DNA from: a virus
Direction: 5' to 3' (one strand)
IMG/VR virus record: IMGVR_UViG_3300029624_000048
Location: 1 to 32,153 of that record
Length of the DNA: 32,153 nucleotides
The translations under genes and the position numbers were made by a program. The stretch's first letter is position 1, and each line of letters begins with the position of its first letter. This document shows, in pieces, positions 1-32,153 of this stretch. Under the pieces are notes generated by a model. That model searched no databases. It was not told where the DNA came from and saw only the letters and a program-made list of their open reading frames with translations.

Positions 1-207
1 CCGACGTGGTCTTATTATGGATCGTATAAGCAGATCGAGGACGGGATTCCGGTCTACAAAGCGTGTTCAGACGAATGCATGGCCAGGCGAACCGAAGTCG
101 AAGAGCGAGACAGGAAATTGTTGCAACGCCGTAATCTTGAGACGCAGCTTGCTGCCGCTGAACAGAAGGTAAAAAGTCTAAAGCGACGATTGTCTGACCT
201 TGCCTAG
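1..207 (+). CDS. C-terminal part of a small Cys-containing coiled-coil protein (cut by window edge)
   Basis: The frame is open from the first base and stops at TAG 205-207, giving 68 residues with no start inside the window. Near its middle is a CSDEC cluster, which resembles half of a small zinc-knuckle. It is followed by a strongly charged helical tail (TEVEERDRKLLQRRNLETQL...) with heptad-like spacing that I read as a coiled coil. The usual partner cysteines or histidines would lie upstream of the window. It is on the plus strand, opposite to the late genes, so it probably belongs to a rightward (early or accessory) module. I do not recognise the family and assign no function. Confidence 0.6.
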   Translation, partial: PTWSYYGSYKQIEDGIPVYKACSDECMARRTEVEERDRKLLQRRNLETQLAAAEQKVKSLKRRLSDLA

Positions 208-211
208 CGCC

Positions 212-228
212 TCTGGTCCCAAACCAGA
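212..228. repeat. Short hairpin just after the stop of the first gene
   Basis: TCTGGT and ACCAGA form a perfect 6-bp stem around a 5-base loop, starting five bases after the TAG at 205-207. There is no T-run after it. Together with the larger hairpin that follows it could be a transcription-end or RNA-processing structure, but the sequence alone does not show this. Confidence 0.45.
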
Positions 229-230
229 TG

Positions 231-258
231 ATGGTACCGCCATCTGTGTCGGTACCAT
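231..258. repeat. Perfect 9-bp inverted repeat (ATGGTACCG / CGGTACCAT)
   Basis: Two perfect 9-base arms (231-239 and 250-258), each containing the palindrome GGTACC, flank a 10-base spacer. It lies between the partial gene ending at 207 and the small gene starting at 379. No U-tract follows, so a classical rho-independent terminator is not supported. A protein-binding operator or an RNA hairpin are both possible. The rest of 208-378 holds no gene that I can support. Confidence 0.5.
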
Positions 259-378
259 TGGTCTGAACCCTTAGTTTGCAAGGATTTCTCGTAACACACC
301 TTGAGATGAAATCCTCACCATCTGTCAGGAACGAATCCGGGACGGATGCAGGAACGGCGATCATAAACGGCAAGCAAA

Positions 379-639
379 ATGACGCGAGACGAAAAAATCG
401 AATTCACCAATCAACTAACCGAGCTGAAACGCGCGGTGGTCGAAATCAACGGTCCTTTCGCTCAAATGAACAATGCATTGATCCTTTTGGATGCATTTCA
501 CCGCAAGTGGCTTGACGATGAAGTTTTTGCCAATTGTGAAAGTTGCGGGGCACCGATTTTTGAAAGCGAAGCCGAAAGTTCAGTGATGTCCACCGAAGAT
601 GACTGTTGGGTTTGCTCTGGGTGCGCAGCTAACGCCTAG
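379..639 (+). CDS. Small zinc-ribbon-like protein of unknown function
   Basis: This gene encodes 86 residues. The first half is helical and charged (residues 1-45). The second half carries CESC (C53, C56) and CWVCSGC (C76, C79, C82), a CxxC...CxxC arrangement typical of a zinc ribbon. The ATG at 379 follows an A-rich stretch with only a weak ribosome-binding site. An overlapping frame from about 276 to 515 is Arg/Asn-rich, has no recognisable motif and is probably a shadow. The gene is isolated on the plus strand and followed by non-coding sequence. Small zinc-ribbon proteins of this sort are common in phage accessory regions, and nothing indicates a specific role. Confidence 0.6.
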   Translation: MTRDEKIEFTNQLTELKRAVVEINGPFAQMNNALILLDAFHRKWLDDEVFANCESCGAPIFESEAESSVMSTEDDCWVCSGCAANA

Positions 640-656
640 CCTTCAGATCGGCAAGC

Positions 657-691
657 AGGAGGAAGACGTGAGCATGAGAATATCGGACTGA
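657..691 (+). other. Perfect Shine-Dalgarno with a 7-codon minigene
   Basis: AGGAGG at 657-662 is followed by a 5-base spacer, GTG at 668 and a stop (TGA) at 689-691, which would encode a 7-residue peptide. The signal is as good as any ribosome-binding site in the window, yet no larger gene follows it before the reading direction switches. It may be a leader peptide ahead of the dyad at 708-740, a phage minigene, or the remnant of a lost gene. Confidence 0.3.
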
Positions 692-707
692 TTTATAATC
701 GCTTTTA

Positions 708-740
708 GGAGCGTTGCGGGAAATTCCCGTAACTCGCTCC
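708..740. repeat. Long imperfect palindrome between convergent genes
   Basis: The segment reads GGAGCG-TT-G-CGGGAA, a central A, then TTCCCG-T-AA-CT-CGCTCC. The inner 6-bp arms are perfect, and the outer arms match with a two-base bulge and one mismatch. No T-run lies on either side in the sense needed for a rho-independent terminator, so it may be an operator, a bidirectional structured end or another protein-binding site. It lies in the 231-base stretch (640-870) between the plus-strand gene ending at 639 and the minus-strand gene ending at 871. Confidence 0.5.
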
Positions 741-771
741 GAACATCATCGCGACGACGCCGCCTTGGGGG

Positions 772-791
772 TTTTCGAAGAGCCTCGAAAA
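772..791. repeat. Inverted repeat TTTTCGA / TCGAAAA
   Basis: Two 7-base arms (772-778 and 785-791) surround a 6-base loop. It lies downstream of the leftward lysis genes in a region that becomes AT-rich (about 805-845). Read leftward it is a hairpin flanked on its 5' side by a T-run, so it could contribute to ending leftward transcripts, but it lacks the classical trailing U-tract. Confidence 0.35.
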
Positions 792-870
792 ACATCGGAA
801 CACGTCTGCAAAATAAACAAAAAATATTCAGATTCTATTTTCCCATGTCAATTCAACTGGTTACACTGGT

Positions 871-951
871 CTATGGCAGCATATTCAATACGATCGCAAA
901 GCCGCCAAAGAACATAATTATGACGGCCCAGAAGACAATGCCGCGATCCAT
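871..951 (-). CDS. 26-residue single-pass membrane peptide
   Basis: This very small gene starts at ATG 951 and stops at 871. It is preceded by the purine-rich sequence TGGAAAG with a 5-base spacer, a good ribosome-binding site. After the start MDRG nearly the whole peptide is hydrophobic (IVFWAVIIMFFGGFAIVL), enough for one membrane span. It is the last gene of the leftward lysis cluster, 17 bases after the stop of the coiled-coil membrane protein. Small hydrophobic peptides occur in phage lysis cassettes (pinholins, lysis regulators), but no family is recognisable. A longer reading of the same frame back to an ATG at 1296 looks like out-of-frame Arg-rich sequence and was not used. Confidence 0.5.
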   Translation of the reverse strand: MDRGIVFWAVIIMFFGGFAIVLNMLP

Positions 952-968
952 CAGGTCTTTCCACTCTT

Positions 969-1265
969 CTACCCTATCGCGGCTTCGATTGCCTCGCGGA
1001 TGGAAAGCAGCCCGCTTCCGGACAGGATAACCAGCAGCGCCACTCTGACCCAGATCGTATCGAGCATATTCTTCCAGTCGAACGACTTCGGCGGCGGCCG
1101 CATGGCGATCCTGACCATGCGCCTCAGCTCCTGGACCTCTTGGTGTAGAAGCCGAATATCTCGTAGTGCGGCGCGCCTCTCGTGCGTGGCGGCGGTCATC
1201 TGCTGCTCCAGCCTGTGGAGCTGCTCCATTTGACTGAGCCATATATCTCGGTGCTGCTGCGTCAC
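969..1265 (-). CDS. Coiled-coil membrane protein in the lysis cluster
   Basis: This gene encodes 98 residues. Residues 5-50 are a Gln/Arg/Glu-rich helix with heptad spacing (HRLEQQMTAATHERRA, LHQEVQELRRMV). Residues 75-92 are a single hydrophobic span (WVRVALLVILSGSGLLSI) near the C-terminus. I chose the GTG at 1265 because it is the first possible start after an in-frame stop and has AGGAG about 11 bases upstream. The ATG at 1229 is the alternative. The soluble coil with a membrane anchor resembles small holin-like or bacteriophage-DUF membrane proteins, which are common beside endolysins. Its position after spanins and a multi-span membrane protein fits a lysis or membrane role, but this is inferred. 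Confidence 0.55.
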   Translation of the reverse strand: MTQQHRDIWLSQMEQLHRLEQQMTAATHERRAALRDIRLLHQEVQELRRMVRIAMRPPPKSFDWKNMLDTIWVRVALLVILSGSGLLSIREAIEAAIG

Positions 1266-1403
1266 AGTAGAGATCGCTCCTGCTAGAAGATTTCATGCTT
1301 TCGCCTTTTTGATTAGTTCGAGTGGTTGCAGCCGGGCGAAGTTAACGGCTTCGTCTCGGTGAGGGGCGCGTCGGCCTTGTCGTCGGCGCGCTCCGCTAGG
1401 TGA

Positions 1404-1772
1404 CTATCCGGCTATCCCGGATACGATGGCTGCCATGTAGGCAGCATAAATGCCGAATCCGATGGAAGTTCCAAGCAGAAGCCATGCCATAAAGCCTGTT
1501 GCCATGGCGGTCACGCCGGCAATCCCGATCGCGACGACCGCATAGGCTGTAACGGCTTCCCACCGGTTGCCACGATACCTGGCGGCGCGGCGAAGATCGG
1601 AGAGCACGCTGATCCTTGCCTCGGAGCGTCCCTGGCATTTGTCGGAGATCATCTGGAACTGGAAGTCGGCCAGGCGCTCGCTGTAATAGGCGCGCTCCAG
1701 CCCGGCAAAGACGCTGGCTGCGATGAGGATTGCGATCCAGCCGCTGGTGATGGCCTTGAAACGCTCGCTCAT
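1404..1772 (-). CDS. Multi-span membrane protein, holin candidate
   Basis: This gene encodes 122 residues with three likely membrane spans, at about residues 12-26 (WIAILIAASVFAGL), 74-99 and 101-121. A charged, Arg-rich segment at 28-72 lies between the first and second. The start is ATG 1772, which overlaps the stop of the o-spanin gene as ATGA, so translation is probably coupled. A GTG four codons upstream is less likely. Size, topology and position next to endolysin and spanins make it the best class I-type holin candidate in the window. No specific holin family signature is visible, so this is an inference from context. Confidence 0.55.
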   Translation of the reverse strand: MSERFKAITSGWIAILIAASVFAGLERAYYSERLADFQFQMISDKCQGRSEARISVLSDLRRAARYRGNRWEAVTAYAVVAIGIAGVTAMATGFMAWLLLGTSIGFGIYAAYMAAIVSGIAG

Positions 1773-2032
1773 GTTCGCCGGCACTCGCGATAAAGCGAGA
1801 TCGACCTGCGCAAAGCGCGCCGCGTCCGATGGTTCTGGTTGATCAGCCGGCCCGCGATCTCGACGCCGGTCTTGCCCTTCACGACCGGCTTCCGGCGGCT
1901 TTCATCGACGATGTCTGCCGGCATCTTCGGGCATTTCAAGGCGACCTCAACCGTCGCCGGCGAGCTGCTGCAGGCGGCTAATATCGGCGTCAGACAGCTT
2001 ACAAGCATCAGTTTGATTGCTAAGGATTTCAT
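1769..2032 (-). CDS. o-spanin, Rz1-like outer-membrane lipoprotein
   Basis: This gene encodes 87 residues starting at ATG 2032, which has GAGGAG seven bases upstream. The N-terminus is a signal peptide (MKSLAIKLMLVSCLTPI) ending in the lipobox LAAC. Cys21 would become the lipidated first residue of the mature protein. The rest is small and basic toward its C-terminus. It overlaps the 3' end of the i-spanin gene by 86 bases in a different frame, the classical arrangement of Rz/Rz1 pairs. Spanins span the periplasm and fuse inner and outer membranes in the last step of Gram-negative lysis. The presence of the pair therefore shows that the host is Gram-negative. Confidence 0.85.
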   Translation of the reverse strand: MKSLAIKLMLVSCLTPILAACSSSPATVEVALKCPKMPADIVDESRRKPVVKGKTGVEIAGRLINQNHRTRRALRRSISLYRECRRT

Positions 2033-2276
2033 GCAATCGCTCCTCAAGGCGTGACTTCTGCGCCAAGTCGTTCAGCTTGCGCTCCGCGTCGGCTTCGATG
2101 ATGGCGTCACGCTGGGCAGCGGCCTTGCGAAGTTCGGCGATCTGTTCGCGATACGCCGCGACATTGGCGCTTGACCAGCCATGGATGAAGCCGCCACCAT
2201 AGGCTGAGACGGCAATGATCCCGGCCGCAACCCAGAAGCTCGGATTGAAGCCGAGACGCAACAAACCGGCCAGCAT
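1947..2276 (-). CDS. i-spanin, Rz-like inner-membrane protein
   Basis: This gene encodes 109 residues. An N-terminal membrane segment at about residues 12-32 (FWVAAGIIAVSAYGGGFIHG) is followed by a periplasmic helical coiled coil (REQIAELRKAAAQRDAIIE...), the standard signal-anchor plus coil layout of i-spanins. The ATG at 2276 directly abuts the endolysin stop (TGA then ATG with no gap). The 3' end overlaps the o-spanin reading frame, which identifies the two as a partner pair. Length and architecture fit the family, although Rz proteins are usually somewhat longer (about 150 residues). Confidence 0.8.
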   Translation of the reverse strand: MLAGLLRLGFNPSFWVAAGIIAVSAYGGGFIHGWSSANVAAYREQIAELRKAAAQRDAIIEADAERKLNDLAQKSRLEERLHEILSNQTDACKLSDADISRLQQLAGDG

Positions 2277-3107
2277 TCAGCCGATCTTCTTCTCGCGCGC
2301 GGCGTCGATCCGCCGGGAAATGGCGATCACGCTGCCGACGACAATGGCAATGCCGATCACGAGCTGGGCATTGTCCTTGGTCGAATCCCACAGCGCCTCG
2401 AAAGGACCGACCGTCTGTTTGATCGCCGCCGCCTCGGATGCCGCCTCCACAGCCGTGGCCGTCAGCCAGTCATAGGTCGCGGTGATGCCGCCGAACAGCG
2501 ACACAAGCGCGCCCCGGATCGTCCAGCTTTCCTTGACGGCTTCCTTGACATCGCCGGTTGCTTCCTCGACGCGCTGCGGCATCGGGTTTTCAATCTCGGT
2601 CTCTTCGATGCCGTCACTGACGACGACGATTTCGGGCTCTTCCTCCGGCATCGGCTCCATGAACAACGCGCCTTCCGCCGCGCGCCGCCGTTCAAGCCCG
2701 CGATACTTGGTTCCGCCAGCATAAACCCAGCGCATCAACTGCGTGGGCACCTGGTCATATTTACCTTGATTAAGAACACGCCGAAGTGTAGAACGCTGTA
2801 AAGCGCCGACACCGCAATTATAGGTGAAGCTGACCAAAGCATCAAACTGGTTCTGATTGAGAGGAACACTTATCAACCGCTCGACGGCATCTTCATAGAC
2901 AGCCAGTTCCTTCTGGAACATCCGCTGCCCTTCTTCCTCGGTACAGGTCGATCCCTTGTGAATGCCCCTAGTCAGTCCGCAATAGAGCGTCCACACCGGC
3001 GGGCTCGCAAGCGTATCAAGGTAAGCCTTGTAGGTGCCGTCCGGCATAAGCTTGTGCTTGCCTTCGAACGACACAATGTGCTCGATCCCGCGCTGCGAGA
3101 TGTCCAT
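2277..3107 (-). CDS. Endolysin, GH24-type lysozyme with a C-terminal membrane anchor
   Basis: This 276-residue phage lysozyme (muramidase) would cleave the glycan strands of peptidoglycan. The catalytic Glu is E15 (SFEG). YLDT with D31 and WTLYCGLT with T46 match the E...D...T core of T4/P22-type lysozymes, with a short insertion between E and D. QNQFDALVSFTYNCGVGAL is the conserved helical signature. I used ATG 3107 because GGAGAG lies just upstream. The lysozyme domain ends near residue 150, then comes an acidic linker and a hydrophobic segment (about 248-264, LVIGIAIVVGSVIAI) followed by a basic tail. That anchor is absent from T4/P22 lysozymes and suggests membrane tethering or a secreted, anchored form. 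It is the first gene after a strong terminator. Confidence 0.88.
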   Translation of the reverse strand: MDISQRGIEHIVSFEGKHKLMPDGTYKAYLDTLASPPVWTLYCGLTRGIHKGSTCTEEEGQRMFQKELAVYEDAVERLISVPLNQNQFDALVSFTYNCGVGALQRSTLRRVLNQGKYDQVPTQLMRWVYAGGTKYRGLERRRAAEGALFMEPMPEEEPEIVVVSDGIEETEIENPMPQRVEEATGDVKEAVKESWTIRGALVSLFGGITATYDWLTATAVEAASEAAAIKQTVGPFEALWDSTKDNAQLVIGIAIVVGSVIAISRRIDAAREKKIG

Positions 3108-3129
3108 GAAATCTCTCCGTTTTTCCAAG

Positions 3130-3152
3130 AAAAAGCCGCCCGGAAGGCGGCT
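3130..3152 (-). terminator. Rho-independent terminator between tailspike and lysis genes
   Basis: Read leftward, AGCCGCC (3152-3146), a 5-base loop and GGCGGCT (3140-3134) form a 7-bp GC-rich stem that runs straight into five T residues. It begins immediately after the tailspike stop codon (3153-3155). This is the strongest terminator in the window. It implies that the lysis genes are expressed by read-through, by antitermination or from a promoter I could not identify. Confidence 0.85.
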
Positions 3153-5705
3153 CTATGACGGCGTAACCGATGTGCTGCCATCCGCAACGTGCCAATCGGC
3201 GGTCGCGCCAGAGCCGGAAGCGATCATCAGCCGATTGTTTGTTGTATCCCAGACTTGTTTGCCAGCGGCCTTGTCGGTCGTGTTCACCGTGGCCGACGAG
3301 TCGGCGATATTCGTTGCGGTGTCAGTCTGGTTTCGGATACCTCCCGAGCCGTCGATGACGACAGTGCCCCCATCCACCTCATAGCCGTTCTGGGCGTCGA
3401 TGACACCATCGGACGGAGGGGCAGAACTTGCGTCGCCAACGCGCACTCCATCCTGAATGGACGCCCGCACTGCGTCCGTTCCATTGCTACGCGTGATGAC
3501 AAAGAAGCGTCCATCCTCCGACCCGGCAGAAACACCAGTAGAACGCATCGTGATGGAGCCGTATGCAACATTCGCATTGTTATCGTTACGCCCGTACCAA
3601 ATGAATCGCCCGAGCTGATCGAATGCTGCTGGTGACGAGCGAATACGGCGTAGCGTGAGATCGGGACCCTCGGCGGCGGCGTCATCGTCCAGTTCCGAAA
3701 CGACCTCTTGAAACTGCACATCATCTGTCGTACGGAGGTTTTGATCGAGAGCCACGTTAGCCGAAAGCGTCAATGTGCGATCAGCGTCCCCCGTCGTGAG
3801 CGTCAGCGTGCGATCCGCCGTGAGGTTCGACCCCGGAGAGACAATCAGATCATGGCTGGCATCGGTATCCTCCAGATGCGGCCCTGCATTCGGCAACGTT
3901 GCCGTGTTTACCACATCGAGGTGATTTAGCGAAATAACGCCCTCATCCGTCCAGTAATAAAGCGTCGATCCGCTCTCGATGGTCGGCAGGGGCGAGCCGT
4001 TACCTCTTGATAGGCCGAGGATGATATTATCGCTAGCGTTTGTGGACCCGCCAGAAGTCTGTTTCGATACGATGCCCTCGGTCGCCTGAATCCATTTAAT
4101 GGTGTTGTGACGCGCGTTGTTCGCCGCAGTAACAACGCTGATCGTATCATCCGCATGGAAAATAACTTTGCCGCCATCACCCGAGGCTGCCTGGCGCGTG
4201 CCCGCCTTGACGCGATCAAACACGTTGCCATCGCAGTCGCCAAGTTCCAGTGCGACCGCCGCGCTTTCGGCTCGCAACTCAAGGCGATACTGATTAAGCG
4301 AACAGTTGGCGCTTCCTACACCATTCAGGACCAACTGGCTTGTCGCCTCGGACCCGGTGTTCACGTCTGAGCAAATAAAATCGCACAGATTTTCCTGTGT
4401 ATCGGACGGCGAGGCGGATGTGCCATTCGACAGAACATCCATGAGAATGTGAATGTCCGTACAGTAGGCCGTGTGGACGCGAAAGCGCCCGCCAAACCAA
4501 CTCTCAATGTGTAGACCTTGCTCAACGTTTTCCTGACCGTCGAGGAAGATGTCCAAAATCCCGCCGCCTGTCTTGCGATCTTCCGAACCGCCGTCATTAC
4601 GGTCCGAAGTGAACTTGACAATTGGGCCTGTGCCTACACCTCCTGTCCACTTGAATGTTGTTGCTGCGCTATCACGCACTGCCGCCTTGCCGTTGAGGAT
4701 ACCGCCACGCCCCTGGCCGACGAGCAGAACATTGTCATTGTCAACATAAATGGTTGCGCCGACATCATAAGTGGTGGCGTCAAAGATGACCGCGCCGCCG
4801 CCCGCGCTTTCCGCTGCGTCGATGGCAGCCTGAATGTTGGTTTCCTCATCACCGCTTCCGACCGCGCCATATTCCGCGACATGGAAATTCTGGAAGCCAA
4901 GCAGCCGAACGCGCCCGCCGCTATCCTTCGTGGCGAATACCGTTGTGCCACCGACATCAAGGGCGAAGATCCGCGCAACGTTCGCGGAAGGGCTGGACGG
5001 CTCGGAGATTTCTGAGAGATCGGCATATCCTGATGCTAAAGAAAAACTTTTATTCAACACAAAAGCATCGGCGCTTTCATCCCAGGACAGCTTTGGCGAG
5101 CCGGTGACATTGACCGTAACCAGATCGGCATCCGTATCCGAGCCCGGATTGACATCGATGCCGTTCGCGCTCGCCGCTGTTACGCTGCCACTGGTCGAGA
5201 AGTTGGCGCTCGCGCTGGTCCAGTCGATGTGCTCATTGGCGACGTAATTGGTCAGCGCATCGTGATCAATGGAGGCTTCATCAACAACAAAATCAACCTC
5301 GTTGTTGGCGTCGTCATAGGTTACGGTGATCAGCGTCTGAACGCCGGTCAGAACATCCCAGGCAGCATCCTGGATGGTTTCTGTCGTCGAGCCGGTAACG
5401 TTAGGATCAAGAAGCTGGAAGTTCGTCCCGTCATGGGAGAAGGTATAAACGCCGCCATTCTTGATGGCGCCGGCGCCGGGATCGCTGCCGTCCTGAAGCT
5501 TGACACTGGCCGCGCCGATCCCGTTGAGATCGAGCGTCGTGCCGCCGGCGGTGTTGTCGTGGTTGGCCTTGCCCCTGATCAACAGGCCCCGGAAATAGGC
5601 ATTGATCGCCCGTGCCGTTGTGGCTGTATAAGCGCTGGATGATCCTCCGAGATCGACTTCGCTGCCGATATCGTAGATGAGCTGGCTCAGATCCTTGTAG
5701 GCCAT
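3153..5705 (-). CDS. Tailspike or tail fibre with pectate-lyase-type beta-helix
   Basis: This gene encodes 850 residues. Residues 1-105 form an N-terminal part that shares a module with the fibre encoded at 6469-7482. Residues 120-240 contain the common fibre sequence HDALTNYVANEHIDW. From about residue 275 (FHVAEYGAVGSGDEETNIQ, then AAIDAAESAGGGAVIF) it matches the start of a pectate-lyase-3-type right-handed beta-helix as found in tailspike depolymerases, running to roughly residue 600. The C-terminal third has short repeats (DRTLTL twice) and a Ser/Thr/Gly-rich end. It probably binds and may cleave host surface polysaccharide, but catalytic residues cannot be named by eye. The ATG shares one base with the preceding stop (TGATG), and a terminator follows the stop. 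Confidence 0.8.
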   Translation of the reverse strand: MAYKDLSQLIYDIGSEVDLGGSSSAYTATTARAINAYFRGLLIRGKANHDNTAGGTTLDLNGIGAASVKLQDGSDPGAGAIKNGGVYTFSHDGTNFQLLDPNVTGSTTETIQDAAWDVLTGVQTLITVTYDDANNEVDFVVDEASIDHDALTNYVANEHIDWTSASANFSTSGSVTAASANGIDVNPGSDTDADLVTVNVTGSPKLSWDESADAFVLNKSFSLASGYADLSEISEPSSPSANVARIFALDVGGTTVFATKDSGGRVRLLGFQNFHVAEYGAVGSGDEETNIQAAIDAAESAGGGAVIFDATTYDVGATIYVDNDNVLLVGQGRGGILNGKAAVRDSAATTFKWTGGVGTGPIVKFTSDRNDGGSEDRKTGGGILDIFLDGQENVEQGLHIESWFGGRFRVHTAYCTDIHILMDVLSNGTSASPSDTQENLCDFICSDVNTGSEATSQLVLNGVGSANCSLNQYRLELRAESAAVALELGDCDGNVFDRVKAGTRQAASGDGGKVIFHADDTISVVTAANNARHNTIKWIQATEGIVSKQTSGGSTNASDNIILGLSRGNGSPLPTIESGSTLYYWTDEGVISLNHLDVVNTATLPNAGPHLEDTDASHDLIVSPGSNLTADRTLTLTTGDADRTLTLSANVALDQNLRTTDDVQFQEVVSELDDDAAAEGPDLTLRRIRSSPAAFDQLGRFIWYGRNDNNANVAYGSITMRSTGVSAGSEDGRFFVITRSNGTDAVRASIQDGVRVGDASSAPPSDGVIDAQNGYEVDGGTVVIDGSGGIRNQTDTATNIADSSATVNTTDKAAGKQVWDTTNNRLMIASGSGATADWHVADGSTSVTPS
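5400..5537 (-). repeat. Tail module shared with the fibre gene at 6925-7068
   Basis: Residues 57-102 of the tailspike (TLDLNGIG ... HDGTNFQLLDPN) align with residues 139-186 of the neighbouring fibre (TLDLNSIG ... YDGTNFQLINPS), with related base sequence around the conserved AGCTGGAAGTT on the plus strand. This is an internal duplication or a recombination module shared by two adjacent tail genes. Confidence 0.7.
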
Positions 5706-6469
5706 CAGACAGGCGGCTTGTCCGAGGAATCGAAGTTGGAGCTGCCCATGTTGTTCAGCGTGAAATCATAGCCGTTGCCGGATTGATCGTCACCGATCTC
5801 ACCGCTGTTCTGCGGATTGATGCGGAAGCCGTGTGAACCATAACTGCCCGTATAGTTTTTCCAGCTCCATGTGCCACTGTTGTCATAGCCGAAATTCGAC
5901 GGAGAAAGTGCTTGGCCTTCCACGACAATGAAATCGGCAAGTCGCCCATCATATTTGAGATCTGACTCAGAATTTGTATCACCTATCCTTACTGAGTCGC
6001 CGTTATTAAAAATATCGAGATCGGTGTTTTGAGAAGGTAGATCCGACGTCCCACCAGCGGGGACTATTTCAACACCATCAAGGTATTGTTTAACACGATC
6101 AGCCTCTGTAGCCTGCGTTGTATCAACAGCATAAACCCAATGCTGCCATTGGGTGTCGACAACCTCATTGGTTTTCCCATAGCTAATATCGAAGGTTGAG
6201 CCGTTGTAAGACACTAGAGCTAATTGGTCGTCAACATCATCATAAAATATTTGAAATCTACTCGATCCACCGTTTCGCATATCGAACCACACCTCGTCAC
6301 TAGATGTGTTGTCTCTTTTCGCCCAAAGGGAAATCGTGAAAGTCTTCTGATCCGGTGATGAACTAGAAAAACTTCCAATACGTAGATATTCATCAGAACC
6401 GTTGAAGACGATGGACCCGGCCATGTCCAGACTGACACCGACAGGCGGAACGACGGGAAAGGGAAACAT
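5705..6469 (-). CDS. Tail protein with LamG / concanavalin-A-like lectin domain
   Basis: This gene encodes 254 residues. About residues 18-185 look like a laminin-G-3 / LamG jelly-roll: SIVFNGSDEYLRIGSF, then FTISLWAKRD, WQHWVYAVD, VKQYLDGVEI and YDGRLADFIVVEGQ are the typical strand order. The tail end (GTWSWKNYTGSYGSHGFRI ... SGNGYDFTLNN) is a short motif often appended to this domain in marine phage and viral structural proteins. The start ATG overlaps the previous stop as TAATG. Its place between two fibre genes suggests a carbohydrate-binding tail component that helps recognise the host surface. The ligand is unknown. Confidence 0.72.
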   Translation of the reverse strand: MFPFPVVPPVGVSLDMAGSIVFNGSDEYLRIGSFSSSSPDQKTFTISLWAKRDNTSSDEVWFDMRNGGSSRFQIFYDDVDDQLALVSYNGSTFDISYGKTNEVVDTQWQHWVYAVDTTQATEADRVKQYLDGVEIVPAGGTSDLPSQNTDLDIFNNGDSVRIGDTNSESDLKYDGRLADFIVVEGQALSPSNFGYDNSGTWSWKNYTGSYGSHGFRINPQNSGEIGDDQSGNGYDFTLNNMGSSNFDSSDKPPV

Positions 6470-7482
6470 TACTGCAGAGCCACGATGTTGAGGTAGGAAA
6501 AATCATTGCTTTTGACGATGAAGCACATGAAATCATCACCATTCGTGGTGGTAAATGCACCATCCACCTTGGTGAAGCCCGACGTCGTGACCGCTCCGGC
6601 CGATGCGTTGTTCGTAACCTGCAAGACGACCGAACATGGGCTTGCGGGCGGTGCGAGCGTAAAGGCGCCGCCATTGGTGATGTGCTGGAAGTTTTCCTGC
6701 CCGGTCGCGGGCGCGGGCGTATAGGTGCCGCTGGACTGCGTTCCGCCGGAATAGCTGTCAGTGATATAACCGGCCGTCAGCGTATCGCCGACATCGGCTT
6801 TCAGCGTATCGGCATCAAAGGCCTGGACATCGCTGCCGATAGCAACGCCAAGATTCGTGCGAGCTCCCGATGCCGTGCTTGACCCGGTGCCGCCACCGGA
6901 GACAGCGATAACACCGGATGTGCTCGGATTGATGAGCTGGAAGTTGGTGCCGTCATAATACAATAAATAGACACCGTCTGCCGTAATATCCCCAGCCGCG
7001 AGCGCGGTCGCGCCGTCAGCACCCTTCTTGATGCTCTTGGCCGATCCGATGGAGTTCAGATCGAGCGTTGCCGCCCCGGTATTGGTGCCCCCGGCGATGA
7101 ATGCCAGCTTCATGCCAGCCGTATAGGCCGTGACCGCTGGCGAGAGATCGGCCGTGATGGTATCATTGCCCGACGATGTGCCGGCCCAGTGGAACGTGCC
7201 GTCCTGAACCTCGGCTACGCGGGTTGAATCCGTCCGCGCCGTCCCCGCCGCCATGCCGGTAAACTTCTTCGAGTTCATCGGCAGATTGGCGTTCGGCTGA
7301 GTGCCACCGTCGATCTTCCAGGCCAGACTCAAGGCATCGCCCATATCCGTTTGCTCGGTATCCAGCAAACCGGCCTTGATCTTGACGGCAGCGGCTTTTT
7401 GCTGCGCGTAGATATCATCGCCCGTTCGCACACCATCCGTCCGCTGGAACGTCTGATTGGGCGCAGTTCCTGTCCAACCCAT
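6469..7482 (-). CDS. Tail fibre-like structural protein
   Basis: This gene encodes 337 residues, rich in Gly, Thr, Ser and Ala as usual for fibres. Residues 60-100 (NANLPMNSKKFTGMAAGTAR) match a segment common to fibre tips. Residues 137-188 (TLDLNSIG ... YYDGTNFQLINPS) are homologous to residues 57-103 of the tailspike at 3153-5705. Residues 196-213 (SGGGTGSSTASGARTNLG) are the familiar GGTG fibre repeat. The C-terminal 90 residues are likely beta-structured. The ATG at 7482 lies 11 bases after the upstream ejection gene's stop, with AGGA in between. I expect it to be part of the tail hub or fibre attachment, upstream of the two receptor-binding candidates. Confidence 0.65.
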   Translation of the reverse strand: MGWTGTAPNQTFQRTDGVRTGDDIYAQQKAAAVKIKAGLLDTEQTDMGDALSLAWKIDGGTQPNANLPMNSKKFTGMAAGTARTDSTRVAEVQDGTFHWAGTSSGNDTITADLSPAVTAYTAGMKLAFIAGGTNTGAATLDLNSIGSAKSIKKGADGATALAAGDITADGVYLLYYDGTNFQLINPSTSGVIAVSGGGTGSSTASGARTNLGVAIGSDVQAFDADTLKADVGDTLTAGYITDSYSGGTQSSGTYTPAPATGQENFQHITNGGAFTLAPPASPCSVVLQVTNNASAGAVTTSGFTKVDGAFTTTNGDDFMCFIVKSNDFSYLNIVALQ

Positions 7483-7493
7483 GCTTGTTTATC

Positions 7494-9176
7494 CTATGGC
7501 ATTGCTCGGTTGAGAAAGTTCGCTATCTGGTCATCGCTTGCGCCCTGTTTCTTCATGCGCTTGATGCGATTGAGCAGCTTTGGCGGGTAAGGGTTTTCCT
7601 GCGGCTCGGCGCGCTCGGGATTTCGCTCCGGCACTTGCGCCATTTCGGCGGCCTCGCCGACCTTGCCGAATTGCATGAACTCCGGCATGTTGCGGGCCAT
7701 CCAATTGCGCGCGGCGGCGAGTTCATCCGGGGGAACGTCGGTAGCATCGGCAATGGCCTGCGGGACGTTCATCATGCCGCCCGCGCCAAGCGAGCGAACA
7801 AGATTGGGCGCAACCCTGGCAAGGCCTTCCATGCCTTTCTGAATGCCATAGGTGGCCCCACCTGCAGCTGCCCCGGCAGCTGCGCCCTTGGCACGATCGG
7901 TCGTGGTCACTTCGCCGTCAGCGGCTTGCGCATCGCTTGTGGCGGCATCGTAGGCAACGCCGGCGGCGATGAGCGGGCCCATGATCGAGCTGACGCCCTT
8001 GGTGTTCAAAAGCTCGCGCGCACGCTGCAGGATCGTTGTCCGGTTGGCATCGGATGGCAGGTCGAGCGCTTCGGCTACGGCCTTGGCATTATCCGCTGTC
8101 AGGCTGCGTCGCAGCGCATTATAGCTGGCCTGCTTGCTTTTGCCGGGCTTGCCGCCAGCGGCTGAAACGGCCTGCCCCAGACGCTGGCTGTGACGGATCG
8201 GCTCGGATTGCCTCTGAGCCCCCTGTGCTTGCGTCTGTGCGGGCGGGAGAGCGGGGCGCTGTGTCTGTGCCGGTTGCAGCTGTTGCGGCTGTCTCACAGC
8301 AGCCTGAACGGCTGGAGAGACCTGTCGAGCAGTAGGGATCGCTGACTGAGGCTGAAGGGCCGAGCGCAACTGCTCAACGCGTGCGACGTTGCCGGCATAA
8401 CCCTGAGGGTCCGCTGGAGGATAGAACATCCGGCGCGCGCCTTCATAGGCAAGGCCTGCGCCCGCCCCCATCATCGCAGTCCCGCCGGCGCGCTGCATGT
8501 CTTCATATGGACGGAAGAACTCGTCATCGCTCGGATTGGCGTTCTGGCGGAGCAGATAGCCTTCCGAGGCAAGCAGAGCGGCGGGCCCGAAATAGGATGC
8601 CCCCCGTGCCGCCGTGCCGAGTCCTTTCTCCAGCGCGCCGCGCATTCCCTGCTTCGGCAGGTATCGCTGTGCGGCGTTGACCGTTCCCTCGGCTCTTGCT
8701 CTCAACGCGGGATCATTCGGGACGCGGGAGAGATCGGTGTTCCGCATTGGCGAGACGATCTCGTCAAGCGAGTTCGCGCGCCCTGCGCTCATGGCGTCAA
8801 TCAGCTTGCTCGTGCCGTGGCCGGCCATGTGACCGCCAACCGCACCGCCGACCGGAGCCCCGTAGGTCAGACCCAGATTATAGGTCATGCCCTCAGGGCT
8901 GTTCTCCCATTCCTCCATTTCGGCGCGGCGCTTGGCCGTGGCGTCGGCCTCGCGGCCTTCCACCTCAGCGGCCTGCTGCTTTGCCTGCGCCTCTTTCTGG
9001 CGCGTCTCAAGTTCCAGCCGCCTCAGTTTTTGCGTCCGCCGCTGCTCCTGTACCGCACGAAACTGTTCGGCAGCCGCTTGCGTTTTCTTCCCCATAATGC
9101 CATCTATAGGCCCATTATACAGGCCCTCAGCTTGCAATTTCTGCTGCAAAGCTTTAATCTTCTGTTCAGGGTCCAT
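7494..9176 (-). CDS. DNA-ejection protein with N-terminal peptidoglycan-binding domain
   Basis: This gene encodes 560 residues. Residues 4-40 (IKALQQKLQAEGLYNG, IDGIMGKKTQAAAEQF) are a PG_binding_1 fold. Next comes a highly charged coiled coil (about 42-92). Gly/Ala-rich hydrophobic patches (about 103-130, 225-250, 405-460) separate Gln/Pro-rich low-complexity sequence (about 290-345). This mixture is typical of internal virion proteins that leave the capsid before the DNA and build a channel through the periplasm, where binding to cell wall makes sense. The segment SKLIDAMS is shared with the ADP-ribosyltransferase-like protein at 13068-13955. The start ATG is only 13 bases from the divergent start of the plus-strand membrane cassette. 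Confidence 0.7.
   Translation of the reverse strand: MDPEQKIKALQQKLQAEGLYNGPIDGIMGKKTQAAAEQFRAVQEQRRTQKLRRLELETRQKEAQAKQQAAEVEGREADATAKRRAEMEEWENSPEGMTYNLGLTYGAPVGGAVGGHMAGHGTSKLIDAMSAGRANSLDEIVSPMRNTDLSRVPNDPALRARAEGTVNAAQRYLPKQGMRGALEKGLGTAARGASYFGPAALLASEGYLLRQNANPSDDEFFRPYEDMQRAGGTAMMGAGAGLAYEGARRMFYPPADPQGYAGNVARVEQLRSALQPQSAIPTARQVSPAVQAAVRQPQQLQPAQTQRPALPPAQTQAQGAQRQSEPIRHSQRLGQAVSAAGGKPGKSKQASYNALRRSLTADNAKAVAEALDLPSDANRTTILQRARELLNTKGVSSIMGPLIAAGVAYDAATSDAQAADGEVTTTDRAKGAAAGAAAGGATYGIQKGMEGLARVAPNLVRSLGAGGMMNVPQAIADATDVPPDELAAARNWMARNMPEFMQFGKVGEAAEMAQVPERNPERAEPQENPYPPKLLNRIKRMKKQGASDDQIANFLNRAMP
9132..9160 (+). promoter_or_regulatory. Sigma-70-like promoter for the plus-strand cassette
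   Basis: TTGCAA (9132-9137) and TAATCT (9155-9160) are separated by exactly 17 bases and lie about 30 bases upstream of the ATG at 9190. The GAGGG ribosome-binding site is at 9181-9185. The promoter lies inside the 5' end of the gene on the opposite strand, so its activity would oppose late leftward transcription. Matches to consensus are 4 of 6 at each box. Confidence 0.5.
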
Positions 9177-9189
9177 TTAAGAGGGTTCC

Positions 9190-9432
9190 ATGTCCGTTGC
9201 TGCGCCTGATAATCGTAAAGAAAGACTGAAATGGTTGCTCCGCCCGTTCGATTGGGCGCTGCATGTCACGGTCTACACCGCGATCGTTGTTCTGCTGACC
9301 TGGACCGATCCCGAGATCACGTCGCTGACGGACGACTTTGTCGCCGTCCTGTCCATTACGGCATCACTGACCGTGGCAGGTCTGCTGATCTGGGGAACGC
9401 GGCGGATTCTCTATATTGCGAGGGGACTATGA
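9190..9432 (+). CDS. Two-span membrane protein, first gene of a plus-strand cassette
   Basis: This gene encodes 80 residues: a basic N-terminus, a first hydrophobic span at about residues 22-38 (WALHVTVYTAIVVLLTW), an acidic loop (DPEITSLTDD), and a second span at about 50-70 (FVAVLSITASLTVAGLLIWG) with a basic C-terminal tail. GAGGG is well placed before the ATG. It is on the strand opposite to all neighbouring virion genes and has its own promoter-like sequence. The downstream gene overlaps it as ATGA. Small phage membrane proteins of this kind include holins, antiholins and superinfection-exclusion proteins. None can be chosen from sequence alone. Confidence 0.7.
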   Translation: MSVAAPDNRKERLKWLLRPFDWALHVTVYTAIVVLLTWTDPEITSLTDDFVAVLSITASLTVAGLLIWGTRRILYIARGL

Positions 9433-9641
9433 GCACGATCGAACAATGGCGTCATGCCCTCTTCACGCCTGTTGAGCGTGCACAGCAAACCCGCCAGCAG
9501 CAGCAGGCCTTTGAAGTGCAAGAACGGGACAAGTGGCTTTCAGAAATGAAAGCGCGCTGGAGCCGCGAAGATAAAGGCACAAGCTCGATCTGCCTTGTCG
9601 CCCCCGCCGTGCTTATTGCTCTTGTCCTGCTGCTGTTGTAA
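9429..9641 (+). CDS. Tail-anchored small membrane protein, second gene of the plus-strand cassette
   Basis: This gene encodes 70 residues. It starts at ATG 9429, overlapping the previous stop (ATGA), so the two genes are probably translationally coupled. Residues 1-50 are soluble, Gln/Arg/Glu-rich and probably helical (VERAQQTRQQQQAFEVQERD). Residues 53-70 form one hydrophobic segment right at the C-terminus (SICLVAPAVLIALVLLLL), a tail anchor. Its last 29 bases overlap the 3' end of the convergent ejection gene (stop at 9613). A coil-plus-anchor partner next to a two-span protein suggests a membrane complex. Function is unknown. Confidence 0.65.
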   Translation: MSTIEQWRHALFTPVERAQQTRQQQQAFEVQERDKWLSEMKARWSREDKGTSSICLVAPAVLIALVLLLL

Positions 9642-11877
9642 GGCCGACGCCCGTGGCTGGCCCGACCGTGCGGCCAGTTGCTCCAAGCTCTCTTATTGCC
9701 GCAATATAGGCTTGCCTCTGCGCTGAGGTTTGCGCTTCTCTGGCCAGACGGCTGAGCATCGGGAGCATTTCCGCCGGATCTGTCTCGGTCAGAATGCGAA
9801 TGCGTTCCTGCGCCGCCCGCCTGCCGATCTGACGCGCCAAACGATTGGAAAGGTTTTCAAGAACCTGCCCAAACCGACCGGTGGCCAGATCCGCCGCTGC
9901 GCGCGGCCCTTCCATAAGTTCCGCCATATCGTCCTGCAAGGGTGCAGTGCGGGAGCCCGACAAGACATCTCGGGTTGTTTCCGTCGAAATGCTTTCGCGG
10001 CGCAGATTGCGCAGCAGATCCTGGCCGCGCTGGTAGATCTCACGCTCTGCTGTGCGCTGTGGGCCTCGCTGCGCGCGTGGGCGGGGATAAAGACGTTCCA
10101 CAATGCTTCGAAAGGCATCCGTGTTGAACTGATCGGCGACGGCGTGACCGGTCCGCTTGTTCATCACATCATCCAGCAATTGCCGCTCGAAGGCAACGCG
10201 GGTCAATTCCTGCTGCGTCGGGGACAGACTGTTGAACTCCCGCAAGGCGCGACGGGTACGCGGTGACAGACGTTTGGCGATCTCCCCGCCGCGATCCAGA
10301 ATGCGCTCGATTGTCCGGTTCTCGGAAAACCGTTCATCAGCCCTTCTCAGATCACGATTGTTGCGTCGAGCTGCATCATTGAGACGCCTGCGAAACTCAG
10401 TCAGCTGGGCTGTCAGTGGTGTGGATCGCCCTTGATTTTTCGAATTCTCGATCATCTGATCGAGTTCATAGCGACGGCGAAGATAAGTTGGCACATCATC
10501 GACGATATCAGAGACGCGGCGATAGCGGAGTCCCTTTGCCGTATCACGCATTTCACCGCGAAAGAACAGATCAATTGCCCGATTCATTTGCTCCGAAATC
10601 TGTCCGCCTTCCTGCGGATGCTTGGCGCGCGCCGCCCGAATTACAGACCGGATATTAACTGGCCCGGCATTCTGTCGAGCAAGATTATAAGCGGCTGTTT
10701 CTTCCTGCCGAGCACTCGTAGCCAGCCGTTCAATCTCGTCTTCAAAGTTGCGGCCATCAACGCCGGATTGCTCGATGATATTTGCAGTGCGGCCCGGCTG
10801 TTCCCGCTGGCGCGAAATCAGCCTTTGCGCTGCTTCTGCGTCATCAGAAATTGCCATATCGGCGCGCGCCTGATTGCTTAAAGGCGTAGCGCGCCCCGAT
10901 CCGATCTGCTCCTTGCTGACATCGATCACGTTGCGCGGCGTCGGATTGGCCTCTTGATAGTTGCGCACATAGCGGCGTACGGTATCGGGATGCAGTCGGT
11001 ATGCTTGCGCAATATCGTCAGCGGACTCTCCGGCAAGGCTACGGCTGACGATATCCGCCATGTCGTCTTGCGTGAAATTGCGATTGCGCAAGGCCGAACT
11101 GGGTTGCGGTGCGACCTCGGTCCTGATGTCGCCCGGATCGGCCCCGGCCTTGACCATCTGGTCGGCAACGTCCTGATAGGCTGCACTGCGGGGGTCGCGT
11201 GCCCGCTGGATCTGACGATTGGCGTATTGCGTGCCGGACCTTACGCCGGCATATGTGCGGGCGGGAATGTTGACGGCATTCGGCAACGCCGCGCCGCCGA
11301 CCAGCCCCAGCGCAATCTCCCCTGTCGGGCCTAGCTCGTTTTCGCGAGCATACGCAACGCCACTACCAGCGCCAACTCCAGACAGAAGGTCAAGACCGGT
11401 CTCTTTTGCAGGATTTCGAGCATATTGTCCAAGCAGGCCTTTAGCTGCCGTGCCAGCACGCTGACCCCATGCCGAAAGCCCTGCGGAGGGAAGAACAGAG
11501 CCGCCAACAACCTTGCCAACTGCCTCAGCGGCTCGCCCTCCTGTCGTTTGCGGCTTTTCCGTCACATTGAAGCGGCGGGCGGCCTGAAGTTCCGGGATCA
11601 GCTCGCCTTCATAGCCAAGCTGATTCGCAACGTAGTTTACAGGGGCGCGGATCGGAGCGCCAAGGGCGTTGAGGGTCGCATCAAAGCCGGTGTTGAAGCC
11701 GCGCGATGCGCCCGATACAATGTCGGTGCCGACATCGACGGGCGCGGTTCGCCGGTCGAATTCCTCGCGGCTGATCCTGTCCGCGTAATGCTTTTTGTAG
11801 ACCCTGTCGGCAAATTCCTCATCCGTCAGGGCCTGATAAGCTGGCGATGACTCTTTCAGCTCTTTGAGCGTTGGCAT
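9613..11877 (-). CDS. Large DNA-ejection / internal virion protein
   Basis: This gene encodes 754 residues. The N-terminus (MPTLKELKESSPAYQALTDE, then EFADRVYKKHY) is a small helical motif commonly seen at the start of virion or injected phage proteins. Gly/Ala-rich amphipathic and hydrophobic stretches (about 110-215) could interact with membranes. Residues 281-305 (LAGESADDIAQAYRLHPDTV...) resemble a helix-turn-helix. The C-terminal half (about 370-720) is Arg-rich, highly charged and helical. It overlaps the 395-residue injection gene by one base (TGATG) and belongs to the block of virion-internal proteins. By position and composition it corresponds to the P22 gp16/gp20 class, although length and sequence differ. 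The exact family cannot be named by eye. Confidence 0.62.
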   Translation of the reverse strand: MPTLKELKESSPAYQALTDEEFADRVYKKHYADRISREEFDRRTAPVDVGTDIVSGASRGFNTGFDATLNALGAPIRAPVNYVANQLGYEGELIPELQAARRFNVTEKPQTTGGRAAEAVGKVVGGSVLPSAGLSAWGQRAGTAAKGLLGQYARNPAKETGLDLLSGVGAGSGVAYARENELGPTGEIALGLVGGAALPNAVNIPARTYAGVRSGTQYANRQIQRARDPRSAAYQDVADQMVKAGADPGDIRTEVAPQPSSALRNRNFTQDDMADIVSRSLAGESADDIAQAYRLHPDTVRRYVRNYQEANPTPRNVIDVSKEQIGSGRATPLSNQARADMAISDDAEAAQRLISRQREQPGRTANIIEQSGVDGRNFEDEIERLATSARQEETAAYNLARQNAGPVNIRSVIRAARAKHPQEGGQISEQMNRAIDLFFRGEMRDTAKGLRYRRVSDIVDDVPTYLRRRYELDQMIENSKNQGRSTPLTAQLTEFRRRLNDAARRNNRDLRRADERFSENRTIERILDRGGEIAKRLSPRTRRALREFNSLSPTQQELTRVAFERQLLDDVMNKRTGHAVADQFNTDAFRSIVERLYPRPRAQRGPQRTAEREIYQRGQDLLRNLRRESISTETTRDVLSGSRTAPLQDDMAELMEGPRAAADLATGRFGQVLENLSNRLARQIGRRAAQERIRILTETDPAEMLPMLSRLAREAQTSAQRQAYIAAIRELGATGRTVGPATGVGLTTAAGQEQ

Positions 11878-13064
11878 CAGTCAAGGATTCCTAGCGGATC
11901 ATTGGCTTGGGGGGCGTTTTGCTGCGGCGCGGTTTGAGCGGGTGCATCAGCTGTTGGCTGTCCGGCCTGTTGCCTCGCTCGCTGACGACCAGCGAGCACA
12001 ACCTGACGAAGATCCTCCAAAGCAGCCTTGAAATCCTCATCGCTCATGGTGGGGTCGTTTAGACGCGCAATGGCTTGCTCAGCCTTCTGGCCTTCAAAGT
12101 CGGTGATGACGCCGCCGCCTTTCAGACGTTCATAGCCTTCAAGGAAGACTTGACCCTGCAACTGATCCAGCTTGCTCTGGACCCGCGCGGCATCCGTTGA
12201 CAAATTCATCATGCGACCGGAGTAGAACCCGGTCATCTCCGGCAGATAAGGGTCCTGCAGGATGGAATCGATCGTTCCAAGCATATCCGTCGCCTGCTGC
12301 TCAAGCTGGGGCAGACGCGTTTTGGCCTCACCTTTCGCCTTGCCGACCTCTTTCTGCTCCGCCTCGCCCGCAATATCCTTCTCATAAGCAGGGCCGACGG
12401 GCTGGCCTGAGCGCTTGTCCGCTGGTACAATGCGCGTGCCAAGATCAAGGAATTGCGTGCCGGGCAGCGCTTCGCCGGGCACGTCAATATCCTGACGGCC
12501 ACCTTGCTTGCTGACCTGATAGGGAACCGTGTTGCCCTTCTCGTCCCGGTAATAGTGGACGGACGTGCCAAACTCCTTGTCGGCAACCGTGCCATCAGTC
12601 TTGATGATCTTTCCGGATTTCCAGTCGATCCAGCCGGTGCCGTCCTCGGTCTTTGTGAACCGCGAGCCTTGGTGCGGGCCATAAGTCGCTGGTGGCGCAG
12701 TCTGTGCCAGCTTTTGCTTGATGCCCATCTGCATATAATTAGGATCACCTGACTGGATCAGCGCATCAGCCATAGATGAGCGATCAGGCGCTCCGGACAG
12801 CGCATCCATGAGCGCGCGCTGTTTCTCCTGTGCGGATTGCCGGTCCTGATATTGCCGGAAGGTGCGGGCGTAAAGCGGCAGCGCATAGCCGATGGCCTGC
12901 TGCGGCGAGCGGGCCTGAGAAAGCCGGTCGAAGTCGCGCTGCATCATCGCCTGACGCAAGGCGCGCTCTCTCGGATCGGGGCCGATCGGGATAACAGGGC
13001 GTTCCTGCTTTTCCTTTTTCTCGGGCTCGCCGATTGTGCGCTTGGAATAGGGATTGGTCGGCAT
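11877..13064 (-). CDS. DNA injection protein (gp20-like)
   Basis: This gene encodes 395 residues. The C-terminal part from about residue 250 carries a recognisable injection-protein pattern: LPQLEQQATDMLGTIDSIL, GFYSGRMMNLSTDAARVQSK, LQGQVFLEGYERLKGGGVIT, DFEGQKAEQAIARL. The N-terminus is basic and Pro-rich, followed by a Gln/Ala helical stretch (residues 30-110). The last 35 residues are Gln/Ala/Pro-rich. Such proteins are packed in the capsid and released into the periplasm ahead of DNA. The ATG lies three bases after the preceding gene's stop, in a GATAGCCCATGCCG junction that is repeated one gene upstream. Confidence 0.72.
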   Translation of the reverse strand: MPTNPYSKRTIGEPEKKEKQERPVIPIGPDPRERALRQAMMQRDFDRLSQARSPQQAIGYALPLYARTFRQYQDRQSAQEKQRALMDALSGAPDRSSMADALIQSGDPNYMQMGIKQKLAQTAPPATYGPHQGSRFTKTEDGTGWIDWKSGKIIKTDGTVADKEFGTSVHYYRDEKGNTVPYQVSKQGGRQDIDVPGEALPGTQFLDLGTRIVPADKRSGQPVGPAYEKDIAGEAEQKEVGKAKGEAKTRLPQLEQQATDMLGTIDSILQDPYLPEMTGFYSGRMMNLSTDAARVQSKLDQLQGQVFLEGYERLKGGGVITDFEGQKAEQAIARLNDPTMSDEDFKAALEDLRQVVLAGRQRARQQAGQPTADAPAQTAPQQNAPQANDPLGILD

Positions 13065-13067
13065 GGG

Positions 13068-13955
13068 CTATCTGAACCTTACAGGTATATTGGCTTCTTC
13101 GATGGCGTCTGGATCATAAGTCAAATAAGTACGCCCTAATCCTTCCCAATTATCAATAATTGCGCCATCATAGCCTCCGAATTTTACAGCATCATGAACA
13201 ATTTCATCTGCATCCCATCCGCCGGCACTCAGTATGTCCTGGACATCATTTACCCAATCATCTGGGTCGAGGCCGTGTTTCTCAACAAATTTTTGTTTTA
13301 ATTTTTCAATACCTGGCGTCGCTGCAAAATTCCTGGCATCCAAACGAAGAGGATTCTCTATTCGCGCATAGTACGACTTAACATCGCCAAATTGAGCTGC
13401 ATGATTTGGATCATCCGTAAGCCATATCGACGATGCGTCATCGTTATCGGGTCGTACTCCACGATAAACAACCAGCGGTTTTCCGCTTTCATCAACAATC
13501 GGGTTCCCGCGCATCCGAGTTGGCCCAGCGCCACTAAACACAGTTCTATGTGCATCTTGCGGAGACATCGCATCGATCAGCTTGTTCACGCCTTGCGGCA
13601 GGTTTCGGTTCATCCACTGGCTGCCGCGCCGTGTGCCGCGCGCTATGATGCCGACACCTGGAGCTGCCCCCAGCATAGCCGAAATAAGATTGGCATATTC
13701 CGTTGCAGCCTGTCCATATTGTCCCTGCTGCATGGCCTGAGCGCCGCGACCAGAGGCGTCCCACGCTTCGCGTGCCGACATCGCCTCACCCGTCACCGGA
13801 GCCATGGACAGACCGAAATCAACCGCTTCCTTGTTTTGCTCAGCCGCATTGACAGGCGTTCCGGTCCCGAACAGCCGGTCGGCGAACCACTGCTGCGAAC
13901 CCGGTGTGAACCCTTGCATGGCGGCGATCAGCTTGTCTCTCGACGGCTCCGGCAT
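13068..13955 (-). CDS. Virion protein with ADP-ribosyltransferase-like (ART-PolyVal) domain
   Basis: This gene encodes 295 residues. Residues 1-130 resemble other ejection proteins (FTPGSQQWFADRLFGTGTP, then a Gly/Ala-rich helix AMLGAAPGVGIIARG and NKLIDAMS). Residues 150-292 match the pattern of the ART-PolyVal domain: GNPIVDESGKPLVVYRGV, SSIWLTDDPNHAAQFGD, YYARIENPLRLDA, GGYDGAIIDN, and TYLTYDPDAIEEANI at the end. R165 and the W178-L179-T180 strand are candidate NAD-site elements. In this family the domain occurs in polyvalent phage and mobile-element proteins, where it is thought to modify host targets on entry. Position in the ejection block suggests injection with DNA. Activity and target are unproven. 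Confidence 0.72.
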   Translation of the reverse strand: MPEPSRDKLIAAMQGFTPGSQQWFADRLFGTGTPVNAAEQNKEAVDFGLSMAPVTGEAMSAREAWDASGRGAQAMQQGQYGQAATEYANLISAMLGAAPGVGIIARGTRRGSQWMNRNLPQGVNKLIDAMSPQDAHRTVFSGAGPTRMRGNPIVDESGKPLVVYRGVRPDNDDASSIWLTDDPNHAAQFGDVKSYYARIENPLRLDARNFAATPGIEKLKQKFVEKHGLDPDDWVNDVQDILSAGGWDADEIVHDAVKFGGYDGAIIDNWEGLGRTYLTYDPDAIEEANIPVRFR

Positions 13956-13958
13956 GGG

Positions 13959-14714
13959 CTATCGTCCGGGCCAGGGGATGTTGGGCGGCAAGAAACGCGC
14001 GCCGGGATTGGAGAACTGGACGCTGAAATTCGCCCCGCTCAAGGCTTGTCTGAGCGCGGGCAGGATGCTGTCATTGTAAAAGGAGCCCGCTCCGCTCGGA
14101 TCGGATTGCTGCGGCGCAACATCAATCGTCGGCCTTTGTTGCGATGCGGAGCCCGCAAAGGGCGGCGCATTACCGGGCCAGCCGGGAATTTCCATGGCGG
14201 GACTGGCCGGCATGGGCGCAGGCGGACGGCCGCGCTGACTGACGCCGGCCACTTGCGGGTCGCGTTGAGGCGGCGACATTGCTGCGACGACCTGCGGCGA
14301 TGGCTGCGGCGGGCTCGGCCTGCCTCCGCCGCCCCGCGTTCCGGCAAGCTCGATGTGCCAGTTCTCATGGCCCAAGGGGAAATGCAGCCCGTATTGATTG
14401 GCGTTGGAGTGCACCCATTCCCGCGCCGCCGGACTGGAATAGCGCAGATCGGCCGCAAGCCCCTTGTTGTGAAAGGACCGGCCGGGCGGGGCCACCCATT
14501 TGCGCGCCGCGCCGGGCGAGCCATATTTTTTCAGCGCATTCCGCCATAATCTGGCCTGATGCTTCGGCGAGCGATAGCCGGAATAGATCTGCACATTATG
14601 CGGATCGGGCACAGCCCCCAGCATTTTCGCCAGAGCGGCCTGGAACTGCTGATCGAGGCCCGTAATATGGGACGGACCCTTGTCGGCCGTCAGATAAGGG
14701 CTGAGATCGACCAT
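13959..14714 (-). CDS. Virion-associated M15-family peptidoglycan peptidase
   Basis: This gene encodes 251 residues. Residues 10-125 form a metallopeptidase M15-type domain (D-Ala-D-Ala carboxypeptidase / L-Ala-D-Glu endopeptidase fold). The signatures are SGYRSPKHQARLW, then RSFHNKGLAADL with H82 and D89, and ENWHIEL with H120 as third zinc ligand and E122 nearby. The C-terminal half is Pro/Gln-rich and disordered, ending in a helical tail. The true endolysin is elsewhere (2277-3107) and this gene lies among ejection proteins, so it is more likely a virion lysin that opens the cell wall locally during DNA entry than the lysis enzyme. Zinc dependence follows from the family. Confidence 0.8.
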   Translation of the reverse strand: MVDLSPYLTADKGPSHITGLDQQFQAALAKMLGAVPDPHNVQIYSGYRSPKHQARLWRNALKKYGSPGAARKWVAPPGRSFHNKGLAADLRYSSPAAREWVHSNANQYGLHFPLGHENWHIELAGTRGGGGRPSPPQPSPQVVAAMSPPQRDPQVAGVSQRGRPPAPMPASPAMEIPGWPGNAPPFAGSASQQRPTIDVAPQQSDPSGAGSFYNDSILPALRQALSGANFSVQFSNPGARFLPPNIPWPGR

Positions 14715-14726
14715 GAGCGATCGCCT

Positions 14727-15434
14727 TTACATGCTATAGGGCCAGTTGAGATGCTGCAGCCAGGGCGGAACGGCGCTGGGGCCGGCTTGCGGGACAGGAC
14801 CGGGCGCGACCGACGGTCCCGTCTGTGGACCTCCGCCCATAACCTGCGGCGCGGGCCCTGTGAGGCCGGGCGGGCGCTGCTGCGGCATGGGCGGGGGAGC
14901 ACCGGCTCCAGCCATGTCGAAACTGCCACCAGTTCCGGCTGGCGAGCCAGGCTCCAAGCTTTGCGCAAACTGCGGATTGCGCGGCGGTAGCGAGGCCTCC
15001 ATCATGCGGCGCTCAGTTGCAAAGTCGGGGTTCTGACCCGGAACGGGCGGCTGGCCGGGCATCTCGCCCGCTTCGCGAAGAACCTGGAAAACCGGGTTCT
15101 GCTCGGGCATGTTCTCGCCCGGACCGCCGAACAGCGCGCGGTCGGATGCAAACACCGGGTTCTGCTCCGGGACACCGGGCCTTGCGCCCGGTGACGGGAC
15201 GGGCGGCGGGGACGGCCGGTCTCCCGGCGTCGGCATCGGCGGGCGCGTCATCGGGTTAGGGCCCGGCATGGGCGGCGTTCCTGCCTGTCCCTGACCGGTC
15301 TGAGCGGGGAGTGTGTGAAACGCCGGATTGCGCGAGGGTGCCGGCGGCTTCTGACCGCTCAAGGCCTGGACAAGCATGGGATTGATCCCGCCGCCGCCAC
15401 CGCCAAATCCACCCATGAAGGGGCCAAATACCAT
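14727..15434 (-). CDS. Pro/Gly-rich low-complexity virion protein with NPxF repeats
   Basis: This gene encodes 235 residues, of which a very large share are Pro and Gly. The N-terminus is a glycine run (GPFMGGFGGGGGGINP). The middle carries five N-P-x-F motifs (N36, N92, N113, N135, N153), several preceded by E/G-Q or R and followed by a short charged patch. No folded domain is visible and the protein is presumably disordered. It overlaps the upstream S74-type gene by one base (TGATG) and precedes the M15 peptidase. It may be a linker or scaffold in the virion whose repeated motif binds a partner. That is inference. Confidence 0.6.
   Translation of the reverse strand: MVFGPFMGGFGGGGGGINPMLVQALSGQKPPAPSRNPAFHTLPAQTGQGQAGTPPMPGPNPMTRPPMPTPGDRPSPPPVPSPGARPGVPEQNPVFASDRALFGGPGENMPEQNPVFQVLREAGEMPGQPPVPGQNPDFATERRMMEASLPPRNPQFAQSLEPGSPAGTGGSFDMAGAGAPPPMPQQRPPGLTGPAPQVMGGGPQTGPSVAPGPVPQAGPSAVPPWLQHLNWPYSM
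14967..15329 (-). repeat. Five NPxF protein-motif repeats within the Pro-rich gene
   Basis: Codons for NPAF, NPVF, NPVF, NPDF and NPQF recur, with about 56, 21, 22 and 18 residues between successive motifs. The second and third copies are closest at base level (CAGAACCCGGTGTTT / CAGAACCCGGTTTTC). The irregular spacing suggests repeated short duplication or selection for a binding motif rather than a recent tandem array. Confidence 0.6.
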
Positions 15435-16543
15435 CAGTGTCGTCCTTCCAAATGATCGGTGCGTTTGTCGAGAGCCTGAATCGCGGCCATCTGCTTGCCG
15501 ACCATATCGGCAAGATCAATCATGCTCGGGGATGACCCGCCCATGAAGGCGTTGACATCCTGCGCCATCGGCCCGGTAATGCGCTCATCCGGAAGACCGA
15601 GGCCAGCTTGCGCTTCCTGCGTATATTGCCACTCGGATACCGGCACGTTGCGCATGGCCGCCAGAATGGCCTCACCGGAGACGGGCTTCTTGTCTTCCTT
15701 CAGCCGTTCATCGGAGAACAGCGCCGGGATGACGCCGAGCGCACCGCTGAGCAAGGCCCCGCTATTGGCCGCGCTGGACTGATGCGCCGCCAGCTGGTTC
15801 TGGTAATTCTGCTGGAAATAGTCCCCGATGGGCGGGGCCTGGATCTGGTAGTTCGGCAAGGGCTGGGCTTGCGGCGCCGGATAGTTCGGGATATTGCCCT
15901 GAAGCGCGGAGAACTCCTGAAACGGCAGATTGCGCTCAAGCAGCGCATTCTGGATCTGGGTCTGCCGCTCATTGCGCGCCATGATGTCGGCATCGCGCGC
16001 AAGCTGGTTCATGGAGCGCTCGCGGCCCGTCTCGAAGCGGCGCATCTCGTCCTGCCAGATTTCCGAGCCGATGGGGATGCCGCGTTCCGACATGAGAGCC
16101 TGCTGCGCATTGAACTGGTCCTCCAGTTCGGGACGCAGATAGGCCATCTGGCGGTCGAACAGCGTCTGGCCGATTTCATCGGTCGTGCCGATCTGGTCAA
16201 GGCTGAACGGATCGGTCGGCACATTGCCGAGCACCACATCGGCCTTGTCGCCAAGCCGCTGGCCGAAGCCGATGCCCTGCTCGTAGAGCGCCTGCAATTC
16301 GGGTGAATATTGCACTTGCTGGCCGGCCGGGATCTGATATTCCCGCTGCCCGACGACACGGCCCTTGTCGTCATATTCCGGAGATGTGACGGTCCGGTAA
16401 TCATATGTGACGGAGCCGAACGGCGATGTCTGCGGGACCGCATTGACCTCGGCCGAGGCATAGACAGCCTTCTCGTTCGCCTGTGACTGGGCGTTTGCCT
16501 GTTCGTACGGGCTGGGCGGTTTCGGTGGCGAGGGTGCCCCCAT
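15434..16543 (-). CDS. Virion protein with C-terminal S74-type intramolecular chaperone domain
   Basis: This gene encodes 369 residues. The N-terminus is Pro-rich (MGAPSPPKPPSPYEQANAQS), then comes a helical, Gln/Glu/Arg-rich middle (75-250). From S277 the sequence SDERLKEDKKPV, EWQYTQEAQAGLGLPDERIT, GPMAQDV and MIDLADMVGKQMAAIQALD matches a Peptidase_S74 / endosialidase chaperone domain, which trimerises fibres and then cleaves itself off just before the conserved serine. If active, cleavage would fall at F276/S277. An S74 domain on a short, mostly helical protein, rather than a long beta fibre, is a variation seen in podovirus-like phages. The gene follows the GNAT gene by three bases. Confidence 0.72.
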   Translation of the reverse strand: MGAPSPPKPPSPYEQANAQSQANEKAVYASAEVNAVPQTSPFGSVTYDYRTVTSPEYDDKGRVVGQREYQIPAGQQVQYSPELQALYEQGIGFGQRLGDKADVVLGNVPTDPFSLDQIGTTDEIGQTLFDRQMAYLRPELEDQFNAQQALMSERGIPIGSEIWQDEMRRFETGRERSMNQLARDADIMARNERQTQIQNALLERNLPFQEFSALQGNIPNYPAPQAQPLPNYQIQAPPIGDYFQQNYQNQLAAHQSSAANSGALLSGALGVIPALFSDERLKEDKKPVSGEAILAAMRNVPVSEWQYTQEAQAGLGLPDERITGPMAQDVNAFMGGSSPSMIDLADMVGKQMAAIQALDKRTDHLEGRH

Positions 16544-16546
16544 GGC

Positions 16547-17032
16547 TTAAATTCCCTTGCGTTTCATGTCAATTCGGCGTGAAATCAACGTCTTGTCCTC
16601 ATCGGTCAGCCAGCGGCAGTGCCGGTAGGTCATTCCATAGCTCAAGGCATCCAGCCCCGGCCCGAGGCCCCACTTGTGAGAGCCTTCATGGGTAAAGCCG
16701 AGAGCGCACAGCGCTTTGCGGGAGGCCTTGTTCTTCTTCTGAACGGTCGCGGTCAGCCGGATAGCTTCCAGATCGATGAAGGCGAACCGGAACGAGGCGG
16801 CGATCATCGCGCGGGGGAGGCACCAGTCGGCGTCTTTGGCCCCGTTGAACTCGATGTCATGGCCGCCGAGCAGCGGCTTGAACAGATGGAACACCACCCC
16901 GAAGCGCAAGCGGCCGGTCTCGTCTTCCCCGCCAACCGCCTCATGCAGGACATTCTGGTAGGACAGCGGGTAATCGATGCGCGATGTGACAAAGGCGACG
17001 ACATCGCCCCGGCGATCCGTGACAAACCTCAA
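16547..17032 (-). CDS. GNAT-family N-acetyltransferase in the tail module
   Basis: This gene encodes 161 residues from the TTG at 17032, which overlaps the gp10-like stop as TTGA. No ATG is available nearby in frame. Residues 44-80 contain FGVVFHLFKPLLGGHDIEFN and the strand leading to the acetyl-CoA site. Residues 92-117 (RLTATVQKKNKASRKALCAL, GFTHEG) are the classical GNAT motif B, where the N-x-A-S-x-K/R segment and the GF-HEG turn are diagnostic. SYGMTYRHCRWL closes the fold. The enzyme should use acetyl-CoA, but the substrate is unknown. Acetyltransferases of this kind do occur in P22-like structural operons, so it may modify a virion component or a host protein. Confidence 0.7.
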   Translation of the reverse strand: MRFVTDRRGDVVAFVTSRIDYPLSYQNVLHEAVGGEDETGRLRFGVVFHLFKPLLGGHDIEFNGAKDADWCLPRAMIAASFRFAFIDLEAIRLTATVQKKNKASRKALCALGFTHEGSHKWGLGPGLDALSYGMTYRHCRWLTDEDKTLISRRIDMKRKGI

Positions 17033-18543
17033 AGAAGCCCGCCCCGCTTGGCCATCACGTCGGTTGCGTACCACTCCACACTGTCGGAGGTGGAATAGGT
17101 GCGCACGACCGGGGCCACCGAGCGGCCCTTGCCGCGAATGGGGTACCAAAGTTTATGGGTTTCCGCATCGCCGGCCCATTCGGCATCGTCCCAGTCTTCC
17201 TCATCCCACGCCGCGCCTTCGGACTCGACCGAGAGATCGACGAGTTCGGCGCTCAAGGCGGTTTCGGTAAACTCGGTATCGACCTGAAACTGCGCCTGAG
17301 CGGGGCCGGAGGCGGCAATATTCGGCTTCAGAAGCGTGTACTGATAGGTGTTGCTGGCATCCGGATAGGTCCAGCCCTGGCGCGCCAGCGTGACGATCTG
17401 ATCGCCATTGTCGGAGCCGGTGCCATGCCGGAAGACATTGTTGCTGGTCGGCGCGCCGAAATACAGCTCGCCGTTCAGGTCGGCAAACATCGCCGCCGGG
17501 AGATTGGTGTAGGTGGTCCAGGCCGAGTTGCGGGTGTTGAAGACATAGATCTTGTTGCTGTCCAGCCCGGTCGGTACGACAAAGTAGACCAGCCCCTCGA
17601 AGAAATACGCCGTCCAGCCGCTGTCCGTGCCGTGCATGTCGTAATCCTGCGCCCAGGTCGGGGCGATCCGGCCCCATTCGCGCAAGGCTTCCGGACGGAA
17701 GGCGTTGCCGGCCAGAATGGCCGAAAGCGGGATCGGACCCGAGGCGGTCATGACGACCAGTTCACCGCCAACCTTGACGGTGCAATCCGGACCGACCGGG
17801 GCGGGTGCGCGGTAGCTGCCGACATGATCGAATGTGGTGGACGGATCGCCCTGATAGACGATCACCTCGCCCGTGCTCATGACGAACACCGTGAAATCAT
17901 CCGACCCGTCGCCGGCATCGCGCGACCATGATCCGACATCCATGCATTTGCCGCCCGCTGCCACCTGCGAGATCTGGAATGCGGTCAGCGCGCCGGTCAC
18001 GGCGCCGAGCCCGCCATATTCGACATCGGCGGAATTGTTTACCGTGAACCACAACCGTTCACGCACCATGGTCACGGTCTGCAGATCGGTCAGCGTAACG
18101 CCGGTAAAGCCGGTTGCCGAGGTCGAGGCGCTGCCATCATAGCGCCACGGCGTATCGCTGGCATTGACGCCGAACATCCAGCCGTTGAAATTCTCGTAAC
18201 TCCACAGATTGTCGGTGTAGCTTGCCGAGCTGGTAATCGCCGATGGTGTGGAGGACACATCGTAAAGCTCGCCGCCGGCTGCTGCGATGATGGTCTGGGA
18301 CGAGGCCCCTTCGAACTTCATCAGCGAGGGGACGGCGCTCGCCCCGGAAATCGTCTGATGGGCTTCATGGCCGGGGCGCACCTTGCACGCCCCTTCGTCG
18401 GGGAGCCAGTTCTCCAGCACCCTTGCCTCGGTCGGCTGCAAAAGCGTATAGTTGTCGCGCGTGTTAAGCCCCTGAAGCGGGGCGGCAATGGGGAAAGCGC
18501 GTGCGGTGCCGCGCCCTTGCGGAGAGCGAAGCGGATTGATCAC
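17029..18543 (-). CDS. P22 gp10-like packaged-DNA stabilisation / tail accessory protein
   Basis: This gene encodes 504 residues. The start region (FPIAAPLQGLNTRDNYTLLQ, EARVLENWLPDEG, VRPGHEAH) is the signature of phage stabilisation proteins of the P22 gp10 type, followed by repeated beta strands with WxxF/G patterns as expected for a propeller-like tail accessory factor (P22 gp10 is 472 residues). It would plug and extend the portal-gp4 channel and hold fibres or the tailspike. The start is GTG 18543, which overlaps the gp4-like stop as GTGA. The order gp4-like then gp10-like matches P22. Confidence 0.78.
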   Translation of the reverse strand: MINPLRSPQGRGTARAFPIAAPLQGLNTRDNYTLLQPTEARVLENWLPDEGACKVRPGHEAHQTISGASAVPSLMKFEGASSQTIIAAAGGELYDVSSTPSAITSSASYTDNLWSYENFNGWMFGVNASDTPWRYDGSASTSATGFTGVTLTDLQTVTMVRERLWFTVNNSADVEYGGLGAVTGALTAFQISQVAAGGKCMDVGSWSRDAGDGSDDFTVFVMSTGEVIVYQGDPSTTFDHVGSYRAPAPVGPDCTVKVGGELVVMTASGPIPLSAILAGNAFRPEALREWGRIAPTWAQDYDMHGTDSGWTAYFFEGLVYFVVPTGLDSNKIYVFNTRNSAWTTYTNLPAAMFADLNGELYFGAPTSNNVFRHGTGSDNGDQIVTLARQGWTYPDASNTYQYTLLKPNIAASGPAQAQFQVDTEFTETALSAELVDLSVESEGAAWDEEDWDDAEWAGDAETHKLWYPIRGKGRSVAPVVRTYSTSDSVEWYATDVMAKRGGLL

Positions 18544-19241
18544 GTGATCGACCAGTTTCCGTCAGGGACATTGACCGGCCACAGTCCCGGCGTCGGGGCC
18601 ATGTCGATCAGCGGCATCGGGCGGTCATCGGCCTTGAGCTGCATGTAGGCGTCCATGTATTCCGCCTTTTCCTCATCATAAGGCAGCCCGTTGCGCGCCA
18701 GATAGCGATAGCGGATGCCGAGCGTCATCAGGTTTTCATCGAGCCGGGAGACATCGGTATCGGATGTCCAGCGGTCCTTGCCCGTCCCGCCCGAATCCTC
18801 GATGAAATACTTGCTGTAATAGTCGAAGATGATGGTGTAGGAGGTCGAGCCGGGCGCAGGGTCCAGATTGATCGAGTTGTTGAACACCGAATAATAGAAC
18901 CGGATGCCGGAGACGGTGATCCCGGTTTTCAGCTCCCGCCAGCCGGCATCGCTGACATGGATGAGCGGCCATTGATCGGTCGATGACCAGATGGTCAGAT
19001 TGGCGATCCGCCGCAGATCGCTCGGCAAGGCGTAATCGGTATCATCCTCGACGGTCGAAAACGAATGCGTACGCTTGAGCGCCTGCCAGCTGAACGACCG
19101 CTCGAGCGAGCGCCCGGTATCCTGGGCGCAGCGCTTGAGCAGGCTGGCTTGCGGGGAGGTGTTGTTCGCAATCGTCGTCGGAATGTTCTGGTCCAGAACG
19201 CCCTCCATGGCGTCCTGGCACAGGGTCAGAAGATCGCTCAT
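18540..19241 (-). CDS. Head-tail adaptor, P22 gp4-like
   Basis: This gene encodes 233 residues. WQALKRTHSFSTVEDDTDYA, LPSDLRRIANLTIWSS, the GIRFYY...INLDPAP turn and RYRYLARNGLPYDEEKAEYM form the pattern of podovirus adaptor proteins that bind below the portal and seal the filled head. It is somewhat longer than P22 gp4 (166 residues). The ATG overlaps the previous stop as ATGA, and its own stop overlaps the gp10-like start as GTGA. Assignment rests on the pattern and the conserved gene order. Confidence 0.7.
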   Translation of the reverse strand: MSDLLTLCQDAMEGVLDQNIPTTIANNTSPQASLLKRCAQDTGRSLERSFSWQALKRTHSFSTVEDDTDYALPSDLRRIANLTIWSSTDQWPLIHVSDAGWRELKTGITVSGIRFYYSVFNNSINLDPAPGSTSYTIIFDYYSKYFIEDSGGTGKDRWTSDTDVSRLDENLMTLGIRYRYLARNGLPYDEEKAEYMDAYMQLKADDRPMPLIDMAPTPGLWPVNVPDGNWSIT

Positions 19242-19894
19242 GCAGCGTCCTTGACGGGGCCGGTGCCAAGCAGACTGTCAAGATGCTCCCTGGCCTTGAC
19301 CTTGAAAGCTTCGACATTCTGCGACATGCGCCGCTGGCCGTTCTTCAGCAGATAGTCCGCGAGCTTTTTCGTATCCTGCTTCGACAGGCCGGCGAACTCG
19401 TTGAGGCTCTGGATCTGATGGCAGCGGGCTGCATTGATGATCAGCGGATGCAGGACATCGCCGAACAGCACGATGGGCAGATCGTCCCGGCGCTGGTCAT
19501 CCCTGATCAGGACCGTGATGTAATGCTGGATCGCGGTCCCGAAGCGATCACGAAGGCCGGAGATATTGGCCGATTGCGTGGCCTCGGCGAGGAAGTTCTG
19601 CGGCGTGATCGCGCTGCAGGCAATGTCGCCATTCCAGCGTTTCTGCTTTTCATCATAATACTGATGCCGCACAATCGGCTTGACTGAGAGAACCATCCCG
19701 TACGGATCGCGGGTGATTTCCTCGGCGACCTGGCAGCGCGAGGATTTTTCGTGGCTCTTTGGCACTGCCCGCGCATCGCCGCAATACATCCACGGGGTTT
19801 TCTCGACCACCTCGACAACCTTGATGGTGGATGGGTGCGGCGGGCCCTCGATCTCGTCGAGTTCCGGCTCGTTCCAGCTCTTGTTCAGATTCAT
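19238..19894 (-). CDS. Structural-region protein of unknown function
   Basis: This gene encodes 218 residues beginning MNLNKSWNEPELDEIEGPPH. AAGGAG precedes the ATG at a good distance. The middle shows TPWMYCGDARAVPKSHEK, QYYDEKQKRWNGD and GTAIQHYITVLIRDDQ, and the C-terminus is a helical Lys-rich stretch (LSKQDTKKLADYLLKNGQ). Two cysteines (C38, C54) flank a basic region, without a complete zinc motif. It sits between a small beta-rich protein and the gp4-like adaptor, so it may act in head completion or assembly. I recognise no family. Confidence 0.55.
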   Translation of the reverse strand: MNLNKSWNEPELDEIEGPPHPSTIKVVEVVEKTPWMYCGDARAVPKSHEKSSRCQVAEEITRDPYGMVLSVKPIVRHQYYDEKQKRWNGDIACSAITPQNFLAEATQSANISGLRDRFGTAIQHYITVLIRDDQRRDDLPIVLFGDVLHPLIINAARCHQIQSLNEFAGLSKQDTKKLADYLLKNGQRRMSQNVEAFKVKAREHLDSLLGTGPVKDAA

Positions 19895-19905
19895 CGGACA
19901 GCTCC

Positions 19906-20271
19906 TTACTCGACCGTGGCAATCCAGTTTGTGGCGTCAACGCGGGCGATAACGATTCCCTTGCCATCGGAGACGGTCTTAGCGGCATCGGCCGATCCGC
20001 CATTGATCGCACCGCCTGACGGCGGATAGACAAGCAGGTTGGAGCCCGATCCGTTGCCGATCAGGAATTCATCGCCAATCTGGGCATCGGACGGCAAGCG
20101 CACGCCGGTCGTTGCGCCCCCGCCGGAGACATAGGTCTTGGCCGCCTTGATGGCATAGGAATCATCTTGCGAGCTGGACCCTGTTGCGGTCACGCCGGAA
20201 TCAACCGTTCCTGCGACGGCTCTGGCGGTCTCGCCGCTCATGCCGACGCCCATTGCATCGTCTATTCTCAT
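19906..20271 (-). CDS. Small beta-rich structural protein, unknown
   Basis: This gene encodes 121 residues, Gly/Ser/Ala/Thr-rich with predicted short strands (TTGVRLPSDAQIGDEFLIGN, NLLVYPPSGGAING, GIVIARVDATNWIATVE). It ends in a W-containing strand that is typical of small phage coat-decoration or fibre-associated proteins (compare TNWIATVE with strands of tail proteins in this window). AAGGATG lies upstream of the ATG at 20271. Its position between the methyltransferase fusion and the connector genes leaves the role open. Confidence 0.55.
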   Translation of the reverse strand: MRIDDAMGVGMSGETARAVAGTVDSGVTATGSSSQDDSYAIKAAKTYVSGGGATTGVRLPSDAQIGDEFLIGNGSGSNLLVYPPSGGAINGGSADAAKTVSDGKGIVIARVDATNWIATVE

Positions 20272-20297
20272 CAGAGTTCATCCTTTGGTTTCAGATT

Positions 20298-21656
20298 TCA
20301 AAGCGGTTCCGTGCACACAAACGCGCCGTCGACCTTTTCCTCGCTTGTGCTGCCGATCAGCCGGACCTTGCCGAAATACCGCTTGAGCTTCTGCTCCCAC
20401 CATTCCGGGGGCCTGACGGTCTCGTGCAGAACCTCGCCGACCGCGACGCCGAACGTGTCGCCGACAAAGCAGATATTGAAGAATGCGCCCCGTTTGACGG
20501 AGCGGGCGATATTGGCGAGAACGTCGTCGACACGCGCCTCGGGGATATGCTCCATCACATCGCAGCAATAGCCCCAATCGCCCGAAATGCCCTCCGGCAG
20601 GTCCCAGAGATTGGCGAGGCAGAATGGGATGGTGATATTGTCATCAAGACAATTGGCGACGAAATCGACCCCGAGGACGCGGTAGCCCTGATCCATCAAA
20701 GCTTTGGTCGCACGACCGGTGCCGCAACCGAAATCGATCACCTTGTCGCCCTTGTGGGAATCGAACTCATTCAGGAAGATTTCAAGCAATTTTTCGCCTG
20801 GCGAATCGTCCCGATAAGCATCATATTCCCACATCCGCTTGTATTTATCACGCTCGACTTCATCAAGCGTGGCGGTTTCCAGGAACTTTTTGCGCGCGCG
20901 AAATATGGTCGGCAGCAACCCGTCACCGTAGAGGTGAAAGTCGATGCCGAGATCGCGGAACTTCTTCCAGCGCACCAAAAAGCGCTTGGCCTTGTTCGCC
21001 ATTGGGCCGGGGGCGTAGAATTTCTGGCCCTGGAAGGTAAACTCGAAGGTCGGCTGGTCATCATTGAGCGCTTGCGGATAGGCATGATGCTGATCCGCGC
21101 CGCGATTGGATGCGTCATAGCCGTAGAAATGCCAGCTGCGATAGCCCATCGTGAAGATCACGTTGAGGCAGGACAGCCCGACACAGATGTCGCCGCCATA
21201 CTTGTCGGCCTTCGGTGCCATCTTGTGCAGCAATTCGCCGACATGCTTGTAATTATCGACGTGCCAGAGATGGACCTTGCGCGCTTTGGACAAGAGCTCG
21301 TCAATGGCGTCCGGGTGCGCCTGGCTCGCGATGACATACGTCACGTCGGGGTGTGAATTCTCGACGAACTGCACATTCAGCGAGCGCGCATCGAGCAGAA
21401 AATGATAGGTTGGCACAATGCCATGCGAGATGAGATAATCATGGCTGCCGTTCATCGAGGCAACGGAGAATCCCGCAGCCTGATGGCGCTTGATGTCGGC
21501 AAGATTATCGGAGAGAGACGGGCCGCCACCGCAAATGCAGATCCGTTTCAGCCCGACCGTGGGAAGATCACGCGCGGCGTTGATGGTAACATTCTCATAG
21601 ACTTCTTCCCAACTGACATTCTGGTCGGTCTTGAAGCGGACGGGCGTTTGAAGCAT
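20298..21656 (-). CDS. Fusion of DUF115/MptE-like (Maf-like) domain and class I SAM methyltransferase
   Basis: This gene encodes 452 residues from ATG 21656. Residues 35-185 show a DUF115 / MptE-like pattern: RICICGGGPSLSDNLADI, then GIVPTYHFLLDAR, and GGDICVGLSCLNVIFTMGYR, SWHFYGYDAS. This matches the nucleotide-binding core shared by 6-hydroxymethylpterin pyrophosphokinase-like proteins and Maf flagellin glycosyltransferases. Residues 303-400 are a SAM-dependent methyltransferase: motif I VIDFGCGTG (306-314), VLGVDF with the acidic residue after strand 2, and YCCDVMEHIPEARVDD. HETVRPPEWWEQKL resembles a C-terminal cap motif of viral methyltransferases. The gene lies directly after a terminator, between decoration and connector genes. 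A role in sugar transfer and methylation on virion or host is inferred. Neither substrate nor activity is visible. Confidence 0.75.
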   Translation of the reverse strand: MLQTPVRFKTDQNVSWEEVYENVTINAARDLPTVGLKRICICGGGPSLSDNLADIKRHQAAGFSVASMNGSHDYLISHGIVPTYHFLLDARSLNVQFVENSHPDVTYVIASQAHPDAIDELLSKARKVHLWHVDNYKHVGELLHKMAPKADKYGGDICVGLSCLNVIFTMGYRSWHFYGYDASNRGADQHHAYPQALNDDQPTFEFTFQGQKFYAPGPMANKAKRFLVRWKKFRDLGIDFHLYGDGLLPTIFRARKKFLETATLDEVERDKYKRMWEYDAYRDDSPGEKLLEIFLNEFDSHKGDKVIDFGCGTGRATKALMDQGYRVLGVDFVANCLDDNITIPFCLANLWDLPEGISGDWGYCCDVMEHIPEARVDDVLANIARSVKRGAFFNICFVGDTFGVAVGEVLHETVRPPEWWEQKLKRYFGKVRLIGSTSEEKVDGAFVCTEPL

Positions 21657-21670
21657 GGCTCTCTCATGTT

Positions 21671-21698
21671 GAAAGGGCGGGCCACCGCGACCCGCCCT
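21671..21698 (-). terminator. Hairpin terminator after the coat/decoration genes
   Basis: Read leftward, AGGGCGGG (21698-21691), a 9-base loop and CCCGCCCT (21681-21674) form a perfect 8-bp GC-rich stem followed by a short T-run (TTTC). It lies 12 bases after the decoration gene stop and just before the fusion gene. The short T-tract suggests partial termination, the usual way phages lower expression of genes downstream of coat protein. Confidence 0.7.
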
Positions 21699-21709
21699 CA
21701 ATTTCAGAA

Positions 21710-22186
21710 CTACTCGACAATCACCGGATAGGTCGCCAGCAGCTCGGACGCGCCGCCACCGGAGGCAACCGAGACGACCACCACGCCGTCAAGCGCGATG
21801 TAAGCCGTTCCGCCACCCATGGTCGCGACCGTATTGAGAAAGCCGGCCGTTCCGGAGAAATACAGCTGGGCATCGGCCGACGCATTGTCGGAGATGTTGC
21901 CGGAGAAGTTGGTCCCCTGGCAAACAACATAGCCATACTCATTGTCGGAAAACGCAACCTGTGCCCAGCCGACGAGATGGCTGGCGGCCGCCGTCGTCTG
22001 CGTGGCAGCGGTCGCCTGGAAATTCTCGTCGATGGTCACGCAGTCATACTGGTCAATCGCCCCGCTGGGCTGGTCATAAACCCATTTCTGGTTTTCCGCG
22101 CCATAGAAGCACTGACCGAGCTTGCCCTCGATGGTCGAACTCGGCGCATCGATCCGGGCATTCAGGAACGTGTAAGACGCAGTCAT
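21710..22186 (-). CDS. Head decoration-like protein
   Basis: This gene encodes 158 residues, rich in Ala, Gly and Thr with many beta strands (FYGAENQKWVYDQPSGAIDQ, YDCVTIDENFQA, GWAQVAFSDNEYGYVVCQG, TAYIALDGVVVVSVASGG). A strong GGAG-ATG context precedes the ATG at 22186. It follows the coat protein gene by 24 bases and ends just before a terminator, exactly where decoration or cement proteins are found in many tailed phages. Sequence type and position agree, but the family is not named with certainty. Confidence 0.62.
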   Translation of the reverse strand: MTASYTFLNARIDAPSSTIEGKLGQCFYGAENQKWVYDQPSGAIDQYDCVTIDENFQATAATQTTAAASHLVGWAQVAFSDNEYGYVVCQGTNFSGNISDNASADAQLYFSGTAGFLNTVATMGGGTAYIALDGVVVVSVASGGGASELLATYPVIVE

Positions 22187-22210
22187 ATCCTTGTTCTCCT
22201 TCTCGCCCGG

Positions 22211-23176
22211 TTACGCCTTGATCACGAAGTGACGCTGACGGCTGGAGACCGTCAGGTTACCCGCGAACAGAATCGGATAGAGATAGGCGTCCTGATTGAC
22301 GCTATCCTTCCGGTCCATGATCTTGAAGTTCTTGCCCTTGAACGGACGGAAGAAGAAATAATCCGTGTTCAGGCCGTAGGCCCGTGTTGCCGAGCAATTG
22401 GGATCATGGACGACGCGAGCCGACTTGTAGCCATAGGCCTTGAAGCCGCCGACCGCCTTTTCCTCGCTCATAAACCGCTGGTTGGCCTGCAGAGCGCGCT
22501 CGAAATAGTCGAAATAGGTGGTCCCCATCACGACCAGATCGACCTGCTCATTCCCGCGATCGGTGTTCAGGAAGCTCAGATTGAGCGCCTGAAGGATCGT
22601 GGACGCGCCGGCCGTCAGAGAGTTGTCGGAGAAGTCGAAGGCGTAGTTGCGCCAGAAGGTGTTGGACGACTGGGATGCATCGATCCCGCCGACCGTCGGC
22701 GTTGACGGTGTGTCGGAGACCAGATGCTGCAGACCGCCGAGCGCCTTGCCGTCATTCTCCGTATTGGAGTTGAACAGCGCGGTTCCCACGGCGTTCTTGC
22801 AGGTGGCCATGCCCGCCTTGATCTTGGCCTCGATGAGGTTCAGGATGCGGGACTGGCCGGCGTTCTGGATGTCTTCCAGACCGTCCTGGACGATGTTGGC
22901 ATAGAACTGCTTCCAGGCATAGTTCGCGCTGGTCAGAACGTCGGTCGCCTGAACGTCCAGAAGTTCGGAGCCGGTATACCATCCCGAGGATGTGACCTCG
23001 TTATAGAGCACCTGCTCCAGGATTTCGACGCCGCCATCGGCGAAGTCGGTGTTGCCCTTTTCCATGAGCACGGAGAGAAGGGCATTGTTTTCAAGCACAT
23101 CGTCAGCCGCACTATCGCGGTAATTCGCAATAGCGGCGGAGAACGCCTGGCTATATTCGCTGTTAGGATCAGCCAT
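22211..23176 (-). CDS. Major capsid protein
   Basis: This gene encodes 321 residues. The pattern VLYNEVTSSGWYTGSELLDV, DVLTSANYAWKQFYANIVQD, GLEDIQNAGQSRILNLIEAK and the later WRNYAFDFSD and DLVVMGTTYFDYFERALQAN segments match a family of HK97-fold coat proteins in podovirus-like phages. The C-terminus is beta-rich (YPILFAGNLTVSSRQRHFVI). It is smaller than the P22 coat protein (430 residues), so it appears to lack the extra I-domain. It lies directly after the scaffold, with GGACTTGGA before the ATG. It would form the shell with the portal at one vertex. Confidence 0.8.
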   Translation of the reverse strand: MADPNSEYSQAFSAAIANYRDSAADDVLENNALLSVLMEKGNTDFADGGVEILEQVLYNEVTSSGWYTGSELLDVQATDVLTSANYAWKQFYANIVQDGLEDIQNAGQSRILNLIEAKIKAGMATCKNAVGTALFNSNTENDGKALGGLQHLVSDTPSTPTVGGIDASQSSNTFWRNYAFDFSDNSLTAGASTILQALNLSFLNTDRGNEQVDLVVMGTTYFDYFERALQANQRFMSEEKAVGGFKAYGYKSARVVHDPNCSATRAYGLNTDYFFFRPFKGKNFKIMDRKDSVNQDAYLYPILFAGNLTVSSRQRHFVIKA

Positions 23177-23215
23177 TTTTCCAAGTCCTGTTAATCAAGC
23201 GGACCTGAGCGATAG

Positions 23216-24436
23216 CTATTGAGACAGAAGGGACTTCACGTTGGTTGCATGGACGGCATCACGCAGGGACATCTTGCCCCGATTGACGGTCTGGCCGGTT
23301 GAGCCGGGAGACGGGGTTGCCGCGCTTGCGCGCCTGGCCCGCTCGGCTTCCTGTTTCTGCTGATAGGCTGCGAGCCGCTTGGAGACTTCTTCCTCCTGCA
23401 GCTGCTTGCTCAGTTCAGGGTGAACCCGGACCGCCTTTTCATAGGACTCCTTTACCGCCTTGCGAGGGTTGGTCAGGAATTCGGGGTGAAGCTGCAACAG
23501 CTGCGACGCCTCGTTCACCACGGTCTGCATGTGGGGATATTTCGGCGAGCCGTCTTCATTGACGGCCGTGCTCTCGGTGCGGATCTCGTTGAGAAACGCC
23601 TGTTGAGCCTGCATCTGTTGTTGCTTTTCCCGGCTTTCCTTGTCCGACCGCAACATCTGCTCAATACCATCGATCCGCTTTTCCAAGGGATCATCCCAAT
23701 CCTCGCCTTGAGGATCGGCTTCCTGCTGTCCTTGAGGCTGTTGCCCGCCGAACAGCTGGTCTTGAGTGACGCCGGTCCGCTTGATAAGCTCTGCGATGTA
23801 AGGGGTCGGGTCGCCTTGCCCCCCATTGGTCGCAACAGCGAGACCGAATCCCACAGGATCGCGCGTATAGGCATCATGTTGCTGAAGGAGCCAGCCGGTC
23901 ATGCCGGCCTCGTCCACGCCATAATGCTGCATGAAGTGGCGATGGTGGTCTTGGAATTGGCTGTTTATCGCGTCAAGCTTTTTCCGGCTTTCGGCAGTTG
24001 CCTGCCCATTTTGAGTGATCCATTTATTGATCTCTCTTTCACGCTCTAGGATGAGATTCTTGGCCTCATCAGGTAGAGCTTCGAAGGCTTGACGCCTCTC
24101 CTCGGGCCAGCGCGCGAGCACGCCGGGAGACTCTTGCGAGGCCTGGTCGTCGGGCTGGTCCTGAGAAGAAGGCGTTTGTGAGGGTGCCGCCTGATCGCCC
24201 GCGTCCGGGTTCTCAGGGGCGGTGTTACCAGCATCCGGCTCGGCCCTGGCCGGGGCTTCGCCTTGGCCGGTTTCAGCGGTTGCCAGGTCATCCGTGGCCG
24301 CAGACGACGCCGGGTCCCCGCTATTCTGTTGCTGCACGGATGTCATACCCGCGCGAATGGCATCTCTCAATCGGTTGGTCGATTTTCCGCTTGCAGGCTC
24401 CGTTGTCGGAGGGCTTGCGGGATTTAGTCCGTCCAT
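23216..24436 (-). CDS. Capsid scaffolding protein
   Basis: This gene encodes 406 residues, acidic and Gln/Ala/Pro-rich with a largely disordered N-terminus (1-100). Then comes a helical core with WPEERRQAFEALPDEAKNLI and LEREREINKWITQNGQATAE, and a charged helical C-terminus with basic and Lys/Arg-rich end segments (about 350-406). This layout, and the position immediately upstream of the coat gene, are typical of podovirus internal scaffolds that direct procapsid assembly and then leave. The ATG at 24436 is preceded by AAAGGAG. It overlaps the upstream 111-residue gene by 13 bases. Confidence 0.75.
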   Translation of the reverse strand: MDGLNPASPPTTEPASGKSTNRLRDAIRAGMTSVQQQNSGDPASSAATDDLATAETGQGEAPARAEPDAGNTAPENPDAGDQAAPSQTPSSQDQPDDQASQESPGVLARWPEERRQAFEALPDEAKNLILEREREINKWITQNGQATAESRKKLDAINSQFQDHHRHFMQHYGVDEAGMTGWLLQQHDAYTRDPVGFGLAVATNGGQGDPTPYIAELIKRTGVTQDQLFGGQQPQGQQEADPQGEDWDDPLEKRIDGIEQMLRSDKESREKQQQMQAQQAFLNEIRTESTAVNEDGSPKYPHMQTVVNEASQLLQLHPEFLTNPRKAVKESYEKAVRVHPELSKQLQEEEVSKRLAAYQQKQEAERARRASAATPSPGSTGQTVNRGKMSLRDAVHATNVKSLLSQ

Positions 24437-24759
24437 CCGTGATCAACTCCTTTAGCTAGATCTTCGAGTTCGCGCTTCTTGCGCTCGTTTTCCCGTGCGA
24501 TTTCGCCGGGCTTGATATCGTCGCCGACCTGGCGCAGATTGTGCCTGCGCTCGAATTCGCGCAGCTGGGACCGGGAGGTGATTTCTCCGCCCTCGCGCGT
24601 TGCGACGTTCTGAAACGGCGTGATGTCCGGCACGACATAGGGGCAGGGAAGATCGGAGCGCTTCGGTTTGGCGCGCGCGATCACCTTCTTTTCCCGTTTC
24701 GGCATGGGGTCGTTCTTCAGGAAGCTGAGATCCAGCCCCGAAAAGGAGATTGTGGTCAT
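24424..24759 (-). CDS. Small conserved phage protein upstream of scaffold
   Basis: This gene encodes 111 residues with a Lys/Arg-rich N-terminal third (PKREKKVIARAKPKRSDLPC) followed by PYVVPDITPFQNVATREGGE and RSQLREFERRHNLRQVGDD. The second half looks like a small conserved domain often found beside the capsid genes of podovirus-like phages. The basic start could bind DNA or RNA. No function is known to me. It is separated from the upstream gene by 41 bases of non-coding sequence. Confidence 0.55.
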   Translation of the reverse strand: MTTISFSGLDLSFLKNDPMPKREKKVIARAKPKRSDLPCPYVVPDITPFQNVATREGGEITSRSQLREFERRHNLRQVGDDIKPGEIARENERKKRELEDLAKGVDHGWTD

Positions 24760-24800
24760 TGAAACACCTGTTCTGCGTCAGCTATCTCTGGCATCGATGA

Positions 24801-25085
24801 TCAGGCTGCCAGCAGGAACAGCACCGCCTCTTCGTCATCCTGCTCAGCCCGCGCCCGTCGGTGATCGGCAAGCTGTTTCTTCAGCTTTGCCAACTCGCCG
24901 TGAATTGCCTCAAGCCTGGGATCGGGCGCGAAGGCTTGCGGCAGGGGTCGGGACGGCTCCGGTGTTGCGCCTGACGGCGTTGTGACCCTTGCCTTTTCCT
25001 TACGCCTGATGCGCTTTCTGGCATTGTCGAGCTTGCGGTAGCGCTCGAGAGCGGCTTCGTATTCTTCCTGCGTAAGGTAGGACAT
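24801..25085 (-). CDS. Small helical protein, unknown
   Basis: This gene encodes 94 residues. The first half is basic and helical (YEAALERYRKLDNARKRIRR), then a Pro-rich linker, then a coiled-coil-like helix (LEAIHGELAKLKKQLADHRR) and a short hydrophobic end (AVLFLLAA). The ATG shares one base with the portal stop (TGATG). It may help portal or scaffold assembly, judged only from position. Confidence 0.55.
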   Translation of the reverse strand: MSYLTQEEYEAALERYRKLDNARKRIRRKEKARVTTPSGATPEPSRPLPQAFAPDPRLEAIHGELAKLKKQLADHRRARAEQDDEEAVLFLLAA

Positions 25086-27745
25086 CAGGCAAAGGTCTCG
25101 ACACGGCCGGACTTGTCAAACTTGAGCGGGCGCTCGCCGGGCTGCAGCTTGTCGAGCAACTCGCGAATATCGCCGGGGTTCTCGCCAATGACGACAGCGG
25201 CATTCCTGCCCGTCTTCGGGTCTTTCCTGAGCGAACGCGGCGCCGTCTGATAGCGGATCAGCGCTTCCATCACGTCCTGCGTCTCGTCCTGCTGCTGCGC
25301 AATGCCCTGAATCGCCTGTGCGATCATCACCTGCTGTTTTGAAAGGGTTTCCTGACCCTGCTGCAATTGCTGTGACAGCATCTCGACCGCCTTCATCACC
25401 TCGGAGCGCAGACCCTCGCCGGTCTTGACTTCCATCTCGCCCGAGGCGACCTGCTGATCGAACTGCGTCTTTTGCTGATCCATGGCGCGGCGGGCTTCCA
25501 TGTCCTCGCGCTTCATCTGGCGATCTTCCGCCTGACCCTGGCGATCAGCTTGCGCATTCTGCTGATTGGACTGGAGTTCCTGATAGCGCAGACCCTGGTC
25601 GAACTCGGCATTGCGCCGGTTCAGGTCCATCTCTTCGCGGCGAAGCGCCAGATCCTGTTCGCTGGTCTCGCGGCTGACCTGCGCTTCCTGAGCCCGGCTC
25701 TGGACCTCAAGGCCCTTCAGCTGGATTTCCTTTTCCTTCAGCACGATTTCACGGCCCTTGATCTCGCGCTCAAAAGCCATTTCCTGCGCTTTTTCTGCCC
25801 GCTCGGCCTCGGTCTTTTGCTGCTCCATGGCCAGCTTGCGCTCTTCAAGCTGCATCTCGGCCTGAACCTTCTGAAGCTCGGGATCTTCACGCGGCGGCAT
25901 GTTCTCGATCTGCTCGAATGCGTCTTCAAACGACTCCTCAAGCGTGCGCCCGATCTTGAAGCCGCCAAGCGTGAACATCATCAGCTCCTTGAAGAACGGC
26001 GCTTGTGACGGATTCTGCTGAATGGCCGGGATGCCGCGCTCAAGTGCTTGCGTCAGAACCGTCATCAGCTCCATGCGCTGCTGTTTTTCCGTCTGCTCGT
26101 CTTCAAAGACCGTGACATCGGTCTCGACGTCGATATTGTAGTTGCGACGGTCATCAGATCGCAGGATTGCCGAGACCTCTTCCCATGTGGCGGCTTCTGC
26201 CGTGGCCTTGACGGCCTCGAGGTCTTCGTCATCAATCGGCGGCGGCGGTGCAGGCTGGCCGGCCTGACGGGCCTGCTCAGCAATCTGCTTGTGCTGTTCG
26301 GCCTGCTGCAGCATCGCCATGGCCTGCTGCTTCTCGTAAGCCATCGGCAGGACGATGCCGGTCATCTGCTGCAACTGATCGCGCCCGAAGAACTGCGCGA
26401 TCATCTCCGCCTTCATCCGGTAGAGCGTGACGACGAAGCGGTCGACTTCCTTCTTTTTCCGCCGCATCCGGCCGGAGCCGAACTGCGCCTTGATCGATTG
26501 CGCGGTGGCGGTCTCGTCTTTTTCCGTCGCCCCGCGCATGATATCCGAAATGCCGGTGATCTCGTAGATGCGCTGGATGAGCTCTATAGAGCGCTGTGCA
26601 AGCCCCTGAATGGCGACGATGATGGGCTGGAGGTCGCGCGTTGCAAACGCCTTCTCAAGCCCGCCAGCGGCCTGGAGCATCTGGAAATTCTTGTAGGCCA
26701 GGAACTCGCCGTCCTGCAGCTTGCCCAGATTGGCCAGGGTGCCCTCACCGTCTTCGGAACTGGCATCGTAAATGCCGCAATATTTCAGCGCGGCGACAAG
26801 TTTCCACAGCCGCGTATTGACGCGATCAAGCTCGTCGGCCTGGTCCTTGTACTGGAAGAACTCGGGGCGCGGAATGAGGCTTGAGGATGTCTTGACGGCG
26901 TAGAGCGGGCGCGGGCACGGGAAAAAGTTTTCAAGCTGATAAGGGTCTTCTTCGCGTTCCAGCTCGTGTGGATAGTCGTCGGCAACGTAAACGCGGATCT
27001 TTTCCGGCTTGTACCAGATTTCCCAGACGCGGGCGCGCTTGAAAGATCCATCCTTCTTGGAGTCAGCATCGATGTTTTCTTCTTCGATGACCTGATTGAT
27101 CGGGATGTGATCGGCGTGTTCGGGCCAGCGCTTTTGCAGATCGCTCTTGGTGAACAGCAGCTCGCGGGCAACCCAGGGAATATCGTCCCATGAACGGCCA
27201 TTGCCGTGGCGGAAGGCTTTCCACTCGACATGCTTGAAGCGGACATCCTGATAACGGATGCGCTGGGCTGTATCGCCGGTCTCTTCATCCTCGTAATCTT
27301 CAAGGACCGGATTATACTCGATCCAGCACACGCCGCGACCGGGAAGCAGCGTGTCTTCCACAGCCAATTCGATCTGGCTGTCGGGCTCGTAGCGATTGGT
27401 ACACGCGGTAAGCGCGCGCTCCATGACCAGAGCCGCCGTGCGGGCCGTCTTGTTGGCCTTGCCGGGCAACGGGAAGGCCCGGCGCACATCCGGGTTGCCA
27501 AGGTTCTCGAACAGCGAGCCCTTCTGCACCTCGGTATTCGCCCACAGGATGTTGATCCGCTTCTCGAACTGGCCGCCGCCCTCATAATGCTCGCGGTCGT
27601 CCATGTAGCGGCACTGGACATCGTCGCCGTTCCTGCGGAACTTTTCTTCACGCTTGGCCGCGCAGTCGAGCTGGGTATGCCAGAACGAGGCCGTCTTGCG
27701 CTGTTGCTGCTTGTCCAGCGTGTCGCCGTCGTTGGTCTGCGCCAT
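25085..27745 (-). CDS. Portal protein, P22-like with very long C-terminal coil
   Basis: This gene encodes 886 residues. The first 560 residues show the P22-like portal pattern (NILWANTEVQKGSLFENLGN, WIEYNPVLEDYEDEETGD, YQDVRFKHVEWKAFRHG, WVARELLFTKSDLQKRWPEH, GISDIMRGATEKDETATAQS, AQFGSGRMRRKKKEVDRFV). Residues about 612-790 are an extended Gln/Glu/Arg-rich coiled coil, comparable to or longer than the barrel helix of P22 gp1 (725 residues in total), and the C-terminal 60 residues are distinct. Portals form a dodecamer at one capsid vertex through which DNA is packaged and ejected. The gene follows the large terminase by 32 bases. Confidence 0.85.
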   Translation of the reverse strand: MAQTNDGDTLDKQQQRKTASFWHTQLDCAAKREEKFRRNGDDVQCRYMDDREHYEGGGQFEKRINILWANTEVQKGSLFENLGNPDVRRAFPLPGKANKTARTAALVMERALTACTNRYEPDSQIELAVEDTLLPGRGVCWIEYNPVLEDYEDEETGDTAQRIRYQDVRFKHVEWKAFRHGNGRSWDDIPWVARELLFTKSDLQKRWPEHADHIPINQVIEEENIDADSKKDGSFKRARVWEIWYKPEKIRVYVADDYPHELEREEDPYQLENFFPCPRPLYAVKTSSSLIPRPEFFQYKDQADELDRVNTRLWKLVAALKYCGIYDASSEDGEGTLANLGKLQDGEFLAYKNFQMLQAAGGLEKAFATRDLQPIIVAIQGLAQRSIELIQRIYEITGISDIMRGATEKDETATAQSIKAQFGSGRMRRKKKEVDRFVVTLYRMKAEMIAQFFGRDQLQQMTGIVLPMAYEKQQAMAMLQQAEQHKQIAEQARQAGQPAPPPPIDDEDLEAVKATAEAATWEEVSAILRSDDRRNYNIDVETDVTVFEDEQTEKQQRMELMTVLTQALERGIPAIQQNPSQAPFFKELMMFTLGGFKIGRTLEESFEDAFEQIENMPPREDPELQKVQAEMQLEERKLAMEQQKTEAERAEKAQEMAFEREIKGREIVLKEKEIQLKGLEVQSRAQEAQVSRETSEQDLALRREEMDLNRRNAEFDQGLRYQELQSNQQNAQADRQGQAEDRQMKREDMEARRAMDQQKTQFDQQVASGEMEVKTGEGLRSEVMKAVEMLSQQLQQGQETLSKQQVMIAQAIQGIAQQQDETQDVMEALIRYQTAPRSLRKDPKTGRNAAVVIGENPGDIRELLDKLQPGERPLKFDKSGRVETFA

Positions 27746-27777
27746 GCTACAGCCTTGCCGACGGTTTCATGAGGATA

Positions 27778-29109
27778 TCAGTCAAGCGCTCTGTTCTTTC
27801 TTTGATAGTGGGCCTCCAGCTCGTCCATGGTCATGGCGTTGCGGGGCATTGGGTTCGTGACTTCTTCAGGGGCCGGAGGCGGCAAGTCCTGCATCACCTG
27901 GCAGCCATAGGAAAACGCATCGCCGGGATGGCTGGCCCAATCGTGCAGAGGGTCCTTGCTGAACACCTGAAGATCGGGATTGAACTCGTACGACCAGGCT
28001 CTCAGGCCATCGAGGCCGAGATCGCAATTGGTCTCGTGGATCTCACAGCGCTCCATGATGGTGCGCGCCGCATTGATCCGGTTGGAGACGAGCGTACGCG
28101 GGACGACGCCGCATTTGCTGAGCCCGAAGGCCCTTGCAAACTGCTCAAACGCGCTGTGCTTGCTCAGGAACGCCTTGTTCGTTGCGTCATGGGGCAACCA
28201 TACCCGGCCGAGCTTCCAGCCGTTCTGCTTCAAAAGCTCCTGAATGCGAACAATCCAGTCCTGTGCATCGAAGCCGCTGTCGCCATCATAATGCAGGACG
28301 GCAAACCCGCCGATGCGGCGCTGCCAGTACCACCAGCTTGCCGTGTCCCTGAAGCCGAGGTCGGATGCGATCTCGATGCCGGGGCCGCTCGGGTCGTACA
28401 TCACACCGTCATGAATGCGCCCGTCCTTTTCGGCATCGCTGACCCAGCGTCCGAGGATCGCGCCTTTCTGCACGCCGTAGCCGCCTTCCCAGACATGCTC
28501 GGCAGCGTCCGGGTCGGTCAGCTTGTCGTGCTCCATTTCCTTCTTGAGCACGTCCGGGAACCATGGGTTGTCCCGCCAGTTGACCATAACGCTGATCGAT
28601 TCCGGGTGCGGGCTCTTGCGGAAGAACACATCAATCGGATCGGTACGATGGCGCGGGTTCCAGCTTGCCCAAATCTCCGAGCCGGCCTTGCGGATGGTCG
28701 GGCGAAGCAGATCGAGCGAGACTTGGCTGAGCGTCTGCGCCTCTTCGATCCAGGCGATGTCATAGCCCTCAAGCGACTTGATGGTGTCGCTGTTATAGGA
28801 CTGCATGCCCCGGAATATGATCAGCGAGCCGTTGGCGCCGCGTATCTCTGTCTCAAGGATCGTGAAATGCTTCTCAAGACCGAGCTTGGAGATCTTGTCG
28901 ACGAGAAGCTGCTTGACGCTGTCCTTGATGGAGTTCTGGACTTCACGGATGCAGACGACACGCAAGGGGCGTGCATACGTGCGAACGATGATCTGCTCAG
29001 CGAAGAAATGCGACTTGGCTCCGCCTCTGCCTCCGTACAGTCCTTTGTACCTCGCCGGCCGCAGCATGCACTGCATTTTGCGAGGTACATCGACCCTTAT
29101 TGTTGGCAA
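27778..29109 (-). CDS. terL: Terminase large subunit
   Basis: This gene encodes 443 residues. Walker A is GGRGGAKS at 26-33, Walker B DIAWIEEA at 117-124, and [10 protein letters not shown] (149-158) is the coupling motif. The nuclease region shows D250 (IASDLGFRD), D308 (LPHDAT) and D397 (HPGDAFSY), the acidic triad of the RNase-H-like fold. It is the motor that pumps DNA into the procapsid and cuts it. The only clear start is TTG at 29109, since an in-frame stop lies just upstream and the next Met is residue 12. The first 20 residues ([20 protein letters not shown]) match family N-termini, so the gene is not truncated. It overlaps the homing endonuclease gene by 13 bases. Confidence 0.9.
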
Positions 29110-29771
29110 CGCCTTAAGTCTGAATCGCTAAAAGCAACATCAATTGGCTTCCCGGCCTTGAGTCGATAGCTGACCTTTGTGCGATCCAACCCCTTTATTC
29201 GACACCACTCGCTAAGCGTCTTGCGTTGGCCATCGATTATGAGAAAGACTGAAGAGCGCTTGTTGTTTGCCTGCTCAGAGATCGTTGCCCAGCGGCAATT
29301 TTCAGGCTCATAGTCGCCATTGACATCTATCCGATCAATGGTCATTCCAGCAGGGTGACTGCCCATGTCCTTGAGGAAGGACTCGAATTGATCCCACCGA
29401 GCACAGACTTTTATGCCGCGCCCTCCATAGTTGGGATATTCTGAGTTTTTGGCGCTCATACAACGCGAGCGCATATCCTTCCAAATCTTGTACTCTGGCA
29501 TGTTACTACTGCCGTGCGTCGTGTTGCGCTCGGCGAGTTGATTTGACTTCACGCACCCGCATGATGTTGTGTGACCAGTTCGTGCATCTTTGATGCTCGT
29601 GATCGTTTTGCCGCCACAGTCGCAATCAAACAGCCATTTATGGCCGTTCCACTTGGGATCGCGTTCAATCAGCCTTACTGCAACAAGGCGACCAAAGCGC
29701 TGCCCTGCATAGTCCTTGAGTGGGCGATTGCGCTTCTTGCCTCCCGGCTTTTCAGTCCTAAGCGTCGCCAT
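29097..29771 (-). CDS. HNH-like homing endonuclease inserted beside the large terminase
   Basis: This gene encodes 224 residues. The pattern is FGRLVAVRL, then FDCDCGG and CGC (C50, C52, C71, C73, a zinc knuckle), [60 protein letters not shown] and [13 protein letters not shown]. This is a common phage HNH-type endonuclease family; D146-R147 and the NCRWA segment are part of its active-site region. The C-terminus ([20 protein letters not shown]) is a DNA-binding helix of the NUMOD/IENR type. It is free-standing and lies between the small-terminase-region gene (14-base overlap) and terL (13-base overlap). It probably spreads by cutting the same site in related phages. Confidence 0.78.
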
Positions 29772-30054
29772 CTTCACTCTTCGGGTCGACGATGTGGAAA
29801 GCGACATCGTGCTGGTGGTTTATCGGGCCTTCGCCGCCTTCGCCTGTATGAGACTGGGCAGGCTTGCCATAGGCTCGATCAAACAGCTCCTTGATGGCTG
29901 ACACGCGCGCTGTTTCGCTTTCAGCCTCGTTTGCAAGACGAGCGAGTTCTCTCAAAGCGCTTGGCGTATATTGCCGCGCGAGTTCCCGCAGATCGGATGT
30001 TGCCTTGTTCGGCACACCTTTTTTACGTCCTGCTTTCTTCCGCTGCTGTTCCAT
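29758..30054 (-). CDS. Small protein of the terminase region (possible small terminase)
   Basis: This gene encodes 98 residues. [20 protein letters not shown] and [20 protein letters not shown] form a compact basic and helical pattern that recurs just upstream of terminase genes in many phages. It may be the small terminase, which recognises the packaging site, or a terminase-associated protein. The ATG at 30054 is two bases after the upstream stop. The HNH gene now separates it from terL. Confidence 0.6.
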
Positions 30055-30056
30055 GC

Positions 30057-30299
30057 CTATTTTTTCTGGCGAAGCTTTCGCATCCCTTCTCTGGCGCGTT
30101 GTTTGTTGAGTTCGTGGTGTGCCTTGCGCCATCTTGCTTGGCGCTGTGCGTTATTAACTGGCTGATGCTCTCTGATGCCGTTATTAACAAGCGCGACCGT
30201 GACGGCCTTTGGCATACAGCGGTGAATGCGGCCAATGAGGGCAAGATTGCCGCCGCACACATCGCAGTGCTCAGGCAAGGCGGGCGAACTTTTCTTCAC
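30057..30299 (-). CDS. Small basic zinc-finger-like protein
   Basis: This gene encodes 80 residues from GTG 30299. HCDVCGGN (C12, C15) and HRCM (H26, C28) could form a small metal site, and the rest is basic (NAQRQARWRKAHHELNKQRA). Upstream, an ATG overlapping the preceding stop as ATGA opens a 12-codon frame that could become the N-terminus if one base were gained or lost near 30275-30285, so the true start is uncertain. It probably binds nucleic acid. No family is named. Confidence 0.5.
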   Translation of the reverse strand: MKKSSPALPEHCDVCGGNLALIGRIHRCMPKAVTVALVNNGIREHQPVNNAQRQARWRKAHHELNKQRAREGMRKLRQKK

Positions 30300-30305
30300 G
30301 CGGTG

Positions 30306-30698
30306 TCATTGGTCAGCCTCAAGCTCTTCAATCATGCAAGACGCCAGAGGGCGATAGCATTCCCAGAGCTTTATGGTCTCATACGTCACTGTGAATACGC
30401 CGATGGGCGTGTTATACTGCGCGTGTGGCACGACATGACCATCGGCATCGGGGTCTTGTCCGTTCCACCGTGCCATTTTCCGAGCCAGCCTCTCGACGCG
30501 CTGATTTCTGGAAAGAGTCATTCCGTTTGCAGCGTCAGCATTTGCTTTCGCAACGACACTGTCGGCATATTCCTTGGCCTTGCGGTCTCTGACCTCTTCC
30601 GGTTCGGTGCCGTCATCGCCGGGATAGCGGATGCCGAGCATCGGCCCCGGATCTGTGCCGGTCAGAATTGCCTCGCGTCGCCTGAATTCGTCACTCAC
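30306..30698 (-). CDS. Small protein of unknown function
   Basis: This gene encodes 130 residues from a GTG start that overlaps the previous stop by eight bases (GTGAGTGA). An ATG farther upstream would read deep into the preceding gene and is unlikely. It has an acidic middle (GDDGTEPEEVRDRKAKEYAD), a basic patch (RVERLARKMARW) and a C-terminal segment with two cysteines (LWECYRPLASCMIEELE). I recognise no domain. Confidence 0.55.
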   Translation of the reverse strand: MSDEFRRREAILTGTDPGPMLGIRYPGDDGTEPEEVRDRKAKEYADSVVAKANADAANGMTLSRNQRVERLARKMARWNGQDPDADGHVVPHAQYNTPIGVFTVTYETIKLWECYRPLASCMIEELEADQ

Positions 30699-31020
30699 TT
30701 TGAGACTCGTCTTTCTGTTCCCACTTGGAACAAAGGGAAAGGTCAGTGGTGACCGGAGCGAAGCCATTGGGGATTTCAACTCTTAGCCCGAATGCAGTAA
30801 CGCCTGCAGTGCCGACTGGCACAATGTTGGCACCGATGATGTGACCACGTTTCGTGACCGCCTTGCCCTGCTTGGGGATATTCCAGCATAGGCCAATATG
30901 GCTGGCCTCTTCCTGTTGCATTTGATCCCAATGCTTACAGGTTGCGCAGCGGCGTGTGTGACCTTGGGAGCCGGCCTTGATGAGGTTCTGAATCTCGTCT
31001 GAGAGCTCGTCGTCAGTCAT
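30691..31020 (-). CDS. Small four-cysteine protein, unknown
   Basis: This gene encodes 109 residues. RRCATCKHWDQ (C25, C28), GLCWNIP (C45) and LCSKWEQ (C97) give a CxxC-x16-C-x51-C layout that could bind zinc. A W follows two of these sites, as in small phage proteins with a CxxCxxW signature. The start is ATG 31020, placed in an eight-base overlap with the preceding stop (ATGACTGA). A longer reading from 31110 runs through the previous gene in another frame. No function is assigned. Confidence 0.6.
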   Translation of the reverse strand: MTDDELSDEIQNLIKAGSQGHTRRCATCKHWDQMQQEEASHIGLCWNIPKQGKAVTKRGHIIGANIVPVGTAGVTAFGLRVEIPNGFAPVTTDLSLCSKWEQKDESQSE

Positions 31021-31219
31021 TCTTGGACCTTGGCTCGCAGATGCCGGTCTCCGGATCAATTGTGAACTGTTGGCCAGTCTCAGGTTTGAACGGGAACCCG
31101 TTCTCGTCAATCAGCGGAAGCGAACGCCCATCATATGTTACACTGGCGCAGCCAGTGTTTTCTTCCGATGGCACAAAGCGGATATGCTGATCTGCTTGAA
31201 ATGGGCTCTCGTCAGTCAT
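31013..31219 (-). CDS. Short protein, unknown
   Basis: This gene encodes 68 residues, acidic, with Pro-Glu-Thr-Gly turns repeated twice (KPETGQQFTIDPETGICEP). It starts with MTDESP and ends with KND, within overlapping ATGACTGA junctions on both sides. No domain is recognised. Confidence 0.5.
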   Translation of the reverse strand: MTDESPFQADQHIRFVPSEENTGCASVTYDGRSLPLIDENGFPFKPETGQQFTIDPETGICEPRSKND

Positions 31220-31514
31220 TCTGCGTCATCTCCTTAGCCTTCAAGCTGTAATGGATCTTACCATCTTTCGTCTCCGCTTTGACGATGTTTTCAGACTGAA
31301 GGATCTGTAATAGTTCCAACCAATGCTGATCTGGATTGAATGGATTCAGGACGGGCGTTTCGCCATGCAGCCATCCTATACCGTAGCGGCTGAAATCATG
31401 CTTGTCGGCAAGTTCGTCGAACTGATCCTAGTCTATCCCGCCATCGAGCCAGTCCGCAATCACTGAGATCTGCTTGCCGTAGGCTTCCAGATGTTCTGGG
31501 ATGGCGTCAGTCAT
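31212..31514 (-). pseudogene. Small gene interrupted by an in-frame TAG
   Basis: The frame from ATG 31514 to TGA 31214-31212 would encode 100 residues with one TAG codon at position 29 (31430-31428). Before it is MTDAIPEHLEAYGKQ...DWLDGGID, and after it DQFDELADKHDFSRYGIGWL through SLKAKEMTQND. Both halves look coding and the boundaries fit the ATGACTGA junctions of the neighbouring genes, so this was one gene. Possibilities are a true nonsense mutation, suppression of TAG in the host or phage, a sequence error, or a gene truncated to 28 residues. No other TAG interrupts a gene in the window, so general recoding is not supported. Confidence 0.6.
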
Positions 31515-31824
31515 TCAGGCCTTCGGCTTCGGTCTGTTGGGCTTTGGCTTTGATCCGGGCTTGCAGGGCATTGTCGTCTCCTAGGATTTTGAGAAGGTGG
31601 ATAAGGCGGTTTACAGCTCGGAAGCCTTGATTAACCTCTGTGATTGCAGGCGCACCATACGGCAGTTTCAATGCTGCCTTAAGGTCGTTCAAGCAGTTTC
31701 GCGCAACAATTAAGCCCTTATGGGATTTGTCCGCTAACGCAATTGCCTCCGCTAGCATTTCCGCTTGCTCGTCTGTCACGAGTCTGACAATCTCTTCGAG
31801 ATGACCATCTTGCTGAGGATTCAT
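31507..31824 (-). CDS. Small helical protein, unknown
   Basis: This gene encodes 105 residues, mostly helical (EEIVRLVTDEQAEMLAEAIA, NCLNDLKAALKLPYG, RLIHLLKILGDDNALQARIK). Its stop lies within the ATGACTGA overlap that starts the next gene. It follows a 53-70 base gap. It has no recognised domain. Confidence 0.55.
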   Translation of the reverse strand: MNPQQDGHLEEIVRLVTDEQAEMLAEAIALADKSHKGLIVARNCLNDLKAALKLPYGAPAITEVNQGFRAVNRLIHLLKILGDDNALQARIKAKAQQTEAEGLND

Positions 31825-31894
31825 GCGCCGATTCTACTCTAGCCCTTCTTGACGGCAAACACCTGGAAAGGCAAAAACCACAGATAAAACATGA

Positions 31895-32153
31895 TCAGGA
31901 CGAGCCGTCGTAAACGGATACTTTCTGACCCGAGGCCACGCCCCGGAATATTTCCGTGTTTGCCGGAACAAACTGCATGCTGGCCGTTGCCGTGGGGTTG
32001 CTGCCAAATTTGATGTGGCAATTGGCATCGGCTATAAACCGGATGATCGTCGTGTTTGTGTTAAACGCACTCGACTGCGTTGCCGTCGTGAAACTTACGG
32101 TCTGATCTGCGATGCCGGGCTCCCCAGGCGTTTGAACGCCTTCACCGCCCTGA
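31895..32153 (-). CDS. Partial small beta-rich phage structural protein (cut by window edge)
   Basis: The frame is open at the right window edge and ends at TGA 31897-31895, giving 85 visible residues. The segment TTIIRFIADANCHIKFGSNP, then ATASMQFVPANTEIFRGVAS and GQKVSVYDGSS resembles a widespread small beta-sandwich phage protein found among structural genes. The start is outside the window. Its place upstream of the small-gene run and terminase is unusual for a tail or decoration protein, but family members are seen in various positions. Confidence 0.6.
   Translation of the reverse strand, partial: QGGEGVQTPGEPGIADQTVSFTTATQSSAFNTNTTIIRFIADANCHIKFGSNPTATASMQFVPANTEIFRGVASGQKVSVYDGSS

Follow-up and report, generated by a model that had tools for sequence, protein, structure and literature searches.

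The viral DNA analyzed here (a virus record of 32,153 bases, referred to as the window) carries, directly behind its capsid genes, a single gene in which a DUF115/Maf-type domain is joined to a class I SAM-dependent methyltransferase. The reading that we favor, with somewhat better than even confidence, is that this fusion is an exchangeable enzyme of the late operon of Mx8-like phages that installs a glycan on a virion protein and methylates it in a second step. The argument builds on the observed domain make-up, fold, conservation, and synteny of the fusion, on the gain and loss of its gene, and on its replacement at the same genomic slot by other combinations of glycan-type enzymes.

The fusion open reading frame is complete, with its ATG at 21656 and its stop ending at 20298, and encodes 452 amino acids plus the stop (Table 1). 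In Pfam, residues 31–183 match PF01973 (MptE-like/DUF115; E=1.1e-15) with 58.3 bits against a cutoff of 34.6, placing the protein within that family, and several class I methyltransferase models (Methyltransf_25, Methyltransf_11, and Methyltransf_23) match residues 280–393, the best of them being Methyltransf_25 (residues 306–390, E=4.3e-9, exceeding the gathering score). As sequence assignments, neither domain call can plausibly be due to chance. NCBIfam returned weak matches only, including FlagModPseD at residues 39–130. An AlphaFold2 model built from 53 sequences has a mean pLDDT of 92.5 and a pTM of 0.84. The initial annotation, in which both domains had been proposed from motifs, was thus accurate: GGGPSLSD (43–50), LDAR (88–91), GGDICVGLS (154–162), and YGYDAS (178–183) in the first half, and VIDFGCGTG (306–314) and WWEQKL (419–424) in the second, all lie in this gene, whose coordinates had been given correctly and whose strand, left unstated, is minus. 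Its expectation of a DUF115/MptE fold at residues 35–185 is likewise borne out by the Pfam match and by the structural comparison with Maf described below, and that of a preserved SAM pocket by an apparently intact motif within a confidently modeled methyltransferase fold.

Table 1. Positions in the window of the fusion gene, its two domains, and the surrounding late-operon features
Feature	Position	Strand	Basis
Terminase large subunit	27778..29109	(-)	PF04466 E=7.7e-37
Portal protein	25085..27745	(-)	phrog_12082 E=2e-150
Scaffold-type protein (function inferred from position and composition)	23216..24436	(-)	Conserved synteny cluster c5
Major capsid protein	22211..23176	(-)	phrog_9953 E=1e-64; hhalign to Mx8 major head protein
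~160-aa virion (decoration-type) protein, Mx8p49 homologue, candidate acceptor	21710..22186	(-)	Synteny; hhalign 99.7%
Hairpin with short U-run (attenuator-like), between virion-protein and enzyme genes	21673..21699	(-)	Fold z -2.7
DUF115 (Maf/MptE-like)-SAM methyltransferase fusion gene	20298..21656	(-)	ORF, Pfam, 81 full-length fusions, AlphaFold2 model
DUF115/Maf-like transferase domain, residues 35-254	20895..21554	(-)	PF01973 31-183, 5MU5 fold match, PDB profile search
Class I SAM-dependent methyltransferase domain, residues 264-452	20301..20867	(-)	Methyltransf_25/11/23, fold matches
Small protein right after enzyme gene, cluster c10	19906..20271	(-)	Synteny; without family match
Protein at c6 position	19238..19894	(-)	Synteny; without family match
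Head-tail adaptor (SU10 adaptor-like)	18540..19241	(-)	PF24175 E=5.6e-12; phrog_6013 tail protein

To place the DUF115 half among its relatives, the model and a profile of 23 DUF115 halves were compared with known structures. Residues 35–254 superpose on the Magnetospirillum Maf (5MU5) with a VIA Z of 18.9 (rmsd 3.0 over 198 residues), and the profile retrieved Maf 5MU5 at 3e-16, MptE 8SD5 at 1.9e-6, and, weakly, CstII entries among the GT42 sialyltransferases (E 2e-3 to 2e-2). According to a paper on a clostridial Maf (PMC11339370), the Magnetospirillum structure has a pfam01973 domain that resembles the sialyltransferase CstII. The fusion shares with Maf the central DUF115 fold and the GxGPS, R173, GxD, and H191 elements; it differs in carrying a C-terminal methyltransferase instead of the Maf N-terminal domain (Maf_flag10_N, PF20157, had no Pfam match in the window protein and is present in the host Mafs L175 and L176), and in being phage encoded behind capsid genes, whereas Maf is flagellar. 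Similarity to GT42 enzymes of the CstII type is consistent, including the GxGPSL and TxG...G-D regions, but very distant (E about 2e-3), with nothing pointing to a sialic acid donor. With MptE (6-hydroxymethyl-7,8-dihydropterin pyrophosphokinase), the fusion shares the Pfam family but neither a pterin context nor the Asp-rich SDLDGD run, presumably the metal site of that enzyme: VSDLDGDLE of MptE aligns with LLDARSLN of the fusion, and D89 alone is retained.

Eight residues are invariant in all aligned phage DUF115 halves (G45, S47, N69, D89, G179, D181, H191, and G246). Two alphaproteobacterial host Mafs have in common with the phage domain GPS 45–47, R173, G179 and D181 (GxD 179–181), and H191, making catalysis by the phage domain plausible. 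Positions 69 and 89, N and D in the phage proteins, are G and E in these host Mafs and D and D in MptE, so that details of donor and chemistry are not transferable from either; a prophage-type DUF115 copy (L173) also lacks D89. The initial annotation had left open whether this half handles a sugar or a pterin. Because Maf ranks well ahead of MptE and the SDLDGD motif is missing, sugar transfer is favored over pterin chemistry, and, together with the partner enzymes found in the same slot (below), the balance leans clearly toward a sugar-type transferase.

The methyltransferase half displays the hallmarks of class I enzymes, namely motif I (DFGCGTG 308–314), an acidic residue (D331) invariant in 54 sequences, and a Rossmann-like fold. 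It matches UbiG-like and small-molecule methyltransferases (VIA Z about 17–20). Methyltransferases crowd the 50 VIA matches listed for the fusion model, so that the absence of GT42 enzymes from that list carries no weight either way. Conservation across the 54 sequences is 98–100% for the SAM motif, for D331, and for the DVMEHIP loop.

A first scan of viral contigs recovered seven relatives, five of which match almost the whole fusion protein; a second, with a five-sequence alignment as query, returned at least 574, from which 80 were retained. Together with the window, 81 full-length fusions were extracted, 54 of them nonredundant at 90%. With this many full-length copies and a median pairwise identity of about 40–46% per half, conservation of the fusion is not accidental. 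Invariant or nearly invariant positions comprise G45, S47, D89, S111, G160, G171, R173, G179, D181, H191, F226, and G246 in the DUF115 half, and D308, G310, G312, G314, D331, DVMEHIP 366–372, and W420 in the methyltransferase half, the WW pair at 419–420 being conserved at 96% and 100% in the 54 sequences. The pairwise distances computed for one half correlate with those for the other (r 0.70; a value this high came up in 0 of 999 Mantel permutations), which would be in line with a fusion that travels mostly as a unit. Four fusion loci (L025, L038, L077, and L079) have a second, stand-alone DUF115 gene nearby.

Among 50,697 GenBank phages, the methyltransferase half alone found matches; the DUF115 half found none, nor did a stand-alone DUF115 query, and no cultured member of the fusion family was found. 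A scan of GTDB genome contigs yielded one relative, L084, in a Rhodopila metagenome-assembled genome; it combines the same capsid module with glycosyltransferase, DUF115, and FkbM domains and is probably a phage contig or prophage. No match covering both halves of the fusion was found in 385 genomes of the class of Rhodopila. Two DUF115 matches from that search that were checked, with open frames of ~670 aa (L175 and L176), are host Mafs, and L173 is a DUF115 gene near an SU10-adaptor-like gene in a prophage-like setting. Alphaproteobacteria are our best guess, and no more, for the hosts of the fusion-bearing phages.

The surrounding late operon is conserved. In most fusion loci the order is terminase, portal, a small protein, the scaffold-type protein, the major capsid protein, the ~160-aa protein, and the fusion, followed on its 3′ side by one or two small genes, the SU10-type adaptor, and the next structural gene. 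The location behind coat and decoration-type genes given in the initial annotation is therefore correct, the fusion gene adjoining the ~160-aa virion-protein gene and then the major capsid gene. The capsid and ~160-aa proteins are homologous to p48 and p49 of Myxococcus phage Mx8 (hhalign 100% and 99.7%), annotated in the Mx8 record as major head protein and virion structural protein, respectively. In gene order, too, the Mx8 morphogenesis module agrees with these loci, but it has no enzyme gene, the slot between p49 and p50 being empty.

A partial terminator had also been noted ahead of the fusion gene; the hairpin at this place is real (-22 kcal/mol, z -2.7) and is followed by three U only, and a simple terminator scan missed it. 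In 31 of 48 fusion loci a terminator-like hairpin lies behind the p49-like gene, compared to 3 of 240 shuffles, the hairpin of the window itself narrowly missing the rule used for this count. Such hairpins are likewise present there in 12 of 27 enzyme-free loci, whereas only 1 of 42 lies behind the capsid gene; the hairpin therefore goes with the virion-protein gene, and the enzyme gene is located beyond it. The enzyme would then be expressed at a lower level than the genes upstream of the hairpin. Matches to sigma-70 promoters in the window are at chance level.

To determine what else occupies this position, loci were selected by the capsid protein alone (eight closer capsid proteins as the profile), blind to the enzyme, and the slot was defined as the region between the capsid protein and the adaptor. 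Among the 49 nonredundant loci with a fully visible slot, 15 carry DUF115 plus methyltransferase, 7 carry other DUF115 forms, and 27 have no DUF115, so that a DUF115 gene is present in 22. On the capsid tree, DUF115 presence requires at least nine gains or losses, eight of them imposed by branches with good support; if the three slot states are taken together, 13 changes are needed. Such repeated gain and loss at one site marks the enzyme gene as an accessory and no structural necessity.

The alternative occupants are glycan-type combinations. An N-terminal phrog_1962 glycosyltransferase precedes DUF115 and a methyltransferase in L012–L014, DUF115 and an FkbM-type methyltransferase in L084, and DUF115 and Methyltransf_24 in L100; the reverse order, DUF115 and then glycosyltransferase, is found as a fusion in L086 and as adjacent genes in L158; and DUF115 stands alone in L111, L116, and L159. 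Deeper in the operon than the slot, L160 encodes a Sulfotransfer_3-DUF115 fusion (L160:14356-15948) near genes for a UDP-glucose/GDP-mannose dehydrogenase, a GT2 enzyme, and one more glycosyltransferase, and in an alphaproteobacterial genome a sulfotransferase (Sulfotransfer_3) gene (L171:603-1298) lies within the 3.7-kb locus of a DUF115 match. Nothing argues more strongly for sugar chemistry than this constancy of DUF115 beside partners of glycan type, and exchange of the slot among such enzymes, or its emptiness, points to an exchangeable virion-decorating enzyme. An unrelated siphophage, MW202621, shows the same pairing: its capsid gene is followed immediately by a gene for a methyltransferase (40% identical) and, after that, by a DUF115-like gene (a moderate call, 89.7%). 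The single fused polypeptide singled out in the initial annotation is real, but it represents one of several architectures within a large family of exchangeable cassettes and is not an isolated case; the broader proposal of a modification enzyme gains support from the predicted domains, motif, position, and same-slot replacements.

Three smaller observations concern these loci. The phrog_1962 glycosyltransferase domain is GT-A-like, with a DxD-type motif in most copies (L012–L014, L084, L100, L086, L158, and L160). Cluster c28 (77 aa; e.g., L136:9784-10023) lies near the slot in 9 of 22 DUF115 loci versus 0 of 27 loci without DUF115, an association that may reflect relatedness alone. A DUF115-like gene beside methyltransferases in L007 was not counted, its hhalign value being 23%.

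For the window itself, we infer a glycosyltransferase role of the DUF115 half; synteny and slot architectures fit a virion glycosylation cassette. The fusion would be a soluble two-step glycan enzyme and an accessory of the late (capsid) operon, in which the DUF115 half, as a Maf/GT42-like glycosyltransferase, would attach a host-made activated sugar to protein. The scanned window proteins include no sugar-nucleotide biosynthesis genes, so the donor would need to be the host's. The acceptor would most likely be a virion protein of the same operon, either the capsid protein or the Mx8p49-like product of the gene immediately upstream, after which the methyltransferase half would methylate that sugar (or the donor) using SAM, and the weak terminator hairpin may keep the dose of the enzyme below that of the capsid proteins. 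The Ser/Thr content of the Mx8p49-like protein, considered as a lead to the acceptor, showed no difference: it is 0.190 with and 0.189 without the enzyme (independent-pairs p about 0.69), a comparison with few pairs and little power.

The main rival to a virion acceptor is that the same two-step glycosyl/methyl transferase modifies host lipopolysaccharide, capsule, or flagellin, thereby altering a receptor or blocking superinfection. GT42 enzymes, as reflected in PDB entry titles, act on lipooligosaccharide, and alphaproteobacterial genomes do encode Mafs, one of them beside a UDP-GlcNAc 2-epimerase gene. O-antigen conversion genes, however, usually lie in lysogeny regions and are partnered with membrane proteins, whereas this gene keeps a fixed late-capsid-operon position behind a virion-protein gene. 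Although Maf relatives modify flagellin (PMC11339370), we regard a host-surface target as less likely than a virion acceptor.

Two further readings are far less probable. The Pfam name and the significant MptE profile match would agree with an MptE-type pyrophosphokinase acting on a pterin or other metabolite, the product of which the second half would methylate. However, Maf is the much better match, an LDAR-type sequence replaces SDLDGD, the D at position 69 is N in the phage proteins, and the partners are glycan-type rather than pterin enzymes; this reading was accordingly set aside as very improbable. Even lower stands the idea of a minor virion, assembly, or chaperone-like component with vestigial enzyme folds. 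That the gene has long been conserved among the morphogenesis genes across the main lineage could be taken in its favor, but the gene is absent from more than half of the capsid-defined relatives, and so is not required for assembly; moreover, the near-complete retention of the SAM motif, D331, and the DVMEHIP loop, and the substitution of unrelated methyltransferase families for one another in the slot, speak against such a role. Glycosylation and methylation of a virion protein thus remains the preferred interpretation.

Cluster O mycobacteriophages offer a precedent: according to the passage on them in PMC11600133 (citing Freeman 2023), their genomes encode an O-methyltransferase together with three glycosyltransferases in tandem, and these enzymes reportedly modify proteins of the capsid and tail tube. 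As that passage presents them, these cassettes likewise combine phage-encoded glycosyltransferase and methyltransferase activities, with virion proteins reported as modified there and with modification predicted from genes here; they differ in being separate genes, compared to the DUF115/Maf-type domain fused in one polypeptide here. In the open-licence literature searched, no description was found of a DUF115/Maf-type enzyme plus methyltransferase at a fixed capsid-operon site, and no relevant paper on DUF115 or MptE-like proteins in phages; one apparent match in the BREX literature was discarded, the term being DUF1156. To our knowledge, phage virion glycosylation is established in a few systems only, mostly mycobacteriophages. 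Glycosylating phage cassettes are already known, and the DUF115/Maf-type enzyme in that role, which we have not found described, is the new part.

More tentatively, and with less than even confidence, these loci may represent a large and hitherto undescribed group of exchangeable cassettes for virion decoration, placed at one fixed site of the capsid operon in Mx8-like phages. At its core would be a new Maf-like branch, set apart from Maf and MptE by the invariant N69 and D89, and this branch would build glycans (methylated, sulfated, or extended) directly on capsid proteins, such that related phages could change their chemical coat by swapping one gene. If true, virion glycosylation would also be common in uncultured environmental phages, by way of a different transferase fold. 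There would be one predictable genomic site at which related phages swap enzymes or have none, and with it a clean natural comparison for what capsid glycosylation serves. PF01973 is often automatically annotated as pterin diphosphokinase, and its reading in phage genomes would be corrected.

Two other genes deserve mention. At 13068-13955 (-), the window encodes a 295-aa protein with a weak, below-cutoff ART-PolyVal match (ADP-ribosyltransferase of polyvalent proteins; E=5.4e-6, residues 155–285), which is possibly delivered with the DNA. The conserved gene after the adaptor (17029-18543 (-) in the window and L167:7867-9477) carries the label "amidase" in PHROGs and in the Mx8 record. Its location behind the adaptor, however, hints at a tail or stabilization protein, and this is the name that it bears in the related record MW202489.
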